The notes under the pieces: generated by a model
Databases searched by the model: none
What the model was told of the DNA's origin: nothing
The model's input: the letters and a program-made list of their open reading frames with translations, nothing else
Made by a program: the position numbers and the translations under genes
Assembly (NCBI GenBank): GCA_018873225.1
Contig: JAEILZ010000001.1
Coordinates: 7,502,001 to 7,566,000, forward strand
Direction: 5' to 3'
DNA length: 64,000 nucleotides
DNA from: [Phialemoniopsis] sp. UDSM-2020
Taxonomy: Eukaryota > Ascomycota > Sordariomycetes > Thyridiales > Thyridiaceae
Shown: positions 1 through 64,000 of the stretch, piece after piece
Position numbering within the stretch: position 1 is the first letter of the stretch
Layout: each line of letters opens with the position of its first letter

Positions 1-2921
1 TCACAATGGATGCTGCTTGCAGATTGAGAGCACTCCCGCCTGCCCGCACAGTGACGAACAGGATATCCCGCCAGTTCTCGCTGGTAGCAAACGCCGTCGA
101 AGCCGTTTTCCGGTCTTCGTCGCTGACTGAGCCATTGATGTGAAACATCTCGAGACCTCTGCTGGTGAATCGAGCGTCTCGCTTCATTGCCTCTTCCATG
201 ATTTGGAGATGTTTGCGATACCGCGAGAAAATCACGATGCGTTCCTCTGGGTAGGCTTCCCAACAGAGCTGGATCGCGTCCAGGCAAGCCACAATCTTCG
301 GCGCCGCGAAATCGGCATCCTTCCACGATCTCATCTCGGCAAGAAACTTTTTCAAGGAAGCCTTTCGTCCAGCTCGCTTCGCACTGTCTTCGTACACAGG
401 CGCATCCGAATCGTCATCATCACCTTCGAGATAGCCTCCCTCTTCATCATCGTTTCCGGGTCGCTCACTTCCAGAATCCGATTCGCTTGACTCCGAGTCT
501 TCACTGTCGCGTCGTGTGTTGCTCTTTCCTGGCTTAGCTTGGCTCGGAGTCCATTCTGGATCGTCTGGGTCGTCTTCTGGATCCACCGCTGACTCGGCTT
601 TAGCCTCGCCTTCATCTTCTGAACCCGCCTCTGACTCGGCTTCAGGGTCGCCTTCGTCTTCTGAAACCGTCGTTGACTCGGCATCAACGTCGCCTTCGTA
701 TTCTCCGTCCGAGAGATCATCCCTTTCGATATCGCTCATCCCATCGCCACTGTGATCTTCTCGGGCGTGCAATTGATAGCCTGTCTGAGCCGGGGGCGTG
801 TCTGAAGCATCGTCCGTTTGCATACTATCGCCCTTGCCTCCCATTGTCGTAGCAGGCGCCTGGCGAGAGCGGTGGCTGCGTTCATTCTTCCGAAATGCGT
901 TATCCACTGCGGTCTCGATCCTCCTCATTTCCCGGTTCGTTTGCCGCATTCGCTCTTTCTGGGCCTCATCACCGAACTGGAATTCTGGCATCTCCCCCAA
1001 AATGTCTTCGTCTTCTATGTTGCTGCCATCAGAGAAGCTCTGGGAGTCCTGTAAGGGAACACCAGGAGGTGCGATCTCTTCGTCGGCGTTGTTCTCGCCA
1101 AGCCATTCAGTGTCCTGCATCGTCTCCTCGAGAATTTGGGCCACCCGAGCATCCAGATCAAGTAAGCGTCGCGACTTTTCGTCCTTGGTCCGGTTTTTCA
1201 GCATGAATTCTTCAAGGCGTGGGCACAAAGACGCGGCTTCGGCGAGGTGAAGTTTTCCAAGTGCCGATGCAGATGTCTTGCTGCTGTGGCCGCCTTTCGC
1301 CTTCCCTCGTTTCCTCTTGGCTCGCCTCTTCGTAAGTTTCTGGATCGCCCAGTATGCCGCCATGTATTCTGATACGTTGTGGTAGGTTTCCTTATCAAGT
1401 TGGTAGAACTTTACACATGGCTTGCCGTCATTGCATGACTTCTTGAACGTCGAAGGCCGTGAGAAGGTGCAGGCGAGCAGGAACCGGCTCAGGTTGATGA
1501 ATTTGCTGTTTGTGGTCAAAACTCTCCGAGTCTCCATGTCGTTTTTACCAGTAAATGTCCTCATGAACTTCGCTCTGTCCTTGAATGGGTGGTCCCCCGG
1601 GAGAAGATTGATAAGTCCATAGACTTCATGCCACTTGTCAGGGATGAATGTTCCAGTGAGAAGGATGGTCGTATGGGCGTGCAAATCTTTGACCGCTTGA
1701 TGTGTCTTGCTCGACACGTTCTGGACGTTATTTGCTTCATCTATTACCACCAGAAAGGGAAGCCCCCGAGCCGCGTAGAAGTCAGAGAACAGAGGGGCCG
1801 GTTTCTTACCCCCCAGGTTCTCGTCGATCGAAGCACCACCTTCGTGGCACAGCCCGAGCATCGCAGCTTCACCGCCTTGTTTGCTCTCTCGGAGAGCCCA
1901 AGCACCTTCGGCGTAAGCCTTGAATCCTGCCTTCTTCTTCCATTCTCTCAGTAACATGTTGTATGTTATGAGAATGAAATCGGGGTTCTCTTGTCTGACT
2001 TGTTGGACTGTTGCTCCCTTGTGCTCGGAGAAGATCATCACTTTAGGCCGACGTCCCTGTATTTTCTTAGTATCATTCTGACGTTATGTCGTATAAATTG
2101 AAACATATTCTTACAGCTTTGAAATGTCGCTCAACTTCCTCTTTCCACTGCGGAATAGAAGACTTGGTCGTCACCACCAGTGTCATGTTGTGACGCCGCG
2201 GATTGGTTCTCATCAGTTCCCTGCATGCCACAAGAGTGGTGAGTGTCTTGCCAAGACCCATCTCGTCACCATTGATACAGCCCTGAAGGGGACTTTGAAC
2301 TGCAGCGAGGATCTTGGCCACTCCGGTCTTCTGATGCGGGAGCAGGTTCGTCGCTAGGTAATCTGGCTGTGGGAATGGCTCGGCCATTTGCACGGCGACC
2401 TGTAGCATTCGAGTTAGCTTGAGCTGTCCCAATATCTTCATCAAGGGCGTAACACCACAAGTTCCATTCAAACTTACGATAAAGTCAAGCCACCGTCCCC
2501 CGAGATACTCATTCACACTGTACACCACACCGTTGACGAGTACAGACTGTTCCCCCACGATGGCTGCCATGTCCGCGTCAAATTCTTCAGCTCGTTGTTG
2601 CATGATCTGGCGATACTCATCCGACATGGCGATGTCAGCCAGGTCAGACCCATCAAGCTCTGCGAGTTCCTCGTCATCGCGAGGGGGGTGTTCTTCATCG
2701 TGAAGGCAATAGTCTGCGAGCGTTGATGAATATGCAAGCCGATTGGCATTGTGTGCTGGCTGGAAAGGCTCGCCCTTTAAGACAGCCTGGTGAACGTCAT
2801 TGAAGTTATTCATCGGCAAGCACGGGCCTGGTCGCAAGCCCTCCTCAACATGGCGCCATGCGGCGTCGCGATCCTTCAGGATCTCGTCAGCCTCACTGTC
2901 GACCCGTATCTCGTCGCTCAT
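1..2921 (-). CDS. SNF2-family (SF2) helicase-like ATPase, C-terminus cut by window start
   Basis: Exons 2115-2921 and 1-2056, with an intron at 2057-2114; the frame stays open to base 1, so the C-terminus is outside the window. Residues about 195-226 carry LLPHQKTG and the Walker A GDEMGLGKT, the SNF2 motifs Q/I. Exon 2 carries the Walker B VVIDEAN, then LLTGTFIPDKW (motif III). The second RecA lobe is near the window edge, with RIVIFSRYRKHL (motif IV) and RAGGSALNLQAAS (motif V). A long Asp/Glu/Ser-rich linker of roughly 200 residues separates the lobes. The family uses ATP-driven DNA translocation in chromatin remodelling or repair; the Rad5/Rad16-like layout is possible, but I see no RING finger here. 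The DEAH box reads DEAN, which is unusual. The ATG at 2921 is the first in frame. Confidence 0.88.
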
Positions 2922-3770
2922 GTCGTCTGACGTGGTATGTTGCGTATGTTGCCTCAGATGAGGGAATCTGCTGAGCTTGAAGTGTATGATGTGTGATAAT
3001 GCTCAGATGGCTTCATACGAAATGCCCGTCGCATCTGAGGTTCGACAGGGATGTGTAGTTTTGCTTGAGGGAGAAAGGGGTAAGGGGTGTGGGGATTCGC
3101 AGGTGATTACTCGATGAAGTGGAATTTTGAAGAATGACGAGACTGCACTTTCTCTGGCTTCCAAGATATAAATCCTGATTCGGCTCACAGAAGGTTGTTC
3201 CTTTTTTCATTTAGGTCGATTGCCTCACTGGACTCTTAAAATCGCCTGCAACAGGCACCAGAATTGCCCAGTTTACCAGCCCGTCACTTTCCATTCATTA
3301 TTTCTGCCCTGCAAAATTCCAGATTCAAGACAGCTCCTCCTGGCAAGCCAAACGACACAGGTATGCATTACATCTTGTTCACTTACCTGCTCCTTTATTC
3401 CAGGCTACATATCAGCACTCACTTCCACCATCGTGTGCATGACTTTAGTGGTCACTCCACTGTCACTTTCCCAGCGCTTGCCGACTCTGATTCGTCTATC
3501 ATTCTGACTTTGCCACACAGAATATCTGAAATGCCTTTCTAAGCCCGGTCAACATTGCTTGAGTATTGGGGAGCCAAGTCCCTCAGAACTCCTCGATTCC
3601 CTCCGCACCAAATTCCAAGTCATTGCGGATCTCGCTCTGCAAGCAGGTCATTACTCCACGAGGCCTACGACTGCAGTCGTTGTCTGTCTTGCATACCAAT
3701 CAGCTATCATCACGTTGTGATTTCCTTCGGCCTCAAACCAAGAGTGGCAGTCGCTTCACAACCCGCAGTC
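2922..3770. other. Intergenic, divergent promoter region
   Basis: This 849-bp stretch lies between two divergently transcribed genes. It is moderately pyrimidine-rich on the plus strand. The open frames in it are short, lack splice logic and show no recognisable composition. No RNA gene or repeat was seen. Confidence 0.5.
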
Positions 3771-5870
3771 ATGACCGATACCGCCATGACCGACGCCAAC
3801 GAGGGCGTCGGCAACGAGGGCTCCGGTATCGAGAGCTTTGGCAACGAGCACTTCGCCAATGCGAACTTCGCCAACGAGGGCGTCGGCAACGAGGGCTCCG
3901 GTATCGAGAGCTTTGGCAACGAGCACTTCGCCAATGCGAACTTCGCCAACGAGAAGAAGAGCAGCAGTGATGTGAGTATGCACGATGGGCCTCGAAGCGA
4001 TGCTAGCGAAGGCGGCGACACAGGTGACCGTTCATCTATGATGGACTACGAAGACGACGAGTCTCCGCTCGAGGAGGTGAGTTTATTGCCGTTTTCTTCC
4101 TATGCACTGCCTATGAGTCGAGACTTCTCATCGCTCCCTTCAATTACACATCAAGGCTCAACATTTGAAGCACTCGAGCAGACCGTACTGAGCTGATCCT
4201 TCTGCTAGTCACGCACTTCCGAGGACCTCACGTCACACTTGAAAGTCTTCGGTGTAGCACCAGATCGGACTGTATGGGACACTCCACTTGACAATTCATT
4301 CGACCATAACAGAGCACACTTCTTGCGTTTCATCATGCAAGGCACGAAGGCGCCGCCGAATGCCCCGGCGGCAAGTGTCACGCCGTCTGACAAGGAGGCC
4401 TGGGAAGATGGAATTCACCCTGAGTACAGCCTCGGCTTATTTGTGGGATTCCGTTTGGTCAATTCTCAGCCTCTTAAGGTTACCGGGGACAAAATCAAGA
4501 AGATGACGTACTTCAACAGCAAGGTTTCGTTGTTGCAGAACTACAAACTTCACGGTGAGGAGGGCTTGCCAAGTGTAACTTCTAACCAGTACCATCGAGT
4601 CGTTGTCGCTATCGACAAAGCGTACTTTGAAGAGCACACCCACAAGCCTTTTTATATCCATTACTACTCGTTGATGGGGCCCCCGGATAAGAATGGCATT
4701 TACACTGGTTACCGGTATGCTGGAGCCGGGGGAAAGACCAGGGTCCACTACCTCTCCTACTTTCATGCCGCCGCAATCTTCGCAACACAGAACGGGCTAC
4801 TGACTCAAGCCTTTGCCAAACGGATCAAGGAAGTCGTCTTTCAGAGTGATATGATTCGTGGCACGGATTCTACTACCTCTGACGTCACTGAGACCGGTGA
4901 TAAGATGGAATCCCTCTTATACGACCTGCAACTCCTGTTGACAACAGGCACAGCAGGTTCAGAGGCCAAGCAGAAGAAACATTTAGCCAGCCAGCTTTGC
5001 AACACAGTCATGTCCGCAAAGGACATCAAAGGCTTCTCAGGAGAGGACCATCAGCTGTACGAACTTCTGCGGACAGCCCGTACTATACACGGGGAAGCAA
5101 GCAGCCGCAGTGAGCTGGATGAGGCGTGGGCTTCTTTCTGCCTTGAATATCCAGTGGCGAGAGGTTGGGTCAGCGATATTAGCCACAAGGAGCGATGCCA
5201 GCTTCTGCTCGCAGTCCAAAAGACTGAGCTCAAGATTAGCCTCGTCAAGCTTCCGGAATACTTGAAGGGGCTTTTCCATCACTACAGTAACTCAGGGGCT
5301 CCGGGTCACCGCTGGGACTTTGACACAATGCAGACGAGGGCACAGGAGAGGACTGATGACTTCACAGTCTCCGCTCTCGACGAAACTCTACAACTGCAAA
5401 AGCCCGGTCCTACGAGATGGGACGCGGTCACGATTATGCAGCAACGTCTTGAGGACCTTGGCAGGACGTACAACAGGGAGCGCCTCGAGAGGATTCAGTC
5501 TCAGGGTGCTACAATACCCATTGGTTCCGAAGAGAATGGCTTCAAGATGCTGGCGTTGAGTGGGGATTACGATTCGACAAAGGCTATCATGAGTAGCTTC
5601 CATCGGCAAGGGATTTACAAGTCTGAGAGATCAATGTACAAACTTGCGGAAGGAGTCCAGGAGGTAGCCTATGACCTTAAACGTCATCAGGAGGACGCAG
5701 GCAACGTCCCAGAAGACGCGGAAGATGGCATCACAAATGGTCATGATGACGCTCATGACACGGACGATGTCATGGATAGACGTGCCGACGACTTCAGCAA
5801 CGACGATCATCTTGAGTCCACGCGTTTCACTCTCAAGGAAGAGGAAGACTCCTCATTCGATGAGATATGA
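3771..5870 (+). CDS. Uncharacterised 655-aa fungal protein with duplicated N-terminal repeat
   Basis: Exons 3771-4076 and 4209-5870; the intron starts GTGAGT and ends CTAG. I do not recognise the family. The N-terminus is acidic and low-complexity: a 25-residue unit containing EGVGNEGSGIESFGNEHFAN occurs twice in tandem. The C-terminal 550 residues look globular, rich in aromatic and charged residues, with segments such as FYIHYYSLMGPP and YLSYFHAAAIFATQNG. An acidic tail ends the protein. No signal peptide or membrane segment is seen. The ATG at 3771 follows an in-frame open stretch back to 3555 but is the first ATG with a good context close to the repeat. A nuclear or regulatory role would only be a guess. 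Confidence 0.75.
3795..3953 (+). repeat. 75-bp perfect tandem duplication inside a coding exon
   Basis: Bases 3795-3869 are repeated exactly at 3870-3944, followed by the first 9 bases of a third unit. The unit is a multiple of three, so the duplication adds 25 residues in frame. The perfect identity suggests a recent event. Confidence 0.9.
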
Positions 5871-6873
5871 GGGGTTGTGATCTTCCGTGTCTCACATCAC
5901 TCGCTTAAGTTCAACTCTCAGCCTTCATGCAGCTCGATGGCTCTTCGCCAACGGAGTTGTGCACTCAAGAGTGTGGGCTTCGCTACATCTTTCCCGCATT
6001 CTCGTCGCAGATCTTCATCCGCTCTGGACATGAGCACCGAGTCTACCAACACAGCCATCATCCTCATCATCATCATCATCATTTCCTTGCACAGAGAGAC
6101 TACGGTACATACACACCATGCATGCACCTAGATAGCGTTGTGATTAGTTGTTGCTTCTCGACATCGAGCAGATACAAGCATGCATCCGGCTCTCATTCTT
6201 TCCCGATTACAAGAGCATGAATGCGGAGGTTTAGATTATCCGTAGACAGTACAAATCTTACCCATGGGAACTACCTCGCTGCAAGCCTTGTGTGCCAAGC
6301 ACCCTATCTGTATCAGGAATCAGGTTCAATTGCTATTGGCCTTTTAATTATGACCCCATTTAGTTCCCGCTTCGTCGTTTCTGATGTGAGGGGTATGCCA
6401 ACAGCCACGAGAAACGAGACCACTATACAGCGTACCGGGACGCAGACCATGAATTGTCGAGCTGTAGATGCTAGGCGCTGCTATCCCTTACACTTTTTGA
6501 GGTTTCGAGTTCCCCTCTTGAACAACACTTACCGGGCTACATAGTGTTGCTCAGAGGAGGTGTTGCTAAGAAGTGTCAGTATTTCAGGAAAGTGGTTTCT
6601 TGCTGAGTTCTGGTGCTGTGTCTTGCCAGACATGAACGTGCTGGAGCACAATAACAACAAGCGTTTCGCCAGCATTTCCAGACTTGATGTAGCATAGATC
6701 ACAATAAAAGAATCCCAGTGACAAAGGCAACGCAAATCCATTGTTTCTACCAGTTGATGCGCTATTCTTCGGGGTTGCGTTCAGGCATTTTAATGCCCGA
6801 ATGGTCTGCGGCCTCATGCGGCCGTAAACGGCCGAGTTTCCTCACTGACACTCCCTCTCTTCCTCCAATGCTT
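5871..6873. other. Intergenic, convergent gene ends
   Basis: About 1 kb between two convergent genes. It contains a short (ATC)n microsatellite at about 6058-6087. No supported gene was found; the ORFs here are short and have no neighbours they splice to. Confidence 0.5.
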
Positions 6874-7735
6874 CTAAAGGTCTGTTGCACAATTGTCGCA
6901 AAGTTTCTCGACAGAGATACAGATGACTCTGCGCGCGGAAGGTAGGTTCGGCTTCTGGTGACAATTTCGGCAAAAGAAGCGTGTCGATACTTTGGTGTAA
7001 GCATTGGAGCTGAATATTGCCTGGAGAAGCGGATCGCTGAAAGCCGGAAATGCTTTCAACAGCTCTACGAAGTCGAAGTCTCCTTTGTGAGATTGGTATA
7101 TCTCTACCCACACTTTGCAAGTGTACTCAACCACCAAATCTTCGACTTTATGGATATCGATATGGTCCTGTACTCGATAGAGCGTAGAAAGGATTTTGTG
7201 CAAGGTTGACATGGACTCGCTCATCGGAACTTTCTTGCCCTCGATATCGCCTGCCCAGGCTCGCAGTGCATCTCGCAGGAAGAACAAGCATTGGTTCGAC
7301 AGGTCGTCGATCACGAAGTAGTCTGCTGTAAAAGCTAGTTCGATGACGCTGGAGAAAGGGAACTCTCTGAGAGATTCGCCGAGGAGCAGCTCGAAATCTA
7401 GCAAATCGAAGCTATGATCAGCTCTTGTAAGGTAATTTCGTTCGATCTGCAAGGGGCTCATACCTTCATCTGTGCAAAACCTGACAACCTGGTCGAAAAT
7501 GTCATGCCTGACGAACGACGATGAAGCACTCCACTCGCCGGTCAATGCCTCCTAAGCACGACTGGTCAGGTTTGCAATCCAACAGAAGAGCTTCATGTGA
7601 TATTACCTTCGTTTTGCCATTTTTATCCTCAAAAGCAGCACGGAAGTATTCACTCATCTCACCAAGCCGCTCTTTGTCGACAACCCATTCTTTATCACCG
7701 AGCTTGAGTTTCACCTTCGCAACAGGCGCAGTCAT
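6874..7735 (-). CDS. BTB/POZ-like domain protein, 268 aa
   Basis: Exons 7607-7735 and 6874-7551; the intron 7552-7606 (GTAATA...CTTAG) joins in frame. The N-terminal third reads like a BTB domain, with KLKLGDKEW, then SEYFRAAFE (the conserved S.yF...f), then FDQVVRFCT. A helical segment with IELAFTADYFVIDDL corresponds to the late BTB helices that pack around the A.yf motif. The C-terminus has CRNC and CDNC pairs about 25 residues apart that could bind zinc; this is my inference. BTB proteins often act as substrate adaptors for Cul3 ubiquitin ligases or as transcription factors. No DNA-binding domain is visible, so an adaptor-like role is the more natural reading. Confidence 0.75.
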
Positions 7736-8520
7736 TGTGCAGCGCCCGGGGTAGTGAATGCAAAGATCGAGAGAGGTCGAGAGAGGTCGAGAGAGGTCGA
7801 GAGAGGTCGAGAGAGGCCGAGAGAGGTCGAGAGAGGCCGAGAGAGGCCGAGAGAGGCCAAGTTAAGTGGTAGGCGAGAGACTAGGTCGAGATTCACAGCT
7901 CGCATTCGTGGCGTAAAGCTGTAATAGAAGCAGGTGAGCTCAGTGAAGTGGTTTTGGAAGAGGTTGCGCTCAGTGGTGATGCTGCAGGCAGGTCACCTGG
8001 TTTGGAATTAAATGTGGGTCCCCCTACACACGACCGACAGCCTCGTTTTGGAGGTATACTTGTGTTCACGGCAATGCCTTCCCTTGCGAGAGTCTCATGT
8101 TGGGCATGGGATTCGGGTGTGAAATAGAGCTTATCTGCCATTCGAGAGCCTCGTCAGGGGGAATATTTCAGAGCAGGAACCAACCATTTGACGAGAGCCT
8201 CATTACGACAATATTGAAGAGTGAGCCTTGTAGAATACTGGAGGAGATGCGTGATGGCTGTAGGCGCGATCGTAGCAGTCTGCCAACTTTATCTGATCCT
8301 CCTCTACCTCCATCCCATTCAAATTCTGCCCCTTTCTCATTTCTTTTCTCTCTCCACCTGACATTCGTACCTCGACCGCTTCTTCTCTTTTCCTTTCTGC
8401 CTTTGTCTACCCTCGTCGTCTTCACCCTTTCTCCCCATCTCACCTCGCGCACTTTCTCACCGTCTTCTCACTACTTCTCATCAGTCAACCATCGCACCAG
8501 GACAAGCAAAGCCGCCCAGC
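7736..8520. other. Intergenic, divergent promoter region
   Basis: A 785-bp region between the BTB-like gene and the first F-box-like gene. Besides the 10-bp minisatellite, it carries a long pyrimidine-rich stretch at about 8290-8490 just before the plus-strand start codon, typical of fungal core promoters. Confidence 0.6.
7771..7860. repeat. 10-bp minisatellite, nine units
   Basis: Nine tandem units of GAGAGG(T/C)CGA, the last one imperfect. The array begins about 36 bp upstream of the BTB-like gene's ATG, so it lies in that gene's promoter or 5' leader. The unit differences are all T/C at position 7. Confidence 0.95.
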
Positions 8521-9848
8521 ATGCCGCCCCCCTTACCCAAACTCGAAGAGCTCCCGGCGGAGCTTCTTGAGAAGATCGCAAAGGGACTAAAGCGAGGCTT
8601 CGGCGACATTGCAGCCCTATCCCTCGTCTCCAAGCACATCCGCTTGTCTGTCATTAAGTTCCTCTTCGAGAAGGTTCTGATCCAAGGTCAAAATCACCAA
8701 GTCCACTCGGCTCTGACAGAGTTTTGCCGCGATGACCGGAGCCAAGTCACCAAAGGGTGGCAGGGCCAAGTCAAGTAAGTTACCCGACCCTGCACACTCA
8801 CACATAAGACAACACTAAATCCTCTCAGGTGCGTCACCATCGCGATACCCTACAATGCAGACCAGCTCGAAGAGTACCCTGCTACGATCTGGGGGAGATC
8901 CTTTGAGGATGCCCTCTTCATGCGTACCGCTGCAGCTCCAAGTGGCATCGTCAACCTAATCGTCAAGGCCATCGGTCTTATGCCCAACCTAGAAAGCTTG
9001 ACGCTGAATACTCGTGGTCTCGTCGATTCTACCTACCGTACAAGAAATAACTCTTTCCCTGAGCGTGGCTTGTTCTACTTGCTGGCTCGAGATACACCCC
9101 TCGTCGATCTCAAGCACTTTCAATTCCTTGCCTCGGGGGGTTTGAGGCCCGAGAATTCGCACCACTTCTTGCAGTCTCACGAAGACAAGATCACCTCTCT
9201 GCAGGGCGATATCGACTACATACCGCTTTCCCCAGTCATCCTGTCCAACGTTACCAGGCTGAGCATTACCGACAGGGTCTTTATCCGACCGCGCAATAGG
9301 GTGTTCTGGAACGCGCGGGGCCCAGTGAGCCCGCACCTATATATTGAGCACTTGTGCTCAATGTTCTCACGACTAGAGACACTGGTTGTGGTCGACAACT
9401 CTTGGATTCAGACGCATGCCCGAGCTGAGGTCTTGTTCGAATCTATTATGGTAAGTGTTGGTCAACTCCTTGAATATTATCCATCAAACACCGAAAGACA
9501 CTAGCCACTTTCGACTTCGTTATACTAATCTCTTGTCCCTAGGAACAAGCCAGACGCGAGATCGTCAGGAGCTGGAATGGCAAACCAGCACTCAAACGGT
9601 TCGCATGCTCCATTCCACGGCCGCCACGTTCCATGGGAAATAATGCATACGAGAATATATGCAAGACATTCGCTACCAAAGTCGCGGAGGGTGTGAACCT
9701 CCAGGGATTTGACAGATTCGCTGCTATTTCCGAGAGCATGTCGATCAGGATGGCAGTGAAGTACGTGGAGGAGAACTACGTGTCCGAGCGGATACAGCTC
9801 TCGCTTAACCCGGGAAACAGAATGTCTTTTCCTCTTAGCATTCTCTAA
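8521..9848 (+). CDS. F-box-like/leucine-rich protein, 393 aa (paralogue 1)
   Basis: Exons 8521-8774, 8829-9450 and 9543-9848. The N-terminus LEELPAELLEKIAKGL...IAALSLVSKHIR matches the loose F-box pattern (LP.Ell..I...L....l..l..vsk.w). The rest contains LRR-like stretches such as MPNLESLTLNT and FSRLETLVVVD. F-box proteins recruit substrates to SCF ubiquitin ligases; that role here is inferred from the N-terminus only. The gene is followed in tandem by a diverged paralogue with introns at equivalent places, supporting a local duplication. Shared landmarks are the MPNL(E/K)SLTL block and the LKRFA block at the start of the last exon. No signal peptide is seen. Confidence 0.75.
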
Positions 9849-10583
9849 GTAATGCTGGGGAAGACAGTATGCGGGAGTCTTACACGTTGCATAGGCATTA
9901 TTATACTTTACTTCGCGGTTCAGTCGGATTCACAAGCGAGGAGATGATCATTGATTTCTTGAGCCCGGTTACAGCTCTCCTGGGGAAGGTTTTCCGGTTT
10001 TCCTTACCCTTCTGATTACTTAGGTAGACAGATAAGCAAATGCTAGGATGTACAACAACAAAATAAGGAGTAATCTCCATCCCCTTCTCGCATCCACCAA
10101 GTAAACCTATGACTTCACACTCTTCGTTTGGCTATGGGAGCATCCTTCAATCGGCCTCGTCTTAAGAACAACAGCCACACACAATTTAATTCAGCGCCCT
10201 TCGACGTTCTTCTTTTAACTTCCTTTTCTTCGGCGCCCTTCTTATCTTTGACATCCTTCCCCTGACTTTCTTATCTTCGACCTTCTTCCCCTGACCGTCT
10301 TCCTCGAACCCCCTTCTCCTGACCTTCTTTCTCGACCTCCTTCTTTGACCTTCTTCTTCGACCCCGAACTTCTCGTCTCCAACCCTTTCACCTCCAAACT
10401 TTCCAACCTCAGATTTCTCTACCTCGAACTTTTCGCCCTTCCATGTCCCAAACGCTTGTCTATCATCCCTCCAAGCGCCACCACAAAATGAACAAGGAGC
10501 ATACTTCCGCCTGATCACGCCACTTCCTTGGCCTTTTCAACAACGCATCCCCTAGCAAGCCCGTTGTGAACGCCTTTTTCAAC
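9849..10583. other. Intergenic between F-box-like paralogues
   Basis: A 735-bp stretch. From about 10190 to 10440 it is strongly C/T-rich with imperfect GACCTTCTT-type repeats. The Lys/Glu-rich open frame on the minus strand at 10186-10518 is a by-product of that composition. Confidence 0.6.
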
Positions 10584-11885
10584 ATGACGGGGCCCAACAC
10601 GAGCCTCGAGGCAAGCGACCCGAGCCTGCCAGCACCCGTGCTGAGTTCCTCCATCAAGAAGACCTTGTTCCAGTCCCTACCACTCGAAATCCGTACTCAG
10701 ATCGGAGAAGAAGTTGATAGAGGCTATGGTACCCTCCTTAACCTGTCCTGCGTCAATAGATTCTTCTATGAGACTTATCGCCCTATACTATGCACTCGTT
10801 TGCTTGCACAGGGCCTTCCAAGCCAGGTTCTTACACTGCTATCCGACTTTGTCTGCGAGGACAAAAGCGAGGCTTTGAGACCTCTACAGAAAAAGATCAC
10901 ATAAGTGAGTTTCAGCACCCAAAGTCAAGCCTTTACTTATACCATATTAGGCACGCCACCATTGTGATTCTCAGGGATATCACGCTCCCACCATCAACTC
11001 TGGTATTCAGTGATATAGCCATCACCCGGTACTCATCCTGGCCAAAAGCCAATCTGGTCAAGGCTATCATCAAAGCCGTGACCTATATGCCCAATCTGAA
11101 GAGCCTCACTCTTAAGACCGACAGCCTCGGCGGCGAGAAGGAGACCAAGCTTTTTCGCAGGCTGGCAAGAGTTCAAACACTCGAGCCCAAGTACGTCCAT
11201 ATCTCTCACTCGGCTTGGGTAGACGAATCCATAGTCAAGCTCTTCTTGGCTAGCTGCGACGCCAAATTGAAGTCGCTCAAACTTAACGTCTGGTCTACCA
11301 AAGTTACTGAGTGGCTCCCGACACAGAACCTCCGAAGTCTGAGTCTCGAACTCGAAGACTTCAACTTGCGTGACGTGGCAGAGCTCCGTCTCAACGAATT
11401 CATCATGCCTCATACCTACGTCTTCACCTTCTGCAATATGTTTCCGGCACTAGAGGATCTGGTGATCATCGACGACACTTGGTTCATGAAGTTTGAGGAC
11501 TGCGACACGCGACCCCTCCCTTTCTTGGTAAGAATATTGCGCATACTAAGCGATGTTCATCATACAAGAAAAATGCTACTTGCATCTTGCTATACAGTCC
11601 TTTACTGACCATTATCGCTATTTATAGCACGATTGCAAGACATCGCTCATCGAGGAATGGAACACACGGCCACAACTGAAGCGGTTCGCCATGATGATGC
11701 CACTGTGGCCCTGGATCAGGCGCCACGAGGAGGTGACCATATTGAGCCATTACCCAGGCTTCGTTCAGCATATAGCCGAGATGGTCGGTGGCCTGACCCA
11801 GTTCACCATCATCTACAACCAGGACTTCAAGAGCTACACTGCACTGAAGAACACCTACAGCGGTCAGATCAGCTTCTACACCTAG
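10584..11885 (+). CDS. F-box-like/leucine-rich protein, paralogue 2, probably disrupted
   Basis: Homologous segments are 10584-10904, 10951-11527 and 11628-11885, placed as in the upstream paralogue. Segment 1 has FQSLPLEIRTQIGEE...LLNLSCVNRFFYE (F-box-like). Segment 2 starts at HATIVIL, with MPNLKSLTLKT and FPALEDLVIIDD. Segment 3 has LKRFAMMMPL. The second intron (GTAAGA...TTATAG) joins in frame. The first does not: reading from ATG 10584, a TAA falls at 10902-10904, directly before the expected donor GTGAGT, and the phase is one base off from exon 2. I see no alternative donor that restores the frame. Either the gene is a pseudogene making a 106-aa fragment, or there is a sequence error or an unseen splice. 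Confidence 0.55.
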
Positions 11886-12109
11886 ACGCCCAACAACCCT
11901 ATTCACTGAGATTCATTCCCATACAGCACCAACATCTAGGGAGGTTCCCTAAGACTTAGCAATAGGGAAAGGGTGGTAAACCATAGTACACGAGGGTTTT
12001 CCATGTGTGTAACATTAATCATGGTCTTCAGAGGGAAGGGAAATCTTGGTGCTGAGCATGGTTAACAGCGCCCAACTAGGGATTTGCAGCATGATCCTAA
12101 TAAAAAGCA

Positions 12110-15100
12110 GGAGGATTAGGTTAGTAGAGTTGTTAATAATTTATTTCCTAAAAGCTTAATAATATAACATATTAATACAGTAGCTATATAGTATTATTTT
12201 ATTTCTATATACAATATATTGGCTTAGTAGTTGTGTAATATTACTTGTAATATAGGATAATATACTAGCTAAGTTATTAATAGTAATACTTTTCTTTAAA
12301 CTTATTTATTTAAATATTATAAAAGAGATATACTTTTAACTATTAATATAAGATAGTAAAAGGTATATAATATACTTTTTTCTTCTATTTAGCTAGTAAC
12401 TATAGTTTCTTTTTTAAAATTTATAATATAATAAACTTATAAAGTAAATTAAATAGCTTTAATAAATAGATTTATTATAATAGGTTATTTTATTTTAATT
12501 TATAATTTAATTAAGAATATTTATTACTTTTAATAACTTACTATATAAATTTAAGATTATTATTATTTAAATTTCTTATAATAATAAATTACTTTATAAA
12601 GACTTTTTAATATTTATTTTCTTTATAATAAATATAATAATTTTCTCTTTTTTTAACTATATAATAAATCTTATTAGTTTTATTTTTAAGAAATAAATTA
12701 TTTATATTTTACTAAAGATAGTTTTTATTTATTATATTTATAAGGTTTAAATTTTTAAAATCTTTTTTTATTTATTAATATATCTTTAGTTATTTTAAAA
12801 TAATAATATAATATAAAGTAGTTATTTTTTACTTCTTATTAGAAGCTATTTTATTCTTCTTATTATTCTTTTTTAAAATAAAAACTAATTTTTTTTTAAT
12901 ATAAAGTTAAATAATAAGATATAAATTATTAAAAGTTATAAAAATTAAAAAGCCTTTAAAGATTTTATATTTTTAATTTATTAAGTATATAATTTTAATT
13001 TTAATTTTAATATTAAAACTATTATTTAAAGAAGTAATATTTATATATATAAATATTACTTTCTTTATATTAACCTTAAATATATTATTTAAATTACTTA
13101 TAATTATTATCTTACTTATATATTAAGTTTATATTTTAATTATTATTAAAATATTATTTAAAAATATATTTATAACCTTATAAATATAATTAAAGATATT
13201 ATTAAGTATATTTATATTATTAAATATTTATAAGATTTTTATACTTATTAAAAGATTTATAAGATTTATATTAAAATATTATATTTTAAAGCTTTTAATA
13301 AATATAAATATAATATTATATATTTTAATATTATTTTTAAGTTTAATATAAAATTCTTTATAAAAAGTTTTTTTAAATAATATTTTTATTAAATTTTAAA
13401 ATTAAATTATATTTAATATAAATAATAATATTATATTATCTTTTTAAAATAAAATTAAATTTTTAATAATATAAATTAAATAAAAGAAAATATTTCTTTT
13501 TTATTTTAATTTAATTTTAAGATATTTCTAATTTAAATACTTTTATTATATTATAAGGTATATATTATTATTATTATAATATATTTAATTAAATAAATTA
13601 ATATTACTTTTTTAATATTTTTTTTTATATTTTTTAAAATTAATATTATTTATATTAAATTACTTAATATTATTATTTTTATATTTTTTATTATTATTTA
13701 TATTATTTATATTATTATCTTTTAAATTAGAATTAAACTTTTTTAACTTAAAAATATTAATATTCTTATTATTTTAATTTTTTAAATAATATATTTTAAT
13801 AATATTTCTTAATTTAAGTTTCTTATTAAAGATATATATTAATAGTAATATTTAATAGTAAAAAGAAATAAAACTTATATTTACCTTTAAATATTTAAGT
13901 TTAATATTTTAAATTATATTAATTAATATAAAGATAATATAAAAGCTACTTAATAAACTAATAAATTATAAATATATCTTTATAATATATAGTTAATAAG
14001 TAACTTTAAAGTTTCTTTAAAGTATTATATTTTAAATCTTATAAATATTATAAAATTTATAATTTAATAGTTTTATTTTAAAGTTTATATAAAGTTTATA
14101 TATATATTTTATATAATATAATAATTAAATAATAATTAATCTTTTTAAAATAAATTACTTTAAAAAAATAATTAAAAATAAAAATAATAATATAACTTAA
14201 AATAAATTAAAAAAATATAAAAAAATAATTACTTTTAAATATTATATTTAATATAAATAAGATTATAAAGATTTTAAAATTATAAAACCTTATATAATAT
14301 AATTTAAATACTATATAAAGTAAAAATAAAGTAAAAATAAAATAATTATTTTATTTAAATAATTATTATTTATATTAATTTAACCTTTAAAAAGAAAAAA
14401 TAATTAATCTTAATATAATATATTTAATATAATTAATTTAATATAATAAATATAATATTTATATTTTAAAAATATAATAATAATTTCTAATACTAGTAAA
14501 TATAATTATAATATATTAATCTTATTATTTTAACTTAAAGGCTTAATCTTTATTAAATAATTATTTTATAATTTTTAAAGCTAGTAATTTCTTTATAAAT
14601 ACTTAAATTAAAATTATATAAGTTATAATCTTTTTATTTAATATTTATATCTCTTTCTATTTTATTATTTTTTTATTTTTTAATTTATTAAAAGAATTTT
14701 ATATTATTTACTTTTTATTTTAAAAAATATTATTTTAACTATTTTATTTAATATTTATATCTTTTTCTATTTTATTATTCTTTTATTTTCTAATTTATTA
14801 AAAGAATATTATATTACTTACTTTTTATATTAAAAAATATTATTTTAATTTCTTCTTTTTAATATTAACCTTAATCTTTTAAATTTATTATTTATTAATT
14901 TTATAAGCTTCTTATCTTATTATTAATTATATTTTATATTTATTTAATATTTATTATATCTTAATAAATAATTAATCTTATTTTTATATTTTTTATTATT
15001 TTATTATCTTAAATTAGAATTTAAAAACTTATTTTTATTACTTTTTTAAACTATAATTAAAATATTAGAAATAGATTATTAATATTAGAAATATAAATAT

Positions 15101-16100
15101 TTAATATTTACTACTTAAAGTAATATATTTTATAATTATAACACCTTTAAACTATTATATAATTACTTATCTTATTTATTTTATTAGTTTTAACTACTTA
15201 AATTACTACCTTATAGTATTATACTTTAATTTTATAATATATAAAAAGATTAAAATTTATTCTTATAAAGCTATTATAAAGATTTACACTTTAAATATAA
15301 AATCTTTCTTAGCTAAGCAGTATATAAGGCTTAAAACCTAAGCTATATATAATAATAAGAAACTTATTAAGTAGTATATAATTTATTTATAAAAAGCTAA
15401 TAAGAAGTAAGAAGATAAAGAACTAATAAGGCTTATTATAGTAGTATTAGTATCTTTTTTTAATAAAGATATAATATCCTAGTTAAAATATTATAATAAA
15501 AGGCCTTTCTTTCTTACTTAGTACTAAAGTATAAGTTGTTTATAATAATATTACTCTTCCTTTTATTACTAAATAAGTTTTACTATAAGATTATAAGTTA
15601 TTTAGAAATAAAATAAAAGAAATATAAAGATATAATAATCCTTTATTTTAAACCCTTTAAAATACTAAGATAGAATATATATAAAGTTTATATTAATAGT
15701 AAGTAGTAAATATAAAATAATAATATAAATTAACTAATTATAACTAAAATAGTTTTTATTTAAAGATATATTATTAAATAAAGATATTTTAAATATTAAA
15801 AAGCTATTTAAATAAATATTTAAAGGTAGATTCTATCTTTATATATAAATAATTAAATTATTTTAAATTATTAATTTATTATAATTAAATTATTTTAAAT
15901 TAATAAGAATTATTAATTAAATATAGTAAGAGGTATAATTACTAATATAATAAAGGGCTTAGATTTTAAATTTATAAAGGGTAAAGAGAAAGCAGTTATA
16001 ACTAGGCAAGTATTTCAAGAGGTATAGATATAAAGAAGAAGTGATAGATAGTTAAAGATAAGTAAAGAGGCTCAGTAAAGTTTGAAGGATAGGAGAGAAG
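12110..16100. repeat. Extremely A/T-rich block, probable RIP-mutated repeat or heterochromatin island
   Basis: Almost every base is A or T, with no gene and no usable ORF. Between about 12250 and 15140 I find no CA, TG or CG dinucleotide by eye. The few surviving C are nearly all in CT or CC and the few G mostly follow A. This is what exhaustive RIP leaves behind, since RIP targets CpA first and then other contexts. Edges at about 12110-12250 and 15140-16100 are less depleted. The original element cannot be identified. The sub-block at about 15290-15700 is the least degraded part and may be a remnant of coding sequence, but I cannot name it. Confidence 0.85.
14636..14850. repeat. Tandem pair, period about 110 bp, inside the A/T-rich block
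   Basis: A segment beginning near 14636 recurs near 14746 with a 110-bp period. The copies differ at several positions that are mainly C/T differences, for example CTCTTTC versus CTTTTTC. This agrees with independent RIP-type transitions after duplication. Confidence 0.8.
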
Positions 16101-16750
16101 TAAAAGGATATCAACCGAAGCGGAAAATCATATGAACCATAGATAGCCATTCTATTAAAGGACAGGAAAGGAATAGAAATTAGATGCGCGCTCGAGATAT
16201 TGAGACCCCCACAGGCTATCAGACGCCTACTCTGGCTGGGGTAACGAGGCTCTCGCTTCTAACCTTACAATACATTGATACTGACTGCGCCAGACCAGAC
16301 TCATATCCAAGCACCGAGGTAAGAGCTCATGAAACATGCAGGTACAGAATCAAATTCAGTTATCATGCTCTGTGGGTTCGAACACGGAGCCAAAACCTCT
16401 AGCAGTTCAGAATCTCCAGGCAGTGGAATAATCCACAGCATCACTCGCTCCCCTCGCAAAGTGTCCGACTGCCTAACAAGATCACTGGCCAAAACAGAGA
16501 CACAGTAGACTAGAAAAGCTTCAATGAATTCACAGACAAAAGGAATCGAGTGCTCGGTTGAGTTATAGACTCTATTTTACAGCGGTGCGACTGGAGAATA
16601 TCGATGTCTCTATGAATCCCCATCCCACAGTCCCTCAGCACCCAACCTACAACGGCATCCTTCCCCTCAACTAGAAAACAGACCAGGCGGTATTAACAAG
16701 CAACTTCTGCCGCGACCAATGCTCCCCGTAAGCTTTTATGTACTGAGACT
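16101..16750. other. Intergenic, transition out of the A/T-rich block
   Basis: About 650 bp of normal base composition between the A/T-rich block and the 3' end of the ATP synthase gene. Nothing supported was found. A B-box-like GGTTCGAAC at about 16374 was examined for a tRNA and rejected. Confidence 0.5.
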
Positions 16751-17302
16751 CTAAGCGGTGAAGCTCTTGGTGAAGCTCTGGACAACGTCGCGCAGCTTCT
16801 GCTCGAGTTCCTTGCTGAGCGAGCCCTCCTTCTCAATGGTGGCGATGAGCTCGCCCTCGTTGGTCTTGAGGTGGGCAAGGAAGTCGGACTCCCACTGAAG
16901 AATCTTGTTGACAGGGACAGCGTCGAGGTAACCGTTGACACCGGCGAAAATGAGGGGAACCATCTCGTTGACAGCCATGGGAGAGTACTGCTTCTGCTTG
17001 AGAAGCTCGGTCAACTGTTGTAAGAAGCAGAATTAGCATCGCGGTGTCATAGAGGCAGCATCATACTGAGGCACTGATACTTACACGCTCACCACGCGAC
17101 AGAGTCTGCTTGGTAGCAGCATCCAGATCGGAACCGAACTGGGCGAAGGCAGCGACCTCACGGTACTGGGCCAGGAAAAGCTTGAGGGAACCGGCAACCT
17201 GCTTCATGGCCTTGAGCTGAGCGGCAGAGCCGACACGCGAGACCGACAAACCGACGTTGATGGCAGGCCGGATGCCCTTGAAGAACAGCTCAGACTCCAG
17301 GA

Positions 17303-17336
<34 letters not shown>

Positions 17337-20300
17337 AGGAATGTAAGCCGACACGTCACCGCCCTGAGTCTCGATGATGGGCAGGGCAGTCATAGAACCA
17401 CCGCCGTGAGTCTTGTTGTTCATCTTGGCGGCGCGCTCAAGGAGGCGAGAGTGAAGGTAGAAAACGTCACCGGGGTAGGCCTCACGTCCAGGAGGGCGGC
17501 GCAGAAGGAGGGACATCTGACGGTAGGCAACAGCCTGCTTGGAAAGATCGTCGTAGATGACCAGAGAATGCATGCCATTGTCCCTGAAGAACTCTAGCAA
17601 TACAATTTAGTTTTCAATATGGAGAGGGTGGAGAGGAGCTTGATAACTTACCGGAGATCGAAGCTGAAGTGTTGCAAAGATTGAAAGATTAGCACGTGTC
17701 TCAAAATTTTTGAAATGTTGAAGCGAGATGGTGCAAATGGGGAAAAGATGTAGAGAAGTTGACTGGACGTCGTCTATGCGCTTGCACGGGCGAGATTCTT
17801 GGCGTGTTTGGGCGTTTTGAGGTGAGCATCAAGCCGGCACTGGATCTCGAAGGCTTTGTCGCACACAGCACAGAAATATTTCTTGTTGACTATGTTGCGA
17901 GCCTCACGCTCCCGGCGGGCTCGAGCTGTGGCAGAAATAGGTTTCGGAGCGCCACTAGCTGCAAGTCTGAGCCGTTCTGCATGGGCTTGAGTGCGGAGGT
18001 GTTTTTGGAGAGCAACTGCTGACGCGAAAGGAGTATCGCAGTCCTCGCAGTAATGTTTTCGAGAAGCTTTTGCACGCTCACGAACACCCTTGGCGAGATC
18101 CAATACCTTGCCCGGGTGTTTTCTGGCCCAATTCTTTCGGAGCCTGTTGACTTTGGCACGGAAGCCCACAAGATCTTGAGCTCGCTCTTTAGCCCTCTGC
18201 GCTCTGGCCTTTTCGGTCAGGTACTGCTTGCGCATCTCCTTCGCCTCTTCGAGTTGTTCTGGTGTGAGATCGAAGTCACCTGGGACGGTCTCTTTGAAGG
18301 CAGTGTGGCCGCATAACGGCTCATACTGGACGTCGTCCCTTGACCATGGTAGATGTTTTGTGCAGAGAGGATCAAGAATGGACTCAAACCCGGCGAAGAA
18401 GAGGAAGGTGAAGGTCGCCTCGACAGCTACAAAACGTAGCCTGGCCCTGGGAATGATACCGACTGGGGGAATTGGTGCCCAGCAGAGTAGACCACGGTGT
18501 GCGATAGTGTAGCCCGCGTCAAGTGCCAATTGGACATGTCGAGGAATGAGGAGGCCGTTGTCATAGTTCTTGAATCTATTGTCGACTCCATACACAGCTT
18601 GTGTGCCCGACCCGATGTAGAGTTTGGGCGTGCGGCCAGCTTTCTCGAGAACGAGAGCATATACAGCCCAAGTGTTATTATCGAGAGGCGGTCCTGGAAG
18701 CGAGCGGAAAAACTCAATTGACGGGGGCGTAGGAGATTCGAGGGCCTCGAGAAGAGTGAATTCAAATGAGAGTGGTGTGGCTGCGCAGATTTGCTGGAAT
18801 GCCTCGATTTCACCGAGTATGATGGGGAAGAGAGGGTTCATGTACCAGTCGGGAGCCTCGTCTGTGATGCAACCCCAGGTGTACCCGTCGACTAGGTCGC
18901 GCAGTGCATCGAGAGCTGAATTGCTCGACGAGTCCATCTTGGCATGCCTCACGATGCATCATGCATGTCCGAGGGCGGACGGCGTCCGAGAGCAAATTTT
19001 GAAGTAGTGCACCCATTCTTGGTGGGATGCTCTTTCCAAGTTCGTGCATACCTTCCCAGACTGCTCCTGTCAGGTTGGATTGCTCCTTCCAGAAGCAAGC
19101 GCGAGCGGGAGTTTTTTTTTTTACACGCGTGGCAAGAGTTTGGCAGGCTGTCAAGGAAGGGATGTATTTGCAAAGGAAAGGAAATTTTCCAACGTGTGAG
19201 AAAAAAGGACTGTAGGAAAAATATGACTTACCTCCAGTGAAGGGAGCGAGATACTGCAGAGGGGCGGCTTCAGAAGCCGTTGCCGCTACTACGATCGAAT
19301 AACGCATAGCATCGTTCTCCTCGAGGGTCTTGACGAGCTGGGCGACGGTAGATCGCTTCTGGCCGACGGCGACGTAGACGCAGTACAGCTTCTTGGACTC
19401 GTCGTTGCCGCTGTTCCACCGCTTCTGGTTAAGCATGGCGTCGAGAGCGACGGCAGTCTTACCAGTCTGACGGTCACCAATGATCAACTCACGCTGACCA
19501 CGGCCGATGGGAACCATGGCGTCGACAGACTTGAGACCGGTCTGCACGGGCTGGTTGACGGACTGACGGGGCAGAATGCCGGGAGCCTTGAGCTGGGCAC
19601 GGCGCCTCTCCTTGGCGTTAAGGGGGCCCTTGCCATCGATGGGGTTACCGAGGGCGTCGACGACACGGCCGAGCAGCTCGGGGCCGACGGGAACATCGAC
19701 CTGGGAGTAGGTTAGTGGGATAATCAGAGCGATGGATGCAAAGGATCAAAAATCTTACAATCTCTCCGGTACGCTTGACAGTCTCACCCTCCTTGACGAG
19801 ACGATCGGAACCGAACAGCACAACACCGACCTGGCCGGCCTCGAGGTTCATGCACATGCCCTTGACGCCGGAGGCGAACCTGGAGGATAGAGTCAGCACA
19901 CAGGATAGCATGATCTGAGGCCTAGTTGGGATACGTACTCGACAAGCTCCTCGGCCTGGACGTTGGCCATACCGTGAACACGGGCGATACCATCACTGTG
20001 ATGTCGAAAGTCAGTAAATAAAATTATTTCTCCATCAATAAAAACCACGTGCGCCCGGTCATCTCAATTGAAGCGTGTTGATGCAGGTGAGGCACCAATG
20101 AGATGTGGTGTCGTGTTGTGGTGATGACGATGCACGGGCGCACGGGAAAGCACTCGGCGAAGCCGGGGTAATTGAGACGTACCCGACAGAGAGGACACGA
20201 CCGGTCTCGGCGAGGCCAGCCTCCTCCTGAACACCACGAATCCGCTGCTCGAGGATGGAAGAAACCTCGGTCGGGGTAGCCTTCGCATCGGCGGCGTAGG

Positions 20301-20653
20301 ATCGAGTCTGGATGGCGGCAGCGTTGATAGCTGCGGGTGCGGCATTTCGAGCCTAGGGGAGGGAAACACCTGGTTAGCCGAAACCCGAAAAAAGTGCTGA
20401 TGCCAGCGTGCAGCGACCACTCGACAGCTCCAAAGAGCTCAAAAAGCTCGCCCGGCCGATCCAAAATGCATGCAACAGCTCATTGAAGCTTGTTCGAGTC
20501 CCTTGCGATGGATTGAGGGCGGTCGGGGGATGGAATCGATGGAAATCGTGGGCGACCGGTCGACAGGATGAGGAGACTTACTGCCGCAACCCTGCCGGTG
20601 GCAGAGATGGCGCCAACGGCGCGAGAGGACTGGCGGAGGGCGTTCCTGAACAT
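16751..20653 (-). CDS. atp1: Mitochondrial F1F0 ATP synthase subunit alpha
   Basis: Eight exons in transcript order: 20582-20653, 20183-20352, 19939-19995, 19759-19879, 19232-19700, 17652-17663, 17085-17593, 16751-17014, encoding 557 aa, the usual size. This nuclear-encoded F1 subunit binds nucleotide and forms the alpha3beta3 hexamer in the mitochondrial matrix. The presequence [20 protein letters not shown] is basic and Ser/Ala-rich. The Walker A motif is [12 protein letters not shown], followed by [13 protein letters not shown], the Walker B region [20 protein letters not shown], and the signature [23 protein letters not shown] region with [14 protein letters not shown]. Exon 6 is only 12 nt and supplies part of GASISEFFRDNG. 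The intron before it is 1,568 bp and contains a complete GIY-YIG gene on the same strand. The first intron (229 bp) follows the presequence codons. Confidence 0.97.
17652..17663 (-). other. 12-nt microexon of atp1
   Basis: Acceptor CACTTCAG at 17664-17671 and donor GTAAGT at 17646-17651 flank CTTCGATCTCCG. Including it gives GASISEFFRDNG, as expected for the conserved G-(x3)-G/S-E-(Y/F/W)-F-R-D-N-G segment of the alpha subunit. Omitting it would delete four residues and leave the frame intact. Confidence 0.85.
17664..19231 (-). other. 1,568-bp atp1 intron hosting a complete gene
   Basis: The donor is GTAAGTC after ...CCCTTCACTGGAG and the acceptor is TTTGCAACACTTCAG, with a CTAAT branch-like motif about 30 nt upstream. 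The other introns in this gene are 58-229 bp, so this one is exceptional. It starts 294 bp before the internal gene's ATG and ends 110 bp after its stop codon, leaving room for separate transcription signals. The upstream atp1 reading frame also remains open for about 140 codons into the intron. Confidence 0.85.
17774..18937 (-). CDS. GIY-YIG nuclease-like protein with two C2H2 zinc fingers, nested in atp1 intron
   Basis: Single exon, 387 aa, ATG at 18937. Residues about 90-185 read as a GIY-YIG domain: AVYAL with Y93 in the GIY position, KLYIGSGT with YIG at 108-110, an Arg (R121) in VDNRF, a His-rich middle, and the expected late Glu (E173) in [13 protein letters not shown]. These are the residues that coordinate metal and cut DNA in this superfamily. 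A basic coiled region (about 225-290) follows. Two C2H2 fingers come next (C297/C300/H313/H319 and C356/C359/H372/H378), spaced as in the JAZ/U1 type that binds structured nucleic acid or DNA. The gene lies entirely inside an atp1 intron on the same strand. I infer a homing-endonuclease-like selfish gene; a host nuclease or a captured cellular gene are alternatives. The motif assignments are by eye. Confidence 0.8.
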
Positions 20654-22134
20654 ATTGAAGGAGATCCTCTATGCCTTAGGAAAAAGGGAAGAGCAATTGC
20701 AATTCAATTGCAATTGTGTGGAGGGGAGATTGGGGGAGGCAGAGCTGATGAAGTTTGGGAAGAGAGCAGACGCAAACCGAGACTTTTTGGGAGGAGACCA
20801 GCGGGTTTGGCCTTGGGACAGAAGGGGAGAACGGGGGAAGCCAGCGGGTGGGTCTGAGGAGCTGCCCCCTCCAATCACAGCCCGAATGGAATTTTTCACC
20901 CAAGACTTCCCGAGCGACCCATCAACAGAAATCCACACAATTCAGGCCTGGCGCCAGACTCCAGCACTGCCAGCAACCCCGGCTGCCGAGATTATCCGGT
21001 CTTTTGCTCCCTGTTAATCGAATCGATCCCCCAGCCAGCAAAGCACAGTGGAGCGTGGTTCATTTCCAGTGATCCATCCATTTGGCCCCAGCTCAATGAC
21101 TTCAATTACCGAGAATCTACAGCCTCATCTATCCGCGAGCTACGTATTGGGGCAGACTTGGGATGCCTGTCAACAAATCGTGTTTGCTTTCTCAGATGTT
21201 AGACTATCACAGTGGTCTGTCAGGATTTTATTGGTTGCCCCAGGCAAGGCACTCAGCCGCCCCAAAAGCTAGCACACCCACCACACCCAGCTCTTCGACA
21301 ATTCGATATCACGTGACGTCCGTCACGAACTCGACCTCAAAGACTCTCCCGTAAACGGTAGTACTTGGCTGTTGTTCAAAAAGCTTCATGTAAATTCTAC
21401 TAGTTTGACACGAGTGGAATAGCCCTCGTGAGAAAGCGGTAGTGGTGTGCCACAGTCCTGCTTGAGACAGCTAGCTCTGATGCCATCATACATTCACTCA
21501 CTAAAGCACAGGTAGAACCCTCCTATCACTACAGGGAGAGTAATTGAACAGTGGAAGACGCGATACTCAAGTGATATCTTGTATATGCCTCTATTTGCAA
21601 AGGATAGCGGGATGGATAATTTAATGAGACGGACAGGTACTGGAGAGAGTGAAGGTGATACGAGTAATCTTGAATTGATGCATTTATGAAATACCAACAT
21701 TGAAGATCTCGAAAATCGTCACGACTACCCACAATCATTATATCGGACCGAAATCACTCAAACTATAGAGTAAAGTACGCTGATTCTATTTTAATAGTCA
21801 AAAATAATTATTAAACACCGTTTCGTTACTGGGACGAGAGAAGAGAGAAAACAGGCCGGGCGTGTCTTGCTTGTTAAGGAGCTTGCTTGTGGCGCTAGTG
21901 TGGCTGGCTAGTGGCCCCTGCGTGAGGTGAGCGAGCCAACGCCACACCCCAAGCAAGGTAGTAGCTGCAACGCGCAGCTTCATGTTGCCTGAAGCTCCAG
22001 CTAACGACGACACTCCAGCAATCCTCAATCCTCCCCCAAGAACCCTCGAGAAACGGACCATCCTGCCCTCACCCGCGACCCGTCACCTTTCCACAGCCGT
22101 TATCTCAGAATACAACGAACCAAATTAAATCACA
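20654..22134. other. Intergenic, divergent promoter region between atp1 and the proteasome gene
   Basis: 1.48 kb between two divergent housekeeping genes. It contains the palindrome at 20694-20716. The ORFs seen in it have no coding character that I can support. No RNA gene or transposon terminus was seen. Confidence 0.5.
20694..20716. promoter_or_regulatory. 23-bp near-perfect palindrome upstream of atp1
   Basis: CAATTGCAATT, one central base, then the reverse complement of the same 11 bases. It lies about 41 bp upstream of the atp1 start codon and comprises repeated CAATTG motifs. It may be a dyad binding site or form a cruciform; the function is unknown. Confidence 0.6.
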
Positions 22135-23273
22135 ATGGTAGGTTGCCCGCCCTCTTCCCATCTCCCGGGCATCTGCCCTGCCCGCCAGGAGCACCAAGCT
22201 CACATTTGCATCTCCACACGCAGACGTCGATAGGCACGGGTTACGATCTTGCCAACTCCATCTTTTCTCCCGACGGACGCAACTTCCAGGTTGAATACGC
22301 AGTCAAGGCGGTTGAGAATGGCGGTACCTCGGTCGGCATTCGGTGCAAGGACGGTGTCGTCCTTGCTGTGGAGAAGGTCATCACATCCAAGCTGCTGAAG
22401 GCTGGCGCAAACAAACGAATTGCTACTGTTGACCGACATCTGGGCGTTGTAAGTTGCAAATCAATATCCTTTCGTCACCAGACACGCATCCATCACTAGG
22501 CATGTCCTGGTTGGACAGCTCTGAGTTCAACTGGCTGCCTGACATATTACACCTCCTTCGTTCTCTCCTGACGACACATCCAATTATCACAAGCTAATCA
22601 ACTCATTTCCTACACACAGGTCTACTCTGGTATGGTCCCCGACGGCCGCCACTTTGTCGACCGCGCCCGCGACGAAGCCCGCGCCTGGCGCGACACCTTC
22701 AAGACCCCCATCGGCACCAAAGAGCTCGCCTCCCGTATGGGCGGCTACCTGCAGGCCTACACCCTCTACCAGTCAGTCCGCCCCTTCGGCATCACTGCCA
22801 TCCTTGGCGGTTTCGACTCGGAGCACGAGCAGCCGGTCGACGGCGAAGTTGGATCCGGCCCCTCTGTCGGTGCCGGGGGTCGCGTCGAGGGCAAGAAGCA
22901 TGGCGGTCCCTTCCTCTACATGGTTGAGCCCTCGGGCATGTACTGGGGTTACTACGGCGCCGCCACGGGCAAGGGTCGGCAGGCGGCCAAGGCCGAGCTC
23001 GAGAAGCTTGACCTCTCGGGCGAGGGCCTGAGCCTCGAGGAGGGTGTCAAGGAGGCGGCGCGCATCATCTACGTGGCGCACGACGACAACAAGGACAAGG
23101 AGTTTGAGCTCGAGATGACGTGGATCAGCAGCGCGGAGGGCCCCACCAAGGGCCGGCACGAGGAGGTGCCCAAGGCCATGCGGGAGGAGGCTGAGCGGTT
23201 AGCGAAGAAGGCGCTTGAGGGCGACGAGGATGACGAGGATGAGAAGAAGGACGATGACAAGATGGAGGAGTAG
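22135..23273 (+). CDS. PRE10: 20S proteasome subunit alpha-7 type (yeast Pre10, human PSMA3)
   Basis: Exons 22135-22137 (only the ATG), 22224-22448 and 22620-23273; 293 aa. The protein starts [21 protein letters not shown] and continues [19 protein letters not shown], the conserved alpha-subunit signature (YD...SPdGR..QVEYA.kAv). The late segment [27 protein letters not shown] is typical of the alpha-7/PSMA3 branch. A strongly acidic and basic C-terminal tail ([14 protein letters not shown]) also fits this subunit. It sits in the outer rings of the 20S core and gates substrate entry. An intron immediately after the ATG is unusual but is supported by the MTSIGTGYD start. A Gly-rich insertion, [17 protein letters not shown], sits between beta strands. 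Confidence 0.95.
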
Positions 23274-23576
23274 ATGTGGTGCGAATGACACTCAGTCAAA
23301 GGACGATGGTGGAGGAGGAGCGAGCGGGGATCATGTAACTTTGTATCAACATCCGCGGGTTTTGGGCTCACGACCAGCAAAAGAACAGGACCCATAGATT
23401 TTAATTGCACTCTGGACCGTGCTTGGGACATAAATTCTGAGATGTTCGCCCATCATCTGCTGAGAAGTTGTCATCACTAATCACACTGCTGCTGAAGCAT
23501 AATCCACTGCAAGTAATGGGTATCAAATTACTGTTCGAAAGCGCGTGGCACCTCTCCAAAGCTTAAGAGCATGCTC
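23274..23576. other. Convergent intergenic gap
   Basis: About 300 bp between the stop codons of two convergent genes. It holds presumptive 3' UTRs; no repeat or RNA gene was seen. Confidence 0.5.
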
Positions 23577-25088
23577 TCAAATAGTATAGAATACATCAAT
23601 CAGGTATTTCTCCAACTGCTCGCACTCCTGAGACAAAAAGGTCGACGCGCAGTCGGCATCGATAAACTCCTCCCACATGCCCTTCTCCACGTCGAAGCCG
23701 GCCTCGAGGTTCAGCTCGTTCTCCGAGCCCCACAGGCGCACGTGCCTGCCGTCCTGCTCGTCGACGTCGAACAGCGCCGACAGCGCCCGGAGCGGGCGCT
23801 TGATGTCGAGCCGGACGCCGTCGTGCCGGATGAAGAAGGTGCGCGCGCGGATCTCCCGGCCCTCCGGGTCCAGGTTCTTGAGGTCCTTGCGGGCGTCCTT
23901 GGCGCTGCCCTGGCGGAACAGGGCGTAGTCCTCCGACGGGTCGGCCTGCTTCATCATGACGGGGAGCCACTTGCCGTTGAGCCGGCGGCCGCCCTGGGCC
24001 GGGTTGGTCTTGACGTCGTAAAAGGGCTCCTCCATGGCGATGGCGGCGCTGATGAGGGTCTCGCGGTCCGACTGCTCGGCGTCGTCGACCACGGCGGGCG
24101 CGCCCTGCTGCAGGAGCGGGTAGTAGATGCCCGGGCCGAACGTGTTGTAGTACGTCGCGAGCATGATGCTGCGGGCGTGGGTGGCCTTGTTGTACATGAC
24201 GATGCTCGAGTCGGAGCCGCGCCGCTCCAGGATGTGGGGGATGTCGAGGGCGGCGATGTCGTAGAACTCTTGCGACGTGGTCGACAGCCAGGTGTCGGGC
24301 CAAGTGACCATGCCGTGCGACTTGTAAGGATCCAGATCAAAGAGGCGGTCCGGGTTGTGGATGGGGAAGGTGTCAAGGGCCAGGTAGAGGAGTTCCTGGA
24401 AGGTGGAAAAGAGAATCGCGAATATCTTGAGCTGGTATTCGTCTAGGTCGATTTCCCTCGGCGACGACTCGAGCACCTTGTCCAGAACCCAGCATTCTGC
24501 CTTGAGAGCAGGAAAGACTCCTTCGCAGATGGCCTCGTTCTTTCTGAAGTCCTCCTCTGAGGCGAGGAACAGCTGGACAGGTAATGTAGAACCTGTCCGT
24601 CGGAGCATGAGAATCGACGTGATGGCCACGCCCACATCGTTGCCCGAAGCGGCCATAACGACACCCCTCACCCCTCGTGTGTATGGCATTTGTCTGGACA
24701 GTTGTTTCACCCGGTTCACGAACTGTGTGTGCGTGATTTCCAGGCGCACGAGATTGTTCCCTGACAATATGACCCTGTCTGCCCGTTGCGTTCTGGCGCC
24801 TTTGGGAATGAGCTCGTTCTCGTCAGGCTGTCCGCCTTGGATCTCGATCTCCGGCATGACCGGCTCGTGCTGTTTCATTGCACGTACGAGCTCCCGCCAA
24901 AAACCTATGATCTCTCGGGGCGGCTCCATGGGATTCAACGTCTTGTTGTAGGACGATCGCGCATATTTGACCGGTTGCGTCTGGGGCGCAAGAGCCATGG
25001 ACTTGGTAAGATAGAATATCACCGTGATAAAGACAAGGATGAGCGCCAGGCTCGAGCTCCGCCGACTCCGGGCATGAAAGGCCATCAT
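23577..25088 (-). CDS. GT71 family alpha-mannosyltransferase, MNN2/MNN5-like
   Basis: Single exon, 503 aa from ATG 25088. A short basic N-terminus (MMAFHARSRRSSSLA) precedes one transmembrane helix at about residues 13-30, giving a type II Golgi topology. The GT71 landmarks are GVVMAASGND (about 141-150), TGSTLPVQLFL, CWVLDKV, KIFAILFSTFQELLYL, and MVTWPDTW. These enzymes add alpha-1,2-mannose branches to N-glycan outer chains using GDP-mannose. The usual Asp-x-Asp metal-binding motif after LLYL reads ALDT here (about 237-240), so its first Asp seems to be missing; LFDLDP follows soon after. In-frame codons upstream of 25088 lack an ATG and are not used. Confidence 0.82.
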   Translation of the reverse strand: MMAFHARSRRSSSLALILVFITVIFYLTKSMALAPQTQPVKYARSSYNKTLNPMEPPREIIGFWRELVRAMKQHEPVMPEIEIQGGQPDENELIPKGARTQRADRVILSGNNLVRLEITHTQFVNRVKQLSRQMPYTRGVRGVVMAASGNDVGVAITSILMLRRTGSTLPVQLFLASEEDFRKNEAICEGVFPALKAECWVLDKVLESSPREIDLDEYQLKIFAILFSTFQELLYLALDTFPIHNPDRLFDLDPYKSHGMVTWPDTWLSTTSQEFYDIAALDIPHILERRGSDSSIVMYNKATHARSIMLATYYNTFGPGIYYPLLQQGAPAVVDDAEQSDRETLISAAIAMEEPFYDVKTNPAQGGRRLNGKWLPVMMKQADPSEDYALFRQGSAKDARKDLKNLDPEGREIRARTFFIRHDGVRLDIKRPLRALSALFDVDEQDGRHVRLWGSENELNLEAGFDVEKGMWEEFIDADCASTFLSQECEQLEKYLIDVFYTI

Positions 25089-26396
25089 CTTGATGGCCTG
25101 AGAATCTTTCTCGATCAATGGGCTTTCGTTTTGAAAAGGTGGGCTATCCCACTGCCTGAATCCGCTCAAAACTTCAAAGCAATGAACGTATAATTGAGGA
25201 CAGCAAGAGAATGATGGTAGTGAGAGACAACTCGGCTCTGCCCTGGCGGAAAAGCATCGACACAAACAAGCGAGGCAGTGAATGCGAAGAGGGAAGTAAG
25301 AGAGAACAAAGCAGATAGAAAGCAGGCGCCCTCAAGGACGTCTATGTCTGAACAAGACGTTGCGCATGATGGGAACTACATGCGTCAGCGTGTCTCGCGC
25401 CACAAATAGAACCCACCGGCTCCTTGATTATTTCCATATCGAGAAGGCTCGAATGCCTCACCTCGTGGGTTTGCCGCTGTCTAAAGCATGCAAATCGCTC
25501 GAGACAGCTGCTAGTCTCAATGCGATGCAGACGCACTCCGTACGCCGAGCTGAGGGAGAGACATCTGATGGATGGCGCCGCGCGCCGTCGCGGTCCTTCA
25601 CGTAGATTAGATGGAGTCCCGAATTCCAGAGCATCATCACTACACCAGGTGCTAGCAAGGAAGATGATGGCTCTGCCGACCAGTCAGACAAGCTTTAGTG
25701 GGCTTTGGCGGCGTCCGGCAGTCCCTAGTGCATCGAAACGAATGTAAGGTACGCAATAGTTTCGTCCGTTCCTGTCCAAATCGACCATTACGCGAGGACA
25801 TCGCGCAGTTGCAGACTATGGCTCGAGCGATGCAAGGGATGGAAGCCAGGAGGAAGTGGACTTGTCAGTTATCAATGGGGCAATTTGGGAAGGAGATCCG
25901 CCTGAAGCTCTGTGGACTCAACATCATGAAAGCTCACTTGATATCCCAAGCTGGTGGCATCATGAAGTTTGAGACCTGTCTTGCAATTGGCTCTGCACGG
26001 CTCTGTCCCTCGTCTCGGAACTCTGCCAAATTCTGGCCAAATCAAGGCATAGCACAAGTCCCGAGACAATTCTCTTGAGAAAAAGTAGCAAAAGATCAAA
26101 GTCAAAAGAGCGGAGAGGGGGGTGTCTTGTGTCGTTAGAGCCAAAATGGACGGTTAGTGTCGTTTTGGCCTGCCAAACTGGCAGGTTGTGGATCTGATGT
26201 GCTTTACTAGGGACTTTAGGGGCTCTTATCGCCTGGGCTCTGCTATCGCAGCGGCGGTGAGGCATGGCAGAACCGAAGCTCCAACAAAAAAAAGTTGGCG
26301 AGCTTCGTGGAGTAGGGGGGGTCTAGCATTGATCTGGTCGACCACTTACCACTGGACTCGACATTCGGCTGCGTCCAATCGCTCATTTGTCACATC
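25089..26396. other. Intergenic, divergent promoter region
   Basis: 1.3 kb between the mannosyltransferase and Pol5 genes. It contains a 17-bp dyad with CCTGCCA/TGGCAGG arms at 26169-26185. No gene is supported; the open frames are short and have no recognisable features. Confidence 0.5.
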
Positions 26397-29300
26397 ATGG
26401 GATCAAAACGAAAGCGCGCGGTGAGGGACACCCTCACAGGGAACCTCCCGATTCACAAGAAATCAAAAGTGGAAAGCTCCAAGAACGAGCACACCATCTC
26501 TCCCGCAGACAAGAAGAGACTCTTCGACGACACTACCCCCTTCACCGAGAACTTGTCGAGAGAAGATCATGACAGAGAACGGATGCTCTACAAACTTCTC
26601 GGTAGCGAGGATGTCGAGGATCGTATCGGGGCCGCCGCTGCTATCATATCGGGGCTGTTGGGTGGTGATGGAGTGCCGGAGCCCGTTCTGAGACGGCATC
26701 TGGAGCGTCGCCTCTTCCGCGGACTCGCTAGCGGCAACGATGCTGCCCGTGTCGGTTTCAGTTATGCGTTGGCCGAGATCATGAGTCAGCTCCACGGCGA
26801 GAAGGCTCTGGCCAACTCCAAGTACCCAGAGCTGGACTTCGTCACGGTGTTGGAGTTGCTGGTACAGAAGACACACCCCACTGGGAACATTCCCGGACAT
26901 GAGGAGCGAGATCACTACTGGGGCCAACTGTTTGGGCTGCAAAGTTTCGTTCAGGCTGGTATTTTATTCGACAAGCCCAAGAGATGGCATACTGTCCTCG
27001 AGTTGCTTCTCAAGGCTACCAAGAAGAAGGTCTGGCTACGGCCTCAAGCCGGCTTCGTCATCGCACAAGCCATACCACAAATGAAAAAGGAGGAGGTACA
27101 CCGGACATTGACCGAGATCACGGAAGCCGGACTGGCCAAGACGGCAGAGGGCCTTGGGATATGGCTTCTCGCCGCGGACCGCTTCCCCGACCTAAAGCTC
27201 CCAAAGCCATGGACCGAGCCCTTCTCATCCAAGTCTCTCCAAGAGGTCGCGGCCGTTCTTAAGGGTAACGCCAAGGATGAGAGCGAAGGACCTGACAAGT
27301 CGGGCGGTGCAGGAAGTGCGACCAACCAACTAGCATTTACGTGGAACTTGCTCCTTAATCATTTTGTCAAGGCCGCGGCTGCTGGTAAGACTGGCACGCA
27401 AGACGAATTCAAGCTCTTTTGGGACAGAGTCGTCGACCGTAAGCATTGTCTCTCTTCATGCCGTAAAAAGCTGCCGCTAACACTTTCACAGAAAGCTATT
27501 TCTCTAAAAACGCTTCGGATCACCAGAAGATCACGGGATTCAAGATCTTCCAGAAGTTCTATCGGGAAGCCGCTTGGCAATCGGAAATGCTGCAGGATAT
27601 CTTCAGCAAGAACTTAATGGCATGCATCAGGAACCAGACTTCCAATGCAGGGACCAGGTTGCATCGCACGGCTGTACAAGTCCTCAAATCTCTCGAGAAG
27701 CCCGTTGAGACTCATCCTGTTCTCCTGGCGCCGACCTTGCGGGGTCTTCTCGGGGAGAACGGCTTTTACAACTTTGACGAGCGCGTCGAGGCAGGGGGCG
27801 ATGGGGCCAAGCCTGTGGAAAAGCTATTGAAGCACGCAGATGCTGCCCACGCTAGAGAAGTCATTGAGGTTCTAAAGCAGTGCGTCCTGTCATCTATTGG
27901 TGACGAGGAAGATGATGTGCAGAAGAGGATGCAGACCTATGCCGAATATCTCGCAAGGCTTGTCAGCAAGACCGGATTGACGGGCGATGACGACGCCGCG
28001 GATGCCCCGTCTGCAGGAGGGTTGGCCCTCCAAGAACTTGCATCCCTAGCATACCCGAAGTCTGGCAAGGAAGATGCGATTCCGCCAGTGGCTGTGCAGG
28101 AAGCCTGTCGCACCAAACTCATGTCGGCAGTCGGAAATCTCCTGAAGCGGCCCGCCGATTTCCCTGCGCTTTGCAGTACCATCTTGTCAATCGACCCTGA
28201 TACCATCAACATGGCTGATGAGATCAAGTCTGAAGTTGTCGATGCCTCCAAGAGACTTCGGAAGCTGGTCAAGAAAGGAGGCGATGCCGCGAGCAAAGGG
28301 GCTGACCAGGGTCTGGCGGTGCTACATGCCGTGGCTATTCTTCAACTTTACAACGATCCTGGTTCTGACGCCGTCGAGGTTCTTGGGGACACCAAGGAGT
28401 GTTTTCAGAAATTGCACGGCAAGAACAAAGACGACGACTCTGATGTGTCCGAGATTTTGGTGGAAGTGCTTCTGGCGATGCTGGCCGGCTCCTCTACCCT
28501 GACCAGGAACGCCTCGATCCAGGTCTTCGAGTCCTTCAGCTCTTTTATGAGCCAGAAGGCGCTCGACCTTCTGACGGACATCCTTGCCGCAGAAGAGAGT
28601 CAAAAGGGACTCAATGCAATCTTCAATGCAGGCGAGGATGAGATGGACGACGAGGACGAAGACATGGAGGACGACGATGATATGAATGATGTTGAAGAGA
28701 TCTCAATGGCCGATGCGGAGAGCGAGGAGGGCTCTGAAGACGAGGAGGACGACGACGAGGATTCCGAAGAAGATGAGCCGGAGGAGAGCTCCGACGATGA
28801 CGAAGAGGAGGAAGAGGATGCTGAAGAGGAGGATGATGGCAATGCCGATACGAAAAGCAAGTCGCAAAAGGGTGACGACTTGGAGGCGTTACTCATGAAG
28901 ACGTTCAATGTGTCTCATACTCTAGACAAGGATCACGAGGCGGACTCGTCGGATGAGGATGTCGATATGAGTGACTCCGAGATGCTTGCCCTCGACGAGC
29001 AGCTCTCGGGACACTTCAAATTGCTCAAGGCTAAGACGCCCAAGAAGAAGGACCGCGAGGATGCCAGAAAGAAGGTCATTGAGTTCAAGCACCGCGTTCT
29101 CGACCTCCTCGACGTCTACATCAAGAAGGAGGCTCCCATTCGCAACGGGCTGATTTTCTCCTTGTTTGTACCGCTATTGCAGCTCATCCAGACGACCAAG
29201 GAGTGGCCCCTTTCGAACAAAGCAGTCAAGATCATCAACGAAGCGCAGAAACTGCTCAAAAAGGCCAAGAAGAACGACAACGCCGACGAGCTCGACGTGG

Positions 29301-29569
29301 AGGAGGCTGTTGCTCGGCTGGAAGAGATTCACGAGATCGCCAACGACCCGACCGAGAGCCGCGCCTTTGCCCAGGCCATCTCGGCGGCCAGCTTGTCCAT
29401 CGTGGCCACGCTTCTTGCCATCGACCGTGACAATTATGACCGCATCGCCGCCGTGTATCACAAGACGGAGCGCCGGTGGTTCCTTGAGGGCCTCGATGTG
29501 CGCGCATCCTTCTTTGTGGACTGGACCAACTGGCGCCAGGCGAGTAGGTCGACGGCCAAGGCATCGTAG
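26397..29569 (+). CDS. pol5: Pol5/Mybbp1a family nucleolar protein
   Basis: Exons 26397-27438 and 27492-29569; 1039 aa. The N-terminal domain has the family layout: DRERMLYKLLGSEDVEDRIGAA, then RRHLERRLFRGLASGNDAARVGFS, a helical ARM-like repeat region, and HYWGQLFGLQSFVQAGILF. A very long Asp/Glu/Ser tract (roughly residues 720-870) precedes a basic C-terminal helical region with AKTPKKKDREDARKKVIEF. Yeast Pol5 has the name DNA polymerase V but works in rRNA gene transcription and ribosome assembly in the nucleolus, and it lacks essential polymerase activity. The ATG at 26397 begins MGSKRKRAV, a basic start suited to nuclear import. The single intron starts GTAAGC. Confidence 0.92.
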
Positions 29570-29718
29570 ATGGGATAGATAGACAGCACTATGAGATACC
29601 CAAAGCTTTCCAAATTGTTACTTCATTTGACGTGGATTACGTTCCTGTCTCTTAATGAGTAGACGCCAACAGATCTGCCATATTCCCCACTACTTCAAAG
29701 ATGACAGATGACACTTCT

Positions 29719-30463
29719 CTATCCCTGATATCTATCCATTTCTTGAAAATACTGCACAAGATCTCTTGATACATCCTCGTGGAAAGCCGCCAACCGCTCC
29801 AACTCTTGTCGCCGATCATGTGGATTAGTCTCGATATCGATGAATGTCGCGAGGAAGTCCTTGAATTTGTCTGGATCATGACTGGCCCAAACGCGCTTCG
29901 CATCGTCTCTTGTCAGCGTACCGTACTGCCCATCAAAAGGGAAACCCAGTCAAAATAGCTCACGCTTGCAGTAGTGATGGCTCGCCAACCAGCTGCTTCG
30001 ATGTCCTTGAAGTTCCTCGGCCAGTCGAACTGCGCGCGTATACCCAACAATTGGCAAAGTGCTGCTTTTGCATTGGTACGGTCCTTTTCTGTCCCCAGTG
30101 GCGCATCTATAAATCGAGCGTACTCGAATGTGAGTGTAGGATCATCAGCGATGGTAAGGAGACAGCGTAAGGTGGCTTGTGTCTCCTCCACTGGCACCCG
30201 TGCACCTATGAAAGCTTGAGTTGCATCAATGAACGCCTGTTTCGCTTCTGGGCCACCATTCTGAAGGAGTGCGCTCTGAAAGTAAATAGGTTCTATTAGT
30301 GCCAGGTCCACGTTGGGAAAGTCGAGGGAGTGAGATTTACCCATGTGCGACGCAGTAAGTCTATGAGCCTCTCAGTAGCATCCAGGTCGACGTGAGGAAG
30401 ATACTGTGTTTCGACGATGCGCTCAAACGTCTCTTCTGCCATATTTGAACACTTAGGAGTCAT
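29719..30463 (-). CDS. Uncharacterised 213-aa protein
   Basis: Proposed exons 30341-30463, 29964-30275 and 29719-29925. I do not recognise the family. The protein is helical and charged, with no signal peptide: ETFERIVETQYLPH, RVPVEETQATLRCLLTIADD, FDWPRNFKDIEAAGWRAI, and RDDAKRVWASHDPDKFKDF. The first intron (65 nt) is convincing. The second (29926-29963) would be only 38 nt, below the usual fungal size, but it keeps the frame and yields an ordinary-looking exon. Without it the protein ends shortly after ITTAS. In-frame codons upstream of ATG 30463 extend to about 30595 but show no better start. Confidence 0.55.
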
Positions 30464-31322
30464 TTGGCGAAGGAGAAGCAAACAGAATCGGAGGAAGGTG
30501 TTTTCACTTATACGACGAACAATGCAGATGGATTCGTTCGACTTATATATCCCTTTCCGGAAGATACGGCATCCCTGCCAGTGTCTCCAATCCAAGCTCC
30601 ATTAATAGAATGGATAACCTTCTTTTAGGATGAACAACCTCTGCAGTGACACCCTGCTCGGATCTGCCGATCACTGGGAATCGTGGACTCTAGAATGGCA
30701 AGTGGGTGACAGATTAGTTGACGGTATGCCTTCTCGATGGACCTCAATCCATAATTAATCACCCAGGATTATCCCACTACCTAAGCGCATATGGATCATT
30801 CAGTGTGTTAGCAGTTTAGGTATAGATTAATCTAAAACCGTCAACCTTTCTGACACCCACTTGAATGGATGTGGGCCAGAGTCGCGTGCCACGAACATAC
30901 TCTGCGATGGATCATCGCTGCACAGCACTCATTCCGGATGCGATAGATGGGTGAATGAATCAAGGTGTAGGAAGGCTCAGGGCCTCTCACTGAACATAGC
31001 AACTACGTCAGACCCAAGCAGTCTACTTCAGTCACCAGCGTGTATATTAATCGCCCATTCTAGCTGCTCAACCCCTCAAGCCTTCGATGTGATGATAAAC
31101 CAGCCCAGCACACATAGGGGCCAAGTGAGAGTTTGTCAAGTTCATCAATAATAAAGAAAACAGAGACAGTATTTTCTAGTTACTAAATGAGTGACGGTGC
31201 CAATTAGGCAACTAAGAAGAAACACAATGGAGGTACACGGGAACGACAGGACTGGATGGGCTTGCAGAGACGCGCTCAACCCTTCACAACTCCTTGTAAC
31301 GGAAGGCTTAGACCACAGTCCT
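30464..31322. other. Intergenic with one MITE copy
   Basis: An 860-bp gap. It holds a complete inverted-repeat element at 30699-30863 and otherwise no supported gene. Confidence 0.5.
30699..30863 (+). mobile_element. MITE-like element, copy A (165 bp, complete)
   Basis: The left end is CAAGTGGGTGACAG...TTGACGG and the right end is CCGTCAA...TGACACCCACTTG. They pair as about 26-bp imperfect terminal inverted repeats. The flanking AATGG is present on both sides, a 5-bp target-site duplication. The interior contains GGATTATCCCACTACCTAAG, shared with the other four copies. There is no coding capacity, so it is non-autonomous. Confidence 0.9.
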
Positions 31323-31993
31323 TCACCACAAGCCCTTTACTCGACCTTCTTCCCAGGCTTCGATGACTCTCCCGTCACTAGCAAAATCGTCTCTGAAACT
31401 CCGTAGGTACAGATCTTCCAACGAGTCGTAGTCGGCTTCATCGAATAGACCGCTCGACAAGGCAGAAGCTATGCAGCTATATTCGACCGTTGTGTCAGTT
31501 GGCAGGGATAACCCGACGATGTGAGAAGCCTTACGATATGACCCGATTCCGAATCGAATCACTTGGGTTGAAACGGCCAGCTGTTTTAGCTGAAGCTACG
31601 GCGATAATCTTGAATTTTCACAATGAGGATCAGCATCTCATCTCGGACGTTTCGGTTCGAGCTGCACAGAATTGCACTTACCAATTTTAAGGCCTTCACA
31701 TTCCATCTGCGCTGCAGCGGAGCCTTGGTATCGCTTTCGCCCCGTTCAGAAAGGGTAGGAATGAGATCGCGCTTCTCTGGCGGCAGACTCGAGAATAGGA
31801 TTCCGTGCTCGCTTTGTTCAATCTTGTGCCACTGTTCGGTCTGTCGAGGAACCGTCTGAGGATGGTGCTGTAGATCGAAGTCTTTCAGGAAAGCTTCGAG
31901 GCTCTCCCCGGCAGCGTCGGCTCTAGCGATGGCAGCGGCACTTCCAAAGTCCGCTACAGCGGCGAGGATCACAACGGCTCGAGAAAAGTGCAT
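31323..31993 (-). CDS. Secreted protein of unknown function, about 189 aa
   Basis: Exons 31682-31993 and 31323-31580 (the acceptor may be 9 nt earlier). The start MHFSRAVVILAAVADFGSA looks like a cleavable signal peptide ending near AAA-IA. The mature chain is hydrophilic, with dibasic sites at PEKRD and LQRRW that could be Kex2-type cleavage points. The family is not recognised. The second exon has an acidic stretch, DEADYDSLEDLYLR. The gene has a TATATAAG box about 143 bp upstream. Size, secretion and the accessory neighbourhood fit a host-interaction or cell-surface role, but that is only inference. Confidence 0.65.
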
Positions 31994-32135
31994 GATGGAA
32001 TAAAGAAACAATGTAGGGTACAACTGAGTGTAGGGTGCTTGTCGTTTTGATTGGTATCTTAGAGTTCAAAGAGGGATTTGCTTGATGTCTTCTGGTGAGG
32101 GTTTTGGATTCTTGAGTTCAGCGAGGAAGGCTGGT

Positions 32136-32143
32136 CTTATATA
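32136..32143 (-). promoter_or_regulatory. TATA box of the 31.3-32.0 kb secreted-protein gene
   Basis: TATATAAG on the minus strand, about 143 bp upstream of the ATG at 31993. The spacing suits a leader of roughly 100 nt. Confidence 0.5.
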
Positions 32144-33368
32144 CACCTCTGGTACAGTTAGGATTGGCTTTGCCTCGAGTGGCTCTTGCTCGTCGGTATA
32201 CACGCCCCTAAAGAAACATTATGACCTGACTTGGGAAGCCGTTGCTAAATTAAGCATTGTGATGTCAATGCATCACTTGCTTCGAGAGTTGAAACAAGGT
32301 TCAAAATAGAAAAGTTGTTGAGTAACAAGATCTAATTCTTGATGTGATCTGCGTCACTTGCAGTCGGACGTTTTGGGCTACGAAAAGAACTGAGCCTACC
32401 AAAAGTCAAGCAACTGCACCCATGGTCAAACATGATGATGTTTGTTGCCGGCTTTTACTGTTAGCAGCGTCAAGGATAGCAATAGTCATTTCTTGGTGAT
32501 GATCATGATCACAATTATTGCGAATAGATAGGTGTTCTCAGGGGTGATAGTGTGCTATTCTTGTCAACACTGAAGATCAGGGAGATGAGCTGGCTGCAAG
32601 CCAGAGTGTAGTTGGCGAGTGCATGTGCGTATCGTCACTGATCTAAATCCGTTTGGTTGATCATCTATCTGGACTCACAGCTTGCTCATTGTGAAGGAAT
32701 TGTAGAGTGTTATTTTCATCAGAGTTGAAGATCATCGGAATAGCTGATAGAAATCAATGCTTCAGTCAATATAGCTGCGTCGCATTCTGAGGTGCGAGAT
32801 AAGGTACTTGGCGTTGATCACACGATCTTAAGCCCGATCGAGGCATATCCTGTGCGATGAATTCTCCGCGCCGCGCTTCTCAATCTTATCGCTGTATCCG
32901 GCAGCTGGGAGGAGATCATTCGCAAATTAGCTAGCAGGGATAGGGAATGACCCTGTCAGTCGTGGGTTTACAGAGGTAGTAGCGAAAAGTACCACCCTCT
33001 CGAGGTGTTGATGCGTCTGAACTGAGGTAATGGAATAACGTCCAATTTGGAATTTGATACCCAGAAGAGGGTCGAAATCTAAGTCTACAGCATTCGTAAT
33101 TTTTTGGCATTTGGTTGACACATCATCATGAAGTTGATCTTAGTTCGCAACGGAAACACTGTCGAACGACAGGTGGTAGATCGTCCTCCCTGCCTTGTTC
33201 GTTGGTCAGTCAACTGTCGTGAGAAGTCTAAGATTAGAACAGAGCATCTTGTTGACTTGCTGAGAGTCGCATGATGCAGCGCCGTTTTCTATTTTGACTC
33301 TATGACGTTCCGGGCGCGATGTTGAGGTTGATGGTACCAGCCTGTCGAAAAACAGCCTCTGTGTCAAG

Positions 33369-33374
33369 TATAAA
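33369..33374 (+). promoter_or_regulatory. TATA box of the small cysteine-rich protein gene
   Basis: TATAAA followed by GG, about 132 bp upstream of the ATG at 33506. Strong TATA boxes are common at tightly regulated secreted-protein genes. Confidence 0.5.
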
Positions 33375-33505
33375 GGTAACGATCCATCCGGGTTGCTGCG
33401 AGGACCGACATCCTATCAACACGCACCAAGCAGCATCAGGCATCACTATCACAGCTAATAGCAATTCTTGAACTTTTACCCCAGTCTTCACAAAGCTCAA
33501 CCAAC

Positions 33506-34065
33506 ATGCAGTTCAAGACGATCCTCGTCGCTCTACTTTCAGTTGGCATCGTCCAGGCTCAATCCATCAAAGACAAACATTGTTACAAGTCCGGTCCATC
33601 AGTGGATCATGGCAAAGAGTTTCTGGCGCAGGAGAAAAGTATGCAAACGACCTGTTACACGCTGCAGGGTGAATATAGAGGCAAGGAGACCCGAGGCTAT
33701 TGTACACCTGACAAAGCGGGTGTAGGTGCTAAGTGGGATTTCCTGGTCAAGGTATGTTGTCTTCCGTGTTCCTTGGCTTGCGCCTTCCTTGATCGCTAGC
33801 GAATACCTGACAATTCTATTCGTGCCTAGAACACCAAGGGGGGTCGGCGTAGAATTACCTATGAGGAATGCTTGGACGGATTCCAGCAGCTTATCTCGGG
33901 TTGCAAAAAGGGAGGCGCAGGCAAGTACACTAAATGGTGGCTCACGTAAGTGGTTCCTCAACTCGCCGTTGCCCAAAGATACCCTCCTCTTGCCTAGTCC
34001 AACTGAGACTAACACACAACCCCTTCAGTGCCGATGCCAATAAGGGACGATGCAATGGCTTTTAG
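33506..34065 (+). CDS. Small cysteine-rich secreted protein, effector candidate
   Basis: Exons 33506-33751, 33830-33945 and 34029-34065; 132 aa. The signal peptide MQFKTILVALLSVGIVQA is followed by a mature chain of about 114 residues with six cysteines (in KHCYK, TTCYT, RGYCT, EECLD, SGCKK and GRCNG), an even number suited to three disulfides. The C-terminal layout (GGRRRITYEEC...LISGC...KWW...DANKGRC) resembles a pattern common in small secreted proteins of ascomycetes. I cannot assign a named family. All three exons join in frame with standard GT-AG signals. The likely role is extracellular, in host or microbe interaction, inferred from size, secretion and cysteine content. Confidence 0.78.
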
Positions 34066-34462
34066 GATCAAGAAGGAAATGGCGGGTCTAGCAATTGGAG
34101 GAATTCTGAAACGGGGTGCTCTTTTGTTTGTATTGTGAGAACAGGACAGTCTTTACCTATCGTATACTGCCGCTCGTGCCGACTGGACTTGCTTTACATG
34201 TAGTGAAGCTGAACGGTTCTTTGTTACACGAAACTGCTTTTACACAAGATCTACACTCATTTATTCCTCGTTTGTGATGGTTGAAGCTGCTCGTGTATCA
34301 CTCTTGAATCTCAACAACCGTATCAATGAATTTGTTGAAGCTATACCACATTGTGTCCTACGGCTGACTCTACTACAATGGCTATGGATTGAATACGCCA
34401 CAAGCACCTGATACTCTGCGCCACTGATGTAAAGACAAGCAGTTTTCCATCCGTGTCGACCT
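34066..34462. other. Convergent intergenic gap
   Basis: About 400 bp of presumptive 3' UTRs. Nothing else was seen. Confidence 0.4.
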
Positions 34463-35639
34463 TCAAGACGCAGCTGCTGCCAAGTCACCCAGGAAGTTCC
34501 AGAGGGCCTTTTGCTTCCACCCCTTCTCCTTCCACCCATTGGCCGCCAGCGGGAAGAAGTCAACCACACCAGCAATACCCATGTCATGGGCGCAGACAAG
34601 AAATACGTTGTCTTGGGCATCTGCCACTTGAGCGTGCCGAATTGTCTGAGCTGCCTGTTCCAGGTCATCTGCCAACACCGGGTCGAAGAACGGCTGGTCC
34701 TCCCTGCGGCCGCGCTTGGCATTGAGTTGCCGGAACGCGGCCCCGCTGGGAGTCTGTCCAGCAGCTTCTTCCGGCGCCGGGAAGAGACGGATACTCTCCG
34801 GAATGGGAAGGCTCGGCGATGGCCGGATCTCACCGCCGTGGTGGCTCAGGTCGCCTCCCATGAAGATGAACGTGTCGGGGTTGCTCGTCGTACGCGCGAG
34901 GCCGGCTAGGTGGCCGACTGAGTGTCCGGGAGTGTCGAGCAGGTAGAACGATCCGTCACCGAAGAAGTCGAGGGCACGGAACGCCCCTGCCTTTGTGAGA
35001 TGGTCTTCTTCGAGGAAGGATGTCTCTCGAACGTTGCGATTCCTGTGAAGCGAAATGGTTACCGGTGCTTCCGCATACAGCCGCGGTTGTAGAAAAGCAG
35101 GCTTACTTGAAGTATTTCTCTTGGATGTGAGACTCTGGGTGGGCCGGGTAGCCAGGAAAGTACGCCTCCATGAACCCGGGCCCAACGATAAGTTCCGTAG
35201 TTGCTGGGAAGGTCGTGATATCGCCGACATGGTCCCAGTGCCAGTGGCTGCTGGTGTTAGAACAGGTCTCGGTTCAATGCAGAAAAGAATGCTTGTACCT
35301 CCAAATGACACTATCAATCTCGCGAGGGTCTACATTGTTATCTTTGAGGATGTCCGCCACTGTCTGCTTCAGCTCTAGACCGACACCAGTTTGCTCTAGC
35401 TGGCTGGCTATCAAGGGTGCCCCTGACTCGACGCTGGCCGGCCCGCCGAGATCGAACAGCACTTTTTTGCCGGAGGAACTCTCAATCAGAAACGACCACG
35501 AGGCCATGGGAGGCAGCTGTTCTAGGCCGTCTACGTCGGGCGTCAGCAGGAAGTTGGTGGGCATGCGGGATAGGCGTAGGGTTGTGTCGATGATAGACAC
35601 CCGGGCGGTCGCGCCTGGCGGGATCGCAAAGGTGTTCAT
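34463..35639 (-). CDS. Metallo-beta-lactamase-fold hydrolase (lactonase-like), 353 aa
   Basis: Exons 35299-35639, 35107-35247 and 34463-35042. The zinc motif HWHWDH (HxHxDH) spans the first splice junction region and is followed by VGDITTFP. Downstream are [14 protein letters not shown], supplying the third His, an Asp in [10 protein letters not shown], and a late CAHD, so the full metal-ligand set seems present. The family includes N-acyl homoserine lactonases and related lactone or ester hydrolases; the substrate cannot be told from sequence. There is no signal peptide, so it is probably cytosolic. The ATG at 35639 ([18 protein letters not shown]) starts directly before the first beta strand. 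Confidence 0.88.
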
Positions 35640-36291
35640 GCTTGGTGAAAGAAATTCAAGGAAATGCCTTCTTGACAATTATTTGATCCAAGTTTTGGTT
35701 CCTGTGACAAGATGTATGAAGGATACACGAGAATTTATAATCGAGGGATGGTGCTTCGGTACTCGGCGCTTCGGCATACGGCATAAGCACCCCGTGCCGA
35801 AGTCCTTAGAAAGGATGATGGCATTCATCACTTGCTGTGTTATACACCTTTGCTCCTTTCTTCTCCCCTCTTCCAAATTATTGTGAAAGTTGGATGCTTG
35901 TAAATCAAATTACCTTGCATGTCTCCCGCTGATGATCTGCCAGCATCACTCGACGCTACGCGGGCAGAACATGTATCAACAGAGAGTGAGCATTCGAAGC
36001 CCGTCAAGCGGGTGTCAGAAAGGTTGGCAGTTTCAGAACAATCTCTACCCAAATTACTACCAACTTCAATGATCAATTCATGCTTAGGTAAGGGGATAAA
36101 TCCTGGGCGATTAGTTAAGAATTGAGGTTCATCGAGATGGAAAACCTTCAACTAATCTGTCACCCGCTTGCCCGTAGAAGTCCTGTACGCCATGTTTCCA
36201 TTCGAGAACTTTGTCGAATACATGCATCAGACTTGAACAAGACGTATATTGGCTCATTCGCTTGACAATACGCAACGACTCAATTCTTGCA
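35640..36291. other. Intergenic with one MITE copy
   Basis: A 650-bp gap that contains a complete inverted-repeat element at 36005-36170. No gene is supported in the remainder. Confidence 0.5.
36005..36170 (-). mobile_element. MITE-like element, copy B (166 bp, complete)
   Basis: The termini CAAGCGGGTGTCAG and CTGTCACCCGCTTG are inverted repeats, flanked by CCCGT on both sides (5-bp target-site duplication). The interior is the reverse complement of the shared core, with CTTAGGTAAGGGGATAAATC. It is inverted relative to copy A. Confidence 0.9.
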
Positions 36292-36870
36292 CTATCCAAA
36301 GAGAAGGAACCGTGTAAGGCCCAGGATGAGTACAGTCCCAATACCGATCCGCCAACTACCTTGCGGATGACCCTTGGTAGATCCACTGTGGACGAGCCCC
36401 GCCCTAAGCTTGTCGTAGTCGATATATTCGCACTTCGCCCAGCTGTCTTCAAGGCGATGAGAGAGAAGGCCAGCTAGAGTCTCGTTCGTCTTCTTCAGCT
36501 CTGCAATCCTGGCCTCTGTGACGTTGCGAATGCATCCTGGCCAGGCCTCTGCCAAGGGGATATCGTATGTGTAACAGAACGTGCGACCACACTCAGATCT
36601 TTTGCTGTTATCTGGGCCGAGGCAGCAAGGCAGGAAGTAATCATAGTCAGACTCGAAACGGTCCATGACCTTGTCGACCCAGCAGACAACAGTCCGATTG
36701 TAATCTGCGGGGATTCGGCCACATGCGTCCGGGAGTAGACGCCATCCGGGTTGAATCTTCAAATTGACAGGTCAATTGGAGGCATGAAGTGAGCAGGAGC
36801 AGGTGTTGGTGCATACGGAAGTATAGTTGTAGGAGGTCTCCCCTTTGGGCGGGTGGAGAATGGCAGTCAT
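36292..36870 (-). CDS. Uncharacterised cysteine-containing protein, 172 aa, hydrophobic C-terminus
   Basis: Exons 36817-36870 and 36292-36756, the intron starting GTATGC and ending GAAG. I do not recognise it. It has cysteines in DACGR, VVCWVD, LPCCLG, SECGRTFCYT, PGCIR and AKCEY, plus NRT, NVT and NET sequons, all suggesting a secretory-pathway protein. The C-terminus IGIGTVLILGLTRFLLFG is hydrophobic and could be a membrane or GPI-type anchor. No N-terminal signal peptide is seen in this model, so the true 5' end may lie further upstream in an unrecognised exon. Confidence 0.55.
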
Positions 36871-37921
36871 TTTGCCTCGTTTTGTATCCTTCGGTATAGT
36901 AGGTCTTCTAGTCCTTCACAGAAAGGGAGAACAAAAAGAAAGATAGTATGGGTTCGCACACTTCTATCTAGGTGCGGAACCGCGACTTAGATAGATGTCG
37001 ACGCACTGACACTCTGTTGGGCTGGCCCTGAACTCGGGCTTGACCAAGGAAAAGCATGCATATGACGTGATATTCAGTCCAGGCGGTCGCCTAGTGTATC
37101 GCTGTAGTTCCCTATAAAGCAAAAATTACCTTATGCGGGATGTGCCAAGACAGCGTTTGTGAGTATGCGGTATGGCCAAATGTGTCAAAAAGGAGCAAGC
37201 CTGCTTGGCAAGCTTGTACGGACAGGGATCTACTAAAAGGACCATCGCCCTCTCTCACTCCACGAACGTACCTCGTTTCGCCGGGTGTCTCTCTATATTC
37301 CTCTGTTCGACTTTCTTGCCAAGGTAATTATCAGGCAACACTAGGCGCGAAACAACATATACTTGAACTAACTCGCTGTCATAGCTACTGAGAACCTAGG
37401 TCAAAGACCGTTGGCTGCTTCATCACTGGCACGAGGGTAGGAACAGAGTGGATCTGCATAGTGTTCAGCTGAAATGTCAGGCTACCTAGCTTCCGCCCCA
37501 GCCGGGGAAATGCTCCGGAGAACTCCCCGCCTCAATCCTCACAGCTTGGAGACACTAAAACCGATGCGGAGAAGCCGCTCGTGCTTTGCGGAGTAGACGC
37601 GAGCAATTCGGCGAAAATGGGTCACGAGGACTCATGTTGATGTAGATTGAGTATCAAGCGAGGACTCGACAGGCAACTGATCTATATGACCTGTCTTAGG
37701 GCAAATTGACTTCCAGGCGTCCCGAAAGGGCTTGGGCCGTCAAGAGGGCAGTTAGCATGCTTGTTAATGACGGCTTCTTGTCCGGCGACACTTTGAAGAG
37801 GACCTTGACACAGCAGTATCAGAGAATGTAGTTCAATACCTCCAATATTAGTCCCTGTCACAGACACAGGGCGTGTTCTTTCCATGTTCTTCTCTCGTCT
37901 CTCTAATGTTCATCCATGCCC
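36871..37921. other. Intergenic, no supported gene
   Basis: 1.05 kb with only short unsupported frames on either strand. No repeat, RNA gene or transposon end was recognised. Confidence 0.4.
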
Positions 37922-39088
37922 TCACATTCCCTGCTCGAGCAGCCACGAGTTCGAAATGACCTTGGTCTGGCTGCCGTCCTTGACTGATGTAATAACGATT
38001 CCTTCCCGGTTTTGTCCCATGAAGCCCGTTCCCTCAGCCTTCAACAACAGCTCCTCCAAGTTACGGGCGAAGTCACGCATCCGTACCCGATCCAGCACAG
38101 GGACGTGCGGGATATCGAGGCGCTTGCAGACCGCTTGCGTCTCTTCAAAAGGCAGCGACTTCTGCTTGTTGATGTCGTAGATCTCAAAGGCGAAGAACCG
38201 GTGCTCGCCCTTCTCGAAGCCCATGCTGTTGGCCATGACCGTACTTCCGCAGAGTTCGCCCATCAAAGCGACATCCCTCATGCCCATGTGCTCGATCTTG
38301 TCGATCAAGCCTTGCTCGTGCGCAATGTCCCAGTACAGGCAACCTTTCTCTTCCGCAATGTCGGCGCTCTGATTGCAGACGCCGATGCGGCCATTCTTCG
38401 CCCAGTGTACTCCTTCCGTGCTTGGTAGGGAATGATTCCATGGCGAGTTTCTGGACAGATGGTAGACAACCATCGAGTACCCGTCCAGCTTCTCGGTGAT
38501 GTAGTACGGTATGTCCAGCTTGTCGGGGTCGAATAGGGACGGCCTGTTCTGCGCTCTGTCATAGCCGGGTAGTGGAAAGAAGTCTGGGGGCACGCCGAGT
38601 GTTCCTTTGACCGTGTGGACTGGCAGCACCCATTTGGTGACACCGAGTATGCCCTCGAAGCTGAGTTCCATCGCCTGCTTCGTGCCCTCTTCCTTGCCAT
38701 GTTTCTCTTGCAACGTCTCCAGCTTCTTCTTAATCTCGGGGAATTGACCGAGGCCGAACAGCATGCCCTGCGACATGACGCCGTAGGCGCTGTAGGACCG
38801 GACATGGTAGCCCTTTTGGCCAAAGACATCCTGCTCGAAATCCTGGTGGAGCTCCCAGATGCGGCCGTCGGAAGCGGGGATGAAGCTGTCAATCTCGAAG
38901 AACACTACCAGGTCGCCCACGTTGTGCCCTTGGCCCGTGTGCTCCACGACGGACCATCCGTCGACAAAGATCTGTTCGAAGCGGGTGCGAGCGATTCGGG
39001 ACTTGTTCGAGATGTAGCGAAGGGAGACCAGCTTGCGAACAGTCGGTGCGCTGTGAGCGTCCCTTGCCGCATCCATTGTTTGTGACAT
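37922..39088 (-). CDS. RNA ligase, DraRnl/Rnl5-like, 388 aa
   Basis: Single exon. The N-terminal part (about 17-75) resembles the OB-fold-like domain of DraRnl-type ligases: RKLVSLRYIS, DGWSVVEHTGQ, then GDLVVFFEIDSFIP. The nucleotidyltransferase domain has ITEKLDG (motif I; K200 would be adenylylated), GELCG (about 277-281), FFAFEIYDI (motif IIIa, 298-306), REGIVITSV (motif IV, 361-369) and TKVIS (motif V, with K376). The family uses ATP to seal 3'-OH/5'-phosphate nicks in RNA. The biological substrate in fungi is unknown to me. The frame stays open upstream to an ATG at 39322; ATG 39088 matches the family length better, but a longer targeted form is possible. Confidence 0.85.
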   Translation of the reverse strand: MSQTMDAARDAHSAPTVRKLVSLRYISNKSRIARTRFEQIFVDGWSVVEHTGQGHNVGDLVVFFEIDSFIPASDGRIWELHQDFEQDVFGQKGYHVRSYSAYGVMSQGMLFGLGQFPEIKKKLETLQEKHGKEEGTKQAMELSFEGILGVTKWVLPVHTVKGTLGVPPDFFPLPGYDRAQNRPSLFDPDKLDIPYYITEKLDGYSMVVYHLSRNSPWNHSLPSTEGVHWAKNGRIGVCNQSADIAEEKGCLYWDIAHEQGLIDKIEHMGMRDVALMGELCGSTVMANSMGFEKGEHRFFAFEIYDINKQKSLPFEETQAVCKRLDIPHVPVLDRVRMRDFARNLEELLLKAEGTGFMGQNREGIVITSVKDGSQTKVISNSWLLEQGM

Positions 39089-39866
39089 GATGCAAGGTTT
39101 GCAAGCTGACCTGGACTTCGGTTCGATCAAGTAGCTGAAGTGCTGGGAGTGGGTGGTTGTAGAGGCAATGCTTTGCGTCTTCTGGAGGAAATGACATTTG
39201 GGTGCGAGGTGTTCTGAGTAATAAATGGGGGCAAGCACGAAGGACGTTCGCCGCCTGTCTGGTGTCGCGTCGTTTGAGATGAAGTGATTTCTGAAGTGAA
39301 TGTCAACAACGCCTGACCCCATCAACCACCATATCAGACCATTCTGAGGGAGTGGTCACTCACCATTCTTTTTTTCTTTTATCTTATTTCTTTTTTCGCT
39401 TTCTTTTATGTTCTTCTTTCTTTCTTTTCCTTCTTCTTCTTCTTCTTGTTCTTCTTTTCCTTTTTCTTTCTTTTTTCTTTCTTTTTTCTTTCTTTTTCTT
39501 TCTTTTTCTTTCATTTTCCTTTTCTTTTTCTTTCTTTTTTCTTTTCTTTTTCTTTCTTTTTTCTTTTCTTTTTCCTTTCCAAAAATCCCAGCCAACTATT
39601 CCACAATCTACGAAGTGATGATTAATGAAGACCAATCTGCTTAGATGAATGGTTCCTTCTCACAACCTTCCCAATGCATCACTTTTGTTTCCAAGTTGAT
39701 AGATATATCTATTAGATTTCAAGATTGCGTATATGCCAAAACGACCATGTCTTAATCTAAACGCTCTAGATACGATGAAAAGGTGTCCTTTCATGCCTGC
39801 CCTGAATGAAATTGTTCTGATGAGTATCTACAACATAAACAAAAAAAACCTTCATCCACAACAAAC
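39089..39866. other. Intergenic between RNA ligase and aminopeptidase genes
   Basis: Holds the polypyrimidine tract and, on the minus strand, the open N-terminal extension of the RNA ligase frame. No separate gene is supported; Lys/Glu-rich frames opposite the tract are compositional. Confidence 0.5.
39366..39580. repeat. Long polypyrimidine tract (plus strand)
   Basis: About 215 bp of nearly uninterrupted C/T, mostly CTTT and CTTTTT units, with only a few purines. It lies 280 bp upstream of the RNA ligase ATG, or 44 bp upstream of the alternative start at 39322. The opposite strand is polypurine, and such tracts can form triplexes. Confidence 0.9.
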
Positions 39867-41533
39867 CTAAAGAGCAAGCCGATGGCCATGAAACTTGGTG
39901 CTTGCTGTATAGGCCTCCGTGCTTACCGCATCTGTTCTCTTGGGGAACCCTTTGAAGGACAAGGCATACGTAGCAACAGAGTGCGCCACAAGCTACACAA
40001 ACACATTAGCAAACGCGATACTCCGAGACAATGGGCTCTCGCTCACCTTCGTATTGACCTCCCAGGCAGTCAAATTGACGTTAGAAACGTCATCACAGAG
40101 GGCGTGATAGCACTTGTCGTACCATTCGCCTGCCACGCCTCCAAACATCTCAACCTCCTTCTTGGTCTTGATGCCCTCGGCTCCAGTGGCGATACCGCCA
40201 CCGGGGATGCCATGCTTGATGAAGCCGTCGTAGTCACTGCGGCCGTCAAAGGGTATGAAGGTGTAGTTGAGCCCGTGCGACTTGTACCAGTCGACGTAGA
40301 GGTCCCTCAGCTCCTGCGAGCCGACCGGGTTCAGGTCGTTGCGCGCGTCGTAGATCTGGTAGGCGAAGTTGGGGCTGCCCATCATGTCGTAGTCCATAAA
40401 CAGGCGGATCTTGCGGTTCTCCTCGGGCGTCAGCACCGAGACGTAGTAGTCGGACCCGAGGAGCCCTTCCTCCTCGCCCGCCCACCACGCGAAGCGCACG
40501 CAGTTGTTGACGCGGAAGTGCGCCAGCTGCTTGGCGACCTCGAGCACCGTCAGGCTGCCCGAGCCGTCGTCGTTGATGCCCGGCCCCGCGGCGACGCTGT
40601 CGCTGTGCCCGCCGAGCATGACGCAGTTCTCCGGATCGCCCTCGACCGTCTGCGCGATGATGTTGTCGGTCAGGATGGTCTTGATCTCGGCGTCGATGTA
40701 GGCGATGGCGTCGACGGCCTTGCCGCGCTTGATGTCGCGCAGGATGGGCTCGGCCTCCTTGCCCGAGATGCCAAAGGTGGCCACGTGGTCCGGCGACGGC
40801 GTGCCCAGGGTGCCCGAGACGGCGTCGTCCTCGTAGTTGTAGACGACGGCGGCCTTGGCGCCGGCCTGGCCGGCCAGCAGGGACTTGGTGCCGAAGGGGC
40901 AGGTGCCGCGGCGGACGAAGGCGATGTTGCCCTTGACGCTGGCGGGGTAGTCGGCCTTGTCGCAGCCGTCCTTCTCGACAAAGACGAGGTCGCCGTGGAC
41001 GGGCTCCTTATCCTTGGTAGGAGGGGTCAGTCCCATCGGGGCGGCAGAGTGGGACACGTGCGCGCCGAGGATGAGGCGCGACTCGAAGACATTGCCCGAG
41101 ACGGCCGGGAATGACTGGTTCGACAGGGTGTAGTAGTCGCCCAGCTCGGCAAGCTCCGAATAGATGTACGACAGGGTGCCGAGATGGCCTGCATACGGCA
41201 AGTCGCAGGTCAGCACTGCTGGTGTACATCACGATGGTCACACAATCGAACGTCCAATGACTCACCATTGCTGCCGATCACCCGCGTCGGGTGGTTGTAT
41301 TCTTCCTCTCCCAGCTTCGCAATTTCATACAGCTTCTTGGCCCGCGTGAGCAGGTTGTCCACGGAGATGCGCGCCTGCAAAGCCTCGCTGTCGATGAGCG
41401 GCTTCTTCCCTGCGACATCGGCGTTGCCGAGCGGCGCCTGCTCCAGAGCTTCTGGCTGGAAGCGCACGGCATTGGCGCCAGCCAGGAAGGCAAGAACGGA
41501 CAGAGCCGACTGCCTCGATAGGATTGCCATCAT
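39867..41533 (-). CDS. Secreted M28 zinc aminopeptidase with PA domain, 511 aa
   Basis: Exons 41266-41533, 40047-41188 and 39867-39992. The N-terminus MMAILSRQSALSVLAFLAGA is a signal peptide. A protease-associated (PA) insert has VKGNIAFVRRGTCPFGTKSLLAGQAGA. The metal site is GGHSDSVAAGPGINDDGSG (His and Asp), WAGEEEGLLGSDYY (catalytic and ligand Glu), DYDMMGSP (Asp) and CYHALCDDVSN (His). These features define the fungal leucine aminopeptidase/LAP2 branch of M28, which trims N-terminal residues from extracellular peptides. The third exon adds VATYALSFKGFPKR, the usual family end; without splicing the frame would stop in the intron. Confidence 0.93.
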
Positions 41534-42093
41534 GTATCGTGGCAGCGGAATCAGGGTATGTTACGGAAACAACTGGAAACTACGAGATATGAAGGGCCGG
41601 AGGAATGGAGACGAGCTTGGTGTGTTGACATTCCGTGATGCCAAGCCGGGATGACGCTAAGCCACACGCGATCGCGGCTTATGTAATTAGCCGGAGTCGG
41701 TATGCATTAAAGCCCTGCAGGGGTCATCTGCGTGCTTCTTCACCATACCCCACGTGGCTGGGAAAAGAGAGGCTACGGAGTAGGTAGATGTGAACGGGAG
41801 GAATCGAGAGGGACAACGGCTGGGGATTTCCCACACAGTATAGGTACGGCAGTCGAAGTCGGCTTTTATGAAATGCTAATGTTATGCTGTGTCTAACAAC
41901 CCGCGTCCCTACGGAGAGGTGCAGGGTTAGCCCGAGACCCTTCTCTGGCACGGCGATAGGACATTGGGCGTGTGAGACAATGCGAATGCAATTATTTCTA
42001 TTCCCAGATTGCCGATTATGAGTTCAGTGCTAATAGATCGACGTCTACCTCCCAAGGCTCATCTATTTGATCTGACCATCTTGACTCGGTCAT
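41534..42093. other. Intergenic gap
   Basis: 560 bp containing the aminopeptidase promoter and the 3' region of the oxidoreductase gene. No gene or repeat is supported. Confidence 0.4.
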
Positions 42094-43319
42094 CTAATCA
42101 ATCTGGACTGCAATCTTTCCAACGTGCTTTCGGTCCCACTGCGAGCAGCTTTGTTAGCATCGCACCTAGATTTGGGGGAAAGGAGAGGAGATCTCACCAT
42201 ATATTTGTAAGCATCAAGCGTCTCCTCGAGCTTGAAGACCCTCTCGTCCAGGTGAGGGTGAATGTCATTCGTCTCAATGGCGGCCACCATGTCCTGCATC
42301 AGCTCCCGCGAGCCGACGTACACGCCGCGGATGATGCAGATGCTGCTCAGGGCGGCGAGTGTGCTCGGCTGGTCCTCGGCCTTCATGCCGCCGATGAAGC
42401 CGATGACGCTAATGATGCCCTCGAACTTGATCGCCTTTAGGCTCTGGCCCATCGTGTTGGGACCGCCGACCTCGATGATGTAGTCGAGGCCGGCCTTGTC
42501 GCGGGTGAGGTCACGGGCCGTCTGGCCCCAGTTGGCGTCCTCCTTGTAGTTGATGACGTGGTCGGCGCCGAGCTTCTTGAGCAACTCCATCTTGTCTGCA
42601 GAAGACGTGGTCGCGATGACCGTCGCGCCGGCCGCCTTGGCAAACTGAGGGGTACAGTGTGAGCAGGCGATCGATATCACCAGAAACGGGGGTTGAAGTT
42701 GGCAAATACTCACCTGCAGCGCAAAGAGGCTGACACCGCCAGTGCCTTGAACGAGGACGCTCTGGCCAGGCTTGATCGGCCGCAGTCCGTACAGAGCATT
42801 CCAGCTGGTCACACCCGCGCACGTCAAGCTACTGGCCTCGAGCCAATTGAGGTTGCTCGGCGCTCTGACGAGGCCATTCTCGTTCCACGCGCCGTACTCA
42901 CGTAGCGTACCGTCCACGACGCCTCCGACACCGGTATGAGTCGCGGCGATGTCGACGCCGCCGAATTGATGGCCCTGGTTGAAGAGCGTGACGACCTTGT
43001 CGCCCTTCTTCCACTTGGTCACCTTGGGACCGACATCGACTACCTCGCCCGCTCCATCGGACCCGGGGACGACGGGGAGCTTGTCCGGGAAAGGGTATTT
43101 GCCCTGCACCGGTATTAGTATATGACTGAGCGAACACGCGTGTTTGATTCAATGACATTGACTTACATTGGGGATGAGTAGGTCACGGTAATTGAGTGAG
43201 GCGCCGTGAAGCTTGACGAGCACATCGAGTTCTCCGAGTTTCGGAGTCTCGGCGGCTTCCTCGAACTTGAGATTGTCAAAGCCGCCCTTGCCCTTGGTCG
43301 TGATCACCCACTGCTTCAT
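42094..43319 (-). CDS. MDR-superfamily alcohol dehydrogenase/quinone oxidoreductase-like, 344 aa
   Basis: Exons 43167-43319, 42714-43103, 42198-42644 and 42094-42138. A GroES-like N-domain has ASLNYRDLLIPNGKYPFP and VVPGSDGAGEVVDVGPKVTKWKKGDKV. The Rossmann domain has SVLVQGTGGVSLFALQFAKAAGA, the Gly-rich cofactor loop, followed by ADHVINYKED. The structural and catalytic zinc cysteines are not seen, and the sequence fits the zinc-independent, NADP(H)-using branch. The substrate is unknown. A 15-codon terminal exon (WDRKHVGKIAVQID) restores the usual family C-terminus. Confidence 0.9.
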
Positions 43320-44204
43320 GTTGATATAAGGGGCAAGAATTGATCTATACAGTGAGGTTTGGGATGGAATCTAATTCAGCCGATCTTTGGTTCTATGCCA
43401 AGGGTCGCGATTTTGGAGCGCCAATCACAAGCTGTGAGGACTGTCGTGAATGGCAGAAGGGGGTAGAGTGAAAGACAAGAGGTCAATTGCGAACTGGCTG
43501 AGGGGTAATGTAATTTGTCAGGATGCTGAGTCACCTGTTTGTTATGTGTGTCTGTGTGTGGTTGTGTACTGGAAGTAAGTATGAGAAATGAATGATTCCG
43601 GCGATTGACCCTTTCATCCTCGGCACTTGCATGTCGTATCGATGATGTAGGGCGACTCCATAAAAATCAAAGATACAAGTACCTGAATAGGTATGCTAAA
43701 TGCGTGGCAGTTGTTGTCAATGCCCCTTAGCCGCGCCCGCCCCTCCCGCAATTGCCCCAAATGCGGGCCGTGATTACTAAACATGCCACCGAATGCGTGG
43801 CGCCGGAGGATTCAATTTCCCCCGTTGCAACTCTATTTCAACATGGACTTGGACGGGCTGACGGGCTGACGGGCCTTACGTTGTGAAAGGCTGAAGTATC
43901 TGATGAGTGCAGATGCAAGGTAATGTACTCACGCTTCCAACGCTGATAGGGGTTCTCATGGTGATCCCGCAGCACAAGTGCGTATGAAGGCATCACGGTC
44001 GTTCTCAGGATATGAGGCATATGTCGCTAGTTGCTGGCCTGATAATGCTAATACTTCGTGTGCGCATCGAAAATGTCAGACCACGTGCAGTTTTAGTTGT
44101 CTACCTCACTCAACGAAACATTGTCGTCCATTTCAAAAGTGCTCGTTAGACGAGACGATTAAGGTTGTTTGTCGTGTAAAAGATAATATGCTTGACAGAC
44201 TCTT

Positions 44205-44386
44205 AAAAGAGTAAAGCAAGGAAAAGAAAGTTAGGGAGAAAAGAAGAAAAAAGAGGAAAGAAGAAAAAAAAGCAGAGAAGAAACAAAAAGGGCAGAGAAG
44301 AGAGAAGAGCAGAGAAGAACAAAGAGCAAAGAAGAAGTAAGGGGAGAAACAAATAAAAAGAAGAAAAAGAAGAGAAAGGGGAAAAA
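44205..44386. repeat. Polypurine tract (plus strand)
   Basis: About 180 bp composed almost only of A and G, with GAAGAA, GCAGAGAAG and AAAGAGCAAAG units. It is a low-complexity sequence with no coding role. Confidence 0.85.
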
Positions 44387-45122
44387 TTCGGAGGCCAGTC
44401 TGTTTGTGCGCTTCGGTGGAAAGGATTCAAAAACCGAGTCTCAACTCGATAGATTTATCAATCGACCTGGTCGATTGCGACGATAGCCAACCCTGCACTT
44501 TGCAACATCGAAAACCTAGTGTTTGTGCGCGCAAGCGTTGTCCTTTTGAAGGGAATCGCCAGGGATATCAAATATGCCAAAAGAACAAGAGAGGGTCACC
44601 TTAATTTCTGTTGACCCATTGAGAGGTAGGCGACTGTCGATCACCAGTGGCTCTTAGACGAGCACGGAAATGATCAGTGAGGTGGACCTCAACCAACGCA
44701 TCGGATCCGGGTGCATGCGTGCAGGATGCAAAAGTACAACGCTTCCGTCCCTGAGGATCCATGTACTCCATTCCTGTCAGCCCAACATCGTGGCCAGGAC
44801 CGTTGTATGCAAATCTTGTCCCTGTCTCTACTAGCAGTACGCAGATGGGATCCCCGCCCTCCCGCACGAGGCGAACGAAGTCAGTAATTATTACCTCTTT
44901 CTAGAATAGATGATTTCTGAATTGGCTCAAGTGGAGCTTCCACCCATGCTTCTCAGCTCTACCTCTCCGCATGCCGTAGCCCAATCTGGTGATGGACACT
45001 TGCGAAGGAATCGGACAGATGCAGGTTCAGCTGGCTTTCTTTCATCTCGCTTCCATTACCAGCACATCCCTGGCAGTTATCTTCAATGAGGAATCTTTGC
45101 CTTGGCCGAGATATGGCGGGTG

Positions 45123-45130
45123 TATATAAA
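45123..45130 (+). promoter_or_regulatory. TATA box of the secreted Ser/Thr-rich protein gene
   Basis: TATATAAA about 100 bp upstream of the ATG at 45231, followed by a pyrimidine-containing leader. Confidence 0.55.
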
Positions 45131-45230
45131 AGCTGCATTCCAGTCCGTCCGTCCGTATCGTCCTGAACTTTGACAGCTAGACTCAACCACTTTGTTCTAC
45201 TCGATTCCCCTTGGGATTCATAAAACAGCC

Positions 45231-46436
45231 ATGGTCTCGTCTCGCCAACTGTTCTTGGCCTCGCTGTCAGTGACGAGTCAGTGTCTCTTGGTTCATGCCA
45301 CGTACGACACCACGGAGACGCACGACTTCACCACAACGATATGCCCTGAGGATCCGCCGACTCAGTCTCCTACAGCATATTCGACGACCACACTAGAGAC
45401 TTCTTCTTCGGGATGGTCGCAATATCCCACGAGCGGACAAGCGACCACGGAACCGTCGTCGTGCCTTGCGAGCACCATTACTAGCATCATCACGCTCGTG
45501 CCTACCACAGCAACATGCGATGCCTCGACAACGACTCTGACGGTCACGGCTCAGCCATCATTCTGCAATGCTACAGTTTCGGTGTCTACCACCACCGTCA
45601 CGGACAAAGTAACCGCAAAGCCAAGTACGGTCACTCGTGAGATTACAAAGACTAGGACGAAGACAGAGACAAAGACCGCGACAAAGACGGAAAAGTGGTC
45701 GTGCGTGCCTACTCCCGACATCCCAACCCTCAAGTGCGACCGTTTCGGCTACTTGATACAGCGGGCCACCCTCTATCGCGTGGACCTCGCTACCGGCAAG
45801 GACACCGTCGTCGCGCGCACCGTCGGTGACGGCAGCAACATCAATGCCCTGGCCTACAACAGCCTGGACAACTTCATGTACGGCCGGCAGGAGGGCAAGA
45901 ACCAGCTGATCCGCATCGCCTCGAACGGCAAGTCCGAGGTCGTTGGCAAGATGCCCACCGATGCCGCTGCATACGTTGGCGACATCGACGCAGATGGCTA
46001 CTACTGGTATGCCGTCGGAGGACACCACTGGTTCAAGGTCGACCTGAGGCCCGGATCACCCACTTACGGCAAGCTCGTCGACAAGGGAGCGCTCGGCAAG
46101 CCAGACGGCACTGTCGCCGACTGGGTCTACATCCCCAACGGCGGCGACTTTCTCTACTCCATCGCTACCGGTGTCCGCGGCGGTACCGATCTGGTGCGCT
46201 TCAACATGAAGAAGCCGAAGTGGGAGGTCATTGCTCACTACAGCCTGGCTCTGGACCAGGTCGGTGCACTCTACGGGATGAACGACAAGCCGGGCACGAT
46301 CTTTGGTTCAGAGAACTCGAGTGGGCATATCTATGCTTTCCCTCTCGATGGTTCTAAACCGAAGAAGGTTTCCAATGGACCACCTTCACACTACAACGAT
46401 GGCGCTCGTTGTGTCAAGAACATAGTCAAGACGTAA
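45231..46436 (+). CDS. Secreted Ser/Thr-rich surface protein with DUF6923-like domain, 401 aa
   Basis: Single exon. The N-terminus MVSSRQLFLASLSVTSQCLL is a signal peptide. Residues about 30-165 are Ser/Thr/Pro-rich with TTT repeats and a KTRTKTETKTATKTEK stretch, likely heavily O-glycosylated. The C-terminal 230 residues resemble a propeller-type domain seen in fungal surface proteins (DUF6923-like): CDRFGYLIQRATLYRVDLATG, then NALAYNSLDNFMYG, VGDIDADGYYWY, VADWVYIPNGGDFLYS. Cysteines at both ends of the domain may pair. A cell-wall or extracellular adhesion role is inferred; no GPI signal is seen. An upstream in-frame start at 45192 is possible but lacks a better context. Confidence 0.8.
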   Translation: MVSSRQLFLASLSVTSQCLLVHATYDTTETHDFTTTICPEDPPTQSPTAYSTTTLETSSSGWSQYPTSGQATTEPSSCLASTITSIITLVPTTATCDASTTTLTVTAQPSFCNATVSVSTTTVTDKVTAKPSTVTREITKTRTKTETKTATKTEKWSCVPTPDIPTLKCDRFGYLIQRATLYRVDLATGKDTVVARTVGDGSNINALAYNSLDNFMYGRQEGKNQLIRIASNGKSEVVGKMPTDAAAYVGDIDADGYYWYAVGGHHWFKVDLRPGSPTYGKLVDKGALGKPDGTVADWVYIPNGGDFLYSIATGVRGGTDLVRFNMKKPKWEVIAHYSLALDQVGALYGMNDKPGTIFGSENSSGHIYAFPLDGSKPKKVSNGPPSHYNDGARCVKNIVKT

Positions 46437-46649
46437 ATCAGGAAGCAACGTGGTCTAAACGTGTAGCTATGGCTCATCCTTGGGCTATTTACGCCGAAAA
46501 TATCTCATATAGACAATCTGTAATGCTAATGAAAGCCAACACAACGACATGGTACATTTGACGGCATGGCGATTATCTTTAAAGTATCCTAATTAGTACC
46601 TCTGAGAATAGTCGACTACATAACCCGCGTCGTGATTAAAGGCCTATAA

Positions 46650-48651
46650 TCACACTGACACCCCCTTTCTCGGCGTGAAGACCAGCTTGAGTTCAGGGAG
46701 TGCAAGTGTGAAGGTATCCCTCTGGCCCTCCACAAACCTATGAGGATCCTGTGCAGCTGCGAAGGCCAAATCATAGCGATGGACGAGATGCGCAGTGACG
46801 TATCGCACCTCCACCAGGCCCAGCTGCTTTCCGATACACGAATATCGCCCAGTAGAGAACGGTACATACACGGAGGCATCTTTGGTCAGCTCTTTCCTCG
46901 TAGTCCAGCGCTCAGGAATGAACTCGGCGGGTCGTTCGAAGCATCGTTGATCTGTGCGACACAGTGAAGATTAGTTGTACAGGCCTAACATGGTGGTAAA
47001 GCCAATGTGGGAAATGGTGTAACCTACCCCTGAACATTGTGTAACTCGGAATTTGGACAATGGTGTTGCCCGGTACAAAGGTTTCGCCGATCTGCAGTCC
47101 GTCCGGGCCAGTCATTCTTTGGACACCGGAAGGAACTGGTGGGTGCAAGCGAAGAGTTTCGTTGATGACCGCGTTGAGGTGCTCCAATTTAGATAACGCC
47201 ATCATGTCCTTCTCTCGTCCATCATCGAACAAAGGGTCGACCTCCTGCTGAAGCTGCTTCACACAGTCTGGACGAGAGGCTAACTCGTAGAACAAGCACG
47301 AGAGTGTTGCTGCTGTGGTGTCGCTGCAAACCGAGTAAGCATTAACGTCCGGTTTACTTGTTTGGTGAAGCACTGTCTTACCTTCCCGCAACAGCGATGA
47401 CAAGGGCATCGCCGAGAAGGTTCAGATCATCTTGCTTGGTAGGCGGCGACAAGCTGTTGTAGCTCTCGAGAAGCCATGAGAAAACGTCAGGACGGTCAGG
47501 GGTATTCTGCAACTGTCAGATAAATCGTTCCATTCATTCTGGAGGTGGTAGACACACCTTCTTCCTCTCCTCCACCTGAGCTGAGACCCAGTACCAGAAC
47601 TTGTTGTTTTCGGCATTGAGGATAGGAGTCATTTTGAAGATGGGGAATAGCCACAGCATATGGCTGAACATGCCGACAGCGTCCATGAAACCGTGTAGGG
47701 CTGTCATGAAGTAATGCTTGACACCGTCCCGGATCATGTGGAATGACTTCCCAAAAGCCAAGTCGCCCATCACATCAAAGCTGTAAAAGTTGAACCAGTC
47801 AGTGACATTGATTGGTTGGCCCTCCATCTTTGCAACTTGTTGGAACAAGTCTTCGGCATGATTGATGACGCGGGGTTCGTAGTCTCGCAGTGCTATGACA
47901 TCTAGTCAGTATCAGGGAAGTTCAGGTAATACCAAGGCCGACGTACCCTTTGCGCTGAAGCCGCGGTCCCATACTTGTCGGCGCTTCCGATGCTCCGCTT
48001 TGTCACGAATCATCTGGATTGGTACCATGGGGTGATGCTGCACCGCGTACCAAGGGCCTTTGATGCAGGTCGTGGAGTTGCCATGTATTAGTGAGACTGC
48101 CTTCGGGTCATTTATCGATAGTTCCGTCGGGCCTACGAGTGGAATGAGTCTTTGAATACCGTTTCTCGTAGTTTCCATCGACACTTACCAACTCGGACGT
48201 AGTCTCCGTACTTTTGATGAAGGTTTTGAATCTCCTTATGAAGTAAGAGTTTCTTCATCGAGAGACTGGCGATATAGATGTTGGAAAATCGGGCTAAGAA
48301 GGGCCCGGGGAAGTGGCAGAGTCGGTGAAAGATGCCCCTGTACACCAGCATACTCGATACTAATCCTGCGATCAAGAGTCCCAAGACCCGAGCTACTACA
48401 CCGGCTGCAGATAGCACTGAGAAATATACTTCTGGCAGCGCGTACAGCAGCATGGCAGTGGTGACGGCGTGGATGAGTGCTGTGCCAAGGATGAGTCGCA
48501 CGGTAGCAAGGTCCCATTCGCCGACACGAAACAACGACAAATGTAAGACGACGCCGACAACGAAGGCCGTAACTGAAGCGGCCATGCCGTCGAGATTAAC
48601 CATGGCGTCTTCAATAGTCCATGAGGACCCAGGAAACATCGGTAATCTCAT
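46650..48651 (-). CDS. Cytochrome P450 monooxygenase, 568 aa
   Basis: Exons 48189-48651, 47947-48132, 47558-47892, 47382-47506, 47028-47323 and 46650-46951. The N-terminus has several hydrophobic segments (about residues 25-125) before RLCHFPGPFLARFSN, longer than the usual single anchor. The I-helix is AVAGSDTTAA, with the oxygen-activation Thr. ExxR is NETLRLHPP, PERW is present, and the heme loop is VPFSTGRYSCIGKQLG with the Cys thiolate ligand. The Arg two residues before the Cys in the usual loop is replaced by Tyr (GRYSCIG). It is an ER-bound monooxygenase needing a reductase partner; the substrate is unknown. Its aldehyde dehydrogenase and bZIP neighbours suggest a small metabolic cluster. 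Confidence 0.93.
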
Positions 48652-49342
48652 CTTGAGACTCAGGACCCTAAGGAAAACAAAAACGTGTGGCGTATGAGAC
48701 TGCTACAATGCTATAAGCAAATCTCAACGCGTTACATCAGTGCATTTATATCTCCTGCCAATACCTATCACCCCACAAAAGTAGCTTCACTCGTCGTGTC
48801 GACCTGTTTGAATCATACGCATGCTGACTGGCCTGGATGTGCGAGTGTCAGAGTGTCTGACTCGGCATCGAGAGCAACGCGTGTGGGTCCATGACGGGAA
48901 CAACTGTACCCTAACAAGGGGCTCTTGCTCTACCCCCTTGCCTGGCATGTGGGTGTCAGAAATGTTGACGGTTTTGGATTGATCTCTACCCACATTACTA
49001 ACAAGCTGAACGATTCATATGCGCTTAGGTAGTTGGATAATCCTGGGTGGTCAGTTATGAATTGAGGTACACCGAGAAGGCAAAACGTCAAGTAGACTGC
49101 CACCCACTTGAATGGACAAGGGGGGATCGCGGCTTACTATGGTCCGTTGCTTTCTCTTCCTTGGAGAACAACCTGGGACGGTTGATAACCTGCAGGTTGA
49201 TATTTATAGTCAGCGGCACTGGTCACACCGCTCGAAATTGAAGCAGGGGTTGGACGGATCTCCGAAGACATTTGGAACTGATATACATTAAATGAAGGAT
49301 CAAGTCTCTACTAGCTGGAAAACCTATCTACTGAACGCTGAA
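48652..49342. other. Intergenic between P450 and aldehyde dehydrogenase genes, with a MITE copy
   Basis: 690 bp. It holds a full-length inverted-repeat element at 48946-49110. No gene is supported in the rest. Confidence 0.5.
48946..49110 (-). mobile_element. MITE-like element, copy C (165 bp)
   Basis: The left end CATGTGGGTGTCAGAAATGTTGACGG pairs with the right end CTGCCACCCACTTG. The interior is the inverted shared core, with GCGCTTAGGTAGTTGGATAATC. The flanking 5-mers are CCTGG and AATGG, so the target duplication is lost or mutated here. Confidence 0.85.
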
Positions 49343-51287
49343 TCACTTCTTTAAATGCAAAGTTTGTGTGTTGCAGTAGGCCTTCAACCCGTCTGTACCC
49401 CATTCCGACCCGAGCCCGCTCTGTTTATGCCCACCAAATGTCGCGTCAGGCCGGAGCTCAAGGTGTGTATTCACCCACACAGTGCCCGCTTCAAGCTGCT
49501 TAGCAAGACTGGAAGCTCTGGCCAGATCCTTTGACCAAACCGAAGCCCCGAGACCTACAGGTGTGTTGTTTGCACGCCGGACAACTTCTTCGTCTGTATC
49601 CCATTTGAGCAAGGGCAGGATGGGACCTGTGCACATCTTAGCTGACATGTAAACATTGGATGAGATTCTGAGGCGTTCGCCTTACCGAATGGCTCGTCAG
49701 TGACGACCTGTGCCGTGTCTGGAGGATTGTCGACGACAACTGGTCTGACAAAATACCCTCTGCCAATGTCTGCGGCTGGTGCGAGGGAACTTTGTCCCGT
49801 GGAGACTTTGAGCTTGGATCGCTCGATCTCCTGGAGGAACGACTTGACTCGATCATACTGCAGGCGGTTCTGTATTGGCCCTAGATTCACGCCATCCTTC
49901 TTCCCGTCACCAACAAGGTAGTTGCTGAGACAAGCCACAACTGCTTCGAGGAACTCCTCGTAAATTTTGGAGTGCACATAAACACGCTTTATGGCAGCGC
50001 ATATCTTCCGGTTCTTGTTAGTCAACAGGTCTACAACGTTCGAGTTGTTCGCTTACCTGACCCGAGTTGAGGAAGGCGAGTAGTGTAACCTACAGTGACA
50101 GTGTTAGAACCAACATCAGCTTATTGAAGCTTGACAAACACACCTTCTCTGCTGTCTCTTTCACGTCGACATCTTGACAGACAATAGCAGGATCATTACC
50201 GCCCCTTGTGACTTGATTCAGCATCCTGCAGCACGGATCTACGAGTCTTTACTCACAGTTCGAGCGTGACGCGCTTCAATGTCTTGCTGCAACTCTCCAT
50301 CACGCGCTTACCTGTCGCTGTGGACCCCGTGAAGCTGATCTTGTCAATGCCAGGATGTGAGGTGATCCACGGCCCCAAGTGGTCATCTCCACTAAGAACC
50401 TGGAACACACCAGCTGGGAAGAAGCGCTGGGCTAGCTCGCCCAATTTGAGACCACAGTATGGCGTGAACGGCCTGCGACGGGGGTGTTAAGGTAAACTTC
50501 TGTGATCGTCGATTTCGGGGTGTCTTACGAAGGCTTCATGATGAGCGCATTTCCTGTGACGAGAGCTGGCGCGATCTTGCCACATGCTACATCACATATC
50601 AGTAACAGTCTCTGTAAGGGAGAGCGACTATCTCACCTAGCATGAGTGGATCTGAAAATGACATGGTCAGCAAAAGCGACTGTCATATTTCCCGAGCATG
50701 GACTCACAGTTCCAGGGTACGATCGCCGCTGCGACTCCTGCGCATTGATGAGTAGGGCAATACGCAAAGTTACAGCAGGGAACTCACCGAGAGGAGTATA
50801 ACGAGTAACGACAAGCTTATCGCTGGAGTCTTCAACCACCTCCTCGGGGAAAGGTAGCCGCGCTTGCACTCGTAACCACAGCGCTCCATTATCAACCTCG
50901 CCGAGGGCAATTGGGAGCTAGGACCAGGTTAACTATGCCTGCAAAGTAACATCAATCTTCACTCACCGGTTTTCCCTGTTCTCTGACGAGCATCTCCGCG
51001 AACGAGCTTTTCATAGACTCTAAGGCGTCTGCAAAGTCGAGGACAGCCTTTTGCCGCTCCGCAAGGGGTGTTTGCGCCCAAGACGGGGCGGCATGTCTGG
51101 CTGCAGCTACAGCTGCATCGAGATCCTCTTGAGTGGAGAGAGGGACACTGGGAAGATCCTCAAGAGTGGACGGGTTAGTTCCATGAATTTTCTGGACGGT
51201 CGTAACTTTCTCGCCATTGATGATATTGAAAAATCCATCAAAGTCAACCAAATGGCCAGACTCTGTGCCGTTCGTATACAATGTCAT
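49343..51287 (-). CDS. Aldehyde dehydrogenase family (NAD(P)-dependent), 488 aa, ten exons
   Basis: Exons: 50967-51287, 50788-50917, 50708-50737, 50637-50651, 50529-50586, 50257-50472, 50144-50204, 50057-50089, 49686-50004, 49343-49626. The ALDH landmarks are all present after splicing: VAAAIVPWN, KPSPFTPYCGLKLGEL, the cofactor loop ISFTGSTATGKRVME, VTLELGGNDP with the general-base Glu, LNSGQICAAIKRVYV with the nucleophilic Cys, and FGPILPLLKWDTDEE near the end. It oxidises an aldehyde to the acid. The gene is cut into unusually small exons of 15, 30, 33, 58 and 61 nt around the active site. Start ATG 51287. It lies beside a P450 whose aldehyde products it could process. Confidence 0.9.
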
Positions 51288-51649
51288 GACGATAGATTCT
51301 GCGATACTGCGTGTTCCCGGCGAGATTGTCACGATGTCTCATTCGTGGTGACAAATATTGGGGCGTAGTCCTGGTTATGTCTCCAACAGGCGGCGCCAAG
51401 TTCCGATCGAGTCGTTCTGGTCGACTCGGCCGTCGTCAAGCTAACGCCACCACATATCCTGACTACGAAATTAATGACTCCGACCATTGGAAGCAGCGGA
51501 CAAGCTTCTACCGATTACCAAAACTAATACAAGCTTGATTCCATGGTCTCATGGGTATTTTGATGCACTATATAATCATGGCAATCGCCAAATAAGCTAG
51601 AATATGAATTCATGTCTTGAGAGCTCGAGGTCCTTTCTTTCTCTTGTTC

Positions 51650-51768
51650 TTTTCCCTTTTCCCTTTTCCCTTTTCCCTTTTCCCTTTTCCCTTTTCCCTT
51701 TTCCCTTTTCCCTTTTCCCTTTTCCCTTTTCCCTTTTCCCTTTTCCCTTTTCCCTTTTCCCTTTTCCC
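51650..51768. repeat. TTTTCCC heptamer array, 17 perfect units
   Basis: A 119-bp array of period 7, immediately followed by a degenerate CTTTTT/CTTTG stretch and then the hexamer array. Confidence 0.95.
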
Positions 51769-51807
51769 TTTTTCTTTTTCTTTTTCTTTGTCTTTGTCTT
51801 TGTGTTT

Positions 51808-51927
51808 TTCGATTTCGATTTCGATTTCGATTTCGATTTCGATTTCGATTTCGATTTCGATTTCGATTTCGATTTCGATTTCGATTTCGATTTCGATTTC
51901 GATTTCGATTTCGATTTCGATTTCGAT
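51808..51927. repeat. TTCGAT hexamer array, 20 perfect units
   Basis: A 120-bp array of period 6 with no visible mismatch. In its reading frames it would encode Phe-Asp, Ile-Ser or, on the other strand, Lys-Ser repeats. The frame across it is an artefact of the repeat. It is not the common fungal telomere repeat (TTAGGG). Confidence 0.95.
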
Positions 51928-52215
51928 TTTTCCATTTCGTTCTCTCCTTTCAATTTCTTCTCCCTGGGCAAGAGTGATCCCTGGCCACGAGTGACACTGG
52001 GCATTGACCCTTGGATTGGATTGGACTGTTAGCTACTACGGTGTGCGTCTAGTCACATAATCAATTTGGCAGAAAGAGGACTCGAAGAGGTACATTAATC
52101 ATAGTCAGAATGTATTGTACACCAGTGCAGACCAAATAGATGTACAAGACACTATCAATCTAAGGGCCTATCAAACAGCTGCATGGTCGTCCGAGCTCAT
52201 GCGGGGCTGCTTCAA

Positions 52216-53801
52216 TCATACTACAGCGTTTTCGTTTACAAGCTTGTCATATTTCCTGCCTTCAGAATGTTCGTGAGAAGTAGAGACACCCCAAGGCCCA
52301 TTCGAAGGCATGAGAGCCTTGACGCTGAGAGGTCGGCCGGGGCCGGTTGGGAACGCGGGAATGTCGCTATAAAGCTCGGGCCATCGAGCAAAGATGTCGC
52401 TGGTCATTGTCCATGCGTTGATGTCTCGCACGCGGCGCTCAAAGGCTTCAGAGAGACTGAATTGGCCTGTCTCAATATTCACAGCGTAGGCGTCGCGGAA
52501 TTCGAACGGCCAGAGGAGACGTAGACACGAGGCGAAAAGGTGCCAGAAGATGTTGGCACAGTATCGATGCTGGAAGAAGATGAACCGCTCACGAAGTCCT
52601 GGCCTGTTATAGGGGTTAGCGTCAACTAGGAAGGACCAAGGAGATGGCTCGTCGTGTGTCCCGGGGGTTCCCTTACCAGACAAAGAAATCGATGGCATAG
52701 GAGTGTGATATAGTCTGGGATGGTCTGTGGCTGGTTAGCTGGTTCCGGAGATCAAAGTAAATCCCGGTGTGCTTGCCTTTCGAGATACCAGGGTGGTACA
52801 ATTATATGACGGTTGTCAGTGGGGTCGTAATGGTAAAGCAAAAGGCTATGCATGAGTCTGAGTATCGCAAGCCTCTCTACTTTGCCGCAGGTGTGGAATA
52901 GATTCTCATCGATCTGGCGCAACTTATTCCACAAGGGAGGTAGTGTTGCAACACGTGCCTCAACCGCGTCCCAGCCGTGTAGAACGGCTCGGACTGGAAT
53001 ATCCTGCTGCCAGTCGCGGTCGGGCTGGAAGCCGTCCCCTTGCGAGTCGACTGGAGGGGTGAGCACTGCGTTTGCTAGCCTCCACAAGTTGCGGTCCGTG
53101 GAAGGGGCAGGAGGGCCACTGCCGGGATGGCAACCGCAGCCAGGGGTTGAAGTGGGCACGATGGGGTCGTTGCAAGACGGTGATCCTGACATGATCTCGT
53201 CAAGGCTAGCATCGAAAATACCGTCTAAGAATGGGCCGAGATTGCCTGTCGGAAAGGAAGGCATCGCATCCATCAGGGTGGTCGAAAAACTCTCTTCGGC
53301 CGGCTCGTAGACGAGTCCCGGATCGACCGAGGGCGGAAGACTATGGATAGAAGAATCGACATCCAGTGAAAAGTCTAGCTGGTTTGAGCTCGATCCGTCC
53401 TCGCTTGGTGTTGCTGCAATTGTGGTAGATAGCTGCCGAGGAGAGGATGTCGTCGAACCAGGGTGGTCTTCGCGGGCGAGATAATCTCTGATGGAGGTGC
53501 CGAGCTTCTTCAAAAGGGTCGTTACGGCGTCTCTCTCCTTGGTGACTTCTTTCAAGGACTGGGTCAGTGAGTTGACTTGCCCGCTTGGGTCTTTGTCCCG
53601 TAGCTCGTCGACGAGCTTTTCGAGGTCGGCAATACGGTTCTTGGTTCTCTCTCGGGCTAGCCGTTGTGCTTTCCTGTCCAGTTCTCGTTTCTTCAAGCGG
53701 CGCGAGGATACCGCCGCCGATCCCTTTGCGCCCGCGGCAACATCAGCGTCCTCGGTTGCCGAAATTTCGCCTCGACGCGGTCGATTCTGTGCCTGGGCCA
53801 T
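52216..53801 (-). CDS. bZIP transcription factor of the DUF3425 type, 486 aa
   Basis: Exons 52777-53801, 52677-52724 and 52216-52603. The basic region SRRLKKRELDRKAQRLARERTKNRIADLEKLVDELR contains the bZIP DNA-contact motif (R..DRKAQR.AR.R), followed by heptad leucines. The C-terminal domain has DRNLWRLANAVLTP, IPVRAVLHGWDAVEA, then LPPLWNKLRQIDENLF, IPDYI-like SQTISHSYAIDFFVWPGLRERFI and FWHLFASCLRLLWPFEF, the pattern of fungal DUF3425 proteins. The first intron has a GC donor (AAG|GCAAGC...ACAG); the alternatives shift the frame and lose the domain. The ATG at 53801 begins MAQAQNRPRRGEIS. It may regulate the adjacent metabolic genes, by inference. Confidence 0.85.
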
Positions 53802-54851
53802 GACGGACTTCGGGGTTCCGGATGAAATGGAATACGGGGTGAAAGCATGAATGATTCTGCGCCTCAATACCTAGGACATATCCTGATCATGATCACACGA
53901 AGGGGAACAAAGAAGGATTGGAAATACCACTGACCCTAGAGGCATGTCTATCTGCCCGCCGGGTCGGCTTTGACGTGTGGGGGCACCAAGAGCAGCCCTT
54001 CTGGGGAGTGTGCGGGGAATGGAGGGTGACTAGCAGGCGCTATCCCCAGATTCTAGGCATGAGACGCGTCAAATTTGCCCACAGCTGAACCACTAATCAG
54101 TATTTGGGTAGATCGACAAAACTAGTAGAGGGGAGTTCGGCCACTCTGACTCTGCCTTGTCGAGTCAGACTGCGCGGCATTAAACTCATCTTGCTGGCGT
54201 AATGGAGGGTGGTTCCGTACTGCGGCGTCTACAGGAGAAGCGATGCAGGTGGGTTACTGCCTTCCATTGCTCTTACTCGATGCCTCATCGTTTCATTGAT
54301 CCTTCCAGACATGTGCACACCTGGCTCGCAATAGCTCGTGACCTACCTAGGTAGGTGCCCATGTACCTAGGTAGGTAGGTAGGGAAGGTCGTGGGTGACA
54401 GAATCGTTGACGGTTTGACTTCGTGATGTACCTAGGTACCTCGATCCATGACTGATCACACAGGATTATCCCACTATCTAAGCGCATATTGATCGCTCAG
54501 CTTGTTAGTGATCTGGGTAGAGATTGATTCCAAGCCGTCAACCTTTCTGACATTGACCCACCTGGGAAGGTGATAGTGTATGCTGCTTTCCCAACCTGCG
54601 CAGCCAGCTCGCAACATGGCAGGTATTGAGGACCAAGATCTTCCCAAACAAGCAGTTTCAGTGTTGACAAACTGACCAACCCTTGCCGTTCATGCTTTGG
54701 CCCTGGCCTTTGCTTTTGCCTACTTCAAATCCATGCAATCATCTCATCTCCAGCTCTATGCATCTCCCATCTCCAAACTTGATAGATTGCTCCATCTTGG
54801 ACCCTCAACACATAGACATATGCCACTCGCACTACATTCATAACTTCAGTC
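53802..54851. other. Intergenic with a MITE copy and CCTAGGTA repeats
   Basis: 1.05 kb between the divergent bZIP and transporter genes. It has CCTAGGTAGG-type short repeats at about 54347-54384 and a full inverted-repeat element at 54388-54564. No further gene is supported. Confidence 0.6.
54388..54564 (+). mobile_element. MITE-like element, copy D (177 bp)
   Basis: The left end GTCGTGGGTGACAGAATCGTTGACGG pairs imperfectly with the right end CCGTCAACC...GACCCACCTG. GGAAG flanks both sides (5-bp target duplication). The core GGATTATCCCACTATCTAAG is shared. It is about 12 bp longer than the others because of an internal CCTAGGTA-type insertion. Confidence 0.85.
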
Positions 54852-56769
54852 ATGGCTACGCAAGGCGAAAGTCACGAATTGCAAGACCTCGGCGGCAACC
54901 AGGTCCCGGCTGGAGTCCAAGGAGCCGAGCAGAACCAGCCGGACCCAGTACCACAGCAGAACCAGCCGGACCCGGTACCACAGCAGAACCAGCCGAACCC
55001 GGTACCAGCACAGAACACCGTCACTTACTACCAACATCCCAGCCCTTGCAGGTTCTGGGGATCCACTCTTGCGCTTTATCTTGGCATATTTGCCCTAGCC
55101 ATGGCACGTAGAGCAGAGCCGGACCAGACGCACCCATCATGTTACTAATTCGTGCATCAGGATACCACAGCAGTCGCCGCGGCCGAGCCAGCCATCACTA
55201 ACGACTTCAACTCTTTCAAACACATTGGTTGGTACGGCAGCGTCTACTATTTGGCGACTACTCTGGCCCAGTTTGTGTTCGGCCGGGCCTACTGGAGCCT
55301 TTCCAACCATTTTGAACACACCATCAAATTCTGCTACGGTGCAGCCATACTCATTCTGATCGCCGGGCTCGTGGTTTGCATTACCGCGGCCACTTCCGCC
55401 ACCCTAATCGTGGGTCGTGCGATAGCTGGCTTTGGCTGTGGTGGCCTTCTAAGCTTGTATATCTCAACAATTGACCATCTCGCCCGTGAAAATGGAAGCC
55501 CGCGAGCCTACCACACAGGACAGATATCACTGTTCAGCAACACTGCCAGTTTCGCCATGACGGTTGGTTATGCAACTGGTCCCGCAATCGGCGGAGTCTT
55601 GACTCACTATGTGGGCTGGCGCTCGATAGTACGTCACCCCTTAAGAGTCGACACTGAATGTCGCTGACAAGTCTTCACACAGTTCTGTACCGATTTGGTC
55701 TTAATCACGCTATCCTGTATCACGCTTCTCATCTGCCTCGAACCTCAAAACGTCACGAATATGCATGGCTCCTGGAGAAGCGTCTATCCTTTTGACATGA
55801 CGGTGCCTCTCCTGTTGTTCATTGGCGGCTTTGTTCCCATCATGTGTGTGATGCAGTTGTACGGATCGCCATATGCAATGTACGAACCGCAGATCTGGTT
55901 GCCTCTGTCCATATTCTGCATGGCTGCGCTTCTCTTCATTATCTTCTGCCGCGCGCATGTGGGGTCGCCCCTGAAGAAGCTTCTCAGGAATCCGAACCAA
56001 GACCGTTGGAGCCTGAGCAAAATAGGCCTCATTACCTATTGCTTCCTCACAAGCGGGTCCAGTTTTGCTTTACTCTATTATCTGCCCCTGTGAGTTAGGC
56101 CCAGGATTTGATGAGACTATGGAACTTGGCTTCCATCAAGAGGCGCGGGCCATGCCTTTTCCTCTACTTGAATCTCCTCATCTCGTTTCCTTTTTTGCTT
56201 CTACGCCCCCTGTTCAATCCTGCTTCCTCTTTTCGCTTTTCCATGATACTGACTCCTATCAGCTGGTTCCAGGTGGTGTTGCGTCAATCGCCCTTGCAGT
56301 CTAGCATTTGTCTTCTGCCTTTGGCTGTGGCCGGTCTCTTGTCGTCACTAGGCAGCAGCATTCTTTTCCATACCAGACGGTTTGCTATTGCATTGCCCTG
56401 GATCTCGTGGGGGTGCCTTCTTGCTGGCTCTTGGGCAGTGCAAAACTTTTTCGACCTCAACATGCAGCTCGTCGCCTGGCTTCTTACTCAGGGACTGTAC
56501 GGACTAGGCATGGGCTTTTGCCTTCACTTCCCTGCCATGGTCATGCAAAGAGCGATGCAGGGGGGAAAAACTCTCCTGGGATCGCAAATGGTTGTATTCA
56601 CTCAGACTTTCGCAGGGTGTGTACTGGCACCTGGATTCGCATCCCTAGACTAGGGCCAAGGCTAACAGCTCTGCAACGCTACAGGTTCTTCACCACGTCC
56701 GTGACCAGAGCAATATTCTCCGACCGACTCAACGCGACTATTGGTAATATGCCAGGGGTCAATCTGTAG
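54852..56769 (+). CDS. MFS transporter, apparently decaying (premature stop, odd donor)
   Basis: Exons 54852-55103, 55161-55628, 55683-56089, 56263-56616 and 56685-56769; 521 aa to a TAG at 56767. It has the 14-TM drug-transporter layout: FWGSTLALYLGIF, DTTAVAAAEPAI (motif C-like region of this group), RAIAGFGCGGLLSLYISTI, and CFLTSGSSFALLYYLPLWFQVVL. Two faults are visible. The frame continues past the TAG at 56767-56769 with a plausible final helix (WILACSFAGLAFFTLFMI) to a TGA at 56944-56946. Intron 1 also needs a GC donor with a weak context (ATG|GCACGT), which looks like a mutated GTACGT. The N-terminus contains three 9-residue NQPDPVPQQ repeats. It is either a pseudogene or a truncated 13-helix protein. 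Confidence 0.7.
54930..55010 (+). repeat. 27-bp tandem repeat, three units, coding
   Basis: Three in-frame units at 54930, 54957 and 54984, encoding NQPDPVPQQ-type repeats in the cytosolic N-terminal tail of the transporter. Confidence 0.85.
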
Positions 56770-56946
56770 GGCGGAGGTACTGCATCCCTTGCAGACGGAC
56801 TCGATGGCAAGCACGCCGGGCTCACAGTTTCCGAAGCTCTGGCTTACACGATGACAAAATCCTGGATCCTTGCCTGCTCTTTTGCTGGTCTCGCCTTTTT
56901 TACCCTTTTCATGATCAAGAGTAAGTATGTCACATCAAGACGATGA
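56770..56946 (+). pseudogene. Untranslated C-terminal continuation of the MFS transporter
   Basis: After the TAG at 56767-56769, the same frame remains open for 58 codons and encodes DGLDGKHAGLTVSEALAYTM and a hydrophobic helix with a basic cytosolic tail (MIKSKYVTSRR), the expected transporter end. One C-to-T change (CAG to TAG) would explain it. Confidence 0.65.
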
Positions 56947-57154
56947 GACGACAACAACGATGCTCAACAAGCATGAGCATGTTGTGGGACATCTTGGCCT
57001 CGTCTCATCAGGTTGGGCCATTCACTTGGGGATGGGACCGAGAAGGAGTCGAGCATTCTGGAGTTCTCGGCTCTAGCGCTAATTATTTGTTCAAGCGTAT
57101 TGTATTTGTAGCACAGATAGCGAATACTTCTTTACATATAGTTCATGAGACCAC

Positions 57155-57269
57155 CAAGTGCGTGCACGATTACTTGACGGTTTCCCTTCTCGATGTACCT
57201 CAATTCGTAGGTAATAATCACACAGGATCAACCCACTACCTAAGCGTTAAGGGATCATTCAGCGAGTAG
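57155..57269 (+). mobile_element. MITE-like element, copy E (truncated, about 115 bp)
   Basis: The left terminus CAAGTGCGTGCACG...TTGACGG and the core CAACCCACTACCTAAGCG are present, but the right third is missing. It ends 13 bp from the stop codon of the rhamnosidase gene, so it probably forms part of that gene's 3' UTR. Confidence 0.8.
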
Positions 57270-57281
57270 TGTTATGTGTCC

Positions 57282-59906
57282 TCAGGGGACGAAGCGGCTT
57301 TCCGGGACACCTTTTTGCGGCCCTTGAATGACGCTCGGCGGCCAGTCCGGATCCTCTACCCACGCTGTTACAAACTTGTAGTCTCCGCTGCCAACAATCT
57401 CATCTACATCACCAGGAAGCAGTATGTGGGCTTGTGCATTGGGCGGCACCTTGACTAGAGTCGTCATCTCCCCGCCCTCGATCCGCCAATCAACCTCATA
57501 CGGACCATAGGGCGAGTCAAATGTAGTTTTCCCCCATCGCAATGTACCGCCGGGCCGCGGCCGTATCAAAGCCTTCTTCCACCCTGGCTCGGCTGGGGAC
57601 AGCCCGCCCACAACGCTGTGGAGGAAGGCGCAGACAGACCCCAGGGCGTAGTGGTTGAAGCTCGTCATCTGGCCCGGGTTGATGGTGCCGTCGGGTAGCA
57701 TCGAGTTCCACCGCTCCCAGATGGTCGTGGCGCCCATACCGACCGGGTACAGCCAGCTCGGGCAGTCGCGTTCCTGTAACATGCGGTACGCCAGTGAGAG
57801 CATGCCGTTATCTGCCAGGGTCTGCAGGATGATCGGGGTACCCGCGAACCCCGTCGTGATCCTGAACAACTCCCATCGCGTCAGATAGTCGAGACGCTCC
57901 CGTGCTGTGGCGAGTTGGCCGTCGGCTAGAAGGCCGAAACGAAGAGCCAAGACATATGCGGTCTGCGTGTCGCAGGCCAGCCGGCCTTTCGGTGTGATGT
58001 ACTCGTCGCGAAAGAGTTCCAGTAAGCGGTCTGCATCGGCGGCGTACCGGCTCGCGTCCTCGGTGTGGCCTAGGATCTTGCCGACTTTCGCAGCGAGGGC
58101 TGTGGTGTGATAAAGATACGCGTTTGCAACCATGTGGTTGTCGGTAGGTCCGTTCCCTGGCATGTTTGGGGGCGACCGGGGATCGAGCCAGTCACCGTAC
58201 TGAGGCAGCTTCGTGGTCCAGAAACCCTTGTCATCTCGCGGGATGCCCTGGTCTAGCCAGAGTTTCATGCTGTCCCACTGGACTTCGAGCTGGTTCTTGT
58301 CCCCGAATGTGGTGTAGAGGTCCCACGGCGTGATGACAGAACAGTCTCCCCAGATGGCCATTGGTCTTTTCATGCGGTCGTCCGGCTGCGAAGGCATGTT
58401 TGGAATAATGACGGGCACAACACCGCCAGCGTCATTCTGGTCGGCATGCAGGTCTTGCAACCATGAACCCAGGAAGGCGGACGTGTCGTAAAGAAAATTT
58501 GCGGTCGGTGTAAATACCTGGATGTCTCCTGTCCAGCCGAGACGCTCATCGCGCTGCGGGCAGTCTGTGGGTACGGAGATGAAGTTGCCTCGCATCGACC
58601 AGACTGTGTTTTCGTGTAGCCTGTTGAGCAAAGCGTGGGAAGACTCAAACGTTCCTGTTCTTCGTAAGTCTGACGAGATAACAACACCAGTGAAGTCGTC
58701 TAGAGACACGTCGGAATAACCATTGATTTCAGCGTATCTGAACCCGTAAAAGGTAAACTTGGCATGTAGTCCCTTTGTTGAGCCTCCGAGCTTGACGGTG
58801 TACTTGGCATCTGCAGTGCGTAAAGGTCGTGTGCCTAATTCCCCATGCTCAAGGACTTCGGCATGCCGGATGAGTATCTCGTCGTCTTGAGTGCCGGGTA
58901 TGTCTCTTTCGAATCTCAACCAGCCAACGAAGTTTTGACCAAAGTCGAGAATCTTTCTTCCAGAAGGTGTGGTGATGACTTCTTTGGCTTTGAGCTCCAT
59001 GACAGAACGAATTGGAGCAATTTCAGGAGAGATGAGCTCGGCCGACGGGAAGGGAAGCTCTTCAGCCTTGCTTTCGGAGTGGGTTTTCGATGAAGTGGTT
59101 GACCAAGAGTGATCCAGGAGGTTGGTGTCGCAACTCTCTCCATTGTACAGCTCAGAGGCTAAGAGAGGACTCTCAAGGACTTCCCAACTCGAGTCAGTTG
59201 CGCAGACAACATGCCCACCCACTTCAACTTGCGCAAGGAAGGCAGGGCGTTCGCCCCACTGGTTTGGAACGCCCGGCCGTCCAAGTCGAGTAGCATACCA
59301 GCCCTCCGCAACGTGAGCCCCGATGACATTGTCACCCTCCTGCAGAAGGTGAGTGATGTCGTAGGTCTGATAGTGCAACCTATGGTGGTAGGATTGCCAG
59401 CCGGGAGCCAGGACCTGGTCTCCGACAGGCTTCCCGTTGATCTCAACCTCGTACATGCCATGAGCTGTGGCATACAGGCGTGCGGGACCGGTACCCGTCC
59501 ATGTGAAGGTCTTGCGTAGACGGAACGGACGCTTCGGGGCCGGTCCTTGGGCCTCGCCACTGATGAGCTTAGCCTGCCACTCGGAGCGCTCGAGTAGGGC
59601 GACCTCTATCTCTAGACTGGCCCAATCGGTCGAGGACCCATCCGTCCCGGTGGCTCGGACCTTGACCAGGCCTCGCTCCCTGCAGGAGAGGGGGACCCCG
59701 GGCCATGGCACTAGGATCGAGTCGCTGGAGTCGACATGGTAAGTTTCCTCCTTGCCTTGGCGAGAGATGGCGACTTCGTAACTTTTTTGTTTCCAGCCTT
59801 TTGCCGTGGTGGCTGCAAAACGCCACGAAAGTCGTGGTGTCCTAGTGAAGAGGCCAAAGCCGTCATGGTGGTGCTCCGCACTCAGCTGGGCGATGGAGAC
59901 AGCCAT
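57282..59906 (-). CDS. Alpha-L-rhamnosidase, GH78, 874 aa
   Basis: Single exon. The order of domains matches GH78: an N-terminal fibronectin-like region (FGLFTRTPRLSWRF), a beta-sandwich with FTWTGTGPARLYATAHGMYEVEINGK, then the (alpha/alpha)6 barrel with CPQRDERLGWTGDIQVFTPT, MAIWGDCSVITPWDLYTTFGD, ATTIWERWNSMLPDG and MTSFNHYALGSVCAFLHSVVGGL. The acidic residues in DERLGWTGD and TIWERW correspond to the family catalytic cluster. It releases terminal alpha-L-rhamnose from plant glycosides such as flavonoids or pectin side chains. No signal peptide is seen, so it may act inside the cell on imported glycosides. It is divergent from a sugar transporter gene, with 636 bp between the start codons. 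Confidence 0.95.
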   Translation of the reverse strand: MAVSIAQLSAEHHHDGFGLFTRTPRLSWRFAATTAKGWKQKSYEVAISRQGKEETYHVDSSDSILVPWPGVPLSCRERGLVKVRATGTDGSSTDWASLEIEVALLERSEWQAKLISGEAQGPAPKRPFRLRKTFTWTGTGPARLYATAHGMYEVEINGKPVGDQVLAPGWQSYHHRLHYQTYDITHLLQEGDNVIGAHVAEGWYATRLGRPGVPNQWGERPAFLAQVEVGGHVVCATDSSWEVLESPLLASELYNGESCDTNLLDHSWSTTSSKTHSESKAEELPFPSAELISPEIAPIRSVMELKAKEVITTPSGRKILDFGQNFVGWLRFERDIPGTQDDEILIRHAEVLEHGELGTRPLRTADAKYTVKLGGSTKGLHAKFTFYGFRYAEINGYSDVSLDDFTGVVISSDLRRTGTFESSHALLNRLHENTVWSMRGNFISVPTDCPQRDERLGWTGDIQVFTPTANFLYDTSAFLGSWLQDLHADQNDAGGVVPVIIPNMPSQPDDRMKRPMAIWGDCSVITPWDLYTTFGDKNQLEVQWDSMKLWLDQGIPRDDKGFWTTKLPQYGDWLDPRSPPNMPGNGPTDNHMVANAYLYHTTALAAKVGKILGHTEDASRYAADADRLLELFRDEYITPKGRLACDTQTAYVLALRFGLLADGQLATARERLDYLTRWELFRITTGFAGTPIILQTLADNGMLSLAYRMLQERDCPSWLYPVGMGATTIWERWNSMLPDGTINPGQMTSFNHYALGSVCAFLHSVVGGLSPAEPGWKKALIRPRPGGTLRWGKTTFDSPYGPYEVDWRIEGGEMTTLVKVPPNAQAHILLPGDVDEIVGSGDYKFVTAWVEDPDWPPSVIQGPQKGVPESRFVP

Positions 59907-60542
59907 GTTTGTCGAACGGCAGTTGGGTTCTATTCCTTCTCTCTTTGCTCTTCCTTTTCCAAGTGTGACTAGGATCTAAATACATCCTAGTCAAGTCAAA
60001 ATCTCGCTGCATTCACACCGAGACCGAGATCCTTCGGCTGAAAGGCATGGGTCCTGAGCCTTGTTTTCCGTCCTGGTTTCTGGATCTTAAGGTGTTCATG
60101 CAGCGGATATGTGACGGAAAAGTCTGCGAGGATCATCACGGAATTGTCTAGGGGCAGCGCTAGGGGTAGTTAACTACCGAGGATGGCCTCGTCAATGCGG
60201 GGAACACACCAAAAAATGGGGAAGAGAGCAACCCCACAAATGATCCCTCCGCGCAATTCCAGTGTCCCTAGGGCAAGACTACTCGGAAAAGTCCCTCCTC
60301 AAGAGGGGAGATGGTGGTGTTGAATCTAGGAGAAAGAGGATATTGAGTTCCTAGATCATAACAACATCGGCTTTGCAACGCCAATTTCGGGGTAATTCGC
60401 GACGAAGACGGGTATATCATTCCTGTTGTCCTTTCGATTTCAAGGAGACAACTCTTGTGAAGTCTCAACAGCGCTGAGAGTTGCAAATCTCATTGACTAT
60501 TGCAATTCTCCTTAACTATCCACCTGAAGGCCGCTTGAAACA
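59907..60542. promoter_or_regulatory. Shared divergent promoter of rhamnosidase and sugar transporter
   Basis: 636 bp between two divergent start codons. It includes a GCGGGG at about 60197, which fits the SYGGRG consensus of the carbon-catabolite repressor CreA/CRE-1. One match proves little. The arrangement suggests joint induction by the same sugar. Confidence 0.55.
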
Positions 60543-62484
60543 ATGGCATCAAGCCCCAAACGAGACGAGATTGAGCAGGCGGCTCCTCGAGCTGATAATG
60601 TGGAATATGATCAAGACCTGAAGCATGAGCCGGTCCTGCTCAAGTCCGACCACGATAAGCTCGGCTACCTTGCCACGGTCAGACGTTTCTGGAAGGTAAG
60701 CCCGCCACTGTAATCTCAGCCAGTAGCGTCGACTCCTATCAGTCGATGAGTTTTGGAAGGGGGGCTGCTCCATGAACGATCACTGGCTAAACTGCGTTGG
60801 GTAGGCAGCTCTCGTGTGCAATCTCATCTCCATCGCCGCCGCCGCCGATGGCTATCAGTACACCCTAAACGGAAACATCATCGCCAACAAGGGTTTCGTC
60901 AACCACGTGGGCTTTCTCAACGCCAAGGGCACTGGTTATGTGCTGAACGCCAACTACACGGCTCTGTGGGGGGCAATGCAGTCTTTGGGTCAGTTGCTTG
61001 GCATGATATTCCTGACTCCCGTCTCGGATGCCATTGGCCGCAAGATGACCATGTATATCTTGTGGGTTGTCATAGCAGGGGTATGAAGCTCTCTCTCTTT
61101 TCCCTTTGTTAATCATCGCCCCAGGATCACTTCTAACATGTGCGGTACGTAGTCCCTCATTCTCGAGACGATCGTCCGCGACTGGAAGGACTGGACCGGA
61201 GCCAAGATCCTGGCCGGCATCGGTATCGGCGCTCTGCAGTCCACGCTACCCATCTATATCGCCGAGTGGTCCCCCGTCAACATCCGCGGCGCCATGAATC
61301 TGACCTACGGTGTCTGGAACACCTTCGGCAAGTTTCTCGCGCCCCTCATCCTGCTCATCTGCGAAAAGGTCGACGCCAAGGAGTACAAGGTGCCTATCCT
61401 CACGCAGTGGGCCTTCCTCGGCGTGATGCTTCCCATCTTCATCTGGTTGCCCGAGACGGCGCAGTACTACGCTGAGAGGGACCAGGACGAGGAAGGAAAG
61501 AAGACGCTGCACCGCATCAACGGCAAGGTACCTGGGTACGATGTCGAGGTGGAGTACGCCATCATCAAGAATGCTATCCTGGAGCAGCGGCGCAGAAAGA
61601 ACGAGCTCGAAGGATACAATTTGACTTGGAGGGAGCTGATGTGGTCCTACGTCGAGTGCTTCAGGGGCACCAACGCAAAGAGGACGCTCGGCTCGGCTCT
61701 CCCGGCATGTGCACAGCAGCTCACTGGCTTGTCGTTCCTGAAGACCTATGCTTCTCTGTTCTTCCGTCAGGCCGGCTTCGATGACCCCTTTCTTATCACA
61801 ACTGTTATCAGTAAGCCTCACACATATCGTTCCTTAGCCCTAACAGTACACTGACAAAGGGCAACAATAGCCGTGATCGCACTGGTCACCTCGATTGCTC
61901 TCATGCTGTGGACCGATCGCTTTGGCCGTCGCCAGCTCGTCTTCGTCTCCTCGGTCGTCTGCACCATCTGCATGCTCGTTGTCGCCATCATCGGCCAGTT
62001 CCCCTCGACCACAGCCCTGAAGAACTTTTGCATCTTCATCGGCTGCCTGTGGTCCCTCTTCAACGCCGCCCTCGGATCTCTCGGGTGGGCCTTTGTCGGC
62101 GAGATCGCCACGCAAAAGCTGAGGGCCCGGACGGCCGGCATCGCCGCCGGTCTCTCTGTCCTGTTCGGCCTGACGTTCAACACCTCTGTACCCATCATGT
62201 GTAAGTTTGTATGTTCCCTCTGCTTTGCATAGGTATTTCTGACAAATCATGATCCAGTGGACACCCAAGGTGCCAATATGGGATACAATACTGGGTGGCT
62301 GTACTTTGGCCTGGGCGTTGTCTGCACTGTGATCGTATGGTTCTATGTGCCTGAGCCATCGCGCCGTAATGGCGCTGAGATGGACGAACTGTACGAGAAG
62401 GGAGTGCCGGCATGGAAGATGTCCAAGCACGTCACCACGGTGCAGGATGAGCAAGAAGCAGTCTTGAACCGTGGAAAGGCATAG
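60543..62484 (+). CDS. Sugar transporter, MFS SP family, 547 aa
   Basis: Exons 60543-60695, 60805-61080, 61153-61810, 61871-62200 and 62258-62484. Sugar-porter landmarks: SDAIGRKMTMY (the D..GR(K/R) motif after TM2), YIAEWSPVNIRGAMN (the PESPR-related and E.....RG motif), LPETAQYYAERDQDEEGKKTLHRI, QQLTGLSFLKTYASLFF (TM7), DRFGRRQLVF and GEIATQKLRARTAG. About 12 hydrophobic segments, with both ends cytosolic. It is divergent from a GH78 rhamnosidase, so L-rhamnose or a rhamnosylated glycoside is a reasonable substrate guess; hexose is also possible. Confidence 0.93.
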
Positions 62485-62673
62485 AAGACTCCGCAAACGT
62501 CTGACATGATCCCAATTTGTGTGCCACCTGCACATAGGAGAAAAGACTCGCTGTGGATCATGACTCGGGCTTATTCTGACCACATCAACTTGAAAAGATA
62601 TCTTTTCAGATACTGAATGAAAAGACGGAACAAAGAAATGTCTTTCCAGGACACTTTGTGCCTCCGCAATTCC

Positions 62674-64000
62674 TTATCTGATGCGTAGTTGTTCCTCTCG
62701 TATGCCTAGACTCTTCTGTGGACCGTCAATCTCGTCGTTGAAGATCTGACCTCGCATCAATCCATGAACGTAAGCCTGACCTACAAGCTCGAGGTAGTCG
62801 ACTGCCTTCGTTGCGTCGTCACCACTGATCGCCAGCGATTTCCTGAACACGAAAGGAACTCTGGCACCAGTGATCACGTACACCAGATCATTCACTACCG
62901 CATCCTTGGTCGCAATGCCAACGTATCCGGTGTCCAGCACATAGAACCTTCCGCCGTCCGAGTATTCCAGGAGTCTCTGGCATCTATATCTCTGCGTCGT
63001 TCCCAAATGATCAAACAGGTTTTCAAGGACTGGACCAATCTCGTCAGATTGTTCCCCATCCTGCTCAGTCTTGTCTTCTTGGTCCCACAACATGATTGAC
63101 TTGTCCACATCTTGCGGTGTCTGAGAGTACGTCTTATTGTAGTGACATATCCGCCTGGCCGCCTCTAGGATGGTGTCGCCGTGGTCAACTCTGTCGTCTC
63201 CTGCCAGCACTCTGAGGAACTTCGGCAACTTGACATCTTCAGTGGGGCGTGCCTTGTGAAATTCTGGATACGGTACCAAGCTAGCCCATTGTTCGATTGG
63301 AAAGTTGTTGGCCTTGATGTCACACGCCTGCCCGAGCTTCACAACTCGCCCCACCCGAAAGGCGGTGACGCGTAGTTCTCTTAGTGACGACTCGCTTGCG
63401 GGCTCTACGACGCGCCAAGTCGGAGGTGGTACTGAAGATTGGATGATAGACCGATGTCGTGAAAGCCAGTCAACCTTTGGACGCGTGGGGAAACCAGCGT
63501 AGTAGCCAGCCATGCCGCTGTACCGTATGAGCGTGGCTCGTGAGTTCCAGAACTTGGAAGTGCGTGTATCGCCCCAGTCCGGAACCCAAGATGGGAGACC
63601 ATTTCCCACGGGCGGGCCGGATACCATTTCGAGTGTCTGCAGCCCTATCCAGTTGAGGAAGAGCAATGCTACATCTGTGTACACCTCAGTCACTGAACGA
63701 CCATAGTCCAGTCGGATAGGCGTAGCAGCCGATAAATGTTCAGCAGCAGGGTCCGCGGAGATCTCCTCGGTGTTTTCTCGCACGATTTGCCGCTCCCACT
63801 CAAGTAAAGGGACTAGGGCGTAGACTTTGTCTCTGGGGTCGGTCGCACCAGAAGCTCGCGTATTTTTGAGCATCGACAACAGCCTGTGCTGAAAGGGGCG
63901 CAGATGGGTCAAACGACGGTTAGACAACTTTGCGGAGAACTCGAGCGGATACGGAACAACGCGCGACTTTCCACGATAAAGGCCTTCACCTCGAGGGTCG
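62674..64000 (-). CDS. Heterokaryon incompatibility (HET) domain protein, 5' part beyond window
   Basis: The frame is open from the TAA at 62674 to the right window edge, at least 440 codons, so the start lies outside. Family marks are ATDPRDKVYALVPLLEW, YGRSVTEVYTDVALLFLNWIG, LPSWVPDWGDTR, then LVYVITGARVPFVFRKS and QAYVHGLMRGQIFND near the end. These are typical of the C-terminal parts of fungal HET proteins. They act in non-self recognition and cell death after fusion. The HET domain core itself (N-terminal) is mostly off the window. No intron is visible in this part. Confidence 0.85.
   Translation of the reverse strand, partial: DPRGEGLYRGKSRVVPYPLEFSAKLSNRRLTHLRPFQHRLLSMLKNTRASGATDPRDKVYALVPLLEWERQIVRENTEEISADPAAEHLSAATPIRLDYGRSVTEVYTDVALLFLNWIGLQTLEMVSGPPVGNGLPSWVPDWGDTRTSKFWNSRATLIRYSGMAGYYAGFPTRPKVDWLSRHRSIIQSSVPPPTWRVVEPASESSLRELRVTAFRVGRVVKLGQACDIKANNFPIEQWASLVPYPEFHKARPTEDVKLPKFLRVLAGDDRVDHGDTILEAARRICHYNKTYSQTPQDVDKSIMLWDQEDKTEQDGEQSDEIGPVLENLFDHLGTTQRYRCQRLLEYSDGGRFYVLDTGYVGIATKDAVVNDLVYVITGARVPFVFRKSLAISGDDATKAVDYLELVGQAYVHGLMRGQIFNDEIDGPQKSLGIREEQLRIR

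Follow-up and report, generated by a model that had tools for sequence, protein, structure and literature searches.

What is a complete nuclease gene doing inside a nuclear gene for the mitochondrial F1-ATPase alpha subunit, and does it behave as a host gene or as a passenger? In the 64,000-nucleotide stretch of fungal DNA analysed here (the window), part of a genome of 44.18 Mb in 11 contigs that, to judge from its Atp1 and from the fungi among its homologues' sources, probably belongs to a filamentous ascomycete, nuclear atp1 spans 16751..20653 on the minus strand. Its 8 exons join into a full-length F1-alpha of 557 residues, which aligns with solved alpha subunits. The introns measure, in order, 229, 187, 59, 58, 1568, 58 and 70 nt, and since the other six are 58 to 229 nt, intron 5 (17664..19231, minus strand, phase 1) is the sole very long one. 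As the initial annotation had it, an intact ORF of 387 codons lies on the host strand within this intron (17774..18937, minus strand). The intron begins with GTAAGT and ends with CAG, conforming to the GT-AG type, and a TGCTAAT resembling a branch point lies roughly 30 nt upstream of the 3' splice site. In five alignments with solved fungal-type alpha subunits, among the matches listed, the joined F1-alpha shows no gap across the junction of this intron, and from this restoration of a conserved protein we infer that the intron is spliced out. The gene model also requires a micro-exon that was absent from the initial annotation: exon 6 (17652..17663, minus strand) is only 12 nt long and flanked by two phase-1 introns, and it is needed because it restores the conserved length of the motif TG-ASIS-EFFRD, of which it encodes the center. 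The nuclease intron splits F1-alpha at FTG^ASISEFFRD, and the short intron 6 (58 nt, phase 1; 17594..17651, minus strand), likewise absent from the initial annotation, follows 12 nt downstream of it.

Three further features of this region were observed. The exon 5 frame meets no stop in roughly the first 420 nt of intron 5 (18810-19517, minus strand), where it runs over the beginning of the nuclease ORF in a different frame. An imperfect 20-nt direct repeat (80%) pairs the end of exon 5 (19245-19264) with a segment near the 3' end of the intron (17722-17741), and may be due to chance. Finally, the first 15 residues past the insertion differ by eye at four positions from 2xok, the best-matching solved alpha subunit, in an otherwise little-changed region of F1-alpha; these differences could reflect chance, escape from cutting, or an exon flank copied along with the element.

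The identification of the encoded protein as a GIY-YIG nuclease was to be checked by fold prediction, and the confident prediction is indeed a GIY-YIG fold with a beta-beta-alpha-alpha-beta-alpha core, its nearest structure being the catalytic domain of I-TevI. The predicted catalytic domain covers residues 80-205 (18323..18700, minus strand). In the GIY-YIG superfamily, the tyrosines of the GIY and YIG motifs, an arginine and a metal-binding glutamate have catalytic roles. All four are present in the window protein as Y93, Y107, R121 and E173; the initial annotation had placed Y93, R121 and E173 correctly, and its YIG motif needs shifting from residues 108-110 to 107-109. In an alignment of 109 rows (the window protein, P0001, and 108 homologues), E173 and H211 are found in all rows, R121 in 108 (one gap), Y93 in 107 (two gaps) and Y107 in 103, the remainder being three gaps, two C and one S. 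The motifs themselves are looser: the 'GIY' of P0001 reads A-V-Y and an exact GIY occurs in 30 of 109 rows, while YIG or YVG is seen in 96. Towards the C-terminus, the two C2H2 fingers noticed earlier are both present as C-x2-C-x12-H-x5-H, namely a jaz/met-type finger at residues 295-319 (17981..18055, minus strand) and a second at about residues 354-378 (17804..17878, minus strand; coordinates derived by hand from the residues in both cases). They may help locate the target. The nuclease part of P0001 recovered no family match in Pfam (17 families listed, E up to 10), NCBIfam or PHROGs; likewise, when 27 family members were compared with Pfam, none of the best 25 of the 83 families listed was named GIY-YIG.

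Beyond the window's own protein we recovered 109 distinct homologues, many of similar length and 26-49% identical to it, some of which come from named fungi of five ascomycete classes. A preponderance of free-standing genes among them would have spoken against a homing-like element; instead, the host context is a conserved housekeeping gene in all 20 homologues in which it is visible, the other 89 being without visible context. For 15 of the 109, the record is a gene model joining the nuclease to host exons. Seven of these are of F1-beta, encoded by atp2 (P0010 from Alternaria, P0043 from Ascochyta, P0049 from Elasticomyces, P0052 from Elsinoe, P0060 from Pyrenodesmia, P0061 from Calogaya and P0071 from Pseudocercospora), and one each of F1-alpha (atp1; P0078, Pyrenophora) and the V-ATPase A subunit (VMA1; P0046, Cadophora). 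Four are of BiP with its HDEL end (P0027, P0095, P0097 and P0110) and two of cytosolic Hsp70 (P0102 and P0104, the latter from Fonsecaea). Host sequence stands on both sides of the nuclease in P0071 and P0102, only before it in P0046 and P0061, and only after it in the other 11. Rather than real fusion proteins, these models are probably annotation mistakes that betray nesting, with the nuclease presumably located in an intron there too. In five more cases the host is given by the record name alone, which we read as the name of the gene locus: cpa2 (P0009, P0018), atp1 (P0014), V-ATPase A (P0026) and PCK1 (P0039). Separately, the four family members from Parastagonospora nodorum (P0053, P0077, P0079 and P0089) come with widely differing contig counts, which hints at possible presence/absence polymorphism.

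The fused models also locate the insertions, which we placed both by direct reading and by comparison with the host proteins of the present genome and with an atp2 reference taken from P0071. The host part of V-ATPase A ends at YTG^ (P0046), and that of F1-beta at ALTG^ (P0061) or about LTGLTI (P0071). F1-beta resumes at ^LTVAEYFRD or ^LTLAEYFRD (P0010, P0052), or later within it (P0060, P0049, P0071), with P0043 resuming further on, at EGQD; F1-alpha of P0078 resumes around FRDNG. In the other family of hosts, the nuclease sits just before NLLGKFEL or its like in all four BiP models and in the Hsp70 model P0102. The Fonsecaea Hsp70 (P0104) reads through the NLLGKFEL site and uses another, before a different stretch of 11 residues; we also noted this second nuclease site of cytosolic Hsp70 by the 21 residues that it precedes. 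Judged from these protein junctions, matching conserved exon spots have evidently been used repeatedly across paralogous genes in fungi. In comparisons made without a control, the DNA at the sites is 60-62% identical among atp1, atp2 and VMA1 over 42 nt, which is too low to indicate a common DNA target from sequence, and 80% identical between BiP and Hsp70 over 71 nt. The present genome's own VMA1, BiP and Hsp70 are uninterrupted at the sites used elsewhere. Its own atp2 has a nuclease-free intron of 55 nt at LTGLTI^AEYFRD (L015 1607-1661), nine nucleotides past the TG site used in other fungi.

Elsewhere in this genome, a decayed relative of the nuclease with an internal stop lies at C1:7664639-7665372 (L004, about 3639-4372), some 143 kb from atp1 on the same contig. 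It is free-standing and apparently intergenic, next to an ORF that is presumably TatD-like, and best matches P0018 (38%). Five family queries against the genome gave no further convincing match beyond the atp1 copy and this one. Apart from host Hsp70 genes, the weakest leftovers had E values between 0.08, in the finger region, and 0.8. In a quick tree of 109 rows, with P0110 left out, the Hsp70-type rows make up a single group (SH-aLRT 99). For the 20 rows with a host-gene label, 7 label changes suffice, compared with 11.7 on average after shuffling, and none of 200 shuffles came out as low. The Cadophora V-ATPase copy falls within a 50-row group (support 100) together with all seven F1-beta copies and the PCK1-named row. 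Counting against a simple reading, none of the atp1-, vma1- and cpa2-labelled sets is a single group, and host class clusters as well (6 changes against a shuffled mean of 10.6). Copies from the same species are scattered as chance would have it: the 5 species concerned need 8 changes, where shuffling gave a mean of 8.2. The exception is P0049 and P0058, two near-identical Elasticomyces rows. The tree is consistent with site-specific lineages that are old and have long resided in these fungi, and is no proof of transfer between classes.

We consider it likely that the locus represents a nuclear homing-type selfish element, in which a GIY-YIG endonuclease gene is carried by a spliceosomal intron at a point where the exon sequence of atp1 is strongly conserved. 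The homing-like selfish gene proposed in the initial annotation thus gains support from the predicted fold, the housekeeping contexts, the use of the same spot in paralogues, and the uninterrupted state of the genome's own VMA1, BiP and Hsp70. The host spliceosome would excise the intron and so hide the nuclease gene, and the essential Atp1 protein would therefore be unharmed. The nuclease would be made from unspliced or separate transcripts. When nuclei of both kinds come together, it would cleave the conserved site in alleles that lack the intron, and the cut would acquire a copy of the intron through homologous repair. Conservation of the target site would hinder escape from cutting, and rare entry into the corresponding site of a paralogue would start a new lineage in that gene. 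The splicing, expression, cleavage, repair-driven copying and finger-based target recognition invoked here are steps that we infer, together with the element's transmission bias.

A clearly less probable alternative is that the nuclease ORF is itself the mobile unit, which entered pre-existing, immobile introns, so that the repeated spots merely mark introns near cleavable exon sequence. Short introns do occur near the used sites, because the genome's own atp2 and atp1 each have one, respectively nine nucleotides past the TG site and 12 nt from the nuclease intron; however, its VMA1, BiP and Hsp70 are intronless at the used sites. Moreover, F1-alpha, F1-beta and V-ATPase A split before eukaryotes arose, and a shared old intron position is consequently unlikely. 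Both these intronless empty sites and the great age of the split among the three ATPase paralogues favor movement of intron and nuclease as a unit. It is improbable that the ORF is a nested host gene, formerly mobile and now retained for a cellular role such as DNA or RNA processing: the catalytic residues are conserved over a broad fungal set and the fingers belong to the jaz/met type, which includes a model whose description mentions binding of double-stranded RNA, but the homologues are spread over several unrelated host genes, are divergent from the window's nuclease, and are represented in this genome by a single intact copy plus the decayed one elsewhere.

Two further possibilities carry still less weight. 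That the ORF arose by chance, or is a piece of a Penelope-like or other transposon, is very improbable. GIY-YIG domains are present in some retroelements (PMC3846280), and the direct repeat near both intron ends, scored without a chance control, could be taken in the same sense. Against this, the nuclease gene is complete, with many homologues of similar length, the ORF has no reverse transcriptase match, and the longest ATG ORF in 1000 single-base shuffles of the intron averaged 90 aa and never exceeded 248. We give almost no credence to a self-splicing group I or II intron relocated to the nucleus with its enzyme, despite GIY-YIG enzymes being common in fungal mitochondrial introns according to the consulted portion of one account (PMC7487136). 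Against it stand the GTAAGT and CAG ends of intron 5 and its branch-like motif, and an Rfam scan of 17400-19500 up to E 1 yielded no group I or II match, although a strongly diverged ribozyme core could escape Rfam; the sole match was to an unrelated lncRNA (E 0.66), which we ascribe to chance.

The preferred reading, a homing-type element in a spliceosomal intron, has partial precedents. I-TevI and other GIY-YIG homing endonucleases share the predicted catalytic fold and residues, and I-TevI, like the predicted layout of the window protein, has its DNA-binding region C-terminal to the nuclease; I-TevI, however, resides in a phage group I intron. The VMA1 intein PI-SceI is likewise a selfish endonuclease in a fungal nuclear rotary-ATPase gene, but it is of the LAGLIDADG type and is removed at the protein level. 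The GIY-YIG or LAGLIDADG genes in group I introns of fungal mitochondria are, as far as the consulted excerpt goes, intron-borne fungal homing genes as well, yet their introns are organellar and self-splicing as opposed to nuclear and spliceosomal (PMC7487136); the homing genes of nuclear rDNA, as outlined in the extracts used, share the nuclear setting but lie within group I introns of ribosomal genes (PMC9548176, PMC3679873). The closest likeness is to the 'shintrons' of mirusviruses, which, in the sections of that study available to us, are spliceosomal GT-AG introns of conserved genes that carry endonuclease genes, including GIY-YIG ones, and show target-gene preference, an association stated there not to have been previously observed (PMC12768974). 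A predicted endonuclease gene within a GT-AG intron lacking group I/II signatures in Rfam is also what intron 5 presents. The likeness drawn here is one of features, and there are differences: going by the same sections, shintrons occur in giant DNA viruses, whereas here the hosts are fungal nuclear housekeeping genes, the nuclease combines a GIY-YIG domain with two C2H2 fingers, and the same spot is used in paralogues (PMC12768974). Among the open-licence PMC papers listed, judged mostly by title or abstract, we found no report of endonuclease-bearing spliceosomal introns in fungal nuclear protein-coding genes.

The origin and spread of spliceosomal introns is an open question, and we tentatively propose, with less than even confidence, that the nuclei of filamentous ascomycetes host endogenous, previously unreported spliceosomal homing introns, which move as intron-plus-nuclease units among alleles and paralogous housekeeping genes. 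Decay of the nuclease would leave behind short, ordinary introns, making these elements a targeted source of new spliceosomal introns; atp1 intron 6 may be a remnant of this kind, as may the short atp2 intron that lies nine nucleotides beyond the same site. A site-specific element driven by a nuclease in essential genes of fungal nuclei would constitute a natural homing element in nuclear protein genes, along with a GIY-YIG family unrecognized by Pfam, NCBIfam and PHROGs. It would also open spliceosomal intron homing to ordinary genetics, where the proposal has so far concerned mirusviruses, which are known from environmental genomes.
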